From NCBI GenBank assembly GCA_016214955.1, contig JACRMN010000007.1:186001-250000 (forward strand): a stretch of 64,000 nucleotides of DNA. Direction: 5' to 3'. The notes beneath the pieces are model-generated. The model made no database searches and was not told the DNA's origin. It was given only the letters and a program-made list of their open reading frames with translations. This document shows, piece by piece, positions 1 to 64,000 of the stretch. The position numbers and the translations under genes are program-made. Positions within the stretch are counted from its first letter, which is position 1. The number at the start of each line of letters is the position of its first letter. This stretch comes from Deltaproteobacteria bacterium. Lineage in GTDB: Bacteria > Myxococcota > Myxococcia > Myxococcales > Anaeromyxobacteraceae.

Positions 1-492
1 CCGCGGGTCGTTGATCAGCGCCCGGGCGATGGCCACCCGCTGGGCCTCGCCGCCCGAGAGCCAGTCGGCGCGGGCCCGGGCCCGGTGGTCCACCCGCAGG
101 AGCTCCAGCAGCTCGCGGGCCCGCCGCTCCAGCGTCGGGCGCGGCAGGCCCAGCGGGTAGGCGGGCAGCATCACGTTCTCCAGCACCGGGATGCCGGGCA
201 GGAGGTGGAACTGCTGGAAGACGAAGCCGAAGGTGCGGCGCCGCACCTCGGTGAGGAAGCGCTCGGGCAGGCTGGTGACCTCGCGGCCGTCGAGGAAGAT
301 GCGGCCCGAGGTGGGGCGGGCCATGCAGCCCACCAGCGTGAGCAGGCTGGTCTTCCCCGAGCCGCTGGGGCCGCGCAGCACGATCACCTGCCCCTCCTCG
401 AGCTCGAGGCTCACCCCCCGGACTGCCGCCAGCTCGTCGGGCCGGCCCTGGTGGTAGACCTTCCGCACCTCGCGCAGGGAGAGGAAGCTCAC
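1..492 (-). CDS. ABC transporter ATP-binding protein, MacB/LolD-like (partial)
   Basis: This is the ATPase of an export or lipoprotein-release type ABC transporter and would power the FtsX-type permease encoded just upstream. The 164 visible residues carry a Walker A motif (GPSGSGKT, near residue 43), a Q-loop (FVFQQFHLLPG) and the ABC signature LSGGE followed by QRVAIARAL, in the arrangement usual for the MacB/LolD/DevA family. The Walker B region and C-terminus lie beyond the window edge. The GTG start at 492 overlaps the permease stop as GTGA, so the two are translationally coupled. The neighbouring NosL proteins suggest the transporter serves a metal or cofactor maturation pathway; the substrate is unknown. 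The family call is firm, the role is inference. Confidence 0.92.
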   Translation of the reverse strand, partial: MSFLSLREVRKVYHQGRPDELAAVRGVSLELEEGQVIVLRGPSGSGKTSLLTLVGCMARPTSGRIFLDGREVTSLPERFLTEVRRRTFGFVFQQFHLLPGIPVLENVMLPAYPLGLPRPTLERRARELLELLRVDHRARARADWLSGGEAQRVAIARALINDPR

Positions 493-1625
493 GACCGCAT
501 CACCGCGTCCGGGTCGACGGTGGCCGCCCGCCAGGAGGGCACCACGGTGGCCGCCGTGTACGGGGCCACCGAGAGGAAGAAGAGCGTGGCCAGCTGGTAG
601 GGGCCCACCTCGGGCACCAGCCGGAACTGGGGGTAGAGCACCGACCAGCCCTGCAGCGCCGGCCGGAAGATGGGCGCGCCGAGCAGGAAGACGTGGGCGT
701 AGGCCGCGAGCACGCCGGCGCCGAAGGCGGTGAGCGAGACCGCCGCCCCTTCCCAGGCCTTGAGCGCCAGCACGTCGGAGGTCTCCCAGCCCACCGCCTT
801 GAGGACGCCGATCTCCCGCCGCTCCTCGGCGGAGAGGCCCGAGGCCTTGTCCCAGGCCACCACCACGAAGGCCAGCACCGCCGCGCCGAGGACGATCACC
901 GAGAGGCCGGCGCGCCAGTCGAAGATGGACTCGTAGGTGCGGGCCAGCTCCTCGCGGGTGATGGGGCGGGTGTCGGGCAGGGCCGCGGCCACCTTGGCGG
1001 CCACGGTGGACACCTCGCGCGGATTGCGCACGGTGAGCACCGCGTCGGTGTAGACGCCCGGGGGCACGCCGAAGAGCCGGCGGAAGTCGGCCTCCGAGAT
1101 CAGCACCAGGTCGGCCGAGACCAGCTCCGAGCCGGAGGCGAGCAGCTCCCGCACCCGGAGCCGGAGGGTGGAGCCGTCGTGGGCCACGAGGTCGAGGGGG
1201 CTCCCCGGCGCGAGGCGCCGCGCCCGCGCCACCCCCTGCCCCACCACCGCCTGCCCCTCCTCCCCCCAGAAGCGATCCGGGACCTGGATGGTGTAGTTGG
1301 CCTGCGGCGTGGGGTCGTGGAAGTAGCCCCAGAGCCGGCCGCGGATCTCGCCCACGCCGCGGATCCCGCGCAGCGCCTGGAGGTGGCCCGCGGGGAGCAG
1401 GTCGTGCCGGCCGGCCACCATGCGCTGCACCACCACCTCGGGCGAACCCGCGAGCACCCGCGCCGCCTCGGCGCGCAGGGCCCCGGTGAAGAAGAGCACC
1501 GAGGCCACCGCCGCCACCGTGAGGGCGTAGACGGCGGTCAGCGCCAGGTTCTTCCCCTTGCGGCGCCAGAGCGAGCCGAGGGCGAAGTCGAGGAGGGAGC
1601 GCTGCCGCGCCAGCCAGGTGCGCAT
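489..1625 (-). CDS. ABC transporter permease, FtsX/MacB family
   Basis: A 378-residue inner-membrane permease. It has one N-terminal transmembrane helix (about residues 24-48), a periplasmic domain of roughly 200 residues, and three C-terminal helices (about 240-262, 288-312, 345-365). This is the FtsX/MacB topology typical of DevC- or LolC-like half transporters. The cytoplasmic loop RREIGVLKAVGWETSDV matches the conserved coupling segment of the family. It overlaps the downstream ATPase gene by 4 bp and follows the small gene at 1632-1910 by 6 bp, so all are probably in one operon read leftward from about 3990. Such permeases move lipids, peptides or lipoproteins, or act as mechanotransmitters, rather than importing ions. 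The NosL context suggests a role in assembling an extracytoplasmic metalloenzyme, which is an inference. Confidence 0.9.
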   Translation of the reverse strand: MRTWLARQRSLLDFALGSLWRRKGKNLALTAVYALTVAAVASVLFFTGALRAEAARVLAGSPEVVVQRMVAGRHDLLPAGHLQALRGIRGVGEIRGRLWGYFHDPTPQANYTIQVPDRFWGEEGQAVVGQGVARARRLAPGSPLDLVAHDGSTLRLRVRELLASGSELVSADLVLISEADFRRLFGVPPGVYTDAVLTVRNPREVSTVAAKVAAALPDTRPITREELARTYESIFDWRAGLSVIVLGAAVLAFVVVAWDKASGLSAEERREIGVLKAVGWETSDVLALKAWEGAAVSLTAFGAGVLAAYAHVFLLGAPIFRPALQGWSVLYPQFRLVPEVGPYQLATLFFLSVAPYTAATVVPSWRAATVDPDAVMRS

Positions 1626-1631
1626 GGGGCC

Positions 1632-1910
1632 TCAGCGGCGCGGCGGGACCAGCGAGCCGGAGGGGAAGTGCTCCAGCGCCACCGGGTGGTCCTGGAAGGC
1701 GGCGAAGCGGTCGGCCTGGGAGGGGTGGCGCGTGTAGCGCGCCTCGGTGAAGAGGCAGAGGTCGGTGAGGTCGAGGCGCCGCACCAGCTCGGCGCGGGCC
1801 TCCTGCTCCGGCAGCAGCCGGCGCGCCTGGGCCCGGGCGTGGGCCGCGGCCGCCGCGCCCAGCGCGGCGAGGGCGAGGAGCAGGGCGAGGAAGGCATCGG
1901 CGCGGCGCAC
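1632..1910 (-). CDS. Small membrane-anchored protein of unknown function
   Basis: A 92-residue protein with an Ala/Leu-rich N-terminal helix (about residues 6-24) that could be a signal anchor, then a charged periplasmic tail of about 65 residues. The tail includes LVRRLDLTDLCLFTEARYTRHPSQADRFAAFQDHP. I recognise no domain. The GTG start at 1910 lies 2 bp before the stop codon of the upstream NosL gene, and the permease begins 6 bp downstream, so it is embedded in the operon and very likely real. The TEARYTRHPSQAD stretch resembles the short proteins that often accompany ABC/NosL clusters in deltaproteobacteria. I cannot name the family, and function is unknown. Confidence 0.75.
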   Translation of the reverse strand: MRRADAFLALLLALAALGAAAAAHARAQARRLLPEQEARAELVRRLDLTDLCLFTEARYTRHPSQADRFAAFQDHPVALEHFPSGSLVPPRR

Positions 1911-1912
1911 GC

Positions 1913-2380
1913 TCAGGGCCCCCCGCCGTCGAGCGCCTTCAGCAGGGCCGGCGTGACCTCGGCGAAGCGCAGCACCTGCTTTCCCCGGTGGTCGCGCAGG
2001 AACTCGCGCGCCTCGGCCTCGCGGGCGAAGGGCACCAACTCGTGGCCCATGGGGCCGAGCACGTCGCTGCCCACCACGAACCAGGCGGCCCGGGCGTCGA
2101 CCGGCGCGAGGGCGTAGTAGTCGGTGACGAAGATCGACGCGACGTCGGCGCGCCGCGAGACGGCGCCGTAGTCCTCGACCCGGAGCAGCAGCTTGAAGAG
2201 GTCCTTGGCGCCGTCGAAGAGGGCGCGGCTGCCGTCCTGGAAGCGGATGCCCGCCACCCAGTCCGGGTACCTGGCCACGAACATCCCGCAGACCGGGCAC
2301 TTCTCCTTCGGCCCCGGCTTCACCGGCTCCGGGCCGGCGAGGAGGAGGCAGGCCGCCGAGAGGGCTGCTGCGAGGTGCAT
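1913..2380 (-). CDS. NosL family protein
   Basis: A 155-residue exported protein of the NosL family. NosL is a periplasmic, usually lipid-anchored Cu(I)-binding accessory protein for nitrous oxide reductase; relatives occur in other metal-handling clusters. Following the N-terminal hydrophobic segment the protein has the family signature CPVCGM (C28, C31, M33) and the later YYALAPVDARAAWFVVGSDVLGPMGHELVPF block, where Met and His continue the metal-site pattern. The ATG at 2380 has AAGGGAG 9 bp upstream; an in-frame GTG at 2386 is possible but crowds the ribosome site. No nosZ is visible in this window, so copper delivery to an N2O reductase cannot be claimed. A C-terminal piece aligned with membrane lipoprotein and ABC genes suggests a general metal-chaperone role. 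Confidence 0.88.
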   Translation of the reverse strand: MHLAAALSAACLLLAGPEPVKPGPKEKCPVCGMFVARYPDWVAGIRFQDGSRALFDGAKDLFKLLLRVEDYGAVSRRADVASIFVTDYYALAPVDARAAWFVVGSDVLGPMGHELVPFAREAEAREFLRDHRGKQVLRFAEVTPALLKALDGGGP

Positions 2381-2410
2381 GGCCACCTGCTCCCTTCCCG
2401 CGAGGCCGCG

Positions 2411-3991
2411 CTACTGCGGCGTCACCTCGAACGTGGCGTAGGCGTTGGCGCCGGAGGGGGCCTGGCCGTTGGTGGTCTTGGCCTCCCCGCCGACGGTGAG
2501 CTTCACGTGGACGCTCGACCGGCCCGCCGGCAGGGCCGGCAGCGCGATGGTCCAGTGGCCTCCGCCCACGTGGGTGGCGTCGATCACCGAGGCGAAGTCG
2601 GCGGTGAGCGAGGCCGAGAGCGCCGCCGCGGACACCGGGGCGAAGGTGGTGACCATGTCGGTGGCGTGGCTCAGGTAGAGCGAGAGCACCGGCGCGCCGG
2701 AGGCGACCGGGGCGTCGGCGAAGAGGTAGTAGGCGTCGGGCATGGCGGCGCCCATGGCCACGTCGGCCGGGCCGTAGAGCCGCTGCTTGCGGGTGTCGCT
2801 CCCCATGGGCGCCGAGGCCACCGCCGGGTAGAAGGGGAAGGTCTGCGAGCCGACGCCCACCTCCAGGGTCCAGTAGCCGGCGGGCATCGCGCCCATGGCG
2901 TCGCCCATCAAGTAGTAGAGGGTGACGTCGTAGGTGCCGGGCGTGGCCGACTCGACCACCGACTCCACCGGGGTGCCGTGGCTCATGGTGCCCATGTCCA
3001 TGGTGGCCCGGACGGTGGGCGCGAGGCCGGTGGCCGCGGCGAAGGTGGCGCGGTTGCGGACCCGGAGCTGGAAGCGGCTCTTGCCCTCGGCGGGCGCTGC
3101 GGCGCCGGGCAGGTACTCGACCACGTAGCCCTCGCGCGGCACCACCGTGAAGGTGGCGTGGGCGTTGGCGCCGGAGGGGGCCTGGCCGTTGGTCGTCTTG
3201 CTCTCGCCCGCGACCGCCAGCTTCACGTGGATGGGCGTGGGCGTTCCCTCGGCGAGGATGAAGCCGGTGAGGGGGATGGTCCAGTGGCCGTTGCCCACGT
3301 GGGTGGCTGCCACCGGGCTGGTGAAGGCGGTGTCGGACGAGGCGGTCAGGGTGGCCGCGGTCACCGGCGCGAAGGTGGTGACCATGTCGCCGGCGCGGGT
3401 CAGGTAGAGGTGGAGCTCGCCGGCCGCCGCCGACACCGGGTCGTCGAGGAAGAGGTAGTAGGCGTCCGGCATGGTGGCGCTCGTGGCCACGTCGGCCGGG
3501 CCGTAGAGCCGCTGCCGGGTGGTCTCGCCCATGGGGGCCGAGGCCACCGAGGGGGTGATGGTGTGGGTCTCGGTGCCGGCGGCGAGCGGGATGGTGACGT
3601 CGAGGGACCAGTAGCCGGCGGGCATCCCGCCCATGGCGTCGCCCATGAGGTAATAGAGGGTGACGTCGTAGGTGCCGGGCGTCGCCGACTCGACCACCGA
3701 CTCCACCGGCGTGCCGTGGCTCGTCGAGCCCATGTCCATGGTGGCCTTCACCGTCAGGGCGAGGCCGCCGGCTGCGGCGAAGGTGGCGCGGTTGCGGACC
3801 CGGAGCTGGAAGCGGCTCTTGCCCTCGGCGGGCGCGGTGGCGCCGGGCAGGTACTCGACCAGGTAGGTGCTCTCCGGCGGCGGCACCACCACCTCCCGGG
3901 TCACCGTCCTCGTCTTCTCGCAGGCGGTGAGCAGCAGCGCTCCGCAGGCGATTCCCATCCAGGCGCTGGCGCGCAGGCTCTCGTTCCTCAT
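2411..3991 (-). CDS. Lipoprotein with two tandem FixH/YtkA-like repeats
   Basis: A 526-residue lipoprotein whose signal peptide ends in the lipobox LTAC (C24). The rest is two nearly identical repeats of about 240 residues (roughly 46-290 and 291-526). Each starts with YxVEYLPGA and contains TMDMG...SHGTPVESVVESATPGTYDV, YYLMGDAMGxMPAGYW, MPDAYYLF, DMVTTFAPV and a terminal TNGQAPSGANA segment. The TMDMG..H and Met-rich blocks recall FixH/YtkA-like periplasmic domains linked to copper handling. ATG at 3991 follows GGGAGGGTCGGG. As first gene of the leftward operon with NosL and the ABC transporter it probably binds a metal or cofactor outside the inner membrane. The repeats also match at DNA level, indicating recent tandem duplication. 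Domain assignment is by motif only. Confidence 0.75.
   Translation of the reverse strand: MRNESLRASAWMGIACGALLLTACEKTRTVTREVVVPPPESTYLVEYLPGATAPAEGKSRFQLRVRNRATFAAAGGLALTVKATMDMGSTSHGTPVESVVESATPGTYDVTLYYLMGDAMGGMPAGYWSLDVTIPLAAGTETHTITPSVASAPMGETTRQRLYGPADVATSATMPDAYYLFLDDPVSAAAGELHLYLTRAGDMVTTFAPVTAATLTASSDTAFTSPVAATHVGNGHWTIPLTGFILAEGTPTPIHVKLAVAGESKTTNGQAPSGANAHATFTVVPREGYVVEYLPGAAAPAEGKSRFQLRVRNRATFAAATGLAPTVRATMDMGTMSHGTPVESVVESATPGTYDVTLYYLMGDAMGAMPAGYWTLEVGVGSQTFPFYPAVASAPMGSDTRKQRLYGPADVAMGAAMPDAYYLFADAPVASGAPVLSLYLSHATDMVTTFAPVSAAALSASLTADFASVIDATHVGGGHWTIALPALPAGRSSVHVKLTVGGEAKTTNGQAPSGANAYATFEVTPQ
2429..3860 (-). repeat. Tandem direct duplication of about 715 bp inside a lipoprotein gene
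   Basis: Two head-to-tail copies (about 2429-3143 and 3144-3860) share long near-identical stretches. For example TTGGCGCCGGAGGGGGCCTG occurs near 2449 and again near 3168, and the VESVVESATPGTYDVTLYYL block and YFRLRVRN-type block recur in each. Differences are mostly in the middle of the units. This encodes the duplicated domains of the lipoprotein and could also be a site of length variation by homologous recombination. Confidence 0.85.
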
Positions 3992-4133
3992 CCCGACCCT
4001 CCCTGATGGCTGTGGCGGCCGGCGAATGTAGCCCGCGGCGCGGCGCGCGCTCGTCAAGGACATTGCACGGCGTCAAGAGGTCGCGGGGAGGCACCCTCCC
4101 CATGTCCTCGAGTTCAGGGAGGATGGGTGAACG

Positions 4134-5111
4134 GTGGTCGCACCCGAAGGCACAAGTCTCCTCGCGGTCCTGGCCCTCGCCGCCTCGCTCGCGCCCGGCG
4201 CGGCCCGCGCCGCCTCCTGCTGCGGCGGGGGCGGCGGCGGGGCGGCGATGCTGGCGCGCGGCGACCGCGCCATGGCCGACCTCTCGCTGGAGTGGGAGCG
4301 CTACGACGGCTTCTGGGACCTCGACGGCCGGCACCGGCCCGACCCGGCGGGCTCCTCCCTCTCGCAGGTCCGCGCCACGCTCGCGGGCGGCCTGCGGCTC
4401 GCCCCGTCGTGGCAGGTCGCAGGCGCCCTCCCCTTCGCCTGGAACCGGAACACCTACTCCGGCCTCTCCACCCGCACGCGGGGGCCGGGCGACATCGCGA
4501 TCTCGGTCTGGTTCGAGGCGCTCGACGAGCGCAGCGCCTGGCGCATGAAGGAGGCGGCCGACCTGGTGCCCTCGGTGACGATCGGGCTCGGCCTCACCGT
4601 GCCCACCGGCGTCTCGCCCTACGACGACGTGCCGAGCAGCTTCGACGTCACCGGCCGCGGCTTCTACCGGCTGGACGCCAGCCTGCTGGTGGAGAAGAGC
4701 TACCGCGCCCTCTCCCTCTCGCTTTCCGGCGCCTACGGCCGCCACCTGGCCCGGCCGGTGAACCGCGTCTACGGCAAGTGGGTGGAGCCGTACCGCAAGC
4801 GGCTGGGCGACCGGGCCAGCGCCGGCCTCTCCCTCGGCTACCGCCACTTCGTCGGCACCGCCGGACACTCCCTCACCGCCACCGCCTCGCTGGCCTGGCT
4901 CCAGGAGGCGGCGGGGATCCTCGGCGGCAGCCGCGACCCGACGAGCAGCATCGCCCGCACCGCCGCCGGCCTGGCCCTCTCCTTCGCCAGCACCGACAGC
5001 GACTGGGCCGCGCGCCTCTCCTGGAGCCACGCCATCCAGCGCCAGGGCTGGGGCGAGAACTTCCCCACCACCGACATCTTCACCCTGGGAGTCCGGCGTG
5101 CGCTCCGCTAG
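4134..5111 (+). CDS. Putative outer-membrane beta-barrel protein with a CC(G)6 N-terminus
   Basis: A 325-residue protein with a signal peptide (cleavage probably near ARA, residues 24-26). The mature N-terminus carries Cys-Cys followed by six glycines (C29, C30). The rest alternates amphipathic strands (for example LSLEWERYDGFW, LRLAPSWQVAGALPFAWNRN, PSVTIGLGLTVPTGVSPY, AGLSLGYRHFVG) and ends RRALR, as in outer-membrane channels or transport-like barrels. The GTG start at 4134 has AGGGAGG 12 bp upstream. It is the first gene of the rightward arm, overlaps the thioredoxin-like gene by 14 bp, and faces the NosL operon across about 140 bp of shared promoter region. The diglycine-cysteine head could bind metal. 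Function is not established; a transport or metal-sensing role is a guess. Confidence 0.65.
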   Translation: MVAPEGTSLLAVLALAASLAPGAARAASCCGGGGGGAAMLARGDRAMADLSLEWERYDGFWDLDGRHRPDPAGSSLSQVRATLAGGLRLAPSWQVAGALPFAWNRNTYSGLSTRTRGPGDIAISVWFEALDERSAWRMKEAADLVPSVTIGLGLTVPTGVSPYDDVPSSFDVTGRGFYRLDASLLVEKSYRALSLSLSGAYGRHLARPVNRVYGKWVEPYRKRLGDRASAGLSLGYRHFVGTAGHSLTATASLAWLQEAAGILGGSRDPTSSIARTAAGLALSFASTDSDWAARLSWSHAIQRQGWGENFPTTDIFTLGVRRALR

Positions 5112-5640
5112 CCCGCTCCTCCTGGCCGCGGCGCTGGCCGCCGGCTGCGGGGGCACCCTCGACGACCTCTTCCCCTCCTCCGCCGACAGGCGGCCCCCGG
5201 TGCAGGCCGGCGCCGAGGGGCCCGCCGTGGGCCAGCTCGCCCCCGACTTCACGCTCACCGACGTGGCCACCGGCGCGCCGGTGAGCCTGCACGCAGCCCT
5301 CTCCGCGGCGCGCGGAGCCGTCCTGTACTTCACCATGTGGTGCCCCATCTGCGACGCCCACATGACCCACATGCAGTGGAACGCCATCCCCGCCTACCCC
5401 GGGGTCCGCTTCTTCGCCCTCGACTACGTCTCCGGCAGCGCGGCCCAGGCCCGTGCCGCCCAGCAGGCGGCCGGCTGGGACCCGACCGACTTCACCGTCC
5501 TCGCCGACGTGGGGGCGCAGGTGGAGCGCTTCTACTCGGCCCCCATGCAGATCGTCGTCGTGGGCGGCGACCGCGTCGTCCGCCTCAACGGCGAGTACGA
5601 CTGGCCGGCGGTCCAGGCCGCCCTCGGGAGCCTCCCGTGA
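5098..5640 (+). CDS. Thioredoxin-fold lipoprotein (TlpA/AhpC-TSA like)
   Basis: A 180-residue exported lipoprotein with lipobox AAGC (C17) and a thioredoxin-like domain from about residue 40 to the end. The start of the domain, GQLAPDFTLTDVATG, is typical of the AhpC/TSA and Redoxin families, and the redox motif is WCPIC (C82, C85). The cis-Pro position is less clear; a conserved QIVVVGGD strand follows. It is expected to reduce disulfides or hold metal-site cysteines reduced in the periplasm, as TlpA and SCO-like proteins do for copper sites. The gene overlaps the barrel gene by 14 bp, and its TGA overlaps the next NosL start as GTGA. Together with two NosL proteins this supports a metallocentre assembly module. 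The exact partner is unknown. Confidence 0.82.
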   Translation: MRSASPLLLAAALAAGCGGTLDDLFPSSADRRPPVQAGAEGPAVGQLAPDFTLTDVATGAPVSLHAALSAARGAVLYFTMWCPICDAHMTHMQWNAIPAYPGVRFFALDYVSGSAAQARAAQQAAGWDPTDFTVLADVGAQVERFYSAPMQIVVVGGDRVVRLNGEYDWPAVQAALGSLP

Positions 5641-6161
5641 CCCGCACCCCGCGCCGCCCCACCGCCCTGCTCCTCGCCGGGCTCCTCCTCGCCGGCGCCG
5701 CCCTGGCGGGCCAGGAGGACGCCGACGTCCACCGGGAGTGCAACCACTGCGGCATGGACCGCAAGGCCTACGGCTACAGCCGGATGCTGATCCGCTTCGC
5801 CGACGGCGGCGAGGCGGGCGTGTGCAGCCTGCACTGTGCCCTGGTGGAGCTGGAGGGCGCCCCGGGCCGCGCGGTGGCGGCGCTGCTGGTGGCCGACCGG
5901 GACGGCCGCGACCTCCTGCCGGTGGAGGCCGCCACCTGGGTGCTGGGCGGCGGCAAGCGCGGCGTGATGACGGCGCGGGCCAAGTGGGCCTTCGCCTCGC
6001 CCGGGGCGGCGGCCGCCTTCGTGCGCGAGCACGGCGGCCAGGTGGTGAGCTGGGAGGCGGCGCGCCAGGCGGCCGCGGACGACCTGGCCGAGGAGCGCCG
6101 GCTCCTGGGGGCGCGGCGCCAGCGGGCGTCGGGCTGCGCCGGCGCACCGCGCGCCGGCTGA
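5637..6161 (+). CDS. NosL family protein, second copy
   Basis: A 174-residue exported protein starting at a GTG that overlaps the previous stop (GTGA). A signal helix spans about residues 9-25 with ALAG near its end. The family motif is CNHCGM (C35, C38, M40), followed by a SRMLIRFADGGEAGVCSLHCALVEL segment with an extra C-x3-C pair, a feature of many NosL relatives. A TWVLGGGKRGVMTARAKWAFAS block follows, and a charged C-terminus ends with a lone cysteine. It is more divergent from the first NosL (at 1913-2380) than a recent duplicate would be, so the two probably have different partners. Periplasmic metal binding is inferred from family knowledge. No terminator is obvious; the next gene has its own ribosome site 100 bp on. 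Confidence 0.85.
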   Translation: MTRTPRRPTALLLAGLLLAGAALAGQEDADVHRECNHCGMDRKAYGYSRMLIRFADGGEAGVCSLHCALVELEGAPGRAVAALLVADRDGRDLLPVEAATWVLGGGKRGVMTARAKWAFASPGAAAAFVREHGGQVVSWEAARQAAADDLAEERRLLGARRQRASGCAGAPRAG

Positions 6162-6273
6162 CGCGGGCGGCGGCACCGGGCGCACCGGGCGCGAGCACCT
6201 GCGGGGGCGCCCCATCCCGCCGCTTGTGGCCGGCGGCTGCGGCTCGCAGGATCCGGGTCCAGGAGGACGCCCC

Positions 6274-7266
6274 ATGTCCCGGACCAACAAGCAGTGGCTG
6301 CTGGCGCGCCGCCCGCAGGGCGCGGTCCAGCCCGCCGACTTCGAGCTGGTGGAGCGGCCCGTTTCGGCACTGGCCGAGGGTCAGCTCCTGGTTCAGCACC
6401 AGTACCTCTCCCTCGACCCCTACATGCGCGGCCGCATGGACGAGGCCAAGTCCTACGCGGCGCCCCAGCCGCTCGGCGAGCCCATGATCGGCGGCACGGT
6501 GGGCGAGGTGGTGGAGTCGCGCAACTCCTCCTTCCCGGTGGGAAGCCTGGTGGTGGGGATGGGCGGCTGGCAGCAGCTCTCCATCTCCGACGGACGCGGG
6601 CTCATGCCGGCGCCGCGCAACGTGCCCCCCTCGGTGTGCCTGGGCGCTGCCGGGATGCCGGGCGTCACCGCCTGGTACGGCCTCACCCAGATCGGCAAGC
6701 CGCGCTCCGGCGAGACGGTGGTGGTCTCGGCGGCGGCCGGCGCGGTGGGCAGCGTGGTCGGCCAGCTCGCCCGGCTGCGGGGCTGCCGGGCGGTGGGCAT
6801 CGCCGGGGGGCCGGAGAAGTGCCGCCACGTGGTGGAGGAGCTGGGCTTCGACGCCTGCCTCGACTACCGGGCGGCCGACTTCCGCGCCGCGCTCAAGGCC
6901 GCCGTCCCCGGCGGCGTGGACGTGCTCTTCGAGAACGTGGGCGGCGGGGTGCTCGACGCGGTCCTGGCCCGGATGAACGCCTTCGGCCGGGTGGCGCTCT
7001 GCGGCCTCATCGCCGGCTACGACGGCCAGGACATCGCCATCCGCAACGTCCGCCCCCTGCTCACCAGCCGGATCCTGGTGCAGGGCTTCATCGTCTCCGA
7101 CCACCTGGAAGTCTGGCCCGAGGCGCTGCGGGAGCTCACCGGGCTCGTGGCCGCGGGCAAGCTCAGGTACCGCGAGACGGTGGCCCAGGGGCTGGAGAGC
7201 GCGCCGCGGGCCTTCATCGGCCTCCTGAAGGGCGAGAACCTGGGGAAGCAGCTGGTGAAGCTGTAG
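6274..7266 (+). CDS. NADP-dependent oxidoreductase, zinc-independent MDR family
   Basis: A 330-residue cytoplasmic medium-chain dehydrogenase/reductase of the prostaglandin-reductase/CurA/YncB branch, which reduces carbon-carbon double bonds of enones or reactive unsaturated aldehydes with NADPH. The N-terminal catalytic domain has QWLLARRPQG and LSLDPYMRGRM, both hallmarks of the branch. The Rossmann domain has AAAGAVGSVVGQLARLRG (about residues 150-168) and the later ENVGGGVLDAVLARM block. The zinc-binding cysteines of alcohol dehydrogenases are absent. ATG at 6274 follows AGGAGG by 7 bp. It stands alone on the plus strand between the NosL cluster and the leftward acyl-CoA operon, so it may supply redox chemistry to either, or to xenobiotic enone detoxification. 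The exact substrate is unknown. Confidence 0.9.
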   Translation: MSRTNKQWLLARRPQGAVQPADFELVERPVSALAEGQLLVQHQYLSLDPYMRGRMDEAKSYAAPQPLGEPMIGGTVGEVVESRNSSFPVGSLVVGMGGWQQLSISDGRGLMPAPRNVPPSVCLGAAGMPGVTAWYGLTQIGKPRSGETVVVSAAAGAVGSVVGQLARLRGCRAVGIAGGPEKCRHVVEELGFDACLDYRAADFRAALKAAVPGGVDVLFENVGGGVLDAVLARMNAFGRVALCGLIAGYDGQDIAIRNVRPLLTSRILVQGFIVSDHLEVWPEALRELTGLVAAGKLRYRETVAQGLESAPRAFIGLLKGENLGKQLVKL

Positions 7267-7278
7267 ATCGCCCTGCCC

Positions 7279-8784
7279 TCAGTCCACCGCCAGCAGGGAG
7301 AGGTCGAGCGCCGCGCGCCGCCGCAGCCAGGGGCTGGGGCGGTAGCGCGGGTCGCCGGTGAGGGCCAGGAGGTTCTGGAGGATCTCCAGCACCGTGGCCG
7401 GGCCCAGCGCGTCGCCCCAGGCCAGCGGGCCCCGCGGGTAGCCGAGCCCCAGCACCACCGCCCTGTCGATGTCCCCGGGCGTGGCGATGCGCTGCTGGGC
7501 GATCTCGCAGGCGATGTTGACGATGGTGGCCACCACCCGCTGGGCCACCAGCCCGGGGCTGTCGCGGATCACCGTCACCGGCTTCCCGTCGGCACCCAGC
7601 AGGCCGCGGGCGGCCTCGCGCATCGCCGGGTGCGTGCCCGGGCTGGCCATGAGCACGCGGCGCTGGTCGAGGGGGAAGAGGGCGTCGGTGGCCACGGTGC
7701 GCGCCGCGTCGAGCCCCTCGCGCACCACCAGCGCGGTGACGTCCTCGCCCACCGGCGTCACCAGGCACAGGCTGGCGCCGTCGGGCGCCACCCCCTCGTC
7801 GAGGCGGGCTCCGAGCCGCGCGAGCAGCGCCACCACCCGCTGGCGCAGCGCCGGCCGGGCGTGGCTCACCCACACCCCCGCCGGCCGCTCGGCCGCGGGC
7901 GGGGGCTCGGGGCTGCGGATGGCGCCCTCGGGGCCGTAGGGGTAGAAGCCGTGGCCCGACTTCCGGCCCAGCAGCCCCGCGGCCAGCATCTGGCGGGTGA
8001 GCGGCTGGGGGCGGAAGCGCGGCTCCTCGTAGTACTGCCGGTAGACCGACTCCATCACCGGGTGGGAGACGTCGAGGGCGGTGAGGTCCATGAGCTCGAA
8101 GGGGCCGAGCTTGAAGCCGGCGGTGTCGCGCAGCACCCTGTCGATGTCCTCGACGCCGGCCACCCCCTCGGCCAGCAGCCGCAGCCCCTCCGTGCCCAGG
8201 CCGCGCCCGGCGTGGTTGACGAGGAAGCCAGGGGTGTCCTTGGCGCGCACCGGCGTGTGGCCCATGCGCTCGGCCAGGGCCACCAGCCCCTCGGCCACCG
8301 CCGGCGCGGTGAGCAGCCCCGAGACCACCTCCACCACCTTCATGAGCGGGACCGGGTTGAAGAAGTGGAAGCCGGCCACCCGCTCCGGCCGCGCCAGCCC
8401 CGCGGCCATGGCGGTCACCGAGAGCGAGGAGGTGTTGGTGGCGAGCGTGCAGCCCTCGCCGACGATGGGCTCGAGAGAGCGGAAGAGGGACCTCTTGGCC
8501 TCCAGCTCCTCGACGATGGCCTCCACCACCACGCCGCAGCCGGCCAGGCCGGTGAGGTCGTCGAGCACCGCCAGCCGGGCCACCGCCGCGTCGACCTCGG
8601 CGGCCGGCAGCTTCCCCCTTGCGGCCAGCCTGGCGAGGGCGGCGCCGATGGCGGCGCGCGCCTCCTCGGCCGCGCCCGGCCGGGCGTCGAAGAGGCGCAC
8701 CGGCAGGCCGGCCTGGGCGGCGATCTGGGCGATGCCGCGCCCCATGGCGCCGCAGCCCACCAGCCCCACCGTGGGCCCCGACAC
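7279..8784 (-). CDS. 3-hydroxyacyl-CoA dehydrogenase, long (PaaH/PaaC-like) form
   Basis: A 501-residue NAD-dependent 3-hydroxyacyl-CoA dehydrogenase, oxidising 3-hydroxyacyl-CoA to 3-oxoacyl-CoA in beta-oxidation-type pathways. The Rossmann motif is GCGAMG (residues 10-15). HFFNPVPLMKVVEVV is the catalytic region, with the conserved His of the His-Glu pair, and TPGFLVN starts the dimerisation domain. The length reflects a second copy of the C-terminal domain near residue 400 (DSPGLVAQRVVATIVN), as in the phenylacetate enzyme PaaH. GTG at 8784 lies 2 bp from the stop of the upstream acyl-CoA dehydrogenase gene, so all three genes to 11134 form one operon. The substrate is not determined by sequence; phenylacetyl-type or branched acyl-CoA are reasonable options. 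Confidence 0.92.
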   Translation of the reverse strand: MSGPTVGLVGCGAMGRGIAQIAAQAGLPVRLFDARPGAAEEARAAIGAALARLAARGKLPAAEVDAAVARLAVLDDLTGLAGCGVVVEAIVEELEAKRSLFRSLEPIVGEGCTLATNTSSLSVTAMAAGLARPERVAGFHFFNPVPLMKVVEVVSGLLTAPAVAEGLVALAERMGHTPVRAKDTPGFLVNHAGRGLGTEGLRLLAEGVAGVEDIDRVLRDTAGFKLGPFELMDLTALDVSHPVMESVYRQYYEEPRFRPQPLTRQMLAAGLLGRKSGHGFYPYGPEGAIRSPEPPPAAERPAGVWVSHARPALRQRVVALLARLGARLDEGVAPDGASLCLVTPVGEDVTALVVREGLDAARTVATDALFPLDQRRVLMASPGTHPAMREAARGLLGADGKPVTVIRDSPGLVAQRVVATIVNIACEIAQQRIATPGDIDRAVVLGLGYPRGPLAWGDALGPATVLEILQNLLALTGDPRYRPSPWLRRRAALDLSLLAVD

Positions 8785-8786
8785 GG

Positions 8787-9929
8787 CTAGGCGCCTCCGA
8801 CCGAGGCGGCGATGAACCGCTCCACGTGGTGGTCGGTGTCGCCCAGGGAGAGCTCGATGGCCAGCAGCCGCTTGAAGCAGTGGCTCACCGCCAGCTCGTC
8901 GGTGACCCCCATGCCGCCGTGGAGCTGGACCGCCTGCTGGCCCACGAAGCGGCAGGCCTGGCCGACCACCACCTTGGCGGCCGAGAGGGCGCGCCGCCGC
9001 TCGCGGGCGTCGGGCTCGCCGGCCCGCAGCGCGGCCAGGTAGCCCATGGAGCGGGCCTGCTCCACGTGGATGAGCATGTCGGCCATGCGGTGCTGCAGCG
9101 CCTGGAACTTGGCGATGGGCACGCCGAACTGCCTGCGGGTCTTGGTGTACTCGATGGTGGCGTCGAGCGTCGCCTGGAGCACGCCCACCGCCTCGGCACA
9201 CAGGGCCGCCAGCCCCCGGTCCCAGGCGGAGGAGATGGCGGCGAAGGCGGTGCCCTCCCCGCCCAGCAGCGCGTCGCCGGGGAGCGCGGCGTCGAGCTCC
9301 ACGTCGGCGGCCACCTGGCCGTCGATGGTGCGGTAGGAGAGGAGCTTCACGCCCCCGGCCTCCCGCGGCACCAGGAAGAGCGAGAGGCCGGCCTCGTCGG
9401 CCTCGCCCCCGGAGGTGCGCGCGCTCACCAGCAGGTGGTCGGCGGCCGGGGCGTGCAGCACCACCGCCTTCTTGCCGCGCAGCCGCCAGCCGCCGCCCTC
9501 GCGGGCTGCGCGGGTGGAGACGCGCGAGAGGTCGTAGCGGGCCCCGGGCTCGCCGTGGGCCGGCACGGCGAGGCGCTCGCCGGCGGCCATCGCCGGCAGC
9601 AGCGCCGCCTGCTGCGCCGGGCTGGCCTGGGCGGCGAGCAGCGCCGTGCCCAGCACCGCGGAGGAGAGGTAGGGCTCGAGGCAGAGCGCCCGGCCCAGCG
9701 CGGTCATGGTGAGCAGGGTCTCCACCGGCGCCGGGGCCATGCCGCCGTGGGCCTCCGGCACCTGCAGCCCCAGCAGCCCCAGCTCGGCGAGCCGGCCCCA
9801 GACGGCGCGGCTCCAGCCCTCCGGCGAGCGCAGGATGCGGCGCCGGGCCTCGAAGGCGTACTCCTTCGCCAGGAAGCGCTGGACGGTGTCTCCGAGGAGC
9901 TGCTGCTCGGCGGTGAGGTCGAAGTCCAT
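8787..9929 (-). CDS. Acyl-CoA dehydrogenase (FadE/CaiA family)
   Basis: A 380-residue flavoprotein of the acyl-CoA dehydrogenase superfamily, expected to oxidise an acyl-CoA to a 2,3-enoyl-CoA and pass electrons to ETF. The N-terminal helical domain (MDFDLTAEQQLLGDTV), the beta domain near residues 125-230 and the C-terminal helical domain with TIEYTKTRRQFGVPIAKFQALQHRMADM are all present. A QLHGGMGVTDELAVSHCFKRL motif follows. The usual catalytic Glu is not evident in the final helix, where ERFIAA is the nearest acidic residue; such members often partner with a second subunit. The immediate neighbour, another acyl-CoA dehydrogenase 8 bp upstream, makes an alpha/beta heteromer likely. That pairing is known for steroid- and terpenoid-type acyl-CoA dehydrogenases. 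ATG at 9929. Confidence 0.9.
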   Translation of the reverse strand: MDFDLTAEQQLLGDTVQRFLAKEYAFEARRRILRSPEGWSRAVWGRLAELGLLGLQVPEAHGGMAPAPVETLLTMTALGRALCLEPYLSSAVLGTALLAAQASPAQQAALLPAMAAGERLAVPAHGEPGARYDLSRVSTRAAREGGGWRLRGKKAVVLHAPAADHLLVSARTSGGEADEAGLSLFLVPREAGGVKLLSYRTIDGQVAADVELDAALPGDALLGGEGTAFAAISSAWDRGLAALCAEAVGVLQATLDATIEYTKTRRQFGVPIAKFQALQHRMADMLIHVEQARSMGYLAALRAGEPDARERRRALSAAKVVVGQACRFVGQQAVQLHGGMGVTDELAVSHCFKRLLAIELSLGDTDHHVERFIAASVGGA

Positions 9930-9937
9930 GGCGTCCC

Positions 9938-11134
9938 CTACAGCCCCAGGATGAGCTGGGTGATGATGTTCTTCTGGATCTCGTTCGAGCCGCCGTAGAT
10001 CGAGGTCTTGCGCATGTTGCAGTAGGTGGCGGCCGCCGGGGCGGCGTGCTCGGGCCCGGCGTGCGGGCCGGCGAACCCGGGCTCCAGCGCCTCGCGCCGG
10101 AAGGGCAGCGCGTAGGGGCCGACCGCCTGGACCCAGAGCTCGGTGAGGGCCTGCTGGATCTCGGTCCCCTTGATCTTGAGGAGCGAGGCCTCGGGCCCGG
10201 GGGCGCGCCGCTGCGCCTCGGCCGAGAGCACCCGCAGGTTGGTGATCTCCAGCGCCATGAGCTCGATCTCCACCTGGGCCAGGCGGGCGGCGAAGAACGG
10301 GTCCTCGAGGAGCGGGCGGCCGTGCTTGCGCTCGTCGCCGGCCACGCGCTTCAGGCGCGCCAGCTCGCGCTTGGAGGCGCCGATGCCGGCGATGTTGGTG
10401 CGCTCGTGGCCCAGCAGGAACTTGGCGTAGGTCCAGCCCTTGTTCTCCTCGCCCACCAGGTTCTCGGCCGGGACCTTCACGTCCTCGAACCAGACCTCGT
10501 TCACCTCGTGGCCGCCGTCGAGCATGACGATGGGACGCACGGTCACGCCCGGGCTGCGCATGTCGACGAGCAGGAAGGAGATGCCGGCCTGGGCCTTGGC
10601 GGCGCGGTCGGTGCGCACCAGGCAGAAGATCCAGGTGGCGTGCTGGGCCAGGGTGATCCAGGTCTTCTGGCCGTTCACCAGGTAGTGCTCCCCCTGGCGC
10701 TCGGCCCGCGTCTGCAGCGAGGCGAGGTCGGAGCCGGAGCCGGGCTCGGAGTAGCCCTGGCACCACCACTCGTCTCCGGAGAGGATGGGCGGCAGGTGGC
10801 GGCGCTGCTGTGCCTCGTTGCCGAAGCGCATGATCACCGGCCCCACCATCTTGAGGCCGAAGGGGAGCAGGCGCGGCGCCCCGGCTGCGGCGCACTCCTC
10901 CTCGAAGATGAACTGGCGCACCGGGTCCCAGCCGGTGCCGCCGAAGGCCTGGGGCCAGCCGGGACCGCCCCAGCCCTTCCGGTGGAGGATGCGCTGCCAG
11001 CCCACGGTGTCCTCGGGCGAGACGTGCAGCCCGCCCAGCACCTTCTCGCGCATCTCCGCCGGCAGGCTGGCGTCCAGGAAGGCGCGCACCTCGTCGCGGA
11101 ACCGCTGCTGCTCGGGGGTGAAGCTCAGGTCCAT
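9938..11134 (-). CDS. Acyl-CoA dehydrogenase family protein
   Basis: A 398-residue acyl-CoA dehydrogenase, first gene of the leftward operon 11134-7279. It has an extended middle domain with YSEPGSGSDLASLQTRA (FAD-binding region), NGQKTWITLAQHA and FVVDM-like GISFLLVDMRSPGV. The C-terminal helix is TSIYGGSNEIQKNIITQLILGL, in which the Glu of SNEIQ matches a family position near the FAD adenine. The protein is of the size seen in FadE subunits that form heteromers with a shorter partner, here encoded 8 bp downstream. ATG at 11134 is preferred over the upstream GTG/ATG at 11164 because it gives the normal MDLSFTPEQQRFRDEV start. Substrate chain length is unknown. Confidence 0.92.
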   Translation of the reverse strand: MDLSFTPEQQRFRDEVRAFLDASLPAEMREKVLGGLHVSPEDTVGWQRILHRKGWGGPGWPQAFGGTGWDPVRQFIFEEECAAAGAPRLLPFGLKMVGPVIMRFGNEAQQRRHLPPILSGDEWWCQGYSEPGSGSDLASLQTRAERQGEHYLVNGQKTWITLAQHATWIFCLVRTDRAAKAQAGISFLLVDMRSPGVTVRPIVMLDGGHEVNEVWFEDVKVPAENLVGEENKGWTYAKFLLGHERTNIAGIGASKRELARLKRVAGDERKHGRPLLEDPFFAARLAQVEIELMALEITNLRVLSAEAQRRAPGPEASLLKIKGTEIQQALTELWVQAVGPYALPFRREALEPGFAGPHAGPEHAAPAAATYCNMRKTSIYGGSNEIQKNIITQLILGL

Positions 11135-11209
11135 GGCCGCTCCAAGTTCCGCACCGCGAAACATCTAGCCGTATGGCGCACCAAGGGTCCACGCAGTAAC
11201 ACGGTGCTG

Positions 11210-11238
11210 TTGACGGAGACAAGCACGGGGGCCAGGAT
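11210..11238 (+). promoter_or_regulatory. Candidate sigma70-type promoter for the aldehyde dehydrogenase operon
   Basis: TTGACG (11210-11215) and CAGGAT (11233-11238) are separated by 17 bp, about 44 bp upstream of the GTG start at 11282. The region 11135-11281 is the divergent spacer between the two acyl-CoA operons and is locally less GC-rich than the coding DNA. Only the spacing and partial -10 match support this; no operator is obvious. Confidence 0.35.
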
Positions 11239-11281
11239 GCTTCGCCCGGCGGTGCGCCGGCGACGCCCCGGGGAGGACGAC

Positions 11282-12712
11282 GTGGCCTACGACTTCCGGA
11301 AGTTCCTCATCGACGGGCAGTGGGTGGCCCCGGCGGCGCCCCGCGAGCACCCGGTGGTGAACCCGGCCACCGAGGAGCCGGCCGGCGTCATCTCGCTGGG
11401 CGGCGCCGAGGACGTGGACCGGGCCGTGGCCGCCGCCCGCCGCGCCTTCGAGGGCTGGTCGCGCACCGCCCCGGCCGAGCGCAAGGCGCTGCTGGAGCGC
11501 ATCCTCGTCGGCTACAAGGCCCGCCTCCCGGAGGTGGCCGCCGCCATCACCGCCGAGATGGGCGCGCCCGCCGGCCTGGCGCTGAAGGCCCAGGCGGCGG
11601 TGGGCGTGGGCCACCTCACTGCGCTCCTGCAGGCGCTGGAGGGCTTCGCCTTCGAGGAGCAGCGCGGCACCACCCGGCTGGTGCACGAGCCGGTGGGCGT
11701 CTGCGCCCTGGTCACCCCCTGGAACTGGCCCATCAACCAGGTGGCGGTGAAGGTGCTGCCGGCGCTGGCGGCCGGGTGCACCATGGTGCTGAAGCCGAGC
11801 GAGCTCTCCCCCTTCAGCGCCGCCCTCTGGGCCGAGGTGCTGCAGGCGGCCGGGACGCCGCCCGGCGTCTTCAACCTGGTGAACGGCCTCGGCCCCACGG
11901 TGGGCGCGGCCCTCGCGGCCCACCCCGGCGTGGACATGGTCTCCTTCACCGGCTCCACCCGCGCCGGCGTGGAGGTGGCGCGGGCCGCTGCACCCAGCGT
12001 GAAGCGAGTCCACCAGGAGCTGGGCGGCAAGTCGCCCAACGTCATCCTCGACGACGCCGACCTCGCCCGGGCGGTGAAGATCGGCGTGCTCCAGGTGATC
12101 CAGAACTCGGGCCAGTCCTGCGATGCCCCCACCCGCATGCTGGTGCCCGAGGCGCGGCTCGCCGAGGTGGAGGGGCTGGCGCGGGCCACCGCCGAGGCGG
12201 CGGTGGTCGGCGACCCGGCGGGCGAGAAGACGACGGTGGGCCCGGTGGTCTCCCGGGCCCAGTGGGAGCGGGTGCAGGGGTACATCGAGAAGGGCATCGC
12301 CGAGGGCGCGCGCCTGGTGACCGGCGGCCCGGGCCTGCCGCCGGGGCTGACCCGCGGCTACTTCGTGCGCCCCACCGTCTTCTCGGACGTGAGGAACGAC
12401 ATGACCGTGGCCCGCGAGGAGATCTTCGGCCCGGTGATCTGCATCCTCCCCTGCCGCGACGAGGAGGAGGCGATCCGCATCGCCAACGACACCCCCTACG
12501 GCCTGGCGGCCTACGTCTGGTCGGGCGACCCGGCGCGGGCCCGCCGCGTCGCCGGCCGGCTCCGGGCCGGCCAGGTGCACCTCAACGGCGCCGGCCCCGA
12601 CTTCGGCGCCCCCTTCGGCGGCTACAAGCTCTCCGGCAACGGCCGCGAGTGGGGCGTCCACGGTCTGCGCGAGTACCTCGAGGTGAAGGCGCTGCTCGGC
12701 GCCGGCACCTGA
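11282..12712 (+). CDS. Aldehyde dehydrogenase family protein
   Basis: A 476-residue NAD(P)-dependent aldehyde dehydrogenase, oxidising an aldehyde to the acid. It has the expected elements in order: TPWNWPINQVAVKVLPALAAGCTMVLKPSE (cofactor binding), FTGSTRAG (glycine motif), QELGGKSPN (catalytic-base Glu), NSGQSCDAPTRM (catalytic Cys) and EEIFGPV. Length is normal for the family. GTG at 11282 with GGGGAGG upstream is chosen; the frame is open further upstream but without a better start. It begins a rightward run with an SDR and an acyl-CoA dehydrogenase (spacings 36 and 9 bp), so it probably feeds the acyl-CoA pathway from an aldehyde intermediate. The exact substrate is unknown. Confidence 0.93.
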   Translation: MAYDFRKFLIDGQWVAPAAPREHPVVNPATEEPAGVISLGGAEDVDRAVAAARRAFEGWSRTAPAERKALLERILVGYKARLPEVAAAITAEMGAPAGLALKAQAAVGVGHLTALLQALEGFAFEEQRGTTRLVHEPVGVCALVTPWNWPINQVAVKVLPALAAGCTMVLKPSELSPFSAALWAEVLQAAGTPPGVFNLVNGLGPTVGAALAAHPGVDMVSFTGSTRAGVEVARAAAPSVKRVHQELGGKSPNVILDDADLARAVKIGVLQVIQNSGQSCDAPTRMLVPEARLAEVEGLARATAEAAVVGDPAGEKTTVGPVVSRAQWERVQGYIEKGIAEGARLVTGGPGLPPGLTRGYFVRPTVFSDVRNDMTVAREEIFGPVICILPCRDEEEAIRIANDTPYGLAAYVWSGDPARARRVAGRLRAGQVHLNGAGPDFGAPFGGYKLSGNGREWGVHGLREYLEVKALLGAGT

Positions 12713-12748
12713 GCGCCGCTTCTTCCCCGCTTCCCTGGAGGACGAACC

Positions 12749-13525
12749 ATGGGTGTGAAGGATCTCTTCGATCTCACCGGCAAGGCGGCGCTGATCACCG
12801 GCGGCTCCCGCGGCCTGGGGCTGCAGATGGCCGAGGCCCTCGGCGAGCTGGGCGCCCGGGTGGGCATCACCGCCCGCAAGCAGGCCGAGCTGGACGAGGC
12901 GGTGAAGCACCTCTCCGGCAAGGGCATCGAGGCCGCCGCCTTCGCCTGCGACCTGGGCAAGCTCGAGGGCATCCCGGCGCTGGTGGACCGGGTGCTGGCC
13001 CGCTTCGGCACCGTGGACGTGCTGGTGAACAACGCCGGCACCACCTGGGGCGCGCCTGCCGAGGACCACCCCGCCGAGGCCTGGCGCAAGGTGATGTCCC
13101 TCAACATCGACGCCATGTTCCTGCTCTCGCAGCAGATCGGGAAGCGCTGCATGATCCCGCGCCGCTCCGGCAAGATCGTCAACGTGGCCTCGGTGGCCGG
13201 GCTGGCCGGGAACCCGCCCGGCATGCAGACCATCGCCTACAACACCTCCAAGGGCGCGGCCGTGAACTTCACCCGGGCGCTGGCCGCCGAGTGGGGCCGC
13301 CACAACATCAACGTCAACGCCATCTGCCCCGGCTTCTTCCCCACCAAGATGGCCAACGGCATCCTCTCGGTCATCGGCGACGCGGTGGTGGCCATGACTC
13401 CGCTGGGCCGCCTGGGCGGCGACGAGGACCTGAAGGGCGCGGTGGCCTTCCTGGCGTCGGAGGCCTCGCGCCACGTCACCGGGCAGTTCCTGGCCGTCGA
13501 CGGCGGCGCCTGGATCGCAGGATAG
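12749..13525 (+). CDS. SDR family oxidoreductase
   Basis: A 258-residue classical short-chain dehydrogenase/reductase with GGSRGLG (cofactor loop, residues 17-23), NNAG (about 94-97), a catalytic Ser in NVASVAG and YNTSKGA (YxxxK). The C-terminal end VDGGAWIAG is typical of 3-oxoacyl- or polyol-type reductases. There is no Arg in the position that usually marks strict NADPH preference that I can judge. It sits 36 bp after the aldehyde dehydrogenase and 9 bp before an acyl-CoA dehydrogenase, so it is in the same operon and probably interconverts a hydroxy and oxo intermediate or an alcohol and aldehyde. A gluconate-5-dehydrogenase-like annotation is common for this sequence type but should not be trusted here. 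Confidence 0.92.
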   Translation: MGVKDLFDLTGKAALITGGSRGLGLQMAEALGELGARVGITARKQAELDEAVKHLSGKGIEAAAFACDLGKLEGIPALVDRVLARFGTVDVLVNNAGTTWGAPAEDHPAEAWRKVMSLNIDAMFLLSQQIGKRCMIPRRSGKIVNVASVAGLAGNPPGMQTIAYNTSKGAAVNFTRALAAEWGRHNINVNAICPGFFPTKMANGILSVIGDAVVAMTPLGRLGGDEDLKGAVAFLASEASRHVTGQFLAVDGGAWIAG

Positions 13526-13534
13526 GAGCGCGAC

Positions 13535-14737
13535 ATGGACTTCACGATCAGCGAGAAGGTCCTCTCGATGCGCGCCATGGTGCGCGACTTCATGAAGAAG
13601 GAGGTCCACCCGCTGGAGCCGGCCTTCCGGCGCGACGGCTTCCTGGCGGTGCTGCCCCAGCTCCAGAAGGTGCGGCAGAAGGCCCGGGAGACCGGCCTCT
13701 TCGCCGCCCACATGCCGCCCGAGTACGGCGGCGCCCACCTCGCGCTCACCGAGTTCGCCCACCTCTCGGAGGAGCTGGGCAAGAGCCCGCTCGGCCACTA
13801 CTGCTTCAACGTCCAGGCGCCCGACATCGGCAACATGGAGCTCATCCTCGAGCACGGCACGCCGGAGCAGAAGGAGCGCTGGCTGCGGCCGCTGGCCCGG
13901 GGCGAGATCCGCTCCTGCTTCACCATGACCGAGCCCGAGTTCGCCGGCTCCAACCCGGTGTGGATGGGGACCACGGCCAGGAAGGAGGGGGACAGCTGGG
14001 TCATCCGCGGCCACAAGTGGTTCGCCTCGTCGGCCGACGGCGCCGCCTTCGCGGTCTGCATGGCGGTGACCACGCCTGACGCCCTCGACGCCCACAGGCG
14101 GGCCAGCATGATCATCGTGCCCACCGACACCCCCGGCTTCGAGCGGGTGGCCAACCTCTCCATCATGGGCCACCGCGGCGCCGACTGGCAGAGCCACGCC
14201 GAGGTCATGTACCACGGCGCCCGGGTACCGCTCTCCAACCTGCTGGGGCCGGAAGGCGGCGGGTTCGTGCTGGCCCAGCACCGGCTCGGGCCGGGCCGCA
14301 TCCACCACTGCATGCGCTGGATCGGCATCTGCGAGCGGGCCTTCGACATCCTCTGCCACCACGCCGCCACCCGCGAGCTGGCCCCCGGCGACCTGCTGGG
14401 CTCGCGCCAGCTGGTGCAGCAGTGGATCGGCGAGAGCCGCGCCGAGATCGACGCCGCCCGGCTGCTGGTGCTCCACGCCGCCTGGAAGATCGAGCGCGAG
14501 GGGGCGCCGGCGGCCCGCGAGGAGATCTCCATCATCAAGTTCACCGTGGCCCGCACCCTGCAGCGGGTGCTGGATCGGGCCATCCAGGCGCTGGGCGGCC
14601 TGGGCATGACCGACGACACCCCGCTGGCCTTCTGGTACGCGCACGAGCGGGCCGGGCGCATCTACGACGGCGCCGACGAGGTGCACGTCACCAACGTGGC
14701 CAAGCGCATCCTCAAGCGCTACGCCACCGGGAAGTGA
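13535..14737 (+). CDS. Acyl-CoA dehydrogenase family protein (ACAD10/11-like)
   Basis: A 400-residue acyl-CoA dehydrogenase. Motifs include CFTMTEPEFAGSNP (FAD loop), GHKWFASSADGA, LGPGRIHHCMRWIG and the C-terminal ALGGLGMTDDTPLAFWYAHERAGRIYDGADEVHV. The RIHHCMR and DGADEVH blocks resemble the ACAD10/ACAD11 subfamily that acts on long or branched 4-hydroxy-type acyl-CoAs. This is a sub-family impression, not a proof. It follows the SDR gene by 9 bp and precedes a MaoC-like hydratase by 23 bp. Together these enzymes would catalyse dehydrogenation, hydration and oxidation steps of a beta-oxidation cycle for an unusual acyl-CoA. Confidence 0.92.
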   Translation: MDFTISEKVLSMRAMVRDFMKKEVHPLEPAFRRDGFLAVLPQLQKVRQKARETGLFAAHMPPEYGGAHLALTEFAHLSEELGKSPLGHYCFNVQAPDIGNMELILEHGTPEQKERWLRPLARGEIRSCFTMTEPEFAGSNPVWMGTTARKEGDSWVIRGHKWFASSADGAAFAVCMAVTTPDALDAHRRASMIIVPTDTPGFERVANLSIMGHRGADWQSHAEVMYHGARVPLSNLLGPEGGGFVLAQHRLGPGRIHHCMRWIGICERAFDILCHHAATRELAPGDLLGSRQLVQQWIGESRAEIDAARLLVLHAAWKIEREGAPAAREEISIIKFTVARTLQRVLDRAIQALGGLGMTDDTPLAFWYAHERAGRIYDGADEVHVTNVAKRILKRYATGK

Positions 14738-14760
14738 GCCGGCCGGGAGCGGGAGCGGAC

Positions 14761-15222
14761 ATGGGCGAGAGCGGACCGACGATCTTCTGGGAGGACTTCC
14801 CCGTGGGGAAGGTGCGGGAGACGGCCAGCGCCACCATCACCCGCGAGGAGGTGGTGGCCTTCGGCCGCCAGTTCGACCCCCAGCCCTTCCACGTGGACGA
14901 GGCCGCCGCCGCCCGCTCGCGCTACGGCGGCCTCATCGCCAGCGGGTGGCACACCTGCTCGCTCGCCATGCGGCTCTACTACGACGCGGTGCTGCGCCAC
15001 GCCGCCTCCCAGGGCTCGCCGGGGCTGGAGCAGGTGCGCTGGCTCCTGCCGGTGCGGCCCGGCGACGTGCTGCGGGTGCGGGTGGAGGTGCTGGAGGCCC
15101 GCCCCTCGGGCTCCAAGCCGGAGCTGGGGCTGGTGCGGAGCCGGTGGCGGATGCTCAACCAGCGCGACGAGGCGGTGATGGAGATGGAGGGCTGGGGCAT
15201 GTTCCGGAGGCGCTCCGCCTGA
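14761..15222 (+). CDS. MaoC family dehydratase
   Basis: A 153-residue single hot-dog protein of the MaoC/(R)-enoyl-CoA hydratase 2 group. The motif FDPQPFHVDEAAAARSRYGG with GLIASGWHTCSLAMRL is the hydratase signature; the Asp and His of PQPFHVD are the expected catalytic pair. It hydrates trans-2-enoyl-CoA to (R)-3-hydroxyacyl-CoA, or acts on a related substrate. The gene is close to the acyl-CoA dehydrogenase upstream, and its TGA overlaps the next ATG (TGATG), indicating tight coupling with the ComB-like gene. The length is normal for the single-domain form. Confidence 0.9.
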   Translation: MGESGPTIFWEDFPVGKVRETASATITREEVVAFGRQFDPQPFHVDEAAAARSRYGGLIASGWHTCSLAMRLYYDAVLRHAASQGSPGLEQVRWLLPVRPGDVLRVRVEVLEARPSGSKPELGLVRSRWRMLNQRDEAVMEMEGWGMFRRRSA

Positions 15223-15941
15223 TGGCCAAGCTGCACGTCCTCATGAAGAAGGAGGAGCTCGAGGAGCACCGGCTGCCCGGCAAGGTGGTGGTGGTGCTCG
15301 ACGTGCTCTTCGCCACCTCCAGCATCGCCGCCGCGCTCCACCACGGGGCCACCGAGGTGGTGCCGGCCCTCGACGCCGGCGCGGCACGGGCCGAGGCCGC
15401 ACGCCGCCCGCCCGGCTCCTGCGTGCTGGCCGGGGAGCTGGGGTCGGACCTGCTGCCCGGCTTCGGCGCGCCGACGCCGCTCGCCCTGCTGGGCCAGGGG
15501 ATCACCGGCCGCTCGCTCATCTACTCCACCACCAACGGCACGGTGGCGCTGGCCCGCGCCACCTCCGCCGCGCGGGTCTACGCCGCCTCCCTGCTCAACG
15601 GGCGCGCCGTGGTGGAGCACCTGCAGCGCGAGGCGGGGGGCGGCTCGGTGCTGCTCGTCTGCTCCGGCTCGGCCGGCACCTTCAACCTGGAGGACTTCTA
15701 CGGCGCCGGCTACCTGGTCTCGCTCCTGCGCGAGCGCTCGCCGGGTCACGAGCTCTCCGACGCCGCCCAGGCGGCGCTGGCGGTCCACGAGCGGACCGAT
15801 CCCCTCGCCTGCCTCTCCCAGAGCCGCGTGGGGCGCACCATGCTGGACCGCGGCCTGGCGGACGAGGTGGCCTTCGCGGCCCGCAAGGACGCGCTGCCGG
15901 TGGTGCCGCTCCTCTCCGGCGGCGCCCTGCGGCGCGCCTGA
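15222..15941 (+). CDS. 2-phosphosulfolactate phosphatase family protein (ComB-like)
   Basis: A 239-residue member of the ComB family (2-phosphosulfolactate phosphatase, coenzyme M biosynthesis in archaea). Conserved elements include VVVLDVLFATSSIAAAL (matching the canonical VVIDVLRATTTI), YSTTNGT (canonical STTNGT) and CSGSAGTFNLEDFYGAGYL. Start ATG 15222 overlaps the MaoC stop. Family membership is firm, but the reaction is not. Most bacterial ComB relatives have no known coenzyme M pathway, and none of the partner enzymes ComA or ComC is visible here. Its location as last gene of an acyl-CoA operon is unusual and may point to a phosphoesterase step on a 2-phospho- or sulfo-acid intermediate. 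Confidence 0.85.
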   Translation: MAKLHVLMKKEELEEHRLPGKVVVVLDVLFATSSIAAALHHGATEVVPALDAGAARAEAARRPPGSCVLAGELGSDLLPGFGAPTPLALLGQGITGRSLIYSTTNGTVALARATSAARVYAASLLNGRAVVEHLQREAGGGSVLLVCSGSAGTFNLEDFYGAGYLVSLLRERSPGHELSDAAQAALAVHERTDPLACLSQSRVGRTMLDRGLADEVAFAARKDALPVVPLLSGGALRRA

Positions 15942-15958
15942 GCGGGCGCGGCGGAAGC

Positions 15959-16384
15959 TCAGCGCTTGGCGGGGGCGACGGCGTCGCCGGAGGGGCCGCG
16001 GCGCACGCGGAAGGTGCCCAGCGCCTTGGCCACCAGCCCGCCCTCCGCGTCCCGCACCTCCCCCTCGCAGAAGGTCAGGGACACGCCGGCGCGCAGGCAG
16101 CGCCCCTCGGCCACCAGCCGTCCCTTGCCCGGGCCGATGAAGGAGATGGTCAGGTCCACGGTCTGGGCGCCATGGGCGGTCCGGTCCTGGGTGATGGCCG
16201 CCAGCGCCAGGGCGACGTCGGCCAGCGTGGTGATGACGCCGCCGTGGGCGGCGCCGAAGCTGTTGCAGAGCTCGGGGCGCACCGCCAGCGCCAGCCGCGC
16301 CAGGCCGGGCTGGCTGTGCTCCACCTCGACGCCGAGCAGGTCGGCGAAGGGCACCTGGCGGCCGATGGTCCGGGAGACGCTCAT
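15959..16384 (-). CDS. PaaI family thioesterase
   Basis: A 141-residue hot-dog fold acyl-CoA thioesterase. The signature NSFGAAHGGVITTLADVALALA carries the His-Gly-Gly pair and the Asp of the PaaI/4HBT families. A VDLTISFIGPGKGRLVAEGRC core and EVRDAEGGLVAKALGTFRV follow. It likely hydrolyses dead-end acyl-CoA or aromatic CoA and releases CoA. It is read leftward on its own, convergent with the operon ending at 15941 and divergent from the IclR regulator gene at 16499 with a 114-bp shared spacer. That makes it a candidate target of the regulator. ATG at 16384. Confidence 0.88.
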   Translation of the reverse strand: MSVSRTIGRQVPFADLLGVEVEHSQPGLARLALAVRPELCNSFGAAHGGVITTLADVALALAAITQDRTAHGAQTVDLTISFIGPGKGRLVAEGRCLRAGVSLTFCEGEVRDAEGGLVAKALGTFRVRRGPSGDAVAPAKR

Positions 16385-16498
16385 GGCCCCACGGTACACC
16401 GGAACCGGACCGGCCGGGTCGGCCCCACGTTTCGCTGGATGGAATGCGAGGCCGCACCCTGGTACAGTGCCGCCACCTCGGAGCCGCAGGACGCCGCC

Positions 16499-17329
16499 GT
16501 GACCACCGCCGCCGACAACGCCAGACGGGAAGGCCCGCGCCCGGCGCTCCCGGGCCGGCGGCGCAGCCCGGCCGAGGACCGCAAGTTCGTCACCGCCCTG
16601 GCCCGCGGCCTCGACGTGCTGCGCGCCTTCGGGCCGCGCGACCGCTGGCTCACCAACCAGGAGATGTCGAAGCGCACCGGGCTCGCCAAGCCCACCGTCT
16701 CGCGCCTGGCCTACACCCTCACCCGCATCGGCTTCCTGCGCTTCTCCGACCAGCGCAACAAGTACGCGCTGGGCAGCGCCGCGGTGCACCTGGGCTACAC
16801 CGCGCTGGGCCAGATGGAGGTCCGGCAGGTGGCCCGCCCGCTGATGCAGGAGCTCTCCCAGCACGCCAAGGCCTCGGTCCACCTGGCCATCGCCGACAGG
16901 CGCTCGATGCAGGTGGTGGACACCTACTGGGACACCGCCGCCTTCGTGGTGGACATCGGCTCGCGGGTCCCCATGGCCACCACCTCGCTGGGCCGGGCCT
17001 TCGTCTGCGCCCTGCCGCCGCCGGAGCGGAAGCGCCAGATGGAGTGGCTGCGCGAGGCCCGCCCCGACGACTGGCCCAACACCCGCAAGCGGCTGGAGCA
17101 GTCCTTCCGCGACTACGAGGAGCTGGGCTTCTGCTTCGGCCTGGGCGACTGGCGCCGCGAGGTGAACGCGGTGGCGGTGCCCCTCGTGCCCCCCGACGGC
17201 TCGGAGCCGGTGGTCATCGGCTGCTCCGGGCCGGCCTTCCAGCTCGGCCCGGAGGCGCTGCGCCGCGACGTCGGCCCGCGGCTCCTGGCGCTGGTGGGCA
17301 ACGTCCTCTCCGCCCTCCGCCGCGACTAG
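16499..17329 (+). CDS. IclR family transcriptional regulator
   Basis: A 276-residue regulator with an N-terminal winged helix-turn-helix (about residues 38-90: LTNQEMSKRTGLAKPTVSRLAYTLTRIGFLRF) and a C-terminal IclR effector-binding domain (about 105-270). The effector domain includes VVDTYWDTAAFVVDIGSRVPMATTSLGRA and ELGFCFGLGDWRREVNAVAVPL. IclR proteins often control catabolic genes for aromatics, glyoxylate or acids and bind a small-molecule inducer. The GTG at 16499 gives a normal N-terminus; an in-frame ATG at 16439 would add 20 residues but has no ribosome site. It starts an operon with a MaoC protein and a RidA-like protein and probably controls the surrounding acyl-CoA genes. Confidence 0.92.
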   Translation: MTTAADNARREGPRPALPGRRRSPAEDRKFVTALARGLDVLRAFGPRDRWLTNQEMSKRTGLAKPTVSRLAYTLTRIGFLRFSDQRNKYALGSAAVHLGYTALGQMEVRQVARPLMQELSQHAKASVHLAIADRRSMQVVDTYWDTAAFVVDIGSRVPMATTSLGRAFVCALPPPERKRQMEWLREARPDDWPNTRKRLEQSFRDYEELGFCFGLGDWRREVNAVAVPLVPPDGSEPVVIGCSGPAFQLGPEALRRDVGPRLLALVGNVLSALRRD

Positions 17330-17337
17330 GAGCCCGC

Positions 17338-17793
17338 ATGAGCGCCCCGACCTTCACCCTGCAGGAGCTGCAGGCCCGGCTGGGCGAGCCGCTCGAGCCC
17401 TCCCCGTGGATCGAGGTGGACCAGCAGCGCATCGACGCCTTCGCCCGCGCCACCGAGGACCTGCAGTGGATCCACCTCGACGTGGCCCGGGCCCGCGCCT
17501 CGCCCTTCGGCGGCACCATCGCCCACGGCTTCCTCACCCTCTCCCTGCTCCCGCGGATGATCGAGCTGGCGGTGGCGGTGTCGGGCGGCCGGATGACCGT
17601 CAACTACGGCCTCGACAAGGTGCGCTTCACCGCGCCACTTCCCTCCGGCTCGCGGGTCAGGGGCCGCTTCACGCCGCAGGTGGTCGAGCCGGTGGAGGGC
17701 GGCGTCCAGGTCACCTGGAAGGCGGTGGTGGAGCGCGAGGGGGCGGAGAAGCCCTGCCTGGTCGCCCAGTGGCTCACGCGTCACTACCAGTGA
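17338..17793 (+). CDS. MaoC family dehydratase (NodN-like)
   Basis: A 151-residue single hot-dog MaoC domain protein. The catalytic segment DLQWIHLDVARARASPFGGTIAHGFLTLSL has the Asp, His and GFLTLSL of NodN/MaoC-like (R)-hydratases. The C-terminal WKAVVEREGAEKPCLVAQWLTRHYQ end is conserved in the family. It begins 8 bp after the IclR regulator and is followed 10 bp later by the RidA-like gene. The presence of a second MaoC in the cluster suggests two enoyl-CoA hydration steps or different chain lengths. Confidence 0.9.
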   Translation: MSAPTFTLQELQARLGEPLEPSPWIEVDQQRIDAFARATEDLQWIHLDVARARASPFGGTIAHGFLTLSLLPRMIELAVAVSGGRMTVNYGLDKVRFTAPLPSGSRVRGRFTPQVVEPVEGGVQVTWKAVVEREGAEKPCLVAQWLTRHYQ

Positions 17794-17803
17794 GGAGGAC
17801 CCC

Positions 17804-18220
17804 GTGGCCGAGACGCTGCAACCCCCCGGCTGGCCCCGCCCCCGCGGCTACGCCAACGGCATCGCCGCCTCCGGGCGCCTGGTCTTCGTCGCCGGCCAGG
17901 TGGGCTGGGATGCCCGCGGCGGGCTCGTCGGCCCCGACCTGGTGGAGCAGGTGCGCCAGGCGCTCCGCAACGTGGTGGCGGTGCTGGCCGAGGGCGGCGC
18001 GCGGCCCGAGCACGTGGCCCGCATGACCTGGTACCTGGCCAGCAAGGACGAGTACAACGCGCGGCTCGCCGAGATCGGTGCCGCCTACCGCGAGGTCATG
18101 GGCAAGGTCTTCCCGGCCATGACCGCGGTGCAGGTGGGCGGCTTCGTCGAGGAGGGCGTGAAGGTGGAGATCGAGGTGACCGCGGTGGTGCCGCCTCCGG
18201 AGCCCCCGGGCACCGGCTAG
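17804..18220 (+). CDS. RidA family protein lacking the catalytic arginine
   Basis: A 138-residue protein of the RidA (YjgF/UK114) fold; the typical members hydrolyse reactive 2-aminoacrylate imines. LVFVAGQVGWDARG, VEQVRQALRNVVAVLAEGG and VARMTWYLASKDEYNA match the family well. In RidA proper the arginine in the segment before VKVEIE is required for deaminase activity; here the segment reads AMTAVQVGGFVEEGVKVEIE and has no arginine. It therefore probably belongs to one of the non-deaminase Rid subfamilies. It is last in the IclR operon. GTG start with AGGAGG upstream; the stop codon overlaps the convergent thioesterase stop. Confidence 0.88.
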   Translation: MAETLQPPGWPRPRGYANGIAASGRLVFVAGQVGWDARGGLVGPDLVEQVRQALRNVVAVLAEGGARPEHVARMTWYLASKDEYNARLAEIGAAYREVMGKVFPAMTAVQVGGFVEEGVKVEIEVTAVVPPPEPPGTG

Positions 18221-18699
18221 CGGGCCGGCGGCGCGCCCGCGTCGCTCCACTCGGCCGGCACCTGCACCGCCAGCACCTCGGCGCGGGCGCACTCCCTGCC
18301 GCCGGAGCACACCACGCACTCGACCACCCGCTTGCGCCCCTTCACCTCTCGCACCCGGGCCCGCAGCACCATGGGCTCGCCGATGGGCGTCGGGGCGAGG
18401 TAGGTCACGTTCAGCGTGGCGGTCACCGCCCAGAGCCGGGGCTCGCTGCCGATGGCCCGCCCCTCGGCGCGGTAGGCGTCGGCGATGGCGGTGCACACCG
18501 AGTGGCAGTCGATGACGCTGGCGATGATGCCGCCGTAGACAACGTGGGTGGGGCCGGCCATGTGGTCGGGCGAGGGCTGGAAGCGGCACACCACCTCGTC
18601 CCCCTCCACGTAGCTCTTCACGCCCAGTCCGCGGGGGTTGAGGGTGCCGCAGCCGAAGCAGCGGTTGTCGGGCAGCAGCTCCTGGATGGACCTCTGCAT
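18217..18699 (-). CDS. PaaI/4HBT family thioesterase
   Basis: A 160-residue hot-dog thioesterase. The N-terminal CFGCGTLNPRGLGVKSY is typical of the YbgC/DUF4442-like or PaaI group. VVYGGIIASVIDCHSVCTAIADA carries the active-site Gly-Gly-Ile and Asp of the hot-dog core. WAVTATLNVTYLAPTPIGEPMVLRARV and VECVVCSGGRECARAEVLAVQV complete the fold. It has several extra cysteines, and the C-terminal tail ends APPAR. The ATG at 18699 is read leftward, and its stop (CTAG palindrome) overlaps the RidA stop by 4 bp. It is a probable acyl-CoA hydrolase of unknown specificity. Confidence 0.88.
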   Translation of the reverse strand: MQRSIQELLPDNRCFGCGTLNPRGLGVKSYVEGDEVVCRFQPSPDHMAGPTHVVYGGIIASVIDCHSVCTAIADAYRAEGRAIGSEPRLWAVTATLNVTYLAPTPIGEPMVLRARVREVKGRKRVVECVVCSGGRECARAEVLAVQVPAEWSDAGAPPAR

Positions 18700-18818
18700 G
18701 TCACCTCCCGCGCCTGCCGGCCCGGCGCCTCGGGACAGGCTGCCGCGCCGCCCGCGCCCGCGCCACGCCCCGGCGGGGCTGCGCCGCCGGAGGAGACGGG
18801 CACGGCTTCGCCGTCGAG

Positions 18819-19448
18819 GTGCTCCACTTCCTCGGCGAGGTGGAGGCGGTCTTCGGCGTCTGGGTGCTGCCGCTGCTGGCGGTGCTGGCGGCGACCCGCG
18901 GCCCGCGCGCCCCGGAGCGGTTCCTGGGCGGCCTCTCCTTCACCGAGCCGCTCTTCGTCTTCGCGGTGATGGCCATCGCCTCGACCCGGCCGGTGCTCCG
19001 CTTCACCGAGCGCGCGCTCGGGCTCGGGGCCGGGCTGCTGGGCGGCACCCCCTTCGCCTGGTGGCTCGTCACGCTGACCATCGGGCCGCTCCTGGGCTCG
19101 CTCGTCACCGAGCCGGCGGCGATGGTCATCTGCGCGCTCCTGCTCTCGCGCCGGGTGCTGGCCCTGGGCCCCTCGCCGCGCCTGGCCTACGCCACCGCCT
19201 TCAACGACAACGCCGCCATCACCTACCTGGCCTCGCTGGTGCCGGACCTGTCCGCCGAGGCGCGGGTGGCGGTGGTGGCCGGCGCGGTGGCCGGCGGCGG
19301 CCTCACCGTCATCGCCAACGCTCCCAACCCGGCCGGCCAGGCGCTCCTGGCGCGCCACTTCCCGGGTGGCGTCTCTCCGGGCGGCCTGTTCCTGGGCGCG
19401 CTCTTGCCCACCGCGGTGGCCGCGGCCGCCTACCTCATCCTCCCCTGA
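18819..19448 (+). CDS. Putative Na+/H+ antiporter, C-terminal half only (possible pseudogene)
   Basis: This 209-residue frame matches the C-terminal half of the putative Na+/H+ antiporter family (full members about 420 residues). It begins MLHFLGEVEAVFGVWVLPLLA and contains LSFTEPLFVFAVMAIASTRP, NDNAAITYLASLV, GGLTVIANAPNPAGQALLA and FLGALLPTAVAAAAYLILP. About five or six transmembrane helices are visible. The open frame continues upstream as GHGFAVEV but has no start codon with a ribosome site and no N-terminal half. The DNA before it belongs to the oppositely oriented thioesterase gene. A 5' deletion is therefore likely, leaving a pseudogene or a short functional form. The GTG at 18819 is a nominal start. 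Confidence 0.6.
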   Translation: MLHFLGEVEAVFGVWVLPLLAVLAATRGPRAPERFLGGLSFTEPLFVFAVMAIASTRPVLRFTERALGLGAGLLGGTPFAWWLVTLTIGPLLGSLVTEPAAMVICALLLSRRVLALGPSPRLAYATAFNDNAAITYLASLVPDLSAEARVAVVAGAVAGGGLTVIANAPNPAGQALLARHFPGGVSPGGLFLGALLPTAVAAAAYLILP

Positions 19449-19573
19449 AATCGTCCGGCGCGACGGCCACTTGCCGGGCGGGGGCCGGGGAGCCACCCGC
19501 GCCCCATCGGGGCGGGCGAACCAGATGGCCCCTGGCGCGCTCTCACACCCTAGAACCCCGTGGAGGGATCGCC

Positions 19574-20047
19574 ATGCCCAGCCCCACCCGCCTCGCCGCT
19601 GCCGCGCTCGCCCTGGCACTCGCCGCCCCGCTCGCCGCCCGGGCCGGCGGGAAGGAGGTCGCGCTGCCCCGAGACTTCCGGACCTGGACCCACGTGCGCT
19701 CCATGGTGGTCACCGACCCGGACGAGGGCATGTACGGCTTCCACAACGTCTACGCCAACAAGGCGGCGCTCAGGACCCTGCGCGGCCAGGCCAGGAGCTA
19801 CGCCGACGGCGCCGTGTTCGTGGTCTCGATCTTCGAGGTGAAGCAGGAGAAGGGGCAGGTGGTCGCCGGCGCCAAGCAGCGCGACGTGGTCCAGGTGAAG
19901 GACGCGAGCGCCACGGAGACGGGCGGCTGGCGCTTCGCCTCCTTCGATCCCTCGGGCAAGCGCACCGCGGTGGACGTCTCCACCTGCGCCGCCTGCCACG
20001 CCCAGGCGAGCGGCGGCGACCACGTCTTCACCCGCTTCGCCGAGTAG
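19574..20047 (+). CDS. Cytochrome P460 family protein
   Basis: A 157-residue exported protein with an N-terminal signal peptide (cleavage likely near ARA) and a C-terminal CAACH heme c motif (C138, C141, H142). The middle part is characteristic of the cytochrome P460 family: FRTWTHVRSMV, FHNVYAN..AL and ADGAVFVVSIFE. True P460 enzymes oxidise hydroxylamine and carry a Lys-heme cross-link; most relatives are only c-type cytochromes. The Lys is not assignable by eye here. ATG at 19574 follows GGAGGGATC. A DUF6132-like gene follows after 27 bp. Function in nitrogen chemistry is only suggested by family and by the NosL proteins 13 kb away. Confidence 0.85.
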   Translation: MPSPTRLAAAALALALAAPLAARAGGKEVALPRDFRTWTHVRSMVVTDPDEGMYGFHNVYANKAALRTLRGQARSYADGAVFVVSIFEVKQEKGQVVAGAKQRDVVQVKDASATETGGWRFASFDPSGKRTAVDVSTCAACHAQASGGDHVFTRFAE

Positions 20048-20074
20048 CGGCCCCGCGCCGCTGGAGCACAGCCC

Positions 20075-20359
20075 ATGTCCGAGCAGACCGCCACCGCCGG
20101 GACGCCGCCCGCGCCCGCGCCCGCCGGCGCCTTCCAGCGTTTCTGGCGCTCCCGCGCCCGCGCCCTCGCGGCCGCGGCCCTGGGCGCGGCGGCCGGAGCG
20201 GCCTACGCCCACTTCATCGGCTGCCGCACCGGCACCTGCCCGCTCACCTCCAACGTGTGGACCGCCGGCCTGTACGGTGCCTTCGTGGGTGGGATCGCCG
20301 GCTGGCCGAGCCGGGTCGCCGCGGCGCCGCGCCGGGCCGCCGAGGGCTGGGAGCCGTAG
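20075..20359 (+). CDS. Small membrane protein, DUF6132-like
   Basis: A 94-residue protein with a disordered Pro/Ala N-terminus (residues 1-20) and two short hydrophobic helices, near 30-48 and 66-84. Between them is the sequence YAHFIGCRTGTCPLTSN, the hallmark of DUF6132 (GCRTGTCPLTS...YGA). The two Cys-x4-Cys residues suggest a redox or metal-linked site at the membrane face. Genes of this family often lie beside thioredoxin or rhodanese genes. ATG at 20075. It forms a two-gene unit with the cytochrome P460. Function is unknown. Confidence 0.8.
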   Translation: MSEQTATAGTPPAPAPAGAFQRFWRSRARALAAAALGAAAGAAYAHFIGCRTGTCPLTSNVWTAGLYGAFVGGIAGWPSRVAAAPRRAAEGWEP

Positions 20360-20416
20360 GACTCCGGGCGCGGGAGCAGGCAGGGTCCACCGTCTGTGAA
20401 CGCAGGGCCCGGTCCC

Positions 20417-20434
20417 CCGCGCCCCGAGGCGCGG
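20417..20434 (+). terminator. Candidate terminator hairpin
   Basis: Arms CCGCGCC (20417-20423) and GGCGCGG (20428-20434) pair perfectly around the loop CCGA. The hairpin is located 57 bp after the DUF6132-like stop codon, in the spacer before the convergent 55-residue gene (20620). No T-tract follows. The 260-bp spacer otherwise holds nothing I recognise. Confidence 0.4.
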
Positions 20435-20619
20435 TAAGGGCGTTCGGTCGATGCCCGCTGCTCCCACGGACCGACGCAATGCCGGCGCCGCGCGATGAAG
20501 CGTCCCTGGCCGAGAGGCGCGCGGCGCGTTGCATTGCTCGGGGTCTGCGGAGGGAACCGGTCGCAGGTCCCTGCCGTGAAGACCCGGCGCGGAGCGCCTG
20601 GCGCACTGCTTCCGGTGCT

Positions 20620-20787
20620 CTACGCGGCCAGCTGCTTCTTCAGCTTGGTCTGCAGCTTCTTGGCCGCGTCGCAGTCCTCGCACTTGGCCGAGGCCTTCTT
20701 GGCGTGCACCTGGCACGTCTCCAGGCAGTTGCCCAGCGACTGGACCAGCATCCGCAGCTCCTTGGCCGACAGCTTCACCTCGGTCAT
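20620..20787 (-). CDS. Small four-cysteine protein of unknown function
   Basis: A 55-residue, lysine-rich helical protein. It contains four cysteines in two pairs, C21-x3-C25 and C36-x2-C39 (NCLETC, KCEDC), with a His at 28, and ends KKLQTKLKKQLAA. The pattern suggests a helical hairpin that binds a metal or forms disulfides. ATG at 20787 has GAGGAG upstream at proper distance; the frame is open farther upstream without a start as good. It is the last gene of a leftward run that includes thioredoxin reductase and thioredoxin. No family recognised with certainty; ferredoxin-like four-helix Cys proteins are an alternative. Confidence 0.7.
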   Translation of the reverse strand: MTEVKLSAKELRMLVQSLGNCLETCQVHAKKASAKCEDCDAAKKLQTKLKKQLAA

Positions 20788-20913
20788 CGGTTCTCCTCCT
20801 CGAAGGGACTGCGTCGGGTGGCGACGGTCGAAGTATCGACCCCGGGGTCCGGGGCCGTCACCAGGTTTCCGGGGTTCAGTGTGCCGCACCCGCGCGCACC
20901 GGGCGGGTGCGGA

Positions 20914-21858
20914 TCACCGGGCCGCCACCGGCTTGTGGTCCTTCACGTACTTCTGGGCGGCCAGCGCCGCGATGGTGCCGTCGGCCACCGCGGTGGTGAT
21001 CTGGCGGAACTTCTTCTGGCGCAGGTCGCCGGCCACGTAGAGCCCCGGCACCTGCGTGGACATGTCCTCCTGCGTCTCCACGTAGCCCCAGGGGTTGAGC
21101 GGCAGGAGCCCCTTCACCAGGTCGGCGCGGGGGACGTAGCCGATGAACACGAAGACGCCGTCGGTCGCGAGCTCGGTGACCTCCTTGGTCTTCACGTTCT
21201 CGATCTTGAGCTTGTCCAGCCCCTTCTCGCCCAGGAACTCCCGCGGCTCCGAGTCCCAGATCACCTTGATCTTGGGGTGGTGCAGCGCCTCCTCGGCGAT
21301 GGCCGCCTCGGCCTGGAAGTGGTCGAACTGGTGGATGATGGTGACGCTGCGGGCGAACTGGGTGAGGAAGAGCGACTCCTCCACCGCCGAGTTGCCGCCG
21401 CCCACCACGTGGATGTCCTTGCCCTCGAAGTAGGCGCCGTCGCAGGTGGCGCAGTAGCTGATGCCGCGCCCCTTGAAGCGGGACTCGCCCGCCACGCCCA
21501 GGTCGCGAGGCTTCGCGCCGGTGGCGACGATGACCGCCGGGGCCTCGACCTCCTCCTCCTCGTCGAGCTCGAAGCGCTTCACGGGACCCGAGAGATCGTG
21601 CTTGGTGATCTCCACCGCCCGCCGCACCTTGGCGCCGAAGCGCTCCGCCTGGGCGGAGAAGGCCTTGGCCAGGTCGGTGCCCTTCACGTCCTCGGGGAAG
21701 CCGGGATAGTTGGAGACCTTGTGGGTTGTCTTCACCTGTCCACCGGGGACGCTCTCGTCGAGCACCAGCGTCTTCAGGCGGGCCCGGGATGCGTAGATGG
21801 CTGCCGTGAGGCCGGCCGGTCCGGCGCCCACCACGATCACGTCGTACTTCTCTGCCAT
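20914..21858 (-). CDS. trxB: Thioredoxin-disulfide reductase
   Basis: A 314-residue FAD/NADPH flavoenzyme reducing thioredoxin. The FAD motif is GAGPAGLTAA (residues 11-20), the redox pair is CATC (C136, C139), the NADPH motif is GGGNSAVEES and the FAD C-terminal motif is YVAGDLRQKKFRQITTAVADG. Length and order match low-Mr TrxB. ATG at 21858. The thioredoxin gene 23 bp upstream forms its operon partner. Together with adjacent Cys-rich mini-proteins this looks like a dedicated reductant supply rather than the housekeeping pair, though that is inference. Confidence 0.92.
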   Translation of the reverse strand: MAEKYDVIVVGAGPAGLTAAIYASRARLKTLVLDESVPGGQVKTTHKVSNYPGFPEDVKGTDLAKAFSAQAERFGAKVRRAVEITKHDLSGPVKRFELDEEEEVEAPAVIVATGAKPRDLGVAGESRFKGRGISYCATCDGAYFEGKDIHVVGGGNSAVEESLFLTQFARSVTIIHQFDHFQAEAAIAEEALHHPKIKVIWDSEPREFLGEKGLDKLKIENVKTKEVTELATDGVFVFIGYVPRADLVKGLLPLNPWGYVETQEDMSTQVPGLYVAGDLRQKKFRQITTAVADGTIAALAAQKYVKDHKPVAAR

Positions 21859-21881
21859 GGCGTTCTCCTGGCGGCGGGGCG

Positions 21882-22217
21882 CTAGCCCAGCATCGCCTCG
21901 ACCTGGGCCTTGATGGCGGTGCGCTTGATGTCCTCGCCGCCGAGCCGCTCCCCCACCTCCTGCCCGTTCTTGAAGAAGACGAGGGTGGGGCTCCCGGTCA
22001 CGCCCAGCTTGCTGGCGAGGTCGCGGTTGCCCTGGCGGAAGATCTTGAGGAATGTGGCCTTGCCGGCGAACTGCTCGGCGACCGCCTCGTACTTGGGGGC
22101 GAGGGCCTCGCAGGGCGGGCACTCGGTGGAGAAGAAGTCGAGGACCACCGGCCCGGCGGCCTGGGCCACCTCCCGCTCGTATTCGGCGCCGGTGATCTCC
22201 TTCACGTGCTGGCTCAT
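21882..22217 (-). CDS. Thioredoxin-like protein with ECPPC active site
   Basis: A 111-residue cytoplasmic thioredoxin. The active site is TECPPC (C33, C36) instead of the standard WCGPC, and the cis-Pro motif is VTGSPTLVFFKNGQEV. The lack of Trp and Gly in the active site suggests a changed redox potential or partner. The ATG at 22217 is preceded by AGGAG; the frame upstream would extend to 22328 without a signal. It begins the thioredoxin/TrxB leftward unit. Relatives with CPPC sites occur in selenium and arsenic gene neighbourhoods, which fits the ArsM-like gene nearby, but this is weak evidence. Confidence 0.9.
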   Translation of the reverse strand: MSQHVKEITGAEYEREVAQAAGPVVLDFFSTECPPCEALAPKYEAVAEQFAGKATFLKIFRQGNRDLASKLGVTGSPTLVFFKNGQEVGERLGGEDIKRTAIKAQVEAMLG

Positions 22218-22332
22218 GATCGGGTCTCCTGGAGCGCCGTTGGCTCGCGCTCGTCTCGTCCCGTGGGAGCCAGCATCGTGCGGGAGGAGTCGCGCACCGT
22301 GCCGCGGCGCCGCGCCGCGCGACCCCATAGAC

Positions 22333-22358
22333 GGAGGGCCGCCTCGCGGCGGCCCTCC
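22333..22358 (-). terminator. Strong terminator hairpin downstream of the Cys-rich peptide gene
   Basis: Perfect 11-bp arms GGAGGGCCGCC (22333-22343) and GGCGGCCCTCC (22348-22358) close a TCGC tetraloop. It lies 25 bp after the stop codon of the 33-residue gene and 115 bp before the thioredoxin start. The stem has no T-tract, common in very GC-rich genomes. It would make the peptide gene a separate monocistronic unit. Confidence 0.6.
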
Positions 22359-22382
22359 GGATACCTCTTCGACCAGCGGGAG

Positions 22383-22484
22383 CTAGTCGTGGCAGCCCGA
22401 CACCAGCCGGGAGGCCTTGGCGCAGCACTGCGCGACCTTCTCGGCCGTGCAGCAGGACGCCTTGGGCTTCGTGAGCAGCTTCAT
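22383..22484 (-). CDS. 33-residue cysteine-rich peptide; candidate RiPP-like precursor
   Basis: A very small gene, MKLLTKPKASCC followed by TAEKVAQCCAKASRLVSG and CHD. Its cysteines are paired: C11-C12, C20-C21, then C31. ATG at 22484 has GAGGAGG directly upstream, 6 bp away. A strong hairpin follows the TAG stop, so it is transcribed on its own. It is divergent from an ArsM-like methyltransferase and a radical SAM/SPASM protein whose starts lie 124 and 794 bp away. A short basic leader-like N-terminus and clustered Cys near the C-terminus fit a substrate of a peptide-modifying radical SAM enzyme. A metal-binding or copper/arsenic chaperone peptide is an alternative. No database family was checked. 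Confidence 0.65.
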   Translation of the reverse strand: MKLLTKPKASCCTAEKVAQCCAKASRLVSGCHD

Positions 22485-22607
22485 GCTTCCTCCTCTCGGG
22501 CTCGGCTTCTCCGCCCGAGCATCCCATGGGAGCCTCGGGGGAGGGCGAGGATTCCTGGCGCGCGGCGAATCCTCCGTTCGCCGCCTGGCTCTCCCTGGAG
22601 GAGACCA

Positions 22608-23261
22608 ATGTCCCGTCGTGACGACACTTTTCGCGGTCGCGTGGCAGGCGCCACCCAGGCCCGCTACGACGGCCTCTCCACCGCCGGGTCGAGCCTCTCC
22701 TGCGGCGGCGCCCTCGACGACGCTGCCCCGCTGCCGGGCGAGACGGTGGTGGACCTGGGCTGCGGCCGCGGCGGCGACGTGGTGAAGGCCGCCGGGCGGG
22801 TGGGCCCCTCGGGCGCGGCGGTGGGCGTGGACGCGAGCCCCTCGATGCTGGCCGTCGCCCGCGAGCGGGCCGCCGGACATCCGCAGGCCCGCTTCGTCGA
22901 GAGCGACCTCGCCGCAGTGGCGCTACCCGACGGGCTCGCCGACGTGGTGGTCTCCAACTGCGCCATCAACCACGCGCCCGACAAGGCCGCCGTCTACCGC
23001 GAGATCCACCGGTTGCTGCGGCCGGGCGGCCGCTTCGCGGTCTCCGACGTGGTGTCGGAGGCGGAGCTTCCCGCCGCCGTGCGCGAGGACCCCGCCGCCT
23101 GGGCCGCCTGCTACGGCGGCTCCATCCCCGAGGCCGAGTACCTGGCCGCCATCGCCGCCGCCGGCTTCGCCGAGGTGGCCGTGCGGCGCCGCACCGAGCC
23201 CTACGAGAAGGGCGGCGTCCTCGTCCGCAGCATCACCGTGGAGGGGCGCCGCGCGCCCTGA
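22608..23261 (+). CDS. ArsM-like SAM-dependent methyltransferase
   Basis: A 217-residue class I methyltransferase. The SAM motif VVDLGCGRGGDVVKAA is near residues 47-62, and the fold continues with VGVDASPSMLAVARERA, LLRPGGRFAVSDVV and a C-terminal VLVRSITVEG. The pattern resembles arsenite methyltransferases. SNCAINHAPDK corresponds to their SNCVINL.PDK with a substrate cysteine, and AACYGGSIPEAEYL to the CxGGA region with a second cysteine. A third Cys lies early, in SLSCGG. These three sites suit As(III) or another soft metalloid or thiol. ATG at 22608 follows GGAGGAG by 4 bp. The radical SAM gene follows after 16 bp, so the two are an operon. Peptide or small-thiol methylation cannot be excluded. 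Confidence 0.85.
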   Translation: MSRRDDTFRGRVAGATQARYDGLSTAGSSLSCGGALDDAAPLPGETVVDLGCGRGGDVVKAAGRVGPSGAAVGVDASPSMLAVARERAAGHPQARFVESDLAAVALPDGLADVVVSNCAINHAPDKAAVYREIHRLLRPGGRFAVSDVVSEAELPAAVREDPAAWAACYGGSIPEAEYLAAIAAAGFAEVAVRRRTEPYEKGGVLVRSITVEGRRAP

Positions 23262-23277
23262 ACCCTCCGGAGCCGCC

Positions 23278-24630
23278 ATGAAGCTCTCGCGCCACGCCAT
23301 CCTCGCCCCCGTCTCCGGCCGCCCGGAGGTCCTGCTGGTGCAGCCGCTCTCCGGCCAGGCGGCGCTGCTCGAGCCCGGCCACGCCGAGGCGCTGCGGGCG
23401 CTGACCGGCGGCGGCGCGCTGCCCGCCGGCCTGCCCGAGGAGACGCTGCGTCAGGCCGGCTTCGTGGTGGACGGCGAGGTCGACGACGACCGGCTCCTGG
23501 CCGGCGCCCGCGCCGAGTGGAAGGAGGAGGCCTCGAAGACGCCCACCCAGCTGGTGGTGGTGCCCACCTTCGGCTGCAACCTGGCCTGCAGCTACTGCTA
23601 CCAGGAGCTCTTCGACCCCACCGCCCAGGGGCTCATGGCCCCCGAGGTCATCGACGCCTTCTACGCCTGGGTGGAGCGCCACCACGGCGGCGACTCGCCC
23701 CGCCCCTACGTCACCCTCTTCGGCGGCGAGCCGCTGCGCGACACCCCCGCCCACCGCGACCGCATCCTCCGCTTCCTCGCCGGCGCCCGCCGGCTGCGGC
23801 TGCAGGTGGCGGCGGTGACCAACGGCAACGACCTGGCCGCGCTGGTGCCGCTCCTCGCCGAGGGGCCGGTGAAGGAGATCCAGGTCACCCTCGACGGCCC
23901 GCAGGCGCTGCACGACCGGCGCCGCCCTCACAAGGGCGGCGCCGGCACCTTCGCCCGCATCGTCGAGGGCGTCGATGCCCTGGTGGCCGCGAAGATCCCG
24001 GTCAACCTGCGGGTGGTGGCCGACCGCGAGAACCTCGACGCCCTCCCGGAGCTGGCGGAGTTCGCCGCGGCCCGGGGCTGGCTCGATCTCCCCTCCTCCC
24101 GCTTCAAGACGCAGGTCGGGCGCAACTACGAGCTCTTCGGCTGCGCCAGCCGCCAGGAGAAGGGCGCGCTCTTCGACCGGGTGGAGCTCTGGGCCCGCTA
24201 CGTGGAGCTCTCCGAGGCTCACCCCATCCTGCGCCGCTTCCACCAGCCCCGCTTCCACGGCATGGGCCACCTGGCCGACACCGGCGAGCTCCCCGCCCCC
24301 AACTTCGACGCCTGCCCGGCCGCCAAGAAGGAGTGGGCCTTCGGGCCCGACGGCAGCGTCTACGGCTGCACCGCCACCGTGGGCCACCCGGCCCACCGGC
24401 TGGGCCGCTTCCACCCCGAGCTGGTCCGCGACGAGGAGGCCATCGCCCGCTGGCAGGGGCGCAGCACCCTCTCGGTGGAGGCCTGCCGGGGCTGCTCGCT
24501 CGCCCCGGTGTGCGGCGGCGGCTGCGGCGCCATCGCCTGGAGCCAGAAGGGCAGCGTGCTGGCCCCCGACTGCCGGCCGGTGCCGGAGCTCTACGGCCTG
24601 GGGGCCCGCTACTACGGCCTCGGGGCCTGA
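23278..24630 (+). CDS. Radical SAM/SPASM protein, peptide-modifying type
   Basis: A 450-residue radical SAM enzyme. An N-terminal domain of about 90 residues (MKLSRHAILAPV...) precedes the [4Fe-4S] motif C100-x3-C104-x2-C107 (CNLACSYCYQE). The TIM barrel contains LFGGEPL (SAM-binding Gly-Gly-Glu), VTNGND and VTLDGPQALHDRRRP, a hallmark of the SPASM peptide maturases. The C-terminal region carries many cysteines for auxiliary clusters: FDACPAAKKEWAFGPDGSVYGCTAT, then CRGCSLAPVCGGGCGAI and APDC. This architecture is that of anaerobic sulfatase maturases and RiPP maturases, not of lipoate or biotin synthases. The N-terminal domain resembles leader-binding domains of RiPP maturases. It is co-transcribed with the ArsM-like gene and lies next to the Cys-rich peptide gene, making the peptide a good candidate substrate. 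Confidence 0.88.
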   Translation: MKLSRHAILAPVSGRPEVLLVQPLSGQAALLEPGHAEALRALTGGGALPAGLPEETLRQAGFVVDGEVDDDRLLAGARAEWKEEASKTPTQLVVVPTFGCNLACSYCYQELFDPTAQGLMAPEVIDAFYAWVERHHGGDSPRPYVTLFGGEPLRDTPAHRDRILRFLAGARRLRLQVAAVTNGNDLAALVPLLAEGPVKEIQVTLDGPQALHDRRRPHKGGAGTFARIVEGVDALVAAKIPVNLRVVADRENLDALPELAEFAAARGWLDLPSSRFKTQVGRNYELFGCASRQEKGALFDRVELWARYVELSEAHPILRRFHQPRFHGMGHLADTGELPAPNFDACPAAKKEWAFGPDGSVYGCTATVGHPAHRLGRFHPELVRDEEAIARWQGRSTLSVEACRGCSLAPVCGGGCGAIAWSQKGSVLAPDCRPVPELYGLGARYYGLGA

Positions 24631-24654
24631 TCCCGGAGCGCGGGCAGCGCGCCT

Positions 24655-24679
24655 GCGGCCTCCTCTCCTGGAGGGCCGC
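24655..24679 (+). terminator. Candidate terminator hairpin after the radical SAM gene
   Basis: GCGGCCTCC (24655-24663) can pair with GGA-G-GGCCGC (24670-24679) with one bulge and a 6-base loop TCTCCT. It sits 24 bp after the radical SAM stop codon, between two convergent genes (the next stop codon is at 24750). No T-tract. Confidence 0.35.
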
Positions 24680-24749
24680 GGCGCCGCCGCGCCCCCGGCG
24701 AACCGACGGGACCCGCGCCGGCTCCCGGGGACCGCTGCGGCAGCCGCCG

Positions 24750-25211
24750 CTACCGGTGACCGCGGCCGTGGCCGGCCCACACCGGCACGCCCTGCAGGTC
24801 CCGCAGCGCCAGCGCCTGGTCGCCCTTCTTCACCACCTGGGCGATGAGCGCCGGCTTGCCGTCGAAGGTGATCTGCGATCCGGTGATCTCCACCTGGTCG
24901 CCGGCGGCGAGCGCCAGCTTCTGCTCCTCGAGGAACCAGGACGGGCCCACGTGCACCGGCAGCAGGCCGGAGGCGGTCTGCACCTGCAGGCGGACGCCGC
25001 GGCCGCGCCGGCCGGCCTGCTCCACGGCGGTCACCTGGCCGGTGACGGTGGCGACGGTCCCGGTGTCGTAGAGCCGGGCGCCGCGGGCCCGAGGCCCGCG
25101 CCCCTCGCGGCAGGGGCCCGCGCCGGGGCCGCCCGGAGCGTCGGTGGCGATGGCAGCGAAGGGAGTGACGAGGAGGCCGGCCGCGAGGGCCAGCCCGAGG
25201 GTGCGGTTCAT
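24750..25211 (-). CDS. Exported OB-fold-like protein of unknown function
   Basis: A 153-residue protein with a signal peptide (MNRTLGLALAAGLLVTPFAAIA, cleavage near ATD) and a mature Arg/Gly-rich segment. A beta-rich domain of about 100 residues follows: GTVATVTGQVTAVEQAGRRGRGVRLQVQT, LLPVHVGPSWFLEEQ, LAAGDQVEITGSQITFDGKPALIAQVVKKGD and a His-rich GHGRGHR tail. It resembles the periplasmic OB-fold proteins (BOF/YgiW-like, also called DNA-binding protein in some genomes). The ATG at 25211 is chosen because AGGAG lies 6 bp before it; the in-frame ATG at 25217 would abut the ribosome site. The function is unknown. Confidence 0.75.
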   Translation of the reverse strand: MNRTLGLALAAGLLVTPFAAIATDAPGGPGAGPCREGRGPRARGARLYDTGTVATVTGQVTAVEQAGRRGRGVRLQVQTASGLLPVHVGPSWFLEEQKLALAAGDQVEITGSQITFDGKPALIAQVVKKGDQALALRDLQGVPVWAGHGRGHR

Positions 25212-25315
25212 GGGCATCTCCTGGGGTTGGGGCGCCGCTCCGCGCGGCGCGTCTCCCCGAGGACACCCGGGCGCGGAGAAGGTTGCGTGCGGTGCGGCGA
25301 CGCCGGGCGCGCGGA

Positions 25316-26155
25316 CTACGGCTCGGGCAGGTGGCGCTCGCCCGGTCCCTCGTAGCGGTAGGGGATGGCGCGGGGCATGGGCCCCTTGTTCCGCTCGCCG
25401 GTGCCGCTCTGCTCCCAGGCGTGCGCCAGGATGCCGACGCCGCGGGCCAGGCAGAAGAGGCCGCGCGCCAGCGGGGGTGCGAAGCCCAGCTCGCCGTAGA
25501 CCACAGCGGTGGCCCCGTCGATGTTGAGCGGGATGTGGCGCCCCTTGCGACGCTCCAGCGCCGCCTCGCAGGCGCGCGCCACCTCGGCGAGCCGGCCGGA
25601 GACCAGCCCTGCCGCTCGCGCCTCCTCCACCAGCGCCAGCAGCCGGCCCGAGCGCGGGTCCACCGGGTGGAAGCGGTGGCCGTAGCCCGGCAGGTGCTCC
25701 TCGCCCTCGCGGGCCGCCACACCGATGGCGCCGGTGACCGCCTCGTCGAGCCCCTGGCCGGTGGCGCGGAGCGCCTCGATGCGTAGGAAGAGCTCCAGCG
25801 CCTGCTGGCCGGCGCCGCCGTGGACGTCTCCGAGGGCGTTGATCGCCGAGGCCATGGCGCCGTTGAGCGGCAGGCCGCAGGAGACGGCGCTGCGGGCGAT
25901 GGCGATGGCCGGGGCCTGCGGGCCGTGGTCCACCGAGGCCACCAGCGCTGCCTCGAGCAGCCGGGCCCGCCGCGGATCGGGCAGCTCCCCGCGCAGGAGC
26001 AGCCACAGCACCTCGGCGAAGCCGGCCCGGCCGATGAGCTCCTCGATGGGGTAGCCGCGCAGCCCGATGTGGCCGGGCCGGATCTCGGTGATCGAGGTGC
26101 GCCAGTAGCGGGCTGCTTCCTCGAGGAGCGCGGCGGCGTCGGGGGCTTCGCTCAT
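25316..26155 (-). CDS. Citryl-CoA lyase-like protein (citrate synthase fold)
   Basis: A 279-residue protein homologous to citrate synthase and to the Ccl type citryl-CoA lyase of reductive TCA bacteria and the C-terminal part of ATP-citrate lyase. The fold elements are RPGHIGLRGYPIEELIGRAGFAEVLWLLLRGELP, the His motif DVHGGAGQQALE, GYGHRFHPVDPRS (active-site His) and NIDGATAVVYGELGF (Asp). The size is that of Ccl rather than of a full citrate synthase (about 430 residues). It overlaps the upstream CoA-transferase gene (ATGA), so the two act together. A plausible reaction is cleavage of citryl-CoA or a related 2-hydroxy-polycarboxyl-CoA to acetyl-CoA plus an oxo-acid. The direct product is not proven. 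Confidence 0.85.
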   Translation of the reverse strand: MSEAPDAAALLEEAARYWRTSITEIRPGHIGLRGYPIEELIGRAGFAEVLWLLLRGELPDPRRARLLEAALVASVDHGPQAPAIAIARSAVSCGLPLNGAMASAINALGDVHGGAGQQALELFLRIEALRATGQGLDEAVTGAIGVAAREGEEHLPGYGHRFHPVDPRSGRLLALVEEARAAGLVSGRLAEVARACEAALERRKGRHIPLNIDGATAVVYGELGFAPPLARGLFCLARGVGILAHAWEQSGTGERNKGPMPRAIPYRYEGPGERHLPEP

Positions 26156-27381
26156 GGCTTCCCTTTCCGGGCCGGATCGGGGCGCGGGGCGGCCACCACC
26201 CCCCGCCTCGCCAGCCCGTCGATCTCCCCCTCGGTCCAGCCCAGCTCCAGCAGCGTCTCGCGGGTGTGCATGCCCAGCACCGGCGGCGGCACCGGGTCCG
26301 GAAAGGGCTCACCCAGCAGGAAGCCGGGCCGGGTGATGCGGGCCTTCCCACCGCCCGGGACCTCCACCTCCTCGACGAAGCGGCGGCCGGCGACCTGGGG
26401 CTTCTGCAGGATGGCGTCCACCCCCAGCACCTGGCCGGCGGGCACCCCGTGGCGCGTGAAGAGCTCCTCCCACTCGGCCGCCGAGCGGGTGGCCAGCTTC
26501 TCGCACAGCACCTTGCGCAGCGCCTCGCGATGCAGGAGCCGCACCCGCCGGTCGGCGAACCGCGAGTCGTGCTTCAGCTCCGGCAGGCCGGTGAGGTCGC
26601 AGAGGGTCTCGAACTGCTTCTGCTCGTTGGCCGAGATGTTGAGGACGCCGCTGCCGGTGGGGAAGGTGCCCGAGGGCACGGCGGTGACGTTGTCGTTGCC
26701 CATGGGAGCGGGCGCCACGCCGGTGTTGAGGAAGTTGCCCACCACCCAGCCCATGGCCGCCAGGCTGGCCTCCAGCAGGGAGACGTCGATGTAGCGCCCG
26801 CGGCCGCTGGCCCGCTGGTCGAGCAGCGCGGCGGTGATGGCGAAGGCGGCGGTCATCCCGCCGAGCGTGTCGCACACCGGGAAGCCCACGCGCAGCGGCG
26901 CCGAGGCCGGATCGCCGGTGACGGCCATCATCCCCGAGAGCCCCTGCACGATCTGGTCGTAGGCCGGGCGGTGGGCCCAGGGGCCGGTCTGGCCGAAGCC
27001 GGAGATGGCGCAGTACACCAGCCGGGGGTTGCGCCGCGCCAGCAGCGGGTAGTCGAGCCCCAGGCGCGCCATCACGCCGGGCCGGAAGTTCTCCACCAGC
27101 ACGTCGGCCCGCTCCACCAGCTTGAGGAAGATCTCCTTCCCCTCGCGCTGCTTCAGGTCCACCGCCACCGAGCGCTTGCCCGAGTTGGCGGCCAGGAAGG
27201 AGAGGCCCATCTGCCGCCCGGCCAGGGCGGCGTCGGCCCCCAGCTCGCGGGCCAGGTCGCCACCGTCGGGGTTCTCGATCTTGGTCACCCGCGCGCCGAG
27301 CCGCGCCAGCTGGTAGGCGCAGAAGGGCCCGGCCAGCACGTTGGTGAGGTCGAGCACCCGCACGTCGTGCAACGGCATCAT
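26152..27381 (-). CDS. CaiB/BaiF family CoA-transferase
   Basis: A 409-residue class III CoA-transferase. The N-terminal region has VRVLDLTNVLAGPFCAYQLARLGARVTKIENPDGGDLARELG, and the catalytic Asp is in the segment near residue 155-165. FLAANSGKRSVAVDLKQREG and RPAYDQIVQGLSGMMAVTGDPASAP are family blocks. It transfers CoA between acids and acyl-CoAs. The linked lyase suggests that it activates a di- or tricarboxylic acid (for example citrate or a malate derivative) for cleavage. ATG at 27381 with ordinary upstream sequence. The pair is separated by about 7 kb from the main acyl-CoA cluster. Confidence 0.9.
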   Translation of the reverse strand: MMPLHDVRVLDLTNVLAGPFCAYQLARLGARVTKIENPDGGDLARELGADAALAGRQMGLSFLAANSGKRSVAVDLKQREGKEIFLKLVERADVLVENFRPGVMARLGLDYPLLARRNPRLVYCAISGFGQTGPWAHRPAYDQIVQGLSGMMAVTGDPASAPLRVGFPVCDTLGGMTAAFAITAALLDQRASGRGRYIDVSLLEASLAAMGWVVGNFLNTGVAPAPMGNDNVTAVPSGTFPTGSGVLNISANEQKQFETLCDLTGLPELKHDSRFADRRVRLLHREALRKVLCEKLATRSAAEWEELFTRHGVPAGQVLGVDAILQKPQVAGRRFVEEVEVPGGGKARITRPGFLLGEPFPDPVPPPVLGMHTRETLLELGWTEGEIDGLARRGVVAAPRPDPARKGKP

Positions 27382-27485
27382 CGCCGGCGCTCCCCGGCAG
27401 GGCCCGGCTCGGCTCGGCAGGGTGGCATGGATCGACGATGGAGCCGGACCCTGGGCCCGGCGTCAAGCCCGAACCACCTCGCGGG

Positions 27486-27626
27486 TCAGCGGCCCTGGTC
27501 GGAGCGCCACACCAGCCGGGTGATGCGGCCCACCATGCGCCGGCGCCGGTACCGGTGCCAGAGGCGGCGGGCCCAGTGGCCGACGGCGACGGCGGCGCGG
27601 ACCAGGAGCGAGGGCCGGGCGTTCAC
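27486..27626 (-). CDS. Small basic protein of unknown function
   Basis: A 46-residue, strongly basic peptide (VNARPSLLVRAAVAVGHWARR with a later RRRRMVGRITRLVWRSDQGR). It starts at a GTG that overlaps the upstream gene stop (GTGA), the usual coupling signal in this genome. A short amphipathic helix at 8-20 is followed by an Arg-rich tail. No recognised family. Coupling and coding bias make it plausible as a real gene. Confidence 0.4.
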   Translation of the reverse strand: MNARPSLLVRAAVAVGHWARRLWHRYRRRRMVGRITRLVWRSDQGR

Positions 27627-27841
27627 GGGCCCACCCCGGGCCCGGTGTCCCGGAGGTCGGCGTCCCGCTCCAGCTCGTCGGCGCAGGCGATGAGGGCGCT
27701 CGACATGGCGCCGCGACGCCAGCGGTTCCACCAGCGCGCGCCGTCCATCAGTTCGTGGGCGGCGAGCCGCGCCACGCACGAGGCCACGCGCGTGGCGGAC
27801 TGCTCACCGGCGTTGAAGCTGGCAGCGTCGTAGCGGACCAC
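27623..27841 (-). CDS. Small hypothetical protein
   Basis: A 72-residue protein starting with GTG (VVRYDAASFNAGEQSATRVAS) and containing a helix of the type CVARLAAHELMDGARWWNRWRRGAM and ALIACADELERDADL. Two cysteines. It precedes the basic 46-residue gene with a 4-bp overlap. The ribosome site is weak. No family recognised; a real but unknown small gene is likely. Confidence 0.4.
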   Translation of the reverse strand: MVRYDAASFNAGEQSATRVASCVARLAAHELMDGARWWNRWRRGAMSSALIACADELERDADLRDTGPGVGP

Positions 27842-28195
27842 GGGGCACCATCCTTCCCGAGGCGGAGCCGCGGCAGGCGCGCCGGATCGATGCAGGATTC
27901 ATAGCGCGGCGAGGGGCCGGCTGCGCGCCTCGTGGGACCCGGAAGGTGTGGAAGCCGCCCGCGCCGCGCCGGAGGCCGGGCACGAACCGTGCCGCCCCGG
28001 GCAATCGGCTGCCCTTGCTTGCCTATTCGGACCCCCGCCTCGCGGAGCCGGCCGCGGCCCGCGCGGGGAGACATTGCCGCAGGCAGGCGCTGCGCACCGC
28101 GCTGCCGGAAACGGGCCGCTGGCGGGGGCCCCGTTCAGCCCAGGCGCGGTGCCTCCGTTGCTGTCATGATGTTCACTTCGGGAAAAGGAGCAGCC
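27842..28195. other. 354-bp intergenic region between divergent small genes
   Basis: This spacer separates the leftward 72-residue gene from the rightward 70-residue gene. It has an unremarkable GC-rich sequence, no strong hairpin and no good promoter match. A GGAAAAGGAG ribosome site for the rightward gene lies at its right end. I see no further feature in it. Confidence 0.6.
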
Positions 28196-28408
28196 ATGGC
28201 CAAGATCGACAGGGAGGCGCGGCGCGAACTCATCTCGCAGGCGGCAGATCGCCAGCAGCGGCGGCGCCCTCCGGTCCCCCCTCGCCGGCCCGCCGTCACC
28301 TGCCCGGACTGCACGTCCCTGTTCGAGGAGGGCGACTCACGCCGCTCCGCCGGCCAGCGCGCCGGGGACGCCGCCGAATACAGGGCCCCGGGCGCCCCGC
28401 TCCCCTAG
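28196..28408 (+). CDS. Small CxxC protein of unknown function
   Basis: A 70-residue protein, MAKIDREARRELISQAADRQ at the N-terminus, then a Pro/Arg stretch and CPDC near residue 37 (TCPDCTSLFEEGD). The single CxxC could be a redox or metal site. ATG at 28196 follows AAAAGGAG by 5 bp, which is the best ribosome site of this stretch and an AT-rich local leader (GATGTTCACTTCGGGAAAAGGAG). No family recognised. Confidence 0.5.
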   Translation: MAKIDREARRELISQAADRQQRRRPPVPPRRPAVTCPDCTSLFEEGDSRRSAGQRAGDAAEYRAPGAPLP

Positions 28409-28418
28409 GATCTCTGGC

Positions 28419-28604
28419 GTGGATCCCTCCCTCCCCCTCCGGCCGAACGGCCGCGCCACCGCCCCGGCGGATCCGCTGGGGCTGGCCCTCGCCCTCTACG
28501 CGGAGGAGGGGATGACGGAGGGTGAGGCGCTCTGCGCCCTGCACGCCAGGGTCCTGGCCCGGGCCGCGGCGCTCGACATCCGGCTCGACGGCGAGCGCGA
28601 GTAG
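28419..28604 (+). CDS. Small hypothetical protein
   Basis: A 61-residue protein beginning with GTG (VDPSLPLRPNGRAT), mostly helical afterward (ALALYAEEGMTEGEALCALHARVLARAAALDIRL). It follows the previous small gene by 10 bp. No motif and no known family; the ribosome site is modest. It might be an adaptor or toxin-antitoxin-like mini-protein, but nothing supports a specific role. Confidence 0.4.
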   Translation: MDPSLPLRPNGRATAPADPLGLALALYAEEGMTEGEALCALHARVLARAAALDIRLDGERE

Positions 28605-28645
28605 GCGCGACCGCGCCGGCCGCGGCGCCGGGCCCCTGACGCCGC

Positions 28646-29995
28646 TCAGCCCAGCGCCTCCCCGTTGCTGGCGATCACCCGGGAGTAGAAGCGGGCGCTC
28701 TCCTTGGGGGTGCGCTCCTGCGTGGCCAGGTTCACGTGCACGATGCCGAAGCGCTTGGAGAAGCCGTGGGCCCACTCCAGGTTGTCGAGCAGCGACCAGA
28801 CGAAGTAGCCGCGCACGTCGCAGCCGGCGGCGATGGCCTCGCGCACGGCCCGCAGGTGGGAGCGCAGGTAGGCCACCCGCAGCGGGTCCTGCACCCCCTC
28901 GGGCGGCGCCTGGGGCGGGTCGTAGAAGGCGGCGCCGTTCTCGGTGACGTAGAGCGGCAGGTCCCCGTACCGCTGCTTCACCCACAGGAGCGTGTCGCGC
29001 AGCCCCTCCGGATACACCTCCCAGGCGGTCTCGGTGTGCGTGGCCTGGGCCTGGCGCACCGGCGAGGCCCGCACCGGCCAGGCGGCCGGGTCGGCGCGGT
29101 TGACGCTGCGGGTGTAGTAGTTCACCCCCAGGAAATCGATCTTCGCCTGCAGCGCCGCCACCTCGCCCGGCGGCCAGGCCGGCCAGGCCTCGCCGAACAC
29201 CTCCGCCAGCTCCTCCGGGTAGGTGCCGCGCAGGGCCGGGTCGAGGTACTGCCGGTTCATGTAAGCGTCGGCGCGCCGGGTGGCGGCCAGGTCCTCCGGC
29301 CCGGTGGAGGCAGGGTGCTTGGGCTCCAGATTGACCACCAGCCCGACGCCGTGGCGCCCCTCGGCGCGGTAGGCGGCCACCGCCGCGGCGTGGGCCCGCA
29401 TCAGGTGGTGCGAGGCCCGGGCCGCCTCCCAGGCGCTGCGGTGGCCAGGCGCCAGCGCGCCGTGGAGGTAGCCGCCGTCGGCCACCACCCAGGGCTCGTT
29501 GAGCGTGGCCCAGAGCTTCACCCGGCCGTCGAGCCGGCGGTAGAGCACCCGGGCGTAGTCGGCGAACCAGCCGGCGATGTCGGGGTTGAGCCAGCCGCCC
29601 CGGTCGTCGAGCGCCGCCGGCAGGTCCCAGTGGTAGAGCGTGGCCATGGGCTCGATGCCGGCGGCCAGCAGCTCGTCCACCAGCCGCTCGTAGTGGTCGA
29701 GGCCGCGCCCGTTCACCGCCCCGGTGCCCTCGGGCAGCACCCGGCCCCAGGCGACGCTGAAGCGGTAGGCCCGGATCCCGAGCCGGCGCATCAGCGCCAC
29801 GTCCTCGCGGTAGCGCCGGTACTGGTCGCAGGCCACGTCGCCGGTGTCGCCGCCGCGGATGGTGCCGGGCGTGTGGGCGAAGCGGTGCCAGTTGCTGGGC
29901 CCGGCGCCGTCGGCGAGCGGCGAGCCCTCCACCTGGTAGGCGGAGGTGGCGGCGCCCCAGAGGAAGCCCTCGGGGAAGGTGGTGTCGTCGGCCAT
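28646..29995 (-). CDS. GH1 family beta-glucosidase
   Basis: A 449-residue cytoplasmic glycoside hydrolase family 1 enzyme. The N-terminal signature FLWGAATSAYQVEG, the acid/base Glu in TLNEPW (about residue 165) and the nucleophile Glu in LYVTENGA (about 355) are all present, with the conserved WSLLDNLEW near the C-terminus. No signal peptide. It hydrolyses beta-glucosidic disaccharides to glucose. As last gene of the leftward beta-glucan operon it is expected to split the sophorose (beta-1,2-glucobiose) or other disaccharide left by the phosphorylase. ATG at 29995. Confidence 0.95.
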   Translation of the reverse strand: MADDTTFPEGFLWGAATSAYQVEGSPLADGAGPSNWHRFAHTPGTIRGGDTGDVACDQYRRYREDVALMRRLGIRAYRFSVAWGRVLPEGTGAVNGRGLDHYERLVDELLAAGIEPMATLYHWDLPAALDDRGGWLNPDIAGWFADYARVLYRRLDGRVKLWATLNEPWVVADGGYLHGALAPGHRSAWEAARASHHLMRAHAAAVAAYRAEGRHGVGLVVNLEPKHPASTGPEDLAATRRADAYMNRQYLDPALRGTYPEELAEVFGEAWPAWPPGEVAALQAKIDFLGVNYYTRSVNRADPAAWPVRASPVRQAQATHTETAWEVYPEGLRDTLLWVKQRYGDLPLYVTENGAAFYDPPQAPPEGVQDPLRVAYLRSHLRAVREAIAAGCDVRGYFVWSLLDNLEWAHGFSKRFGIVHVNLATQERTPKESARFYSRVIASNGEALG

Positions 29996-30060
29996 GGATC
30001 GGTCCTCCCGGCGTCGAGCCTACCTCGGCGCCCCTCCGTTCATCCCCTCACCGCCAGCGC

Positions 30061-33000
30061 TCAACCCAGCTCCACCACCAGGAGATCGGCCCCGCCGCCG
30101 CCCAGCGCGCCCCGGAAGGTGGCCAGCGGGACCGAGGCGCCGCCGGCCCGGTACCGGTTGGGCTCGCGGGTGAAGGGCAGCCTGGCGCCGTTGAGGGTCA
30201 GCGCCTGCGGCGCGAAGCCGTCGCCGGCCACCTGGTACTCGACCTGCAGCGTCCGGCCCAGGAGCGGCACCTGGGCGCGCAGCCCGCGCAGCTCGGGGGC
30301 CACGACCGGGTCGACGATCAGCGCCTCGCCCTCGCGGCGCAGCCCCAGCATGCAGCCGGTGAGGATGGCCAGGGCGATGCCGGGGCCGCTGGAGTAGACG
30401 CGCCAGCCACCGTCGAGCGCCACCTGTCCCGCGGCCACGCGCCCGTACTCCTCCTGCGCCTGGTACCGGTCGCGGAAGGCGGCGTCGGAGGAGGAGAAGT
30501 AGCAGTTGGCCTGGCGCAGGCTTGCCTGCGGCAGCCGCTGGCGGAGCTGGACGGGGTGGGAGAGGGCCAGCGAGCGGAGCAGCCCCCTGGCATCGCCCAC
30601 GTGCGCCTGCATCTGCGCGTAGCGCAGGTGGGCGTGGGTGTACATGATGCCGATCTCGCGGCCGAAGAAGGAGCTCGACTCGGCCCGCTGGAAGAGCCGC
30701 TCCGGCCCGCCGCGATAGGGCAGCGGCCTGTCGAAGAGGCGCGCGCCGTCGGGGCCCCAGAGGTGCTGGCGCACGAGCGCCTGGTGGGCGGCGGCCTCCT
30801 CGGGCGTGCAGAGCCCCTCGAGGATGGCGTGCATCATGGGCAGCAGGCTGTAGCGCACGCCGGTCCGGAGGTCGCGGGGGTGGAGCAGCGGCTCGGGCGC
30901 GTCGCCACCGGCGAAGATGGCGTAGCCGGCGATGACGCCATCGGGCATGAGCCAGCGGCGAAAGTCGCTCGCCACCCGGGCGGCCTCGGCCTCGAGCGCC
31001 GCCGACCGGGCGCCGCGCCCTGCCAGCCGCAGGGCCCGGGCCAGCGCCGCCAGCGTCTGGTGGTGCAGGGTCACCGTCCAGGCGCTGCAGAGCCGGTCGC
31101 GCATGGCGGGATCGGCGGGCTGCAGCGAGTCGTTCCAGTCGCCATGGCCGTAGGCCGCCAGCGCCGTTCCGGCCACGCGCCGTCCGGCCACCACCTCCAG
31201 CGCCCGCTCCAGGTGGCGCTCCACCGTGGCGACCTCCGCGGTGGTGCCGGGCGGGGCGTGGAAGGGCACCTCGGCGTCGAGGAGCGAGGCGTCACCGGTG
31301 GCGAGCAGGTAGCGGGCTGCGCCCAGGAGCGGCCAGAAGACCACGTCGCCGTGGGCGTCCTGCGCCCGCAGGTGGCGCTCGCGCTCGAAGAACTGGAACC
31401 ACTGGGGCCAGTCACCGTCGGCGTTCTGCGCCGCGAGGACCCGGAGCAGGAGATCGCGGGCCGCCTCGCCGCGGTCGAGGGCCAGCAGCATCTCCAGCGG
31501 CCCCTGGCAGGCGTCGCGCGTGCCCCAGCCGCCGCCGGAGTACTGCTCCAGGCCCCGGGGCGAGAGGTAGTGGACGAGGGCGTCGTGGCGCAGCCAGGGC
31601 AGCATCTCGCCGAGGCGGCGCACCTCCCACGAGGAGGCCCCCTCCCCCGGGGCCCGCAGCCGCGGCAGCGGCACCGAGGCCGCGGCGGCGTGAGCCTCGG
31701 GCAGGAGCCGCCCGGAGAGCTCCAGGCCGAAGACGGTGCAGGGCTCCCCCTCCAGGCACACGAAGGGAAGCCCGCGCGACTGGCCGTCGGAGAAGAGCCG
31801 CCCGTCGCCGGCCACCCCGGCGAGCGCCGTTCCCGGCAGCGCGCCGACCGCGAAGCCGCCGCCGGGGAAGCGGGCGTGCAGTTCGCTGCCCGGGGGCACG
31901 CTCACCAGGACCTCGTCCCCCTGGCGGCGCCAGGGCACGGCGGTGGAGGCGTTGCCGTCGTCGCCGCCGAGCGCCAGGTGCAGCGTCGCCAGCCAGGCCA
32001 CCGGCGGCCCCTCCAGCACCCTCCCCCGCAGCCCCAGCCGGTGGGCGCCGGGCTGGACCGCGCTCACCACCTCGAGAGTGCCGCGGGCGTGGCGGTAGAC
32101 CCAGCGGCAGGCGCCGGGCCGCATCTCGAAGGCCGAGGGCACGCCGAGCTGCTGCCAGGCCCCGTCCACGCCGACGAAGAGGCGGAGCCCCGGCGAGCGG
32201 TACAGCGAGAGCCAGCCGCGGGCGGTGGAGAGGAAGCGGTTGATGGAGACGTGACCCTGCGTGACCATCGAGTGGAAGACGCCGGCCATCCACACCGTGG
32301 AGGTGAGTGCCGATTCCTCGGGCACCAGCGCCTCGCCGGTGCGCAGGATGTGGCCATGGGGCCGCTGGGTGCGCGCCTCCTTGGCGCGCAGCACCACGTG
32401 GGCGTCGTCGCCGCAGAAGAAGGAGAGCAGCTCGCCGCCCTCGCGCTCCTCGTGGCGCCACCCGGCGCCGAAGAGGCGGCGCAGCTCCGGCTCGGGGAGC
32501 GCCAGGCTCTCCAGCAGCGGCGCCGAGGCGAAGAGGCTGCGGGCGCGTGGCGCCGGCTCCGCGGCGCCGCCGTCGGACGGCGGCCAGGGGAGCGTGGCCG
32601 TCCAGGCGAGCGCCTCGTCCACCGCCGCCAGGTCGGCGTCGGAGGTGGCCGCCGGGTGGTCGGCCTGCAGCGCGGCGAAGAAGCCGCCCTGCCAGCGCCC
32701 GCCGGGCGGCAGCGTCGCCGGCTCTTCCTGGAGGGCCGCCAGGGCGTGCTCGTGCTGCAGCCGCACGCCGGGGAGCCCCTCGGCCAGGCCTCGCGGGGTG
32801 CGGCCCATGCGCTGCTCCAGCCCGTGGAGCTGCAGCCCGTCGGTGGCGTAGGAGACGGCGCGCCGCAGCGAGCCCAGCAGCGCCCAGGGGTGGCGGCCGC
32901 CCTGCTTCAGGTTCTGGCGCGCCGCCACCACCCAGCCGCAGCGCGGGTGGGCGAGCGGGGCCAGGTCGAGGTACTGGCTGACGTAGTACTCGTTCTGCCG

Positions 33001-33444
33001 CACCGCCCCCAGGCTGGCGAGCGCAAGGTCCTGCGCGTGGACCAGGTCCACCGTCACCGCGACGGCGCCGCGGTTCTCGAGCGCCACCTGCCAGCACCAG
33101 GCGGCCCGGTCGCCGGCCAGCGCCAGGCGCACCTCCACCTGCAGGCCGCCGGCGGCGCCGCGGCTCCGGAAGCCGCCCACCTCCGGCGCGGGCCGGAGGG
33201 GGGACTGCGGGCCCAGGAGCGGCACCACCTCCACGGCTCCCCCGGCGTGCAGCCGCAGCCAGAGGTTGGCCGGGCCCGGCTCCATGCCGTTGCCCTGGAA
33301 GAGGTTGACCACCTGCTCCCCGTGGCGGATGCAGCGGATCCCGCCGTCGGGATCCAGCTCCAGCCCCAGCCCGGCGGCGTTGGCGATGCGCACCGGCCCC
33401 CGGGGCGCGGCGACGGCGCCCGCGGTCTCGATCTCTGCTCTCAC
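30061..33444 (-). CDS. GH94-type phosphorylase, probable 1,2-beta-oligoglucan phosphorylase
   Basis: A 1127-residue cytoplasmic inverting phosphorylase of the cellobiose/oligoglucan phosphorylase superfamily. It has an N-terminal beta-sandwich (about 1-300), a linker and the (alpha/alpha)6 catalytic domain. The general-acid Asp is in YGHGDWNDSLQP, and further family blocks are GGGWGTRDACQGPLE, WPQWFQFFERERHLR, AQDAHGDVVFWPLL, RAESSSFFGREIGIMYTHAHLRYAQM and YSSGPGIALAILTGCMLGL. The usual cellobiose phosphorylase is about 800 residues; 1,2-beta-oligoglucan phosphorylases (EC 2.4.1.333) are about 1100 and share this layout. The GTG start at 33444 overlaps the upstream stop (GTGA). It would release alpha-glucose 1-phosphate from sophorooligosaccharides. 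GH149/GH161 are similar in length and remain possible. Confidence 0.82.
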   Translation of the reverse strand: MRAEIETAGAVAAPRGPVRIANAAGLGLELDPDGGIRCIRHGEQVVNLFQGNGMEPGPANLWLRLHAGGAVEVVPLLGPQSPLRPAPEVGGFRSRGAAGGLQVEVRLALAGDRAAWCWQVALENRGAVAVTVDLVHAQDLALASLGAVRQNEYYVSQYLDLAPLAHPRCGWVVAARQNLKQGGRHPWALLGSLRRAVSYATDGLQLHGLEQRMGRTPRGLAEGLPGVRLQHEHALAALQEEPATLPPGGRWQGGFFAALQADHPAATSDADLAAVDEALAWTATLPWPPSDGGAAEPAPRARSLFASAPLLESLALPEPELRRLFGAGWRHEEREGGELLSFFCGDDAHVVLRAKEARTQRPHGHILRTGEALVPEESALTSTVWMAGVFHSMVTQGHVSINRFLSTARGWLSLYRSPGLRLFVGVDGAWQQLGVPSAFEMRPGACRWVYRHARGTLEVVSAVQPGAHRLGLRGRVLEGPPVAWLATLHLALGGDDGNASTAVPWRRQGDEVLVSVPPGSELHARFPGGGFAVGALPGTALAGVAGDGRLFSDGQSRGLPFVCLEGEPCTVFGLELSGRLLPEAHAAAASVPLPRLRAPGEGASSWEVRRLGEMLPWLRHDALVHYLSPRGLEQYSGGGWGTRDACQGPLEMLLALDRGEAARDLLLRVLAAQNADGDWPQWFQFFERERHLRAQDAHGDVVFWPLLGAARYLLATGDASLLDAEVPFHAPPGTTAEVATVERHLERALEVVAGRRVAGTALAAYGHGDWNDSLQPADPAMRDRLCSAWTVTLHHQTLAALARALRLAGRGARSAALEAEAARVASDFRRWLMPDGVIAGYAIFAGGDAPEPLLHPRDLRTGVRYSLLPMMHAILEGLCTPEEAAAHQALVRQHLWGPDGARLFDRPLPYRGGPERLFQRAESSSFFGREIGIMYTHAHLRYAQMQAHVGDARGLLRSLALSHPVQLRQRLPQASLRQANCYFSSSDAAFRDRYQAQEEYGRVAAGQVALDGGWRVYSSGPGIALAILTGCMLGLRREGEALIVDPVVAPELRGLRAQVPLLGRTLQVEYQVAGDGFAPQALTLNGARLPFTREPNRYRAGGASVPLATFRGALGGGGADLLVVELG

Positions 33445-36400
33445 GGCCCCTTCTCTCCTCGCGCTTCCGCGCGCCAGAGCTCCACCCTCGCCGGCCCGGC
33501 CGGCAGCAGGAGCTCGCGTCCCTTCCAGGCCAGCTCCGAGCCGGCGTGGCTCGCCCGCGGCAGCGGTCCGGGCAGCGGCCAGGCGAGGCGCACCCCGCCC
33601 GGCGGCGGCCGGAGCCCGCCTTCCAGGTCCAGCACCCAGCCCCGCGGGGCGGGAGAGAGCCGGTAGCCGAGCGGCCCGTGGGGCGTCGACAGGTTGCGCA
33701 CCGCCACGCCCGCGGCCATCCACTCCTCCGGGAGGCCCGCGCCCACCAGCAGCGCCCCGTCCTCCTCGCGCTCCCAGGCGAGCAGGTCGAGCACCGAGCG
33801 GATGTAGTCGGACGACACCCAGGCGTGCGGCATGTCGCCGAGGTAGTGGGGCTCGCGGGGATCGGGGAGGACCACCTCGGCCCACTGGTTCCAGGCGGCC
33901 GGGCGCCGGTCGCGCAGGAACCAGCCCAGCAGCTCGTGGGCTCGGCCCGGCTCGCCCAGGCGGACCATGGCCCCCACCGTCCGCAGCTCGTAGGGCGTGT
34001 AGTCCTTCCAGGTCCGCGCGCCGGTGGCGCGCGCCCGCGTCTCCTCGAAGTAGCGCTCGAAGGTGCGGCGCAGGAGCAGCGGCGAGATCTTCGCCTGGGC
34101 CGGGTTGAGCGCCATGGTGGTGGAGGTGGCGTCGCGGTCGCCGCGGTCGGCCGCGCCGGCCACCGTGTCCATGCCGAAGCGGGCGGCGGTGGCCTCCACC
34201 GACCAGCCCAGCTCGCGCTCCGCCTCGTCCCGCGACGCGCCCCAGCCGGCCGCCTGCTTCGCCTCGCCCAGGGCGGCGGCGATGGCGACCGCGTCCTTGT
34301 AGCCGCGCAGCGCCCAGAAGTCGTCCCAGTAGGAGTAGGCGGGCTTGTCGGAGTAGCCCTCGTGGCTGATGGAGGGAGGCAGGAGGCCCACCAGGTTGCC
34401 GGGGTTCGCCGCCCGGAAGAGCTCGGTCCGGGTGCTCTGCCGCAGCCCCTCCAGGAAGGCCATCACCTGCTGCACCCGGGGCCAGTGCCGCTCCAGGAAG
34501 GCCCGGTCGCCGGTGTGGCGCCAGACCTCGGCCACCGCGTACAGGTACTGGCCGTGGCTGTCGTTCTCCACCACCGGGTCGGCGCCGCGCGCGTCCACGC
34601 AGCAGGGCACCTTGCCGGAGGGGAAGACGTGGCCGCCGAACCAGTCCACGAAGTCGCGGGCGGCGTCCCGCTCGCCCATGCGCACCAGGCCGGCCACCAT
34701 CATCGCGCCGTCGCGGATCCAGGAGCGGGCGTAGCTGCGGGTCCCCGGCATCAGCGCGGCGCGGTCGCGCGAGAGCAGCATGTGGGCGAGCGCGGTGCGC
34801 AGCGTGTCGGCCACCGGCCGCGCCGGGGCGGGCAGCTCCAGCCCCAGCCTGTCGAGCCGCTCGTGCCAGCCGGCCGCCACCCGGGCCAGGCGCTCGTCCA
34901 CCGGCGAGACCGGCGCCGGCGTGCCCTCGCCCAGGAGCGAGGTCCAGCTCAGCACCCGGGTCTCGCCCGGCCCGAGGCGCAGCTCCCACTGGAGGAGCGC
35001 CGAGGCGTGGCCCTGCGGGTCGGCGAGCGTGCCGAGGGGCGCGGCCCGGCGCAGCCCCTCCAGCCCGAGCCCGGCCTCCAGCGGCAGGGCGGTGACCCGG
35101 CCGGGCGGCTCGGCGAAGCGGAGCGTCCGCTTCCCGTTCACGGTGAGCTGCCCCCCTTCCCAGGCCAGCCGCTCCACGCGGCTGGCGCCGCCGGGCGTGT
35201 TGAGGAACTGCTGGGGCGGGTTCACCTGCCAGGGGCGGACGGCGAGGAGCAGGATGAAGGTGCGCGCGGTGGCCGAGCCGTTGGTGAGGGCGTAGCGGGC
35301 CAGCAGCTCGGGCGCACCCGGTGGCCCGTCGGCGGCGGCCTCGATCTCCAGCGAGATCTCGCCCTGCCGCCAGCCGACCCGCGGCATGGGCAGGTAGCCG
35401 TCGCGCAGGGCGTGGGCGATCTCCGCCTGGGCCCAGGTGAGGAGCCGCCCGTCGTCGCCCAGCACCGCCGGCTCGACGCTGAAGCCGCCGCGCCCCAGCT
35501 CCAGCGCGCCGTCCTCCGAGAGGAGGCCGGAGCGATCCCCTCCCCCGTCCACGCCCACCAGCGCCCAGTAGTTCTGCTCGCCCAGGAAGGCGCGCGGCAC
35601 CTCGCCCCGCGCCAGGTGGCGCGCCAGCTCGGCGAGGACGGCGTTCCGGTCGGGCCACTGCCGGGCGTCGCGCAGCTCGACGCGGGGCGCGGGCCGCCCC
35701 TCGCGCATCCGGATGCGCAGGTGCCGGGCCTCGGTGTCGGGGAGGTGCAGCGCCTCGAAGCCGCCGGGGCCGCCCGTCACCTTGCGCAGCAGCCGCCAGC
35801 GGCGGCCGTCGTCCGAGGCCAGCACCTCGTAGGGCCCGGACGGCCCCGGCCCCGGCCAGGTGAGCGCCAGCCCTTCCAGCTCGCGCCGGCGCCGGTGGTC
35901 GAGCTCCAGCGTGCCCGGGACGCTGCGCACCACCGGCTCGGGCCACCGGGCCGGATCGGGCTCCCGCTCCTCCAGGCGCAGCCCGGCGGTGCACAGCGCC
36001 CCCTTGCCGCCCTCGCGGCCGGCGGCCACCACCAGCTCCAGCGCTTCGGTGCGCCGCAGCGTGCGGTCGGCGGCCGGGCCCCAGGCGAAGCTCACCTGCC
36101 GGCTCCTCAGCACCTGGTCGGCGAGGGCCGGTGGCAGGGCGTGGTTCGGGCGGTTCACCCACCAGACGTTGTCCCCGCTCGCGTCCACCAGCTTCACCTG
36201 GACGTCGTTGCGCGCCCCGCGCCCCTTCCACCGCAGGTGCAGCGCGAAGGCCCGGGGCCAGTCCACCGGCAGCCGCTGGCGCATCACCGCGTAGCCGGAG
36301 ACGGCGTGGAAGTCGTACTCCAGGCAGAGGCTGCCGTCGGGGTCGCGCACCAGGCGGGCGTCCACGCCCTCGGAGCCGGTGGCCTGCCAGGCGCCCGGGT

Positions 36401-36470
36401 CGCGGAAGTCGCCCAGCGGCCGGCCGGGGGCCGCGGCCAGGGCCGCCAGGGCCACGAGGAGCGCGCTCAT
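33441..36470 (-). CDS. Large exported six-hairpin glycosidase-like protein with discoidin-like N-terminus
   Basis: A 1009-residue exported protein. A short signal peptide ([16 protein letters not shown]) precedes two beta-sandwich regions (about 20-290) that resemble carbohydrate-binding or discoidin domains, including [13 protein letters not shown]. The rest is a beta domain and an (alpha/alpha)6 catalytic-type domain. Blocks include [59 protein letters not shown] and [15 protein letters not shown], with Asp and Glu in catalytic-like positions. I cannot assign a GH number; amylo-alpha-glucosidase or GH15/GH63/GH78-like six-hairpin families are closest. It overlaps the MalG-type gene by ATGA. 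Its place in the locus implies action on the polymer or long oligomers outside the cytoplasm. Confidence 0.65.
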
Positions 36471-37288
36471 CCCTTCACGCTCCCCACCAGCAGCCCCTGC
36501 ATGTAGTAGCGCTGCAGGAGGAGGAAGAGCAGCAGCACCGGCAGCACGGTGATCACCGCCCCGGCCATCATCAGCTCCACGTCCTGGACGTGCTCGCGCG
36601 AGAGCACCGCCAGCGCCACCGGCAGGGTCTGCACCTCGCGCTCGGTGAGCACGATGAGCGGCCACATGAAGTCGTTCCAGGAGCCGAGGAAGGTGAGCAC
36701 CGCCAGGGTCACCAGGATGGGCTTGAGGAGCGGCAGCACCACGCGGGTGAAGGTGGTCCACTCCCCGGCGCCGTCCATGCGCGCCGCCTCCAGCAGCTCG
36801 TCGGGGATGGTGAGCGCGTACTGGCGCACCAGGTAGATGCCGAAGACGCTGGCCAGCCAGGGCACCAGCGCGCCCGCGTAGCTGTTCACCAGCCCCATCT
36901 CCTTCAGCATCAGGAAGAGGGGCATCATGGTCACCTGCGCCGGCACCACCAGCGCCCCCAGCAGCAGGCGGAAGACGCGGTCGCGCCCCCGGAAGCGGAG
37001 CTTGGCGAAGGCGTAGCCGGCGGTGAGGTTGAAGAGCAGCGAGAGGGCGGTGGCCAGCAGCGAGATGAGGAGGCTGTTGGCCACCTGGCGGACGATGCCG
37101 TGCTCGGCGAAGAGCAGCCGGTAGTTGGCCCACGTGGCGGCCCGCGGCAGCATGGGCGGCGGGAAGGTGCTGGCCTCTCCCGGGGCCATGAAGGAGGCCG
37201 ACACCATCCAGAAGAGCGGGAAGAGGGTGAGCAGGCCCACCGCCCAGAGCGCCAGGTTCACCCCCAGTGTCTCGACCGGCCGCCTCAC
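36467..37288 (-). CDS. ABC sugar transporter permease, MalG-type
   Basis: A 273-residue inner-membrane permease with six predicted helices and the EAA loop [24 protein letters not shown], the site that contacts the ATPase. The [27 protein letters not shown] start is typical for the MalG/CUT1 family. GTG at 37288 overlaps the partner permease stop. It forms a sugar importer with the MalF-type permease and the solute-binding lipoprotein; no ATPase gene is present here. Confidence 0.92.
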
Positions 37289-38163
37289 GCCGCCCCCGTG
37301 TGGCGCGCCACCCGCGCCTGCAGCAGGGTGAAGGCGAACATGAAGAGGAAGAGGACGAAGGCCACCGCCGAGGCCGGCCCCAGGCTCCACCATTTGAAGC
37401 CGTCCTCGTACATCAGGTAGAGCACGGTGACGGTGCGCTCCGCCGGGCCGCCCAGGGTCATCACGTAGGGCTCGGCGAAGAGCTGGAAGTGGGCCGACAT
37501 GGTGAGGATGCTCACCATCAGCAGGATCGGCCCCAGGGCCGGCAGGGTGACGTGGCGGAGGAGGGCCCAGCGCCCGGCGCCGTCGAGCCGCGCCGCCTCG
37601 TAGAGGTCGGCGGGGATGGCCGAGAGGCCGGCCAGCAGGATGATCATGTTGTAGCCGAAGTTCTTCCACACCGAGAGCAGCACGATGGCCGGCATGGCCC
37701 AGCGCGGGTCGCCGAGCCAGTCCACCGGCGAGAGGCCCAGGGTGGCGAGGCCGTGGTTCACCAGGCCGTAGCGGGTGTGGAGCAGGAAGCGCCACACCAC
37801 CGCCACCGCCGCCAGCGTGGTCACCACCGGCGCGAAGAGCGCGGTGCGGAAGATCCCCTTCAGGCGGGCCAGCGGCGAGTGGAGCAGCAGCGCCGCGCCC
37901 AGCGAGGCGCCGATGGAGGCCGGCACGCCCACCAGCACGAAGAAGAGGGTGTTGGCGAGCGCCCGCCAGAAGAGGGGGCGCTGCAGCAGGTGCAGGTAGT
38001 TGTCGAGGCCGATGAAGCGGACGTTGTGCCAGCCGGCCAGGCCGTAGAGGTCGAAGTCGGTGACCGAGAGCAGCAGCGCCGCCGCCACCGGGACCACGAA
38101 GAAGACGGCGATGGCCACGAGCGCCGGGGCCACGAAGAGCCAGGCGATGGCGGAGCCCCTCAC
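37285..38163 (-). CDS. ABC sugar transporter permease, MalF-type
   Basis: A 292-residue CUT1-family permease, with helix 1 at [24 protein letters not shown]. The EAA loop is [26 protein letters not shown]. It has six helices and no large periplasmic insertion, as in oligosaccharide importers of the CUT1 class. GTG at 38163 overlaps the solute-binding gene stop as GTGA, so translation is coupled. The expected substrates are beta-glucan oligosaccharides produced by the neighbouring hydrolases. Confidence 0.92.
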
Positions 38164-39446
38164 CGGCGGGCCCTCCTGTCGAGCAGCCAGCGCCGCTTCT
38201 CCAGGATGCGGTCGGCGCGCCGGTCCAGGTCCTCGGCGGCGCTCTCCCGCGGGATGTCGCCGCGCACCACCTTCTCCATCACCAGCCGCAGGTCGGTGGC
38301 GATCCGCTCCCACTCCGGCACCTGCGGCACCGGCCGCACCCGGGTGAGCTGCTCGCGGAAGGCGCGGGCGTGGGGGTCGGCCGCCAGGCCCGGGTCGTCC
38401 CAGGCCGAGCGGCGCGCCGGCAGGTTGCCGGTGAGCCGGTAGAACTCCCGCTGCACCGCCGGACGCGAGAGGTACTCCACCATCCGCCAGGCCTCCACCT
38501 TGCGGCGCGAGCGCCGGAAGAGCGCCAGGCTGGAGCCGCCGGCGATGGAGGCGCCCGGCCCGGCGGGGCCGGGGAGCGGGGCGGTCATCCACGAGCCCTG
38601 CAGCTCCGGCGGCAGGCGGCGCTTGAACTCGCCGATCTGCCAGGGGCCGGAGATGTAGAAGCTGAAGTAGCCGCGGCCGAACTCGTTCCAGACGTTGGCG
38701 ATCTCGTTGTGGGTCACCGGCGGCGCCAGCTTCCGGTCGTAGAGCGAGAGGTAGAAGTCGAGGGTGCGGCGGAAGCCCGGGCCGCGGAAGTTGCCCCGGC
38801 GCCCGCCGTCGCGGAGCAGCTCGTCGCCCTGCTGCAGCCACAGCGCCACCATGGGCTCGAACTCGTTGAGCGGCAGCAGCACCGCGTACCGCTCCTGCCC
38901 CACCCGCCGCTTCACCGCCAGCATCATCCGGGTCCACTCGTCCCAGTCGCGCGGCGGGGCGGCGAATCCGGCCTCGGCCAGGAGGTCCTGCCGGTAGAAG
39001 AGGACGCGGGTGTCCACGTACCAGGGCACGCCGTGCTGGCGCCCCTCCAGCAGGTTGGTCTCGAGGATGCCGCGCTCGTAGTCGGCGAGGTCGAGGCCCG
39101 CGCCCCGGACCCGATCGTCGAGCGGCTCCAGGGCCTCGAGCGCCACCAGCTCCGGCAGCCAGGTGTTGCCCACCTGGGCCACGTCGGGGGTGGCGTCGCC
39201 GGCGAAGGCGGTGAGCAGCTTCTCGTGGGCCGCGGTCCAGGGGAGCTGCTCCACCTTGACCCGCAGCCCCGGGTTCTCGGCCTCGAAGCCGGCGAGCAGC
39301 TTCTGCGCCACCTCGCCCTCCCGCCCCATGGCCCAGAAGCGCAGCGGCTCGTCGCGCCGGGCGCAGGCCGCGGCGCAGAGCCCGGCCGCCCCGCCCAGGA
39401 ACTGGCGGCGCGACCAGCGGCGGGCGGCGGGAGAACGGCGGCTCAT
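38160..39446 (-). CDS. Sugar-binding lipoprotein of ABC importer, Tat-exported
   Basis: A 428-residue extracellular solute-binding protein of the CUT1 family. A Tat motif ([12 protein letters not shown]) precedes a lipobox ending in LCAAACAR, so it is folded before export and then lipid-anchored. The mature protein has [31 protein letters not shown] and [21 protein letters not shown], typical of oligosaccharide receptors. It captures oligosaccharides for the permease pair. ATG at 39446 is 6 bp from the GH144 stop codon. Confidence 0.9.
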
Positions 39447-39452
39447 GGCGGG

Positions 39453-40979
39453 TCAGCCCAGCCAGCCGCCGGTGAAGCCGGCGGCGGTGAGCCCGGCGCG
39501 CAGGGCGGCGTGCTGCCGGGTGCGGGCCCAGACCAGGCCGCCGCGGTGGTTGGCGATCTGCAGGAGGAGCGGCCCCAGCTCGATGCCCAGCCAGTCGCCG
39601 TCCACCCAGCCGAAGCCGGGGATGACCCTGCCGTGCCCCAGGGCCACGTCGGTCCAGGAGAAGCTCTGGTTGAAGGCCGTGAAGCCGTAGGTGCCGAAGA
39701 TGGCCTTCCCGAAGCGCTGGTACATGTGCTCCAGCGCCGGGAGCGCGATCTCGGGGGCGAAGGGGAGCGAGGCGCCGGCGGCGTAGGGGGCGATGGTGCC
39801 GTCGTCGTACTCGCCGGGCCCGCCCATGCCGCGCCCGGCGTAGGTCATGTACCGCCGGGTCCTGCCGTTGAAGACGCGGGTCACGTCGGCGGGCCCGTCG
39901 CAGGCGCTGATGCCCCAGACGTCCTGCCCGTAGCCGGCCCACTGCCAGGGGTTGGCGACGGCGTAGCCCTGCTGGGCGTAGGTGGCCCGCCGCGAGTTCT
40001 CGAAGTAGTCGATGCCCTTTCCGCGCATGTATCCGTCGGCGATGCCGCGCATGTCCACCCAGGCGTGCAGGAACTGGTGGCCGAAGAGCGGCGGGAAGCG
40101 CAGGTAGGTCTGGCCGTAGTGGGTCACCCAGCCCGAGACCGGCGAGGTCTCGTAGGTGCTGCACCAGGCGGCCCAGGCGTCGGCACCCAGGGCCCGCGCG
40201 GCGCTGGGGGAGCCGAGCGCCAGCAGGTAGATGAGCGAGCCCTCGGTGTAGCCCTTCCAGTCGTAGGGGAAGAAGCCCTGCTCCGGGCTCCAGCCGGTGG
40301 CCAGGTAGGGCGCGCGGGCCTGGAACCAGGGCCAGTCGACGCGCGCGTAGATCTCGTCCACCAGCGTGCGGATGGCGGTCTCGTCGGCGTCGGCGCCGTC
40401 GAAGAAGGCCTGGCAGTGGAGCATGCCCAGGAGCAACAGCGAGGTGTCGACCGTGGAGAGCTCGCAGGTGCCGAAGCGGGCGCCGGTGCGGGTGTCGAGG
40501 AAGTGGTAGTAGAAGCCCTGGTGGCCGGCCACGCCGGTGGCCTCGGGCCCCTGGGGCGCGTCGCGGAAGAAGCGGACCGTCGCCAGCACCCGGGCGCGGG
40601 CCTGCTCGCGGGTGACGAAGCCCCGCTCGGCCCCCAGGCAACAGGCGCTGAGGGCGAAGCCCACCGAGGCGATGCTGCAGAAGGTGGGCGAGGTGAACCG
40701 GTCCCGCGCCAGGCCGCTGGCGTCGGTGGTGTCCCAGAAGTAGTCGAAGGCCCGGCGCTCCAGCGCGTCGAGGAGCGCATCGCCCGTGAGCGGCGGCAGC
40801 GTCAGGTCGGGCGGAGGGACGACCGCCGACGAGGTCTTGCCCGAGTCGCACCCCGCCTTGCAGGCCAGGAAGGGCACCGCCAGGAGCGCCGCCAGCAGGT
40901 CACGGCGCCCCAGGCGGTGCGGGCCCGCCGCGGACTCCCAGGTGGTCGGCAGCGGGGACGCTGCGTCCTTCGACTTCAT
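39453..40979 (-). CDS. GH144-type endo-beta-1,2-glucanase (glucoamylase-like family)
   Basis: A 508-residue exported lipoprotein with an RR-containing signal (LGRRDLLAALLAVPFLAC, lipobox near C40). A catalytic domain of about 430 residues starts at LLDALERRAFDYFWDTTDASGLARDR and contains VGFALSACCLGAERGFVTREQAR, HQGFYYHFLDTRTG, TCELSTVDTSLLLLGML and EGSLIYLLALGSP, all blocks of the PF10091 glucoamylase-like family. This family includes GH144, whose characterised members are endo-beta-1,2-glucanases. It would cut extracellular beta-1,2-glucan to sophorooligosaccharides. ATG at 40979; ribosome site weak. Activity is inferred from family and locus. Confidence 0.85.
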   Translation of the reverse strand: MKSKDAASPLPTTWESAAGPHRLGRRDLLAALLAVPFLACKAGCDSGKTSSAVVPPPDLTLPPLTGDALLDALERRAFDYFWDTTDASGLARDRFTSPTFCSIASVGFALSACCLGAERGFVTREQARARVLATVRFFRDAPQGPEATGVAGHQGFYYHFLDTRTGARFGTCELSTVDTSLLLLGMLHCQAFFDGADADETAIRTLVDEIYARVDWPWFQARAPYLATGWSPEQGFFPYDWKGYTEGSLIYLLALGSPSAARALGADAWAAWCSTYETSPVSGWVTHYGQTYLRFPPLFGHQFLHAWVDMRGIADGYMRGKGIDYFENSRRATYAQQGYAVANPWQWAGYGQDVWGISACDGPADVTRVFNGRTRRYMTYAGRGMGGPGEYDDGTIAPYAAGASLPFAPEIALPALEHMYQRFGKAIFGTYGFTAFNQSFSWTDVALGHGRVIPGFGWVDGDWLGIELGPLLLQIANHRGGLVWARTRQHAALRAGLTAAGFTGGWLG

Positions 40980-41047
40980 GCGGAGTGGCCTGGCCGGAGG
41001 GGCCCGCGCCGGGAACCCGAGGGCCCCGGCGCGGACCTCGGATCCCC

Positions 41048-43957
41048 CTAGAACCGGTATGCCGCCGAGACCTTCAGGGTGCGCATGGGGCCGCGCATCC
41101 CGTCGGGCTTGTCGGCGTCGAGGGCGTCGCCGCCGATGGAGTTGCCGCCGGGCGCGCCGCCGCCCCAGGGATTGGAGGGCAGCAGGTAGTTGGTGGTGTT
41201 GAAGACGTTGAAGAGGTCGCCCTTGATGATGAAGTCGCCGGGGCCGGCCTTGAACGCCTTCATCAGGCTGACGTCGAGCTGCTTGAACGAGGGCGAGGTG
41301 CCCTCGTAGACCTGGCAGCCCGCGAAGCAGCCCACGATGCGCCGGGCCAGCCCGGAGCCGTAGTTGTAGGAGGCGCCGGCGGTCAGTCCCCAGGGGATCT
41401 CGGCGAAGGCGCTGGCCTTGAAGCGGTGCCTGTCCACCAGGCGCGAGGGGTTCCAGGGCCTGTCGGTGCGGCCGTAGCTCCAGTCGAAGATGTCGTTGTC
41501 CCACTCGCGGTGCTTCGTCTTGGCGTCACTGAGGGTGTAGGAGAGCCTCACCTCCCAGGGCGACGCCTTGCTGTAGGGCTTCTCCACCATCATCATCAGC
41601 GAGCGGGTGCGGTTCTGGCCGATGAAGTCGCCGAGGATGAGGGAGCCGTAGCCGTTGGGGCCGCCCCAGAGCGGGTCGAAGGCGGGCTGGGTGGCCCAGC
41701 CGCCGTTGGCGTCGCGGTTGCCGCTGAACCACTGGAACTGGTTCTTGGCGTCCACCTGGCTGACCGACACCTCCACGTTCCAGGCGAGCACCGCCTGGCG
41801 CACGCCCAGCGACATCTGATCGGCGTAGGGCATCTTGAAGTCGTTGCGGATGAGCCAGATCTCGCCGTTGGGCTGGAGGTTCTTCTGCTTCTCGTCCAGG
41901 GCGTGGTTGGCCATGGTGCGGTCGTAGGACCGGCCCCAGCCCGCGAAGACCACGGTGTTCTTGTCGCCGAGCACGTCGAACGAGGCGCCCAGGCGAGGCG
42001 CGAAGGCGCCCAGGTAGGCCTTGCGCTTGCTCCCGTTGGCCACGTAGTCGTCGAGGTTGACGCCGCCCCTGGCCAGCGACTGGGCGTAGGTCTGTCCGGC
42101 CGGGGGGGTGATGCCCCAGCGCACGCCGTCCGCGGCGTAGAGCGCCGCCACCCGGTCGGCCGGCGTCACGTAGCCGTTGTTGAGCATGTTGGTCTCGACG
42201 TCCCAGCGGACGCCGATGTTGGCCTCGAGCCGCTTGGTGATCGTCCAGTCGTCCTGCACGAAGAGGCCGATCTGGGTGTTGTTGATGCCCACCGAGGCCG
42301 GCGCCAGGGCGCGGTCGATCTTGCACTGGTCCGAGTTGTTGCCGCCGTTGGTGATGTTGGTGCCGGTGCAGCTGGCGCCGTCGTAGTAGGGCAGGCCGGT
42401 GACGTTGTCGACCACGGCCTCGACGATGTCCACCGCCCGCGAGGTGCCGGAGAGGTCGTACTTCATGAAGTTCGCCTTGGCGCCGCCCTTGAAGACGTGA
42501 TCCACCAGGCCCGAGAAGGTGAAGTTCTGCGAGAGGCCGATGCCGCTCTGGCCGCGCTTCTGGTTGTCGGGCGAGCCGCCGTCGAAGATCACGTCGCTGG
42601 AGTTGGACAGCAGGTTGGTCGGCGAGGCCTTGTACTTGAGGAACGGCGTGGCGGAGGCGGCCTTGGGGTTCCAGACCGCGTTGGTGTAGCCGACCCGGCT
42701 CTCCGACAGCCAGGCGTTGCCCAGGTTCCACTCGTGGAACAGGTCGACGTTGAAGGCGTTGTTGGAGCGCTCCTTGTCGTTGCCGTGGGCGCTGAGGTTG
42801 CGGTCCTCGGCGACGTGGTCCGACTCCAGGCGGATGAGCGCCGAGCCGCTGAGCTTGCGGTCCTCGGCGAGCTGGGCGTCCAACTTGCCGAAGATGAGGT
42901 GCCCGTTGAAGGGATCGACGTAGGTGCCGCCCTTGGCGGCCAGCGAGGGGACGATGCCGGCTCCGCCGGGGAGCAGGTTCAGGTTCCTGGGCACCACCTG
43001 GCGGGAGTCGTTGATGTTCTTGCCGTCGTAAGAAACGGCGTAGTGGACCACGTCCTCCTTGATGGCGCCGTTGACGTTGGCGCTCCACTCGTTCTTGGAG
43101 GAGGGCAGCAGCACCTGCCCGGACCGCTCCTTCTCCCGCTCCAGCGGCGACTTGTTGCGCCAGTCGGTCTCGGTGCGGTCGATGGAGACGCCGCCGTGCA
43201 GCTCGTTGGTGCCGGACTTGGTCACCGCGGTGATGGCGGCGCTGGAGACCTGGTCGTACTCGGCCTTGTAGTTGGAGGTGATGACCTTGAACTGGGCGAT
43301 GGCCGACTGGGGGAAGGGGTTGCCGCGGCTCGAGTCCTGCCCGGTGACGCCGCCCCGGAGGATCTGGTTCTTCTGGCTGACGCCGTCGATGAAGACGTTG
43401 ACGTTGTCGTTGTTCTGCGCGCCGGCCTGCACCTTGGTGAAGCCGGTGCTCTGGTCCTGGGAGAAGACCACGCCGGGCGCGAGGTCGGCGATGGCCAGGA
43501 AGTTGCTGGTGGCCTGGGGCAGCGTCTGGATCTGCTTCTGGGTGACGCTGGTGCCGACCTCGGAGGTCTTCACCGCCTTGCGCCGGGTGCCGGTGACGAC
43601 GAACTCCTCCACCCGGGCCGGGGTGTAGGCCAGGTCCACCGAGGCGGTCTCGCCCACCGCCAGGCTGATGGCCTCCGTCTTGGCCGTTCCGTCGGGGCCG
43701 GTGATGCGGATCTCGTATTCACCAGGAGGCAACCCGGCGAGCACGTACCCTCCACCGGCCTTGGTGGTGGTCTTGTAGGTGAAGCCGCTGTCCTTGTTCA
43801 CGGCCACGACGGCCATGCCGGCCGGCGCGGACGCGGTCCCGGCGCTGATCTGCCCCTTGATCGTGGCGGTGCTGAGCTGGGCCTGTGCGACCCCGGCCAG
43901 CGCCAGCGCCAGCGCCGCTGCGAGGCCACGGCTTCGGAACGCATGCGAACGACTCAT
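41048..43957 (-). CDS. TonB-dependent outer-membrane receptor, OAR-like, for glucan uptake
   Basis: A 969-residue outer-membrane receptor. A signal peptide (cleavage near AQA) is followed by a carboxypeptidase-regulatory-like beta-sandwich (about 30-115), a plug domain (VEEFVVTGTRRKAVKTSEVGTSVTQKQIQTLPQ...) and a barrel ending in LKVSAAYRF, with the typical C-terminal aromatic. No SusD partner is encoded. OAR-like receptors with this N-terminal domain bring polysaccharides or oligosaccharides across the outer membrane. ATG at 43957 after AGGGAG. It starts the leftward operon and is divergent from a ROK regulator; the AT-rich spacer between is likely the control point. Confidence 0.88.
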   Translation of the reverse strand: MSRSHAFRSRGLAAALALALAGVAQAQLSTATIKGQISAGTASAPAGMAVVAVNKDSGFTYKTTTKAGGGYVLAGLPPGEYEIRITGPDGTAKTEAISLAVGETASVDLAYTPARVEEFVVTGTRRKAVKTSEVGTSVTQKQIQTLPQATSNFLAIADLAPGVVFSQDQSTGFTKVQAGAQNNDNVNVFIDGVSQKNQILRGGVTGQDSSRGNPFPQSAIAQFKVITSNYKAEYDQVSSAAITAVTKSGTNELHGGVSIDRTETDWRNKSPLEREKERSGQVLLPSSKNEWSANVNGAIKEDVVHYAVSYDGKNINDSRQVVPRNLNLLPGGAGIVPSLAAKGGTYVDPFNGHLIFGKLDAQLAEDRKLSGSALIRLESDHVAEDRNLSAHGNDKERSNNAFNVDLFHEWNLGNAWLSESRVGYTNAVWNPKAASATPFLKYKASPTNLLSNSSDVIFDGGSPDNQKRGQSGIGLSQNFTFSGLVDHVFKGGAKANFMKYDLSGTSRAVDIVEAVVDNVTGLPYYDGASCTGTNITNGGNNSDQCKIDRALAPASVGINNTQIGLFVQDDWTITKRLEANIGVRWDVETNMLNNGYVTPADRVAALYAADGVRWGITPPAGQTYAQSLARGGVNLDDYVANGSKRKAYLGAFAPRLGASFDVLGDKNTVVFAGWGRSYDRTMANHALDEKQKNLQPNGEIWLIRNDFKMPYADQMSLGVRQAVLAWNVEVSVSQVDAKNQFQWFSGNRDANGGWATQPAFDPLWGGPNGYGSLILGDFIGQNRTRSLMMMVEKPYSKASPWEVRLSYTLSDAKTKHREWDNDIFDWSYGRTDRPWNPSRLVDRHRFKASAFAEIPWGLTAGASYNYGSGLARRIVGCFAGCQVYEGTSPSFKQLDVSLMKAFKAGPGDFIIKGDLFNVFNTTNYLLPSNPWGGGAPGGNSIGGDALDADKPDGMRGPMRTLKVSAAYRF

Positions 43958-44267
43958 GACGGGTCTCCCTGGGGTGCTGCTCTCGAACTGCGGATTGCGG
44001 GTGCGGGTTGAAGTGTCGTTTGACCGCGGGCTATATTAATTCGGGTTAAAGTCGAAAAAATACGATGCGGAGAATGTCAGGAAACGAGCAGGAGTGAAAG
44101 AGGAACACCCACCTGGTTCGCTTTCCTTGCTCTCACTGACAGTGGACCCGCTGGCTGGACAATGAGTTGACGCATTGCGGCGATTGTCTCGCCGCACCTC
44201 TTTGGAGGCATTCGGTCGGCGGTCGCGGAAATGGCGAAGAACGAGAAACGAGGGAGGATGCCACTCG
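43958..44267. promoter_or_regulatory. AT-rich divergent control region with palindromes
   Basis: The 310-bp spacer between the TonB receptor and the ROK regulator is markedly AT-richer than its surroundings, especially 44030-44075. A rightward promoter candidate is TTGAAG (44008-44013), 18 bp, TATATT (44032-44037). Operator-like inverted repeats are TTCGGGTTAAAGTCGAA (44040-44056, imperfect), CACTG-A-CAGTG (44134-44144, perfect) and a 7-bp hairpin GCGGCGA/TCGCCGC (44177-44195). The ROK protein is the expected binder of at least one of these. The leftward promoter is not clear by eye. Confidence 0.55.
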
Positions 44268-45467
44268 ATGGCCGGTGACCAGAGCCTGCTCAGGCGCATC
44301 AACCGCATGGCGATCGTGCGCCACGTGAAGTCGCGCCCCGGGCTGGCGCGCGGCGAGCTGGCCGAGCTCACCGGCCTCGCCGACTCCACCATCAGCGTGC
44401 TCGTCAACGGGCTCATCGAGGACGGCTGGCTGCGCGCCAGCGACTCGCCCGGCGAGAGCCGGGGCGCGGGCCGGCGGCCGAAGCTCCTGGCGCTCGACCC
44501 CTCGCGCCTGGCGGTGGTGGGCGCCGAGCTGGGCGTGGACTACCTGGCGGTCGCGGCCTGCGGCCTGGAGGGGCAGATCCTCTGGTCGCGCGAGGTGGCC
44601 TACCGGCACGGCGAGGTGGAGCGCTCGCTCGCCGACGTGGCCGCGCTGGTGGGCGCGGCCTGCCGCAACCTGGCGAGCACGCGGCGCCGGCCGCTGGGCG
44701 TGGGGCTCGGGCTCCCGGGCATGGTCACCACCGACCACGTGCTGCGCATCGCCCCCAACATCGGCTGGCGCGACGTGGCGGTGGGCTCGCTCCTCGAGGG
44801 CGCGCTGCGGGCCGCCGGGGTCGGCGACCTCCCCTCCTCGGTGCTCAACGACGCCAACGCCGGGGCGCTGGGCGAGTACGTCTTCTCCGCCGGGCCGGCC
44901 ATCGGCTCCCTGGTCTACCTCTCGGCCGGCTACGGCGTGGGCGCGGGGCTCATCTTCGACGACCGGCTGCACCTCGGCCACGAGGGGCTCTCGGGCGAGG
45001 TGGGCCACTGGATCCTCCAGCCCGAGGGGCAGCTCTGCCCCTGCGGGCGGCGCGGCTGCGCCGAGACCTTGCTCTCGCAGAAGGCGGTGAGCCGCCTGGC
45101 CACCGGCACCGAGGACCCCACCCTGCCCATCGCCGAGCTCGCCGCCCGGCTGGAGCGCGGCGACCCGGCCGTGCTGGCCGCCGCCCGCGAGGCCGGCGCG
45201 CACCTGGGCATGGTGCTTCACAACCTGGTGGTGACCCTCAACCCGGCGGTGCTGGCGCTGGGCGGCCCGCTGTCGCGGCTCCCGCCCTTCGTGGGCACGG
45301 CGCTGGAGCGGCTGCAGCAGCTCTCGGGCCGGATCCCCTACCACCACTCCACGGTGCGGGTGGGCCAGCACGGCAACTTCGCCGGCGCGGTGGGCGCCGC
45401 GGCCGGCGTGCTCCACGACCTCTTGCACCCGCTGGCGCAGCGGCCGCAGGGCACGCGGGTGGCGTAG
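44268..45467 (+). CDS. ROK family transcriptional regulator
   Basis: A 399-residue repressor-type ROK protein. The N-terminal winged helix is VRHVKSRPGLARGELAELTGLADSTISVLVNGLIEDGWL (about 18-56). The C-terminal ROK domain has VVGAELGVDYLAVA, VGLGLPGMVTTDHVLRIAPNIGW, NDANAGALGEYVF, LSAGYGVGAGLIFDDRLHLGHEGLSGEVGH and the zinc motif CPCGRRGCAET. ROK repressors bind sugars or sugar phosphates and control sugar catabolism. ATG at 44268 with AGGGAGG upstream; an in-frame ATG at 44175 gives a basic extra N-terminus but is less likely. Divergent orientation to the glucan operon suggests it represses that operon until sophorose or glucose derivatives bind. Confidence 0.9.
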   Translation: MAGDQSLLRRINRMAIVRHVKSRPGLARGELAELTGLADSTISVLVNGLIEDGWLRASDSPGESRGAGRRPKLLALDPSRLAVVGAELGVDYLAVAACGLEGQILWSREVAYRHGEVERSLADVAALVGAACRNLASTRRRPLGVGLGLPGMVTTDHVLRIAPNIGWRDVAVGSLLEGALRAAGVGDLPSSVLNDANAGALGEYVFSAGPAIGSLVYLSAGYGVGAGLIFDDRLHLGHEGLSGEVGHWILQPEGQLCPCGRRGCAETLLSQKAVSRLATGTEDPTLPIAELAARLERGDPAVLAAAREAGAHLGMVLHNLVVTLNPAVLALGGPLSRLPPFVGTALERLQQLSGRIPYHHSTVRVGQHGNFAGAVGAAAGVLHDLLHPLAQRPQGTRVA

Positions 45468-45493
45468 GGCCCGACCGCGCGTCCGGAAGCGCC

Positions 45494-45525
45494 GACGGGC
45501 GGCAGCCTCGCGGCCGCCGCCCGTC
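45494..45525. terminator. Bidirectional terminator hairpin
   Basis: Perfect 10-bp arms GACGGGCGGC (45494-45503) and GCCGCCCGTC (45516-45525) enclose a loop with an inner GCC-TCGC-GGC hairpin. It lies between the convergent ROK gene (stop 45467) and the GcvH-like gene (stop 45560). There is no T-tract. The inner GCCTCGCGGC sequence is also the tip of the hairpin at 22333-22358. Confidence 0.6.
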
Positions 45526-45559
45526 CCCCTCGCAGCTCTCGTTCTCCCCGGAGTGCGGC

Positions 45560-46258
45560 TCACCTCCGCAGGAACTCCTCCTGCAGCGCCTTCCAGTCGG
45601 CGGGCGCCAGGTGCGGCGCCACCGGGCCGGCCAGCGTGCCGCCGTCCGCCGCGGCCAGGCCCAGCCGCGGCTCCAGCCAGCGGTGCAGCCGCTCGCCCTC
45701 GGCGGCCAGCCAGGCCCGCGCCGCGCCGTCGGCCACCAGGCGGGTGAGGCCGTCGCCCTCGGCCTTCATCTGGAAGAGCCAGCCGCGGGCGTAGCAGTCG
45801 CTCTTCACCAGCGACGGGTCGCGGATGGCGTCGCCGTTGACCGCGGTGACCACGCCGTCGACGGGCGCGCAGATGACCGCCTCGCGGTCGCCCGCCGCCA
45901 GCACCGCCGCCGGCTCGCCGGCGCGCAGGATGGCGCCGGGGTGTGGCAGCCGCACCGTCATCGCCCAGGGCAGGAGCCCCTGCACCAGGTCGTCCACGCC
46001 CACCCGCACCGCGCCCGCCCGCAGGCGCAGCCAGGTGTGGCCCGGCGCGTAGCGCAGGCCGGGGCGGAAGCGGAGACCGCCGGCCTCCGTGAGCCCCTGG
46101 GCCCGGCGCCGCGCCCAGGCGGCGCCGCGGAACGCGGCCCACAGCAGCACGGCGGGGACGAGGAGCGCCAGCGCGGCCACCGCCACCACGCCGAGCCGGA
46201 CGGCGATGCCTGCGAGGAAGATTCCCACCTGCTCGACGATCCCGATGATGGCGCTCAT
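45560..46258 (-). CDS. Membrane-anchored GcvH-like protein without canonical lipoyl lysine
   Basis: A 232-residue protein with an N-terminal membrane segment (about residues 10-45) and a C-terminal GcvH-like (biotinyl/lipoyl fold) domain. GLRYAPGHTWLRLRAGAVRVGVDDLVQGLL corresponds to the start of H-proteins (..HTWL....VRVGIT.....LG), and AVICAPVDGVVTAVNGDAIRDPSLVKSDCYARGWLFQMKAEG to the core. The lipoyl lysine of H-protein lies eight residues before the Pro of APVSG; here that position is Asp, with Arg next to it. It is therefore unlikely to be a glycine-cleavage shuttle. It is the last of three genes with a very small membrane peptide and a similar GcvH-like gene. Role unknown. Confidence 0.78.
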   Translation of the reverse strand: MSAIIGIVEQVGIFLAGIAVRLGVVAVAALALLVPAVLLWAAFRGAAWARRRAQGLTEAGGLRFRPGLRYAPGHTWLRLRAGAVRVGVDDLVQGLLPWAMTVRLPHPGAILRAGEPAAVLAAGDREAVICAPVDGVVTAVNGDAIRDPSLVKSDCYARGWLFQMKAEGDGLTRLVADGAARAWLAAEGERLHRWLEPRLGLAAADGGTLAGPVAPHLAPADWKALQEEFLRR

Positions 46259-46274
46259 GGCTTCCCTCCTTCTG

Positions 46275-46979
46275 CTACGTCCTGAAGTACCTGCGGCAGA
46301 TCTCGGCCCAGCCCCCGGGCGCGAGCTCCCTGGCGATGCCGTGCACCGGCGCGCCGCCGTCCTGCAGCACCACCCCGAGCTGCGGGGAGGCCTCGGCCGC
46401 CAGCGCCGCGCCCGCCTGCTCCACCCACCGCTGCGCCGCCTCGCCGGCGAGGAGCTGCCGCCGGTTGGCCGGGAGCCGCTCTGGCCGCACCTTGAAGAGC
46501 CAGCCAGCGCTGTAGGGCTCCACCTGCCAGGCGTCGGCGCGGAGCGCGAGCGGGTTCACCTCGGCCACCTGGCCATCCACCGGCGACACCAGCTCCACCT
46601 TCTGGGCGCCGTCGGCGGCCACGAAGGCCGGGCAGCCCTGGGCCACCGCGGTCCCCGGCGACGGCAGGCCGAGCCGCTCCACCGGCCCGATGAGCCGCGC
46701 GGCGAAGTCGTCCATCCCCACCTCCACCAGGCCGTCGGCGCCGGCCCGCGCCCAGGTGTGGCCCGGGTGCAGGAGCACGTCGGCGGGCACCGTGAACCAC
46801 CCGGCGATGGCGGTGGCCGTGGCGCCGGCCGGACGCACGGCCCGCACCGCCTCCGCCACGACGGCGCGCCCGCCGTTCAGGTAGCGCCAGAAGAGCGTGA
46901 AGCAGACCAGGTAGCTGGCGCCCAGGCTGTACTCCATGAGCTTCGCGGGGTAGGCGGCGAGGAACTCTTGACCGATCAC
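46275..46979 (-). CDS. Membrane-anchored GcvH-like protein, second copy
   Basis: A 234-residue paralogue of the gene at 45560-46258, with an N-terminal hydrophobic segment (about 14-35: LMEYSLGASYLVCFTLFWRYL). The GcvH-like domain has VPADVLLHPGHTWARAGADGLVEVGMDDFAARLIG and KVELVSPVDGQVAEVNPLALRADAWQVEPYSAGWLFKVRPE. A lysine exists near the turn but is six, not eight, residues before the SPVDG Pro, so canonical lipoylation is doubtful. The C-terminus ends GGWAEICRRYFRT. It starts 16 bp upstream of the second copy and lies 88 bp downstream of the 23-residue membrane peptide gene. The duplicate probably forms a hetero-oligomer with its partner. Confidence 0.78.
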   Translation of the reverse strand: MIGQEFLAAYPAKLMEYSLGASYLVCFTLFWRYLNGGRAVVAEAVRAVRPAGATATAIAGWFTVPADVLLHPGHTWARAGADGLVEVGMDDFAARLIGPVERLGLPSPGTAVAQGCPAFVAADGAQKVELVSPVDGQVAEVNPLALRADAWQVEPYSAGWLFKVRPERLPANRRQLLAGEAAQRWVEQAGAALAAEASPQLGVVLQDGGAPVHGIARELAPGGWAEICRRYFRT

Positions 46980-47067
46980 GGTTCACTCCGAGTGGCGGCC
47001 CGGCCCGGGCCGGCTGGGGTCGCGCGGGCGGCGTGCGCGGGCGCGACCGGCGAGGGGGGCGGCGCGC

Positions 47068-47139
47068 CTAGCAGGCGGAGGCCAGGTTGATGCCGAGGAG
47101 AGCTGCGCCGAGGAAGGAGATCGCGAAGGCGACGATCAT
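47068..47139 (-). CDS. 23-residue hydrophobic membrane peptide
   Basis: A tiny gene encoding MIVAFAISFLGAALLGINLA followed by SAC. It is a single transmembrane helix with a Cys at the end. The ATG at 47139 has AGGAG spaced 6 bp upstream, which is a strong ribosome site for a gene this short. It lies 88 bp upstream of the two GcvH-like membrane proteins in the same direction, so it may be a subunit or assembly factor of a small membrane complex. No terminator is seen between them. Smaller than most annotation cut-offs; coding evidence is start, ribosome site, hydrophobicity and conserved context only. Confidence 0.5.
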   Translation of the reverse strand: MIVAFAISFLGAALLGINLASAC

Positions 47140-47670
47140 GACCGGCTCCTGTTGGTGGCGGGACCATCCCGCTGTCCGACACTGGCTCTCCAATCCACGC
47201 GCCGGGCCAGGATCGGCGGCGCGGAGGTGCCGTGTGAATCCGCGCGCTTGGCGGGGGAGTTGAAACGGGCAGCGCAGGCGGCGTTGAGAATCTCGCCGGT
47301 GCTCCCCGCGACCGGACGCACGAAAGCCCCGACATCCCGGGCGATTGGGCCCGATTCGCGGCGATCGATGCGTTTCTCGCGGGACCGTGGAGAAATCAAG
47401 CGCCCCGGCGAGGTGGAATTCAGCCCCGCGTGCGGAGCGGGCTCCCGGGCGATGGCGCCGGGTGGGTGGCGGCGCGCCGGGATCACGTGGCGGCTGCGGG
47501 CAGCGCCGTGCCGTCGAGCCACCGAGCCCCGGGGGCGGCCCTGGTGAAGGAGTAGGTGGTGCGACCACCCGGGGTGCGATTCCTCCCCGTGCGCGGGAAG
47601 CCAAGCTGGCGAGGTCAGGTCGCAGGCAGGTGGCACGGGCAGTGCTCGCGCGGTGCTTCGGGGGTGTGCC
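47140..47670. other. 531-bp intergenic region with a palindrome
   Basis: This is the longest gene-free stretch. It separates the leftward GcvH-like unit from the rightward lipoprotein gene. It is somewhat less biased in base use than the genes and holds no convincing open frame. A palindrome GGTGGT-GCG-ACCACC lies at 47555-47569, about 100 bp before the lipoprotein start. No strong promoter motif is identifiable by eye. Confidence 0.6.
47555..47569. promoter_or_regulatory. Perfect palindrome resembling a FadR/GntR operator
   Basis: GGTGGT-GCG-ACCACC is a perfect 6-bp inverted repeat with a 3-bp centre. The core TGGTNNNACCA is that of the E. coli FadR site. A GntR/FadR-family regulator is encoded 0.6-1.4 kb to the right, but the sequence differs from the repeats in front of the hydroxyacid genes, so the match may be coincidental. 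Confidence 0.35.
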
Positions 47671-48162
47671 ATGCCGGCGCAGCGAGGAGGCTCGCGCCCA
47701 GGGAGGCCGGCCGCGCGGGCCGCGACCGTGGCGGGCGCGGCCTGCGCGCTCCTGCTCCTCCTGACGCTGGCGGCCTGTGGCCAGCCCCGTCCGCACTGCT
47801 CCTTCACCGAGGCCGGCACCTGCTACGTGGTCGAGGCCGGCCGGCCTTCGGCCGACGCGCTGCACCGGGCGCGCGAGCAGGCCGAGGGCGTCTGGGGCGC
47901 AGGCGTGCTCTCCGGGTGGACGGTTCGCCTGGCGCCGGCGACCGACTGCAGCGCCTCCTCCGATGCCTGTGCCCTGCTCGACGAGCGCGAGATCGTCATC
48001 CGCTGGGTCTCGCCCTGCTCCCTGGCGCTCCTCATCCACGAGGCCGGCCACGCCGCCGTCGGCGACCCGCACCACCTCGATCCGCGCTGGGCGGTGGCCG
48101 CCGCGGCCATGGTCCGGGAGGAGCACCGCTGCCGGGAGGCGCTCGACGAGGAGGACGGCTGA
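47671..48162 (+). CDS. Putative lipoprotein with HEAGH metal motif
   Basis: A 163-residue lipoprotein with a basic N-terminus, a hydrophobic helix and lipobox LAAC (about C36). The mature part has paired cysteines and the motif LALLIHEAGHAAVGDPHH, an HExxH-like zinc site (HEAGH) followed by His residues. That suggests a small zinc-metallopeptidase-like or metal-binding protein at the outer membrane or periplasmic face. ATG at 47671. It stands alone between divergent and convergent neighbours. Peptidase activity cannot be claimed from the motif alone because the third ligand is not certain. Confidence 0.65.
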   Translation: MPAQRGGSRPGRPAARAATVAGAACALLLLLTLAACGQPRPHCSFTEAGTCYVVEAGRPSADALHRAREQAEGVWGAGVLSGWTVRLAPATDCSASSDACALLDEREIVIRWVSPCSLALLIHEAGHAAVGDPHHLDPRWAVAAAAMVREEHRCREALDEEDG

Positions 48163-48180
48163 ACGGGCGAGCCGGGCTCC

Positions 48181-48924
48181 TCAGCGGCCCGAGCCCCGGC
48201 GCGGGCGGGCCGGCGCCCCGCCCAGCGCCAGGCCCCAGCGGCGCGCGGCCCCGGTGAGGTGGGCGGCGGCCGCCTCGCGGGCCGCGGCCGGGTCGCCGGA
48301 GCGGATGGCGCGGTAGAGGGCCGCGTGCTCGCGGATGGCGTCGCGCGGACCGCCGGCCACGCGGGCGGCGTTCTCCCAGGAGGCGGCGATCACCTGGTGG
48401 AGCTGCCCCGAGAGCAGGTCCACCAGCGCCACGAAGTGCGGGTTCTGGGTGGCCACCGCGATGGCGCGGTGGAAGGCGGCATCGGCGGCCGCGGCGCCGC
48501 GGGCACGCATGGCCCGGAGCGCGGCCTGGAGCCGGCGCAGGTCGGCCGGCCCGCGCCGCGCCGCCGCCAGCTCGGCGGCGCCGGTCTCGGCGTAGTAGCG
48601 CAGCTCGAACACCTCGCGCAGGCGCTCCGGCTCCCCGCCCACCGCCGGGAGGCGGAAGGCGTTCCCGGCCGGCGTCGCCGAGACGTACACCCCCGAGCCC
48701 TTGCGGGAGACGAGCACGCCGTCGGCCTTGAGCTGGGCCAGCGCCTCGCGCAGCACCGTGCGGCTCACCCCCAGCGTGGTGGAGAGGGCCTGCTCGGCCG
48801 GCAGCCGCGCGGTGCGGGCGAAGCGGCCCGCGGCCACCTCGGCGCGCAGCGCCGCCACCACCTGCTCCACCAGGCTGGCCGGCCGGGGCAGGGCCGCGAG
48901 CGCCGGCACCTTGTCAGGCTGCAT
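48181..48924 (-). CDS. GntR/FadR family transcriptional regulator
   Basis: A 247-residue regulator with an N-terminal GntR winged helix (about residues 12-78: QVVAALRAEVAAGRFARTARLPAEQALSTTLGVSRTVLREALAQLKADGVL) and a C-terminal FCD-type all-helical effector domain. The FCD domain has LREVFELRYYAETGAAELAAARR, DAAFHRAIAVATQNPHFVALVDLLS and IREHAALYRAIRSGDP, whose Asp and His residues form the metal site of this class. FCD regulators often bind lactate, glycolate or other organic acids. It is last in the leftward unit after GlcD/GlcF/GlcE-like genes; the GlcD gene overlaps its start by 11 bp. It is the probable binder of the repeats at 52824, 52964 and 57794. Confidence 0.9.
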   Translation of the reverse strand: MQPDKVPALAALPRPASLVEQVVAALRAEVAAGRFARTARLPAEQALSTTLGVSRTVLREALAQLKADGVLVSRKGSGVYVSATPAGNAFRLPAVGGEPERLREVFELRYYAETGAAELAAARRGPADLRRLQAALRAMRARGAAAADAAFHRAIAVATQNPHFVALVDLLSGQLHQVIAASWENAARVAGGPRDAIREHAALYRAIRSGDPAAAREAAAAHLTGAARRWGLALGGAPARPRRGSGR

Positions 48925-50350
48925 GCCAGCCAGTCTGGCCGGGTTCACGCGGGGGCGCAACCGGCGCGGCACCGAAGGTGAACATCTTGCCCGGGTTGAG
49001 GAGGCCGGCCGGGTCCAGCGCCTCCTTCACGCCCCGGCCCAGCGCCATCCCGGCCGCCCCCAGCTCGCGCTCCAGCCAGGGCGCCTTCATGCAGCCGATG
49101 CCGTGCTCGCCGGAGAGCGTGCCGCCCAGCGCCAGGGCGGCGGCGAAGAGGTCGCCGATGGCCGCCTCGGCCCGCTCCATCTCGGCCGGGTCGTCGCGGT
49201 TGGTGAGCACGTTGGGGTGGAGGTTGCCGTCGCCGGCGTGGCCGAACACCACCATCTTCACGCCGTGGCGGCGGGCGATCTCGCCCACCTCCCGCACCAG
49301 CGCCGGCACCCGGCTGCGCGGGACGGTGGCGTCCTCGGAGATCTTGGTGGGGTTGAGCTGGCCGCAGGCCGCCGAGATGGCGCGCCGCGCCCGCCACAGC
49401 CGCTCGACGTCGGCGGGGGATCCGGCCACCTGGACGTCGCGCGCCCCCTGGCGCCGGAAGGCCTCGTCCACCTGGCGCAGCTGGGCCTCGACCGCGCCCG
49501 GGGTCCCGTCCAGCTCCACCAGCAGCGCCGCCTCGGCGTCGGTGGGCAGGCCGGCGTGCAGGTAGGCCTCCACCGCGCGCAGCGTGGCGCCGTCCATGAG
49601 CTCCAGGGTGGTGGGCACCACCCCGGCGGCGATGGTGGCGCTCACCGCCGCGGCGGCGTCGTCGAGCCTGTCGAAGATCGCCAGCGCGGTGCGCTGCGCC
49701 GCCGGCCGGCCCACCAGGCGCAGGGTGATGCGGGTGACGATCCCCAGCGTGCCCTCCGAGCCCACCAGCAGCATCGCCCAGTCGGGCCCGCACCCCTCGC
49801 CGTCGAGCGGGTCGCCCACCTCGGCCACCGTCCCATCGGGCAGCACCACCTCCAGCGCCAGCACGTAGTCGCGGGTGACGCCGTACTTGAGCCCTCGCGG
49901 GCCCCCGGCGCACTCGGCCACGTTGCCGCCCACCGTGGACATCCGGGCGCTGGCCGGGTCGGGCGGGTAGAAGAGGCCCGCCTCCCAGGCCGCGGCCGCC
50001 TGGGCCGCCGTCACCACCCCCGGCTCGACGACGGCGCGCCGGCCCGCCACGTCGATGGCCAGGATGCGGTCCAGCCGGGTGAGCGAGAGGGCGATGCCGC
50101 CGTGGAGCGGGACCGCGCCGCCGGAGAGGCCGCTGGCCGCGCCGCGGGGCGTGAGCGGGACGCGGTGGGCCGCCGCCAGCCGCACCACCGCCGCCACCTC
50201 GGCGGTGGAGCCGGGGCTCACCACCAGGTCGGGGAGCGCGTCGCGGAAGGTGGCGTCGTGGGAGTGGCAGAGCCGGTCCTCGACGGCGGTGAGCACGTGC
50301 TCCGCCCCCACCGCCTGGCGCAGCGCCCGGAGGAGGTCGCGGTCAGCCAT
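48914..50350 (-). CDS. FAD-linked oxidase, GlcD-like (glycolate/D-lactate oxidase subunit)
   Basis: A 478-residue FAD enzyme of the GlcD/D-lactate dehydrogenase family. The FAD-binding domain has TPRGAASGLSGGAVPLHGGIALSLTRL, PGVVTAAQAAAAWEAGLFYPPDPASARMSTVGGNVAECAGGPRGLKYG and MLLVGSEGTLGIVTRITLRL. The C-terminal cap has ATVPRSRVPALVREVGEIARR, VFGHAGDGNLHPNVL and EHGIGCMKAPWLEREL. It oxidises a 2-hydroxyacid (glycolate, D-lactate or related) to the 2-oxoacid. ATG at 50350; overlaps the GlcF-like stop. The TRAP and LarA neighbours suggest that the substrate is a hydroxyacid imported by the TRAP system. Confidence 0.92.
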   Translation of the reverse strand: MADRDLLRALRQAVGAEHVLTAVEDRLCHSHDATFRDALPDLVVSPGSTAEVAAVVRLAAAHRVPLTPRGAASGLSGGAVPLHGGIALSLTRLDRILAIDVAGRRAVVEPGVVTAAQAAAAWEAGLFYPPDPASARMSTVGGNVAECAGGPRGLKYGVTRDYVLALEVVLPDGTVAEVGDPLDGEGCGPDWAMLLVGSEGTLGIVTRITLRLVGRPAAQRTALAIFDRLDDAAAAVSATIAAGVVPTTLELMDGATLRAVEAYLHAGLPTDAEAALLVELDGTPGAVEAQLRQVDEAFRRQGARDVQVAGSPADVERLWRARRAISAACGQLNPTKISEDATVPRSRVPALVREVGEIARRHGVKMVVFGHAGDGNLHPNVLTNRDDPAEMERAEAAIGDLFAAALALGGTLSGEHGIGCMKAPWLERELGAAGMALGRGVKEALDPAGLLNPGKMFTFGAAPVAPPREPGQTGWHAA

Positions 50351-51650
50351 GGCGCGCCTCCCGGCCGGCGGCCGCGTCCACGCTGCGCGCCAGGACCTCG
50401 GCGGTGTGGACCACCCGCAGGGCCTCGCCCCGCTGCCGGATGCCGTCGGCCATGTGCATGCGGCAGGCGGAGCAGCCGGTGACCACCAGCGCGGCACCGG
50501 TGCCGGCCACGTCGTCGAGCTTGCGGTCGCCGATGCGGCGCGAGAGCTCGTAGTGGGAGAGGCTGAAGGTGCCGCCTGCCCCGCAGCAGCGCGCCGGCTC
50601 CTTCATCTCCGCCAGGGTGAGCCCCGGCACCTGCCGCAGCAGGGCCCGCGGCTCGCGGGTCACGCCCATGCCTCGCGCCAGGTGGCAGGGGTCGTGGTAG
50701 GTGACCCGCTCCGGCACCGGCCCGAGCGGCGCGGTGAGCCCCACCTCGGCCAGGAACGAGGTGACGTCGCGGACCTTGGCGGAGAGCGCGCGCCAACGCT
50801 CCCGGGCCGCCGGGTCGGCCAGGGTCTCGCCGTAGTCGTGCGCCAGCGCCGCCCCGCAGGAGCCGCAGGCGGTGACCACCGCGTCGAAGGATCCGGCCGA
50901 GAGCGCCGCCACGTTGGCTGCGGCCAGCAGCGCACCGGTGGCGGCGTCGCCCGAGGTGGCGGCCGGGACGCCGCAGCAGCCGATCTCCTCGGGCACCACC
51001 GGCTCGATGCCGTTGGCCCGCAGGAGCCGCACCACCGCCAGGCCGGCCTCGGGGTAGACCCAGGTCAGCATGCAGCCCGGGAAGAAGGCCACCCGCGCCC
51101 GGGGGTGCGGGAGCGGCGCCAGCTCCCGCAGGAGCGCCCGCAGCGGCCGCCGGGCCAGCTCCGGCACCAGCCGCCGCGCGTGGAGCCCGGCCGAGGGGAG
51201 CGGGATCCGGGGCAGGCGGCCGGGGCCGTCGGGCGCGGGGCGGAAGACGGCGCGCTGGAACAGGGCGCCGAGCCGCAGCCCGGCCTCGAAGACGCGGCGG
51301 TAGCGCAGCCCGGTGAAGGCCACCCGCCTGGCGAGCGCCAGGGCGTTCTCCCGGGCCAGGGCGGTGCGGGCCGAGACGATGAGCGCGTCGGTGGGGACGC
51401 CCGAGGGACAGGCGGCCGTGCAGGCCTTGCAGAGCAGGCAGCGGGAGAACCGCTCCTGCATCCCGCGGGTCAGGTCCAGCTCGCCGCGCACCACCGCCTC
51501 CACCAGTCGCATCTTGCCGCGGGCCGCGCCGCTCTCGTCGCCGGTGGCCTCGAGCACCGGGCACACCGACCGGCAGGTGCCACAGCGGATGCAGCGCGCC
51601 AGCCCGGCGCGCCAGCGTCGCACCACCTCCGGAGCCACGCGGGCGGTCAC
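50343..51650 (-). CDS. Fe-S heterodisulfide-type subunit, GlcF-like
   Basis: A 435-residue iron-sulfur subunit with two CxxCxxCxxxCP motifs, CIRCGTCRSVCP and CLLCKACTAACP, for two [4Fe-4S] clusters. The C-terminal half holds two CCG-type domains (GCCGVP, CCGAGG) as in GlcF, LutA and HdrB. It passes electrons from the FAD subunits to the quinone pool. The GTG at 51650 overlaps the GlcE-like stop (GTGA); two further in-frame GTGs (51653, 51656) are possible. Confidence 0.92.
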   Translation of the reverse strand: MTARVAPEVVRRWRAGLARCIRCGTCRSVCPVLEATGDESGAARGKMRLVEAVVRGELDLTRGMQERFSRCLLCKACTAACPSGVPTDALIVSARTALARENALALARRVAFTGLRYRRVFEAGLRLGALFQRAVFRPAPDGPGRLPRIPLPSAGLHARRLVPELARRPLRALLRELAPLPHPRARVAFFPGCMLTWVYPEAGLAVVRLLRANGIEPVVPEEIGCCGVPAATSGDAATGALLAAANVAALSAGSFDAVVTACGSCGAALAHDYGETLADPAARERWRALSAKVRDVTSFLAEVGLTAPLGPVPERVTYHDPCHLARGMGVTREPRALLRQVPGLTLAEMKEPARCCGAGGTFSLSHYELSRRIGDRKLDDVAGTGAALVVTGCSACRMHMADGIRQRGEALRVVHTAEVLARSVDAAAGREARHG

Positions 51651-52774
51651 CACCACAGCACCCTCCCCGGATCGACCTTCCCGGCGAGGGCCCGCTCCAG
51701 GCCGGCCAGCGGCTCCGGCGCCGGCCGCCCCTGCTCCCGCGCCCACCGGCCCGCCAGCCGCGCGCCGCACGAGGCCGCCAGGGCCAGCGCCTCGGCCGCG
51801 CGCCCGGCGTCGGCGAGGCGGACCGAGAGCACCCCCTCGGCCAGCCGCCCCTGGAGGCCGGCCTGCAGCCCGCGGGCCCGGGCGCCGGCGGCGAAGGCCG
51901 CGACCACCGCCGCCGCGCCCTCCGGCTCCACCTTGAGCTCGTCGGCGAGGAGCGCGCCGGGCGCGTCGAAGGGGCCCGGCCCGGCCTCGCCGGCCCCTGC
52001 CTCCTCGGCCCAGCCCCGCGCGTGCCAGACCATGTCGCCGAAGGCGGCCGCTCCCTCGCGCACCTCCTCGGCCTCGCCGTCGAGCTCCACCTGGAGCAGC
52101 TCCTCGGTGCCGGGGGCGCCGGCCAGCCGGCGCGCCGTCCCGTCGGCCCAGAGCAGGTAGGCGGGCCGGACCCGCTCCCGCAGCAGCCGCGCCAGTGCCG
52201 CCGCCTCGCCGGCCGGGAGCCGGGCTCGCAGGGTGCGCCGGGCCGGCGGCTGCGGCAGCAGCTTCAGGGTGAGCTCCACGGCGATGCCGAGGTGGGCCAG
52301 CGGCGCGTGGAGGAAGCGCGTCAGGTCGTACCCGGTGACGTTCTTCACGGTGCGGCCGCCCGTGGAGAGGACCGCGCCCGTGCCCAGGACGGTGCGCGAG
52401 CCCAGCAGGAAGTGCTTGGCGGCGCCGTACTTGAGCGTGCGGGCGTGGCCCGCCCCGCAGGCGTAGAGGGCGCCCGCGGTGCCGTCCGGGCCGGGGCGCG
52501 GCCCCTCGGCCGGCACGAAGCGGAGGCCCCGGGCCCGCAGCGCCTCCTCCAGCACCGGGAGCGGGACCCCGGCCTCGACGCGGGCCACCAGGTCGCCGCC
52601 GTCGATCTCCAGGATGCGGGCCAGCCTGTCGAGCCGCAGCTCCACCGCGCCCGCCGACGCCGGACGGTGCACCGCCACCCGCCCGCCCGCGGCCGCCGCG
52701 GCGCGCACCGCCTCGGCCACCTCCGCCTCGTCGGCGGGGTGGAGGACCGGGCCCGGCTCCTGCGCGGCGCTCAT
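51647..52774 (-). CDS. FAD-binding protein, GlcE-like
   Basis: A 375-residue FAD-binding subunit shorter than GlcD. It has the PCMH-type FAD fold with EVAEAVRAAAAAGGRVAVHRPASAGAVELRLDRL, GPDGTAGALYACGAGHARTLKYGAAKHFLLGSRTVL and TGGRTVKNVTGYDLTRFLHA. Like E. coli GlcE it would assist the GlcD/GlcF complex. The ATG at 52774 has GGGGGAGAG upstream. An alternative ATG at 52831 would extend the protein through an operator-like repeat and is not preferred. First gene of the leftward unit. Confidence 0.88.
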   Translation of the reverse strand: MSAAQEPGPVLHPADEAEVAEAVRAAAAAGGRVAVHRPASAGAVELRLDRLARILEIDGGDLVARVEAGVPLPVLEEALRARGLRFVPAEGPRPGPDGTAGALYACGAGHARTLKYGAAKHFLLGSRTVLGTGAVLSTGGRTVKNVTGYDLTRFLHAPLAHLGIAVELTLKLLPQPPARRTLRARLPAGEAAALARLLRERVRPAYLLWADGTARRLAGAPGTEELLQVELDGEAEEVREGAAAFGDMVWHARGWAEEAGAGEAGPGPFDAPGALLADELKVEPEGAAAVVAAFAAGARARGLQAGLQGRLAEGVLSVRLADAGRAAEALALAASCGARLAGRWAREQGRPAPEPLAGLERALAGKVDPGRVLWW

Positions 52775-52823
52775 CTCTCCCCCGGCGGCCGGGCCGCCCG
52801 GTCCTCCGGGTGGTCCTTGCCAT

Positions 52824-52836
52824 GCTGTCATACAGC
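52824..52836. promoter_or_regulatory. GCTGT-CAT-ACAGC inverted repeat (candidate FadR-family operator, site 1)
   Basis: A perfect 5-bp inverted repeat with a 3-bp centre, 50 bp upstream of the GlcE-like ATG. It fits the GntR/FadR site pattern GT-N3-AC with flanking palindrome. The same 13-bp arrangement recurs at 52964-52976 and 57795-57807 in front of the other units of the locus. Expected to bind the regulator encoded at 48181-48924. Confidence 0.6.
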
Positions 52837-52963
52837 CTGCCACGCGGAGCGGCGGCCGGCCGACCGGACCGGGCGCGTCGTTCCGTCGCACCCCCGGCGG
52901 CGGCGTCCCGGCGCAGCATACCTGCGGCGCGGACGCGCGCGCGACGTTCCCTGCGGCGCCAAA

Positions 52964-52976
52964 GCTGTATGGTAGC
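52964..52976. promoter_or_regulatory. GCTGT-ATG-GTAGC inverted repeat (candidate operator, site 2)
   Basis: The left half matches the GCTGT arm of site 1 and the right half (GTAGC) has two changes from ACAGC. It lies 68 bp upstream of the TRAP permease start and 128 bp from site 1 in the same divergent spacer. Weaker than sites 1 and 3 but in a fitting position. Confidence 0.5.
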
Positions 52977-53043
52977 CTGGCAACCTGGCAGTCGCCGCAG
53001 GGAGGCGCCGCCGGCCGACGCCGGGGCGCAGGGGAGCGAGGGC

Positions 53044-55008
53044 ATGACGACGACCCAAGAGGCGCCGGCACCGGCCGAGGCGGAGGTGCCGGCGCTCCCG
53101 CAGGCGGTGATCGACACCCCGGTGCAGCCGCGCACCCGCTCGCGGCTCCTCTCCGTGCTGTTGGCGGCCTTCGTGCTCTGGTCGCTGTACGGGGCGGTGG
53201 TCCCGGTCGAGACCTACCTGTTCCGCATGGTGCACATGGCCTTCATCTTCGGCCTGGCGCTGGCGGTCTTCCCGGTGAAGAACGACGCGCCCCGCTGGAC
53301 CCGCTGGATCGACGGCGCGCTGGCGCTCCTCGGCGTGGCCACCATCGCCTGGGCGCTGTGGGACCTCGACGCCTTCATCCGCCGCTCCACCCTCCCCGAC
53401 CCGCCCGACTTCTGGCTGGGCGTCGTGGCCATCGTGCTGCTGGTGGAGATCTCGCGGCGGGTGGTGGGGCTGACCTTCACCCTGGTGCTGGTCGGCTTCG
53501 TTGCCTACGTGGTCTTCGGCAACCTGGTCCCGGGCCCGCTCTGGCACAAGGGCTACGACCTCGACCGCCTCGTCGGCCACACCTACATGACGCTGGAGGG
53601 CATGTTCGGCGTGCCCCTCTCGGTGAGCGTCTCCTTCGTCACGCTCTTCGTGGTCTACGGCACGCTGATGGACGCCGCCGGCGCCGGCCACCTGTGGCTG
53701 GAGATGTCGCTGGCCATCATGGGGCGCGGCCCCTCCAGCGCCGGCCGCGGCGCCGTCATCACCACCGCGCTCCTGGGCGGGCCCCAGGGCAGCGGCGTGG
53801 CCACCACCATGTCGGTGACGCCGGTGATGTGGCCCATCCTCAAGCGGGCCGGCTACACGCCCGAGATGGCGGCCGGGCTCATCGCCGCCGGCGGCATCGG
53901 GGCGGTCCTCTCGCCGCCGCTCATGGGGGCGGGTGCCTTCCTGATCATGCAGTTCCTGGGGGTCTCGTTCTGGGACGTGGTGGTGATGGTCACCGTCCCC
54001 ACGCTCCTCTACTACCTGGGCACCTTCCTGGTGGTGGAGCTGGAGGCCCGCAAGCACGGCTTCAGCCCGCCCACCTCGCCCCCGCGCCGCTTCCGCGACG
54101 TGATGCGCACCCGCGGCCACCACCTCATCTCGCTCCTGGTGCTGGTGGCGCTGCTGGCCATGGGCCGCTCGCCGGAGGACTCGGCCATCTGGGCCATCCT
54201 GGCCACCATCCTCACCAGCTTCCTCTCCAGGGACCGGAGCGAGTGGCTGGTGCCGCGGCGGCTCTGGAACGCCACCGTGGAGGGGGCCGCGGCCATGCTG
54301 CCGGTGGCCGCCCTGCTGGCCGCCGCCGGGGTCATCGTCGGCACCTTCTCCCTCACCGGCCTGGGGCTCAAGATCTCCGGCCTCATCATGTCGCTCTCCG
54401 GCGGCACGCTCCTCGGGGCCCTCTTCTTCTCGATGGTGGCCTCCTTCGTCATCGGCCTCTCCCTGCCCATCACCGCCACCTACATCATGACGGTGGTGAT
54501 GGTGGCCCCGGCGCTGGTGAAGGTGGGGCTGCCGAGCCACGTGGCCCACCTGCTGGCCTTCTACTTCGCGGTGCTCTCGGAGGTCTCCCCGCCGGTGGGG
54601 CTCTCGCCCTCGGCGGCGGCGGCGGTCACGGGCGGCCGGCCCTTCGGCGCCATGATGCAGGCCTGGAAGTACTCCGTCCCCGCCTTCCTGGTGCCCTTCC
54701 TGTTCTCCGCCAGCCCGGAGGGGGCCAACCTGCTCATCGTCGGCGCCACCGCCAGCGGGTTCGTCCTGGCCTGCATCAACAGCGCCGTGGCCCTCTTCTT
54801 CCTGTCGGCCGGCGTGGTGGGCTGGCTCGGGGCGCCGCTCCGCGTCGTCGAGCGCGCCCTGCTGGTGGTGGTGGCCTGCGTGATGGTGGCCGACCCCTTC
54901 GAGCTCACCGTGCTCGGGCTGCTCCCCATGCTCGCCGGCGCCGCGGTGGTGGCCCGCGCCGTCGTCCAGGCCCGCAAGCTCCCGTCCCCCCAGCCCCGCA
55001 GCACCTAG
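53044..55008 (+). CDS. TRAP transporter fused permease, TAXI type
   Basis: A 654-residue inner-membrane protein that fuses the small (four-helix) and large (twelve-helix) TRAP permease subunits. The N-terminal half has LLSVLLAAFVLWSLYGAVVPVETYLFRMVHM. The large domain has SSAGRGAVITTALLGGPQGSGVATTMSVTPVMWPILKRAGYTPEMAAGLIAAGGIGAVLSPPLMGAGAFLIMQFL and FFSMVASFVIGLSLPITATYIMTVVMVAPALVK, all typical of TRAP DctM-like segments. TAXI systems import organic acids by a Na+ or H+ gradient. ATG at 53044. The receptor and DUF1850 genes follow with short spacing. Substrate probably a hydroxy- or amino-acid, by context. Confidence 0.93.
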   Translation: MTTTQEAPAPAEAEVPALPQAVIDTPVQPRTRSRLLSVLLAAFVLWSLYGAVVPVETYLFRMVHMAFIFGLALAVFPVKNDAPRWTRWIDGALALLGVATIAWALWDLDAFIRRSTLPDPPDFWLGVVAIVLLVEISRRVVGLTFTLVLVGFVAYVVFGNLVPGPLWHKGYDLDRLVGHTYMTLEGMFGVPLSVSVSFVTLFVVYGTLMDAAGAGHLWLEMSLAIMGRGPSSAGRGAVITTALLGGPQGSGVATTMSVTPVMWPILKRAGYTPEMAAGLIAAGGIGAVLSPPLMGAGAFLIMQFLGVSFWDVVVMVTVPTLLYYLGTFLVVELEARKHGFSPPTSPPRRFRDVMRTRGHHLISLLVLVALLAMGRSPEDSAIWAILATILTSFLSRDRSEWLVPRRLWNATVEGAAAMLPVAALLAAAGVIVGTFSLTGLGLKISGLIMSLSGGTLLGALFFSMVASFVIGLSLPITATYIMTVVMVAPALVKVGLPSHVAHLLAFYFAVLSEVSPPVGLSPSAAAAVTGGRPFGAMMQAWKYSVPAFLVPFLFSASPEGANLLIVGATASGFVLACINSAVALFFLSAGVVGWLGAPLRVVERALLVVVACVMVADPFELTVLGLLPMLAGAAVVARAVVQARKLPSPQPRST

Positions 55009-55032
55009 CTCTTCCCCAGCCAAGGAGGCGTC

Positions 55033-56010
55033 ATGACGTCGAGGAATCTCAGGCTCGTCCCCGTGCTGCTCGCCGCGCTGCTCTTGCCGGCCGCGGCCGC
55101 GGCCCAGAAGACCGCGTTCAGCATCGTCACCGGCGGCACCGGCGGCGTCTGGTACCCGCTCGGCGGCGCCATCGGCTCGGTGGTCTCGCGCACCGTGCCC
55201 AACACCGACGCCAGCTCCGAGGCCACCACCGCGGCCATCGACAACCTCAAGCTGCTGGCGGCGGGCAAGGCCGGCCTGGCCTTCGCCTACGACTACCACG
55301 CCATCCAGGCCAGCGAGGGCCGGATCGCGGCGCTGGGCAAGAAGCAGCCGGTGCGCATCGTGATGAGCTTCTACGAGCAGCCGCTCCACGTGGTCACCAA
55401 GGAGGGCACCGGCATCAAGAGCGTCCGCGACCTGAAGGGCAGGCGCGTCTCGGTGGGCGCCCCCAACAGCGGCACCGAGGAGCAGGCCGACTACGTGCTC
55501 AAGGCGCTGGGCATCGACTGGAACAAGGACCTGAAGCGCGAGAAGCTCGGTGCCTCCGAGTCGGTGGCGGCCCTCAAGGACGGCAAGCTCGACGCCTTCT
55601 TCTGGAGCGGCGGCCTGCCCACCTCGGCGATCCTCGACCTGGCCTCCACCCCGGGCCTGAAGATGGTGCTGGTGCCCATCGCCGGCGAGGCGGCCGAGGC
55701 CGTCCAGAAGGCCAACCCCTCCGTCTTCCACCGCACCAAGTTCCCCAAGGGCTGCTACAGCGGCGTGGACGCCGACGTGGAGGGGATCGCCATCACCGCG
55801 GTGCTCACCGCCATGGAGAGCTTCCCGGCCGACAAGGTGGAGCAGATCGTGGCCGCCATCTTCGCCAACACCACCGAGATCTCGGCGGTGTGGAAGGACG
55901 CCGCCAAGCTCACGCCCGAGAAGTCGATCCAGCAGATCGCCCCGGAGGCGCTGGCGGTGCTGCACCCCGGCGCGCGGAAGTTCTTCACCGCCAAGGGCGC
56001 GCTGAAGTAG
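55033..56010 (+). CDS. TAXI family TRAP transporter solute receptor
   Basis: A 325-residue periplasmic binding protein with signal peptide (cleavage near AAAQ) and the TAXI signature FSIVTGGTGGVWYPLGGAIGSVVSRTVPNT at the mature N-terminus. Later blocks are AASELNLKLLAAGKAGLAFAYDY-like and SGGLPTSAILDLASTPGLKMVLVPI. The receptor delivers solute to the fused permease encoded 24 bp upstream. ATG at 55033 follows AGGAGG by 6 bp. TAXI receptors bind glutamate, glutamine, 2-oxoglutarate or other acids. Confidence 0.93.
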   Translation: MTSRNLRLVPVLLAALLLPAAAAAQKTAFSIVTGGTGGVWYPLGGAIGSVVSRTVPNTDASSEATTAAIDNLKLLAAGKAGLAFAYDYHAIQASEGRIAALGKKQPVRIVMSFYEQPLHVVTKEGTGIKSVRDLKGRRVSVGAPNSGTEEQADYVLKALGIDWNKDLKREKLGASESVAALKDGKLDAFFWSGGLPTSAILDLASTPGLKMVLVPIAGEAAEAVQKANPSVFHRTKFPKGCYSGVDADVEGIAITAVLTAMESFPADKVEQIVAAIFANTTEISAVWKDAAKLTPEKSIQQIAPEALAVLHPGARKFFTAKGALK

Positions 56011-56016
56011 GGCTCC

Positions 56017-56538
56017 TTGCCCGCCGTCCTGGCCGCGCTGCTGCTCCTGGCAGGCTCCGGGCCGCCCTCCGCGGCGGTCCCGGGGCCGCCCTCGCTCACG
56101 CGGGTCGTGCTCGCCGACGGCGCCGCCGGCCGCACCCTCGCCGACCACCTGCTCTGCGAGGGGGAGCAGGCGGTGCTGCGCTGGCGCAACTCGCTCTTCG
56201 GCGTGGACGTCACCGAGACCTTCGAGGCTCGCGCCGGGGGGCTGCTCCTCACCGGCGTGACCTTCGCTTTGCCGGGCGGCGGCGAGCCGCCGCGGGTGCG
56301 GGCCGAGGACGTGGAAGACCTGTACCACACCGGCGGCCCTTTCCGGGCCGAGGGTCTGGCCCGTCCGGTCGCGCGGGTCACCTTCCGCGTCGGCGAGATC
56401 GGCCGGCCGCGCTTCACCCTGGGCGGCAGGACGGTGGCCTTCGCCGACGAGGTGGGCTTCGGCGGCACCGTGCGGCTCGTGGCCTCGGCCGCGGCGGCTA
56501 CAGCCGCGTCGCCAGCCTGCCCCGCGCGTCGAAGCTGA
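56017..56538 (+). CDS. DUF1850 domain-containing protein
   Basis: A 173-residue protein with a hydrophobic N-terminus and a DUF1850-type domain: WRNSLFGVDVTETFEARAGGLLLTGVTFALPGGGEPPRVRAEDVEDLYHTGGPFRAEG. This family is a known companion of TAXI TRAP transporters. TTG start at 56017, 6 bp after the receptor stop. Its 3' end overlaps the convergent LarA-like gene by 41 bp. A role as accessory subunit or envelope partner is inferred from association. Confidence 0.8.
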   Translation: MPAVLAALLLLAGSGPPSAAVPGPPSLTRVVLADGAAGRTLADHLLCEGEQAVLRWRNSLFGVDVTETFEARAGGLLLTGVTFALPGGGEPPRVRAEDVEDLYHTGGPFRAEGLARPVARVTFRVGEIGRPRFTLGGRTVAFADEVGFGGTVRLVASAAAATAASPACPARRS

Positions 56539-57778
56539 GCGGGTGCGGGCCGCCCAGGACCTCGGCGCGTCCTGCGGCCCGAAGCTCCGCCAGGAGCGCC
56601 GCCGACACCAGGCAGCGCTCCAGGTGCAGGGTGTCGGGGATGACCACCACCCGCAGCGCCGCGGGCGCGACGCCGGCCAGGCTCCGCACCGCCGCCTCCA
56701 GCACCTCTCGCTCGGTGTCGAACCACATGGGGATGGCGGCCCGGACCACGAAGGTGCTGGTGAGGCAGTTGAGGTAGGTCTTCTGCCTGTCGATCCGGTC
56801 GACGAGCGCCCGGGTGACGAAGTCGGCCAGCCCCACCCCGGTGGCGTTGCCGTGGGAGGCCTCGGAGAGATCGAGGACGGCGATGCGGCGCACCGCGGGC
56901 CGCTCCGGCTCGGGCACGCCCTGGATGCGGGCGCGCCCGACGATGTTGGTGTCGAGGCCAGTGCCGCTGAAGTTCTTGCCCATCTCCTGGACCACCAGGA
57001 GGTCGACGGCGTCGGAGGGCAGCGCCGGCATGAGCTCCTTGGCGCGCAGCAGCGCCGCGGCCTCGGCCGCCACGAAGCCCTGGCGGGGCACGGCCCGGAT
57101 CTCGGCCGTCTCCTCGTAGGCGTTCTCGAGGATGGCGAGGCCGCCCGGCACCGGCAGCCGCGCGAGGAGCAGTTCCCCCAGCTCGACCAGCAGCCGCGGC
57201 AGCTCGGCCTGGCCCAGCCGGTGGAACTGCTCGGCGCCCGCCGGCCCGCCCAGCCCCACCACCAGCATCTTCGTGAGCCCGCTCTCCACTCGCCCCTTGA
57301 AGGAGGTGTGGCTCTTCACCCGGTTGACGGGGAGGATGGCGTCCACCTCCCGCGCCGAGCGGGCCACGTAGGCCTGGATGCCGCCGGCGATCTCGCCCAC
57401 CACCTCGGAGGCGGCGCAGGGGATCACCGGGGCCCCCACCGCCGCCTCGTCGATGCCCAGGCTGTCGAGCAGCTCGCGCTGGCCCGCCTCGGTGCCGCCG
57501 CCGTGGCTCCCCATGGCGGCCAGGAGCCGGGGCTCGAGTCCCCGCTCGCGCAGCCAGGCCACCGCCGCGCGGAGGATGGGCACCACGGCGGCGATGCCCC
57601 GGCTGCCCGCGGTGAGGCCCACGCGCTGGCCGCGGCGCAGGCTGCGCTCCAGCCCCAGGGCCTCGAGCGCGGCCCGGGTGGCGGCGGCAGGGTCGGCCAC
57701 CCGTGGCCGCGGGAAGGTCTGGCGCACCGCGTACAGCGGCGGCAGGGCGGGAGCGGGAGGCGGCGCGCCGGGGCTCAC
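56498..57778 (-). CDS. LarA-like (nickel pincer racemase family) protein
   Basis: A 426-residue protein of the lactate racemase LarA (DUF2088) superfamily. The N-terminal domain has LEPRLLAAMGSHGGGTEAGQRELLDSLGI, including a His in the GSHGGG turn, and KSHTSFKGRVESGLTKMLVVGLGGPAGAEQFHRLG with Lys and His residues of the cofactor and catalytic region. It also has KNFSGTGLDTNIVGR and LDLSEASHGNATGVGLADFVTRAL, as in many LarA homologues. Activity may be racemisation or epimerisation of a 2-hydroxyacid. LarB/C/E genes for cofactor synthesis are not in the window. GTG at 57778 is chosen because the longer frame would run through the operator-like repeat at 57794-57808. Confidence 0.82.
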   Translation of the reverse strand: MSPGAPPPAPALPPLYAVRQTFPRPRVADPAAATRAALEALGLERSLRRGQRVGLTAGSRGIAAVVPILRAAVAWLRERGLEPRLLAAMGSHGGGTEAGQRELLDSLGIDEAAVGAPVIPCAASEVVGEIAGGIQAYVARSAREVDAILPVNRVKSHTSFKGRVESGLTKMLVVGLGGPAGAEQFHRLGQAELPRLLVELGELLLARLPVPGGLAILENAYEETAEIRAVPRQGFVAAEAAALLRAKELMPALPSDAVDLLVVQEMGKNFSGTGLDTNIVGRARIQGVPEPERPAVRRIAVLDLSEASHGNATGVGLADFVTRALVDRIDRQKTYLNCLTSTFVVRAAIPMWFDTEREVLEAAVRSLAGVAPAALRVVVIPDTLHLERCLVSAALLAELRAAGRAEVLGGPHPLSFDARGRLATRL

Positions 57779-57793
57779 GGGGCCACGTTGGCA

Positions 57794-57808
57794 GGCTGTA
57801 CGACAGCC
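57794..57808. promoter_or_regulatory. GGCTGT-ACG-ACAGCC inverted repeat (candidate operator, site 3)
   Basis: A perfect 6-bp inverted repeat with a 3-bp centre, 16 bp upstream of the LarA-like start and 107 bp upstream of the divergent DSD1-family gene (57915). It is the best copy of the 13-bp pattern also seen at 52824 and 52964. Three such sites at three promoters of one functional locus indicate a shared regulator. Confidence 0.65.
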
Positions 57809-57914
57809 CGCAAGCGGCATGGCGGCGCGGCCCGGCACCCCCAGCCGGCCCGGGAGCGCTCCCGCCTTGCGGCCCGGGTCAGGCGCTGCCACGCTCCTCG
57901 CCGAGGAGCCCCCC

Positions 57915-59063
57915 ATGCCCCGCCCCGGCGATCCCCTCTCGGCCATCGACACGCCCGCCCTGGTCCTCGACCTCGACGCCATGGAGCGCAACCTGGCCCG
58001 CATGGCCGCCTTCGCCCGCAGCGCCGGGCTGCGGCTCCGGCCCCACGCCAAGATGCACAAGAGCGCCGAGCTGGCGCGCCTGCAGGTGGCGGCAGGTGCC
58101 GTGGGGGTCTGCGTCCAGAAGACCGCCGAGGCCGAGGCGCTGGCGGCCGGCGGGGTGCTCGACCTCTACGTCAGCAACGAGGTGGTGGCGCCCGGGAAGC
58201 TGGCGCGCCTGGCGGCGCTGGCCCGCGACCTCGGCTCCCGGGGCGGCCGGCTCGGCGTGGCGGTGGACTCGGCCGACGGGGTGGCGCGCCTCGACGCCGC
58301 GCTGCGCGAGGCGGCGGCGGTGGCCGACGTCTTCGTGGAGATCGACGTGGGCCAGGGGCGCTGCGGCGCGCCCCCGGCCGACCGCGAGCCGGGCGCGGCG
58401 CTGGCGCTGGCGCGGCAGGTGGCGGCCAGCCCGCGGATGCGGCTGGCCGGCCTGCAGGCCTACAACGGCAAGGCGCAGCACCTGCGCGCGGTGGAGGCGC
58501 GGCGCGCCGCCGTGGCGGCCAGCGCGGCCTCGGCCCGGGCCACCCGCGAGGCGCTGCTCGGCGCCGGGCTGCCCTGCCCGCTGGTCACCGGCGCCGGCAC
58601 CGGGAGCTACTTCCTGGAGGCTGCGCTGGGCGTACACGGGGAGCTGCAGGCCGGGAGCTACCTCTTCATGGACCGGGACTACGGCGACAACGAGGGCGAC
58701 CCGGCCCACCCCCACTTCGAGCACGCGCTCTTCGTGCTCGCCGAGGTGATGAGCGCCGGCTCCGCCCACGCGGTGGTGGACGCCGGCCACAAGAGCCACG
58801 CCGTGGACTCGGGCCTGCCGCGGGTCCACGACCCCGCCGGCCGGCGCCGCCTGGCCTTCGAGAACGGCGGCGACGAGCACGGCATCCTGCGCCCGGCCGA
58901 CGGCGGCCCGCCGCCGCGCCTGGGCGACCGGGTCTGGCTCGTCCCCGGCCACTGCGACCCCACCGTGAACCTGCACGCGCGCTACGTGGGGGTGCGCGGC
59001 GGGCTCCTGGCGGGCCGGGTGGAGCGGCTCATCGCCATCGACGCGCGGGGCGCGCTCACCTGA
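57915..59063 (+). CDS. DSD1 family PLP-dependent enzyme (D-threonine aldolase / 3-hydroxyaspartate family)
   Basis: A 382-residue enzyme with an alanine racemase-like N-terminal barrel. ALVLDLDAMERNLARMAAFARSAGLRLRPHAKMHKSAELARLQVAAGA holds the PLP lysine in HAKMHKS. VCVQKTAEAEALAAGGVLDLYVSNEVV and DVFVEIDVGQGRCG follow, and a C-terminal DSD1 beta domain carries VPGHCDPTVNLHARYVGVRGG with the His and Cys metal site. The family includes D-threonine aldolase, D-serine and D-threo-3-hydroxyaspartate dehydratase, and beta-hydroxyaspartate aldolase. ATG at 57915. Together with glycolate-type oxidase genes, a role in glyoxylate or hydroxyaspartate metabolism is attractive but not shown. Confidence 0.87.
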   Translation: MPRPGDPLSAIDTPALVLDLDAMERNLARMAAFARSAGLRLRPHAKMHKSAELARLQVAAGAVGVCVQKTAEAEALAAGGVLDLYVSNEVVAPGKLARLAALARDLGSRGGRLGVAVDSADGVARLDAALREAAAVADVFVEIDVGQGRCGAPPADREPGAALALARQVAASPRMRLAGLQAYNGKAQHLRAVEARRAAVAASAASARATREALLGAGLPCPLVTGAGTGSYFLEAALGVHGELQAGSYLFMDRDYGDNEGDPAHPHFEHALFVLAEVMSAGSAHAVVDAGHKSHAVDSGLPRVHDPAGRRRLAFENGGDEHGILRPADGGPPPRLGDRVWLVPGHCDPTVNLHARYVGVRGGLLAGRVERLIAIDARGALT

Positions 59064-59122
59064 CGCCGCGGCTCCGGCGCCGGGGAGCGCACCCGCCCTG
59101 CGCGCGCCGCGGGCTCACGCCG

Positions 59123-60439
59123 TCAGCCGGGCGCGCCAGCTCCTTCGGCCGGCCGCGTCGCCGCGGCGCCCGGACCCGCCGTCACTCGCGGCGCCTCCTG
59201 CCCCTGCGCGGCCTCGGCCGGGCCCGACAGCACGAAGGCCGCCACCGCCGCCGGCACCGAGGTGGAGACCACCGGCTCCTGGAGCTCGACCACCGGGAGG
59301 AGCCGGGAGACCAGGATGAACACCGCCACGCCCAGTGCCGCCATGCCCACCGTCACCGCCAGCTCACCCGCCGAGGGCCAGTAGCTCCAGCCCTCGCCGG
59401 CGTCGTAGCAGGTGAGGAAGGCGTCGATGCGCCAGAGGGAGCAGCCGGCCACCACCGCCAGCGCGCCCGCGATCCGCGCCCGGTTCTGGCGCACCCGCCG
59501 CGAGAGGAAGAGGAAGGCGGGGATCAGGAACAGCGCCAGCTCCAGCACGAAGAAGGCCAGGTGGAAGTCGGGCACCAGCAGGAGCCCGAGCTTGCCGCTC
59601 CAGGCGATGTCGGCGAGCCGCACCACCGCGAAGAGCACCAGCAGCAGGCCGTTCACCCGGGACATGTCGGCGAGGAGCAGCCCGTCGAGCCGGGCCGACC
59701 AGGTGTGCTTCATGAGCGCCGTGAGCACCACCACCGCGCCCAGCCCCATGGAGAGGCACGACACCAGCGCCAGCAGCGGCAGGAGCGAGGTGTGCCAGAG
59801 CGGGTGGAGCTTGGGGCCGGCCACGATCATCAGGCCGCCCAGCGAGCTCTGGTGCATGGTGGGGAGCAGCATCGCCAGCGCGATGATCCAGGGCATGGCC
59901 CGGGCCAGCCGGCGGCCCCAGCGCTGGCCCCAGGCGGCGCGGGCCCGCTCCGGGCTCCGGGCGGCGTCGTCGAGCACCGCCGGCAGCATCTCGATCCAGA
60001 GCACGCAGACGTAGGCGATGACGCAGACGGCCACCTCGAGCAGCACCGAGCTCAGGTTCCAGAGCGGCGGCGCGGCCAGCAGGTACATGTTCCAGGGGCG
60101 GCCCAGCGCCACCACGATGGAGGCGCCGCCCAGCGAGTAGGCGATGGCCGCCAGCAGCACCGCCGGCCGGACGAGCGGGTGGTAGTGGCCGCGGTTCAAG
60201 AGGTAGCAGAGCAGCCCCACCGAGTAGGCCCCGGCGCCGATGCCGGTGAACACCACCACGTTGACCGGCTCCCAGATGCCCCAGGCGTAGCCGTCGTTCA
60301 TGTTGCTGACCGCGCCGATGCCGTCGATGAAGCGGAAGACGATGACCGCCTCGGCGACGGCGAAGAGGGCCAGCAACCACAGCATGGGGCGGTCCAGCAG
60401 CGGACCGCCGATGGCCCGCGCCCGCGCCTGCGCCGTCAT
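59123..60439 (-). CDS. NrfD/PsrC (HybB-like) membrane quinone-reductase subunit
   Basis: A 438-residue integral membrane protein of the NrfD family with about ten helices. WLLALFAVAEAVIVFRFIDGIGAVSNMNDGYAWGIWEPVNVVVFTGIGAGAYSVGLLCYLLN is the HybB-type N-terminus, and PTMHQSSLGGLMIVAGPKLHPLWHTSLLPLLALVSCLSMG and WRIDAFLTCYDAG follow. It exchanges electrons with the quinone pool. The ATG at 60439 overlaps the ferredoxin gene stop. A Pro/Ala-rich tail of about 45 residues is unusual. No catalytic subunit (hydrogenase, molybdoenzyme, cytochrome) is encoded beside it. Confidence 0.9.
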   Translation of the reverse strand: MTAQARARAIGGPLLDRPMLWLLALFAVAEAVIVFRFIDGIGAVSNMNDGYAWGIWEPVNVVVFTGIGAGAYSVGLLCYLLNRGHYHPLVRPAVLLAAIAYSLGGASIVVALGRPWNMYLLAAPPLWNLSSVLLEVAVCVIAYVCVLWIEMLPAVLDDAARSPERARAAWGQRWGRRLARAMPWIIALAMLLPTMHQSSLGGLMIVAGPKLHPLWHTSLLPLLALVSCLSMGLGAVVVLTALMKHTWSARLDGLLLADMSRVNGLLLVLFAVVRLADIAWSGKLGLLLVPDFHLAFFVLELALFLIPAFLFLSRRVRQNRARIAGALAVVAGCSLWRIDAFLTCYDAGEGWSYWPSAGELAVTVGMAALGVAVFILVSRLLPVVELQEPVVSTSVPAAVAAFVLSGPAEAAQGQEAPRVTAGPGAAATRPAEGAGAPG

Positions 60440-61377
60440 GGCTTCTCCTCCTCGTGCGAGGGCTCCCCCTCCTGCTCCTTGCGGTTGCGGCGGACCAGGT
60501 AGGCGGCCGCCGCGTAGAGCCCGATGGGCGCCAGGCCGTTCAGGTACGGCGCGTGGGAAACGGTCTCGGAGGCGTGAGCGTACGAGCCCTCCGGGAGCTC
60601 CGGGAAGCCCAGGTCGGCGAACGAGACCCCGGCCGCGGCCAGGTAGAGGACCTGCGTGCCGCCGCCCTCCTTCTCTCCGAAGATCCGCTCCTGGTAGCGC
60701 CCGGGCTCCGCGGCCTGGCGGCGCCGGGCCTCGACGAGCAGGTCGGCGCGCCAGCCGTACTGCAGCGCGCCGGCGGGGCACACCTGGGCGCAGGCCGGGT
60801 TGGCCACCGCCCTCGGGCCCTCCTGCGCCGGGTCGGCCCGGTGCCGGCAGAGCTCGCACTTGGAGATGAGCGGGAAGGCCTCGCGCCACTCGAACCTGGG
60901 GATGGCGAAGGCGCAGGCGATCTGGCAGTAGCGGCAGCCCAGGCACAGGTCCTTGTCGTAGAGGACGATGCCGGTGCCCCTCCGCTCGCCGCCCATGTCC
61001 CGCTTGCCGCGCCCCTCCTTGTGCAGCGCCCCGAGCACGCAGACCGAGACGCAGGAGGGATCCACGCAGTGCATGCACTGCCGCTTCACGAGGGCCGTGA
61101 CGGCCCCGTCGGCCGCCGGCCGGCCGAGCCGCCGCGTCTTCACCACGCTGCGGGTGGTGCTGGAGAGCTCCCGGGGATCGTCCCAGGGCTGCCCGTTCGA
61201 CTCCTTGCAGGCGGCCGCGCAGCCGCCGCACCCCACGCAGCGGGTCGAGTCGTAGAGCATGCCCACCGCCCCGGCCTCGGGCTCCACCCTCTCGCGGGCA
61301 CGCGCCCTCTCCGGCAGCACGGCGGCCGCGCCCGCGGCCACCGCGCCCTTGAGCAGGAGGCGTCTGGAGACCCGCAT
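60436..61377 (-). CDS. Tat-exported four-cluster ferredoxin-like subunit (HybA-like)
   Basis: A 313-residue periplasmic iron-sulfur protein. The Tat signal is VSRRLLLKGAVAAGAAA. Four cluster motifs follow in order: CVGCGGCAAAC, CMHCVDPSCVSVC, CLGCRYCQIAC and CELCRHR...CAQVCPAG, each binding one [4Fe-4S]. A C-terminal hydrophobic helix (about 285-300: LNGLAPIGLYAAAAYLV) anchors it to the membrane. It carries electrons between a periplasmic partner and the NrfD-type subunit encoded next. ATG at 61377. Confidence 0.92.
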   Translation of the reverse strand: MRVSRRLLLKGAVAAGAAAVLPERARARERVEPEAGAVGMLYDSTRCVGCGGCAAACKESNGQPWDDPRELSSTTRSVVKTRRLGRPAADGAVTALVKRQCMHCVDPSCVSVCVLGALHKEGRGKRDMGGERRGTGIVLYDKDLCLGCRYCQIACAFAIPRFEWREAFPLISKCELCRHRADPAQEGPRAVANPACAQVCPAGALQYGWRADLLVEARRRQAAEPGRYQERIFGEKEGGGTQVLYLAAAGVSFADLGFPELPEGSYAHASETVSHAPYLNGLAPIGLYAAAAYLVRRNRKEQEGEPSHEEEKP

Positions 61378-61379
61378 GG

Positions 61380-61751
61380 TCAGCGCCTCGCGACCGGCGG
61401 GAAGCGGCCGATGAGGGCGTGGGCCCCGCCCACCAGCGCCAGCCACAGCACCACCGCCACCGGCGAGCCCACCATGCGGAAGGTCTCCGCGGCGCTGGCG
61501 CCCAGGAAGGAGTCGGAGGCCGCCAGCACCGCCGGCGCGGCCAGCGGCAGCAGCAGGATGCCACCCACGCAGCCCTTGACCGCCAGCACCGCCCAGCGTG
61601 GCGCGGCCGCAGCCTGGGCCGCCGCCGCCGCCGCGCGCCTCGCCGCCGGCGCCCGGACCCTCGGCGCCCGGCGCACCGCGGGCCCCTTGAAGAGCACCGG
61701 CGGCAGCACCTCGATGGGACCTGGCTCGTTGCTGCGGATCGTGGGTTCCAT
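61380..61751 (-). CDS. Small membrane protein of unknown function
   Basis: A 123-residue protein, with an N-terminal Pro/Arg/Ala-rich cytoplasmic region and two hydrophobic helices (about 52-80 and 92-113). It is the first gene of the three-gene leftward unit with the ferredoxin and NrfD subunits; its stop is 2 bp from the ferredoxin start. ATG at 61751 after GAGGG; a further upstream ATG at 61772 is less supported. Role unknown, perhaps assembly or anchoring of the complex. Confidence 0.7.
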   Translation of the reverse strand: MEPTIRSNEPGPIEVLPPVLFKGPAVRRAPRVRAPAARRAAAAAAQAAAAPRWAVLAVKGCVGGILLLPLAAPAVLAASDSFLGASAAETFRMVGSPVAVVLWLALVGGAHALIGRFPPVARR

Positions 61752-61995
61752 GGTTCCCTCGCTCGACGCCACCTGGCGTGTTACCCGCCTCCTTAGCAGC
61801 CGGCGCGCCAGCCTCCGGCGCGCGCAAGCCCGCGAAACCAGGGTGCCGCAGGGAGCGCCGGGAGGGCTCCGATCGCCAACGATCTGGACAGGGGGCGCGA
61901 AGCCGCGGGAGTCCGCGGGCCTGCGCCTGCCAACATCCTTGGCACCCTCTTCGGGGAGCGACGGGCCGCGTGCGGGCCCGGGGGGTGGGGAGGGC

Positions 61996-63419
<1,424 letters not shown>

Positions 63420-63423
<4 letters not shown>

Positions 63424-64000
63424 GTGATCCCGCCCCGCGCCGGCAGCAGGAAGTGGAAGGTCGTCCCCTCCCCCACCTGGCTCTCCAGCTCGATGCGCCC
63501 CTGGTGCTGGTGGATGATCTCCTCGGTGATTGCCAGTCCCAGGCCGGTGCCGCCGGAGCGCTGCCGGGTGGTGAAGAAGGGATCGAAGATCCGGCGCTGC
63601 AGGTGCGAGGGGATCCCGCAGCCGTTGTCCTCGATGGAGAGGCGCACCCAGGCCCCGTCGGGCTCGAGCCGGGCGCGGATGCGCACCCGCCCCGCGGGGT
63701 CGCCGCCCAGGGCCTGCTGGGCGTTCTGCAGCACGTTGACCACCACCTGCTGGAGCTGGCTCAGGTTCCCGCGGATGCGCGGCAACCGCGGGTCGATGTC
63801 CTCCTCGAGCCGGACCCGCTTCAGGTGGTTGTGCAGCAGCCGCACCGAGGCCCGCACCGCCTCGGCCAGGTCCACCGCCTCGTCGATCCGCCCCTCGTCG
63901 CGGCGGGCGAAGGTGCGCAGGTCGCTGACGATGGCGCCGATGCGCGCGGCCCCGTCGGCCATGTCCCGGAGGAGCACCGGGACCTGCCGCCGGAAGAAGG
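63420..64000 (-). CDS. Sensor histidine kinase, C-terminal part (partial)
   Basis: The last 193 or so residues of a histidine kinase. They contain the N box region (LQQVVVNVLQNAQQALGG), the G1 box DNGCGIP, the F box FDPFFTTRQRSGGTGLGLAI and the terminal TTFHFLLPARG of the HATPase domain. The 5' part, including the phospho-acceptor His and sensor, lies beyond the window. It is coupled to the NtrC-type regulator by a 4-bp overlap, so the two are a two-component pair. Confidence 0.92.

Follow-up and report, generated by a model that had tools for sequence, protein, structure and literature searches.

A radical SAM/SPASM enzyme, a short cysteine-rich peptide, an ArsM-like methyltransferase and a thioredoxin/thioredoxin reductase (Trx/TrxR) pair form a conserved unit in two phyla, Myxococcota and Spirochaetota. 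One copy lies in the window, i.e. the whole stretch of DNA that was analysed, 64,000 nucleotides long, from a member of the Deltaproteobacteria (GCA_016214955.1 JACRMN010000007.1:186001-250000). Judged by its anatomy, the cassette is a radical SAM system of RiPP type, and the searched libraries contain no named family of maturases, precursors or methyltransferases that covers it. The cassette points to a family of modified peptides that has not been described and whose probable role is in the handling of arsenic or a similar metalloid; the RiPP part of this reading is strong, and the arsenic part is one that we infer. In the literature searched, no description of the peptide, of substrates of TIGR04463 enzymes or of a link between ArsM and RiPPs was found; most subscription journals lay outside the search, and an unseen report is possible.

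Gene organization and distribution of the cassette

The features of the cassette in the window are listed in Table 1. The genes for the methyltransferase and the radical SAM enzyme are divergent from those for the peptide, the thioredoxin, the thioredoxin reductase and the 55-residue protein. All gene positions given in a preliminary description of this region (20,620 to 24,630) were borne out, and both the CC-x7-CC-x9-C pattern and the strong ribosome binding site reported there for the 33-residue gene are present. The same gene had been credited with a terminator of its own, which holds for the hairpin behind the stop codon; no T tract follows and the consensus terminator scan was silent. 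The thioredoxin, its reductase and the four-cysteine protein were also found as described, and their belonging to the locus is supported.

Table 1. Features of the cassette, with positions counted from the first nucleotide of the window
Feature	Position	Strand	Remarks
55-aa four-Cys protein	20620-20787	-	CxxxC...CxxC; accessory member
Thioredoxin-disulfide reductase, 314 aa	20914-21858	-	TIGR01292 359.8 bits, cut-off 343.45 passed
Thioredoxin, 111 aa	21882-22217	-	ECPPC
GC-rich perfect 12-bp hairpin	22331-22358	-	just 3' of the peptide stop; resembles a terminator but has no T tract
Precursor-like peptide, 33 aa	22383-22484	-	MKLLTKPKASCCTAEKVAQCCAKASRLVSGCHD; start ATG, stop TAG; AGGAGG about 6 nt 5' of the ATG
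ArsM-family methyltransferase, 217 aa, short form	22608-23261	+	ATG at 22608; Cys triad C32/C118/C168
Radical SAM/SPASM peptide maturase (predicted), 450 aa	23278-24630	+	predicted RRE-like domain at the N-terminus, CxxxCxxC at 100-107 and seven SPASM cysteines

When the radical SAM protein was used as a query against 84,980 species genomes, 25 loci were returned, mostly from Anaeromyxobacteraceae and other Myxococcota, plus two from Spirochaetes at 38-40% identity. A peptide with the same C-terminus adjoins the radical SAM gene in nearly all loci of that scan that are sufficiently long; in two genomes (L052 and L053) the peptide is located elsewhere, beside thioredoxin reductase. Sensitive profile searches covered the phyla Spirochaetota and Myxococcota. 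The 393 Spirochaetota genomes were searched independently with the peptide profile and with the radical SAM protein. The peptide was detected in 36 genomes and the enzyme in 36, with both in 34, one without the other in 2 + 2 and neither in 355 (Fisher p = 3e-44). Among the exceptions, the peptide of G079, about 2.3 kb from the radical SAM gene, is divergent and fell under the profile threshold, while contig ends truncate the loci of G129, G248 and G286. In Myxococcota the peptide occurs in 23 of 195 genomes, and distant members (L139-L142) have the same operon. As a check, the preliminary description had asked whether relatives keep the peptide next to the radical SAM gene, and such conservation is seen in both phyla.

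The Spirochaete form is a compact four-gene operon. Thioredoxin and reductase are fused in most of these operons and are encoded by separate genes in the window. The gene order is either ArsM-like-peptide-radical SAM-TrxTrxR or TrxTrxR-ArsM-like-peptide-radical SAM, and the surrounding genes are unrelated from copy to copy. A MarR-type regulator precedes the operon in six Spirochaete copies, and one subclade has DUF5714 or DsrE genes in its flanks. An OPT oligopeptide transporter begins directly behind the operon in two Myxococcota genomes. The 55-residue protein is restricted to the Myxococcota form of the cassette; in the family of the window it occurs in 14 of 17 cassette-positive and in none of 7 cassette-negative genomes, and its cysteines C21, C25, C36 and C39 are invariant.

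In the methyltransferase tree, members from Myxococcota that nest among those of Spirochaetes suggest that the unit has moved between the phyla. An origin from a mobile element or phage was rejected, as no viral contig matched the peptide pattern and no family member was found on plasmids, where the best matches have about 26% identity and are to known maturases. An anti-phage system was rejected as well, since the radical SAM and methyltransferase matches obtained were all generic. No such peptide was found beside a paralogous radical SAM gene in the genome of the window (G000:C9).

The peptide and the two enzymes

The peptide of the window starts with the leader MKLLTKPK... and ends in the conserved core AQCCAKASRLVSGCHD. 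Within the family, peptides are 30-50 residues long, and the leader mostly begins with MK[LS]L and is variable beyond. Conservation lies in the core at the C-terminus, AQCC[AST]KxSxxxxGCHD, which is kept in more than 50 loci. Comparison of 45 distinct coding sequences gave AQCC[AST]KxSxxx[SA]GCHD for the final 16 codons, with A, Q, C, C, K, S, G, C, H and D invariant and a median dN/dS of about 0.08 for the core, i.e. strong purifying selection; the residue before GCHD is relaxed in the divergent peptides of L142 and L143. The full CC-x7-CC-x9-C pattern of the preliminary description is present in the window peptide, but as a family trait it was rejected: the first CC pair occurs mainly in Myxococcota and is missing from most Spirochaete homologues, which keep just the C-terminal CC-x9-C. 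No model in Pfam or NCBIfam matches the peptide. A chance small open reading frame was rejected; the peptide stands far above chance because it recurs next to the enzymes across two phyla and because of the low dN/dS of its core.

In the radical SAM enzyme, the three cluster cysteines of the CxxxCxxC motif and the seven of the SPASM domain are strictly conserved in all 44 homologues, and the window enzyme reaches 47 bits against the SPASM profile TIGR04085 (cut-off 27). A loop, F-x-T-x2-GRNYEL at residues 276-286, is nearly invariant and may be a defining mark of the subfamily. The top profiles are those of maturases of Cys-rich peptides, namely TIGR04463, CefB, geopeptide and PapB, with scores of at most 142 bits against cut-offs of 340-600. 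Membership in TIGR04463 failed at 131 bits for the window enzyme and 137 bits for L056 (cut-off 525), and none of the cut-offs of the CefB, geopeptide, PapB, Clo7bot and SCIFF maturases was reached, all scores being far below. The AlphaFold model (pLDDT 91) is closest in fold to CteB (5why, 5wgg), followed by anSME, SuiB, TigE and ChlB, and its residues 8-85 form three strands and three helices, which would constitute an RRE-like N-terminal domain. Profiles and fold together uphold the earlier assignment to radical SAM/SPASM proteins of the peptide-maturase type. The alternative named with it, a sulfatase maturase, was rejected, as CteB ranks ahead of anSME in fold and the anaerobic sulfatase maturase profile TIGR03942 gave 56 bits against a cut-off of 349.

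The ArsM-like nature of the methyltransferase, likewise proposed before, is confirmed by sequence, fold and an invariant Cys triad. Its residues C32, C118 and C168 align with C72, C174 and C224 of CmArsM, which are the reported As(III)-binding residues (PMC3877260). This predicted As-binding triad is invariant in 48 of 48 cassette methyltransferases, down to 33% identity, while C52 in the SAM loop varies to Ser. The structure model has a pLDDT of 94.5, and the 12 best fold matches in the PDB are all arsenic methyltransferases. The cut-off of 263 bits for canonical ArsM (NF008823) was missed by the window protein (176 bits) and by L112 (202 bits), with a range of 145-202 bits across the cassettes. 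The cassette methyltransferases form one clade (support 100/99), separate from the ArsM proteins of the same or related genomes. Pairwise distances among them correlate with those among the radical SAM enzymes (r = 0.93, 0 of 2000 permutations).

Relation to arsenic and to described systems

In one Spirochaete genome (G079) the cassette is located inside an ars island with an ArsR-family regulator, a canonical ArsM (328 bits, cut-off 263), ACR3 (437 bits, cut-off 282.8) and an ArsC-like arsenate reductase (128 bits, below cut-off). An ars island surrounds just this one of about 60 cassettes. L140 has a second ArsM next to the cassette, and this one belongs to the canonical clade. Within Spirochaetota, ACR3 is commoner with the cassette (25/38 vs 102/355, p = 1.2e-5), a figure confounded by descent. 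It was taken as supporting evidence only, because no association exists within Anaeromyxobacteraceae, the family of the window, where 6 of 7 cassette-negative genomes also carry ACR3. In the genome of the window, ACR3 lies beyond the window, at a distance of about 54 kb from the cassette.

The systems of TIGR04463, CefB (NF038107), geopeptide (TIGR04280), PapB ranthipeptide and SCIFF/CteB share with the cassette an N-terminus predicted to be RRE-like, the CxxxCxxC motif, SPASM cysteines and an adjoining short Cys-rich precursor. From these named maturase systems the cassette differs by its new precursor core and by the ArsM-like methyltransferase and Trx/TrxR in the unit; the 142 bits given above as the upper limit compare with cut-offs of 525 for TIGR04463 and 600 for CefB. 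With canonical ArsM/AS3MT (NF008823; PDB 4fsd, 6cx6) the cassette methyltransferase has in common the fold, the SAM motif, the three predicted As(III)-binding cysteines and a thioredoxin-type reductant at hand. It differs from canonical ArsM in forming a separate clade, in the absence of the ArsM C-terminal domain, in a signature of SNC..NHA instead of SNC..NLS, and in its near-obligate pairing with the peptide and the radical SAM enzyme.

The arsinothricin arsQML and the arsenosugar ArsM/ArsS pathways also pair ArsM with a radical SAM enzyme, a combination that yields an organoarsenical (PMC8552651). ArsL of the arsinothricin pathway, whose substrate is free As(III), has no cluster motif other than CX3CX2C, whereas the cassette enzyme also has a SPASM domain; the arsQML cluster contains neither a precursor peptide nor Trx-TrxR, both of which are found in the cassette.

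Proposed function and alternatives

We propose that the cassette is of RiPP type and makes a modified three-thiol peptide that acts on a metalloid, either As(III) or a related one, together with the ArsM-like enzyme, a reading to which we give an even chance of being correct. The leader (MK[LS]L...) would bind the radical SAM enzyme at its RRE-like N-terminal domain, and this enzyme would form at least one radical-derived bond, or another modification, in the core AQCC[AST]KxSxxxxGCHD. The product would remain largely cytosolic, because a gene for an exporter or protease is absent from most operons. We likewise infer the ligand of the mature peptide and its possible methylation: the vicinal CC pair and the third Cys would create a site of three thiolates that could hold As(III), methyl-As(III) or a similar soft metalloid, and the ArsM-like enzyme would methylate the metalloid held by, or passed on from, the peptide. 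The dedicated Trx/TrxR, often one fused protein, would keep the thiols of peptide and enzyme reduced using NADPH. The peptide would serve as a genetically encoded thiol cofactor or carrier in metalloid methylation. A vicinal CC and a third Cys also make up the trithiolate site of ArsD, an As(III) metallochaperone, which is without demonstrated sequence relation to the cassette peptide and is not known to be a radical SAM substrate.

The methyltransferase might instead be a RiPP tailoring enzyme without any link to arsenic, which methylates a Cys thiol or another group, with Trx/TrxR keeping the peptide cysteines free during maturation. The methyltransferase, the peptide and the radical SAM enzyme are nearly always together, with correlated distances of the two enzymes (r = 0.93), the methyltransferase is short and has no ArsM C-terminal domain, and most cassettes are not beside ars genes, all as a tailoring role would have it. 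However, plain peptide methylation does not explain the strict invariance of the As(III) triad to 33% identity while C52 varies, and one copy is located in an ars island; we regard the tailoring role as rather unlikely. The triad is equally unexplained if the modified peptide serves Trx/TrxR as a redox cofactor or as a small redox protein, with the methyltransferase as a maturation enzyme. Such a peptide would fit the fused Trx-TrxR of most Spirochaete operons and the seemingly cytosolic product, its invariant C-terminal HD could turn into a cofactor moiety, and the logic would be like that of mycofactocin or PQQ; yet no dedicated client oxidoreductase is common to the flanks, and we consider a redox function very improbable.

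Two further readings keep the trithiol peptide or the arsenic and appear quite unlikely. The system could serve another soft element (selenium, tellurium, antimony or mercury) through the peptide and the ArsM-like triad, given that several soft metalloids bind trithiolate sites and that ArsM-type selenoprotein variants and DUF5714/DsrE genes, with their links to sulfur or metals, are found in relatives or close to some copies. A dependence on selenium is weak, as selD is present in 21 of 38 cassette-bearing and 142 of 355 other Spirochaetota genomes (p = 0.08); its absence from the remaining 17 of 38 indicates that selenophosphate is unnecessary, and a Sec codon (TGA) replacing Cys was found in no peptide inspected. 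Alternatively, the radical SAM and ArsM-like enzymes could jointly build a peptide with covalent, possibly methylated arsenic (As-S or As-C), in which case two phyla would make a genetically encoded organoarsenic peptide.

The reading of a modified three-thiol peptide acting with the ArsM-like enzyme on a metalloid is supported by the gene pairing, the selection on the core, the triad and fold of the methyltransferase, and the cysteines and CteB-like fold of the radical SAM enzyme. Its link to arsenic is supported by the ars island of G079 and the excess of ACR3 in Spirochaetota, and the two OPT transporters directly behind the operon were counted in favor of the reading as a whole. Maturases of Cys-rich peptides often make thioethers, and the formation of thioethers would consume the proposed ligand thiols, which argues against this reading; certainty is lowered by such a possible loss of thiols and because most copies are without ars neighbors.

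The cassette defines a peptide family missed by the searched gene-family libraries, with a nearly invariant 16-residue core, and ties it to two subfamilies, one of radical SAM maturases and one of ArsM, that appear to travel together between phyla. All of its genes are small and co-expressible in E. coli, so that the proposal is directly testable. We know of no earlier RiPP machinery for metalloid chemistry, and, if the metalloid reading is true, the peptide would be a gene-encoded thiol carrier for arsenic methylation in anaerobes.

Genes flanking the cassette in Myxococcota and Spirochaetes

The protein of 55 residues with CxxxC and CxxC motifs has no family model. It is co-inherited with the cassette in Myxococcota, where the peptide gene often has the gene for this protein immediately upstream. 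At two Myxococcota loci, L139 and L140, the Trx-TrxR gene is immediately followed by a gene for an OPT transporter, a possible carrier of the peptide or of a peptide complex. In one subclade of the Spirochaetes, DUF5714 and DsrE-like genes lie on the flanks of the cassette. DUF5714 has a match in one part of MbdU, a metal-binding double selenoprotein. In both fen genomes (L127, L128) the RS gene is located away from the peptide gene, in whose vicinity genes of CcdA/DsbD-like and thioredoxin-like type recur.

Coordinates of flanking genes
Feature	Location	Positions
55-residue protein	window	20620-20787
OPT oligopeptide transporter	L139	9529-11298
OPT oligopeptide transporter	L140	9368-11092
DUF5714 and DsrE-like	L117	5610-6302
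DUF5714 and DsrE-like	L121	7481-8182
DUF5714 and DsrE-like	L124	9861-10607 and 5990-6418

Upstream regulators

Directly upstream of the operon, the gene preceding the methyltransferase encodes a MarR-type regulator in L111, L112, L114, L119, L123 and L126. Most of these regulators, which are possibly thiol or metalloid sensors, carry an N-terminal Cys or CC.

ArsM-type genes with in-frame TGA

The ArsM-type genes of L151-L156 (genomes G022, G053, G047, G009, G013 and G057, of the Anaeromyxobacter family and related) contain an in-frame TGA and fall outside the cassette clade. They probably encode selenocysteine forms of arsenite methyltransferase.

Follow-up and report, generated by a model that had tools for sequence, protein, structure and literature searches.

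The gene at positions 22383..22484 on the minus strand of the window, i.e. of the 64-kb stretch of DNA that was analysed, encodes a cysteine-rich peptide of 33 aa, which we consider with good confidence to be the precursor of a radical-SAM RiPP that belongs to a new class. The peptide and the gene cassette to which it belongs point to modified thiol peptides of a kind not described before in the Myxococcota, in which the core cysteines are probably cross-linked. Coding selection on the frame, near-exact co-occurrence of peptide and enzyme, the operon, the predicted fold and the conserved residues are direct results; from these we infer the modification of the peptide, its chemistry, the order of the steps and the function.

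The reading frame starts with ATG at 22484-22482, ends with TAG at 22385-22383 and is translated into MKLLTKPKASCCTAEKVAQCCAKASRLVSGCHD. As the sequence-only reading had claimed, the start codon is led by GAGGAGG. This strong ribosome-binding site (22485..22500, minus strand) is located just 5' of the ATG, with AAGC as spacer. The cysteines occupy the claimed positions 11, 12, 20, 21 and 31, and their number is indeed improbable by chance: the window has 471 start codons from which a frame of 25-45 aa runs to a stop, and five or more cysteines were found in a single one of these frames, namely that of the peptide itself. Searches of the 2025-2026 copies of Pfam and NCBIfam returned no model match for the peptide, and the divergent peptide of locus L084 had none in Pfam. 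A known peptide family was ruled out by these empty searches, a paralogue within the same genome was rejected on account of matches at chance level only, and a known RNA element was rejected after an empty Rfam search of the window.

Looking at the retention of the frame in relatives, we found the peptide in full length in 16 of the 24 genomes of the Anaeromyxobacteraceae family set. A profile search of 195 genomes of the phylum detected it in 23 (E <= 1e-4; weaker matches look like chance), and these carriers span seven family-level groups. One genome (G014) harbors two copies, and the copies in the contig collection include those of Anaeromyxobacter oryzae, A. terrae, A. oryzisoli and A. soli. 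The test for selection proposed by the sequence-only reading was run on the final 18 codons of 22 sequences and gave a pN/pS of ~0.22, which indicates coding constraint; the third codon position is variable in 15 of the 18 codons, the first in 6 and the second in 5. Since the frame is conserved with mostly synonymous substitutions, we regard it as a gene. Its shortness and the lack of a Pfam or NCBIfam match would suit a chance open frame, but conservation of this degree across seven family-level groups, together with ribosome-binding sites and fixed gene partners, makes this explanation exceedingly improbable, and it was rejected on conservation.

The N-terminal half of the peptide varies in both length and sequence among homologues and is followed by a fixed C-terminal core, AQCCAKASRLVSGCHD, for which the invariant pattern is AQCCAKxSxxxxGCHD. 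In the distant relatives L084 and L085 the cysteines 11 and 12 are missing and only positions 20, 21 and 31 are kept. The first pair is therefore dispensable, and exactly three core cysteines (C20, C21 and C31) are invariant. A variable N-terminal part joined to a fixed core is the leader/core layout expected of a RiPP precursor. A ranthipeptide spacing of the CX3E type (C11 to E15) was dropped as a candidate feature because the spacing differs in L031 and L035.

A G+C-rich hairpin (22331..22359, minus strand) with a 12-bp stem and a 4-nt loop begins about 25 nt past the stop codon of the peptide, between the peptide gene and the thioredoxin gene. The hairpin announced by the sequence-only reading is real and correctly placed, with a stem of 12 bp instead of 11 bp, but its description as the gene's own terminator is unproven: in the window the T-run is absent and a terminator scan did not report the structure. 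For these two reasons a canonical intrinsic terminator was rejected, and the hairpin is likely to be an attenuator or an RNA-end signal rather than a proven terminator; it may only limit read-through. Relatives likewise have a G+C-rich hairpin in the equivalent position, built from another sequence.

The peptide gene is part of a cassette of five to six genes. On the same strand it is followed by the genes of a thioredoxin, a thioredoxin-reductase-like flavoprotein and a 55-aa cysteine protein, and the facing operon on the plus strand encodes a methyltransferase and a radical SAM enzyme. The sequence-only reading had correctly noted an oppositely oriented enzyme operon and a short, overlooked and selected cysteine-rich gene; this gene is not an autonomous unit beside unrelated enzymes. 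Within the 195 phylum genomes the radical SAM enzyme was present in 24 (E < 1e-100), 23 of which also contain the peptide, and no genome contains the peptide without the enzyme (Fisher p ~5e-29, a figure inflated by shared ancestry). In the single exception, G017, the enzymes are present and neither the peptide nor the 55-aa protein was detectable; perhaps this is due to an assembly gap.

Four distant genomes (G070, G068, G029 and G193) have a single operon in the order methyltransferase, peptide, radical SAM enzyme, thioredoxin and reductase, with the peptide gene directly upstream of the radical SAM gene. In the family of the window the gene order is shuffled and the peptide is often encoded on the strand opposite to the enzyme, but the set stays together. 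The held-out locus L077, which was found by the enzyme alone, encodes MKLLTKPRKNKVCCAPTAEKAAQCCAKASKLISGCHD as its peptide, along with every other member of the cassette. An alignment search of the contig collection with the radical SAM enzyme yielded 17 loci, all of them with titles of Myxococcota or delta-/proteobacterial MAGs, and a plasmid search yielded two distant maturases (~31%). Such a cassette was absent at L086 and L087, which encode more distant enzymes (32% identity). A literature search found no description of such a cassette, and TIGR04463, geopeptide and DUF5714 were not named in the papers searched.

The radical SAM/SPASM enzyme (23278..24630, plus strand) resembles RiPP maturases. 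The CX3CX2C motif (C100/C104/C107) is invariant across the cassette maturases, as are seven SPASM cysteines (C346/C364/C403/C406/C412/C416/C432); an eighth invariant cysteine, Cys289, lies in a poorly modelled loop. Two features general to radical SAM/SPASM RiPP systems were found, the CX3CX2C and SPASM cysteines of the enzyme and the adjoining short precursor gene with its variable leader and conserved core. The AlphaFold model of the maturase has a mean pLDDT of 89.9, and the closest structure is CteB (5wgg; Z 27.9, rmsd 3.5, 392 of 450 residues, model positions 4-450), with the N-terminal regions included in the alignment. In the model this region consists of strands (E8-31) followed by helices (H33-85), which is the reverse of the element order described for the RRE (PMC7470986), so that the label RRE-like rests on the match with CteB. 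CteB possesses an N-terminal RRE and, acting on CteA, forms a thioether between Cys and Thr (PMC8326336). As the model is closest to CteB, thioether formation is the first guess for the chemistry of the maturase, by analogy.

The system is similar to the ranthipeptides/SCIFF (CteA with CteB) in the short cysteine-rich precursor, the radical SAM/SPASM maturase and the overall fold, including the N-terminal region. In contrast to SCIFF, with six cysteines in forty-five residues, the peptide of the window has five in 33, L084 and L085 have fewer, and the precursors across cassettes have three to five. The maturase reaches 61.9 bits with the SCIFF maturase model TIGR03974 (cut-off 425), and the cassette contains a methyltransferase, a thioredoxin and a reductase beyond the CteA/CteB pair. 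In NCBIfam the top hits of the maturase are without exception RiPP maturases, namely the TIGR04463, CefA/CefB and geopeptide-maturase groups, and all are far under the curated cut-offs (131.4 vs 525, 129.3 vs 600 for CefB and 116.6 vs 400 bits). In the annotated TIGR04463 example the partners are a radical SAM C-methyltransferase and a CefA-type peptide gene (~2 kb) rather than a 33-aa peptide. Because the peptide has no Pfam or NCBIfam match and the maturase is far below every curated RiPP family, an uncatalogued RiPP class is likely. It looks like one with an unusual gene set, consisting of an ArsM-like methyltransferase and a dedicated thioredoxin/reductase pair.

The interpretation as a RiPP precursor is favored because peptide and enzyme co-occur across seven family-level groups with no peptide alone, because the peptide lies directly 5' of the enzyme in distant operons, because L077 carries the complete set, and because a constant core follows a leader that varies and is able to lose its CC pair. 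The CteB-like maturase model, the invariant cysteines and the RiPP maturases as best NCBIfam matches argue in the same direction. What weighs against it is that the conserved neighbours of the cassette include no recognisable leader peptidase or exporter, that G017 has no detectable peptide, that gene order and strand vary in the family, and that strands and helices of the N-terminal region are reversed relative to the described RRE.

The thioredoxin (21882..22217, minus strand) has a CPPC active site and the reductase-like flavoprotein (20914..21858, minus strand) a CATC active site; both accompany nearly every complete cassette. The HRR motif is a feature of NADPH-dependent relatives of thioredoxin reductase. 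The flavoprotein of the window has HQF in its place, and in all cassette copies CATC is kept and HRR is replaced by HQF or NQF, so the sequence suggests that its electron donor may differ from that of the NADPH enzymes. The 55-aa protein (20620..20787, minus strand) is a predicted helical hairpin with four cysteines in CX3C and CX2C motifs. It was detected in 17 of the 195 genomes, each of them with the cassette, once on a separate contig, and in many relatives its gene is just upstream of the peptide gene. It had no match in Pfam, and a Foldseek comparison of the predicted hairpin with the PDB gave nothing significant, a negative that is not to be taken as evidence of a new fold. As main substrate it was rejected, being absent from several cassettes. 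At L036 (G014:C365) and L034 (G016:C98) the genes of the peptide and the 55-aa protein are paired, away from the remaining cassette genes.

Five cysteines in 33 residues, the adjoining thioredoxin and reductase genes and this second small cysteine-rich protein in many of the same genomes would also fit an unmodified redox or metal-binding peptide of metallothionein type, kept reduced by thioredoxin while the radical SAM enzyme acts elsewhere. We regard this as quite improbable: nothing accompanies the radical SAM enzyme as constantly as the peptide, which is encoded directly before it in distant operons, the enzyme is CteB-like, and several cassettes lack the 55-aa protein.

The methyltransferase (22608..23261, plus strand, 217 aa) shares with ArsM (CmArsM, PRK11873) the core and three cysteines, C32, C118 and C168, that align with Cys72, Cys174 and Cys224 of CmArsM and are invariant in 23 of 23 cassette methyltransferases. 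In the CmArsM structures the latter residues bind As(III). They are conserved cysteines of CmArsM (PMC7248198). With curated ArsM (PRK11873) the window enzyme reaches 176 bits, below the cut-off of 263, it covers only residues 71-247 of the 377-aa ArsM, and unlike ArsM it is tied to a RiPP-type cassette. A further methyltransferase of the ArsM-like type, which carries a long insertion, is encoded in the same genome (L096) and at L083 (6477-7121, minus strand), ~1 kb from the cassette.

The retention of all three As(III)-binding cysteines makes a link to metalloids conceivable. The three core thiols of the peptide could bind As(III) or a similar ion, which the ArsM-like enzyme would methylate, with the reducing power supplied by thioredoxin. 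Once locked by the radical SAM enzyme, the peptide would be one that handles or contains a metalloid. The invariant triad, the exactly three invariant core cysteines and the regular presence of thioredoxin and reductase agree with this proposal. We nevertheless consider it unlikely, in view of the score below the ArsM cut-off, the partial coverage and the lack of recognised ars genes among the conserved cassette neighbours. In addition, two of these three cysteines are also present in the ArsM-like paralogue encoded elsewhere in the genome; the triad is therefore a mark of the ArsM clade and not necessarily of arsenic. Rather unlikely is also the combined form, a RiPP with a soft metalloid, in which a CteB-like cross-linked three-thiol peptide would be charged with arsenic or a similar element, or deliver it to the ArsM-like enzyme, with the cassette's own thioredoxin system as reductant.

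If the peptide is a RiPP precursor, its short N-terminal leader (MKxL...) would dock on the radical SAM/SPASM enzyme at its RRE-like N-terminal region. The enzyme would then cross-link at least one of C20, C21 and C31, most likely by thioethers as in CteA/CteB. Thioredoxin and reductase would keep the cysteines of the peptide reduced, or later take the product as redox partner. The ArsM-like enzyme would modify the peptide or a soft metalloid held by its thiols, and read-through past the peptide gene is probably curbed by the hairpin, so that the precursor would outnumber the enzyme. The lack of a recognised exporter or peptidase and the dedicated thioredoxin pair suggest that the product is an internal thiol, redox or metal cofactor or a metal(loid) ligand rather than a secreted antibiotic. 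Because the genes are small and present in named Anaeromyxobacter strains, chemistry and function are open to direct test.

Several relatives have additional genes near the cassette. A DUF5714 protein is encoded beside it at L082 (~6950-7700) and 3' of the radical SAM gene at L021, L025, L026, L028 and L035; there is no DUF5714 match next to the cassette copy of the window. A protein of the FAD-dependent pyridine-nucleotide-disulphide oxidoreductase family is located nearby at eight loci (e.g. L027, 4415-6316, and L025, 12406-13587, both minus strand), and a DUF6125 protein adjoins the cassette in some relatives. In the window, the region 25316-27381 (minus strand) encodes a citryl-CoA lyase family protein, over the NCBIfam cut-off, with an adjoining CoA-transferase family gene.
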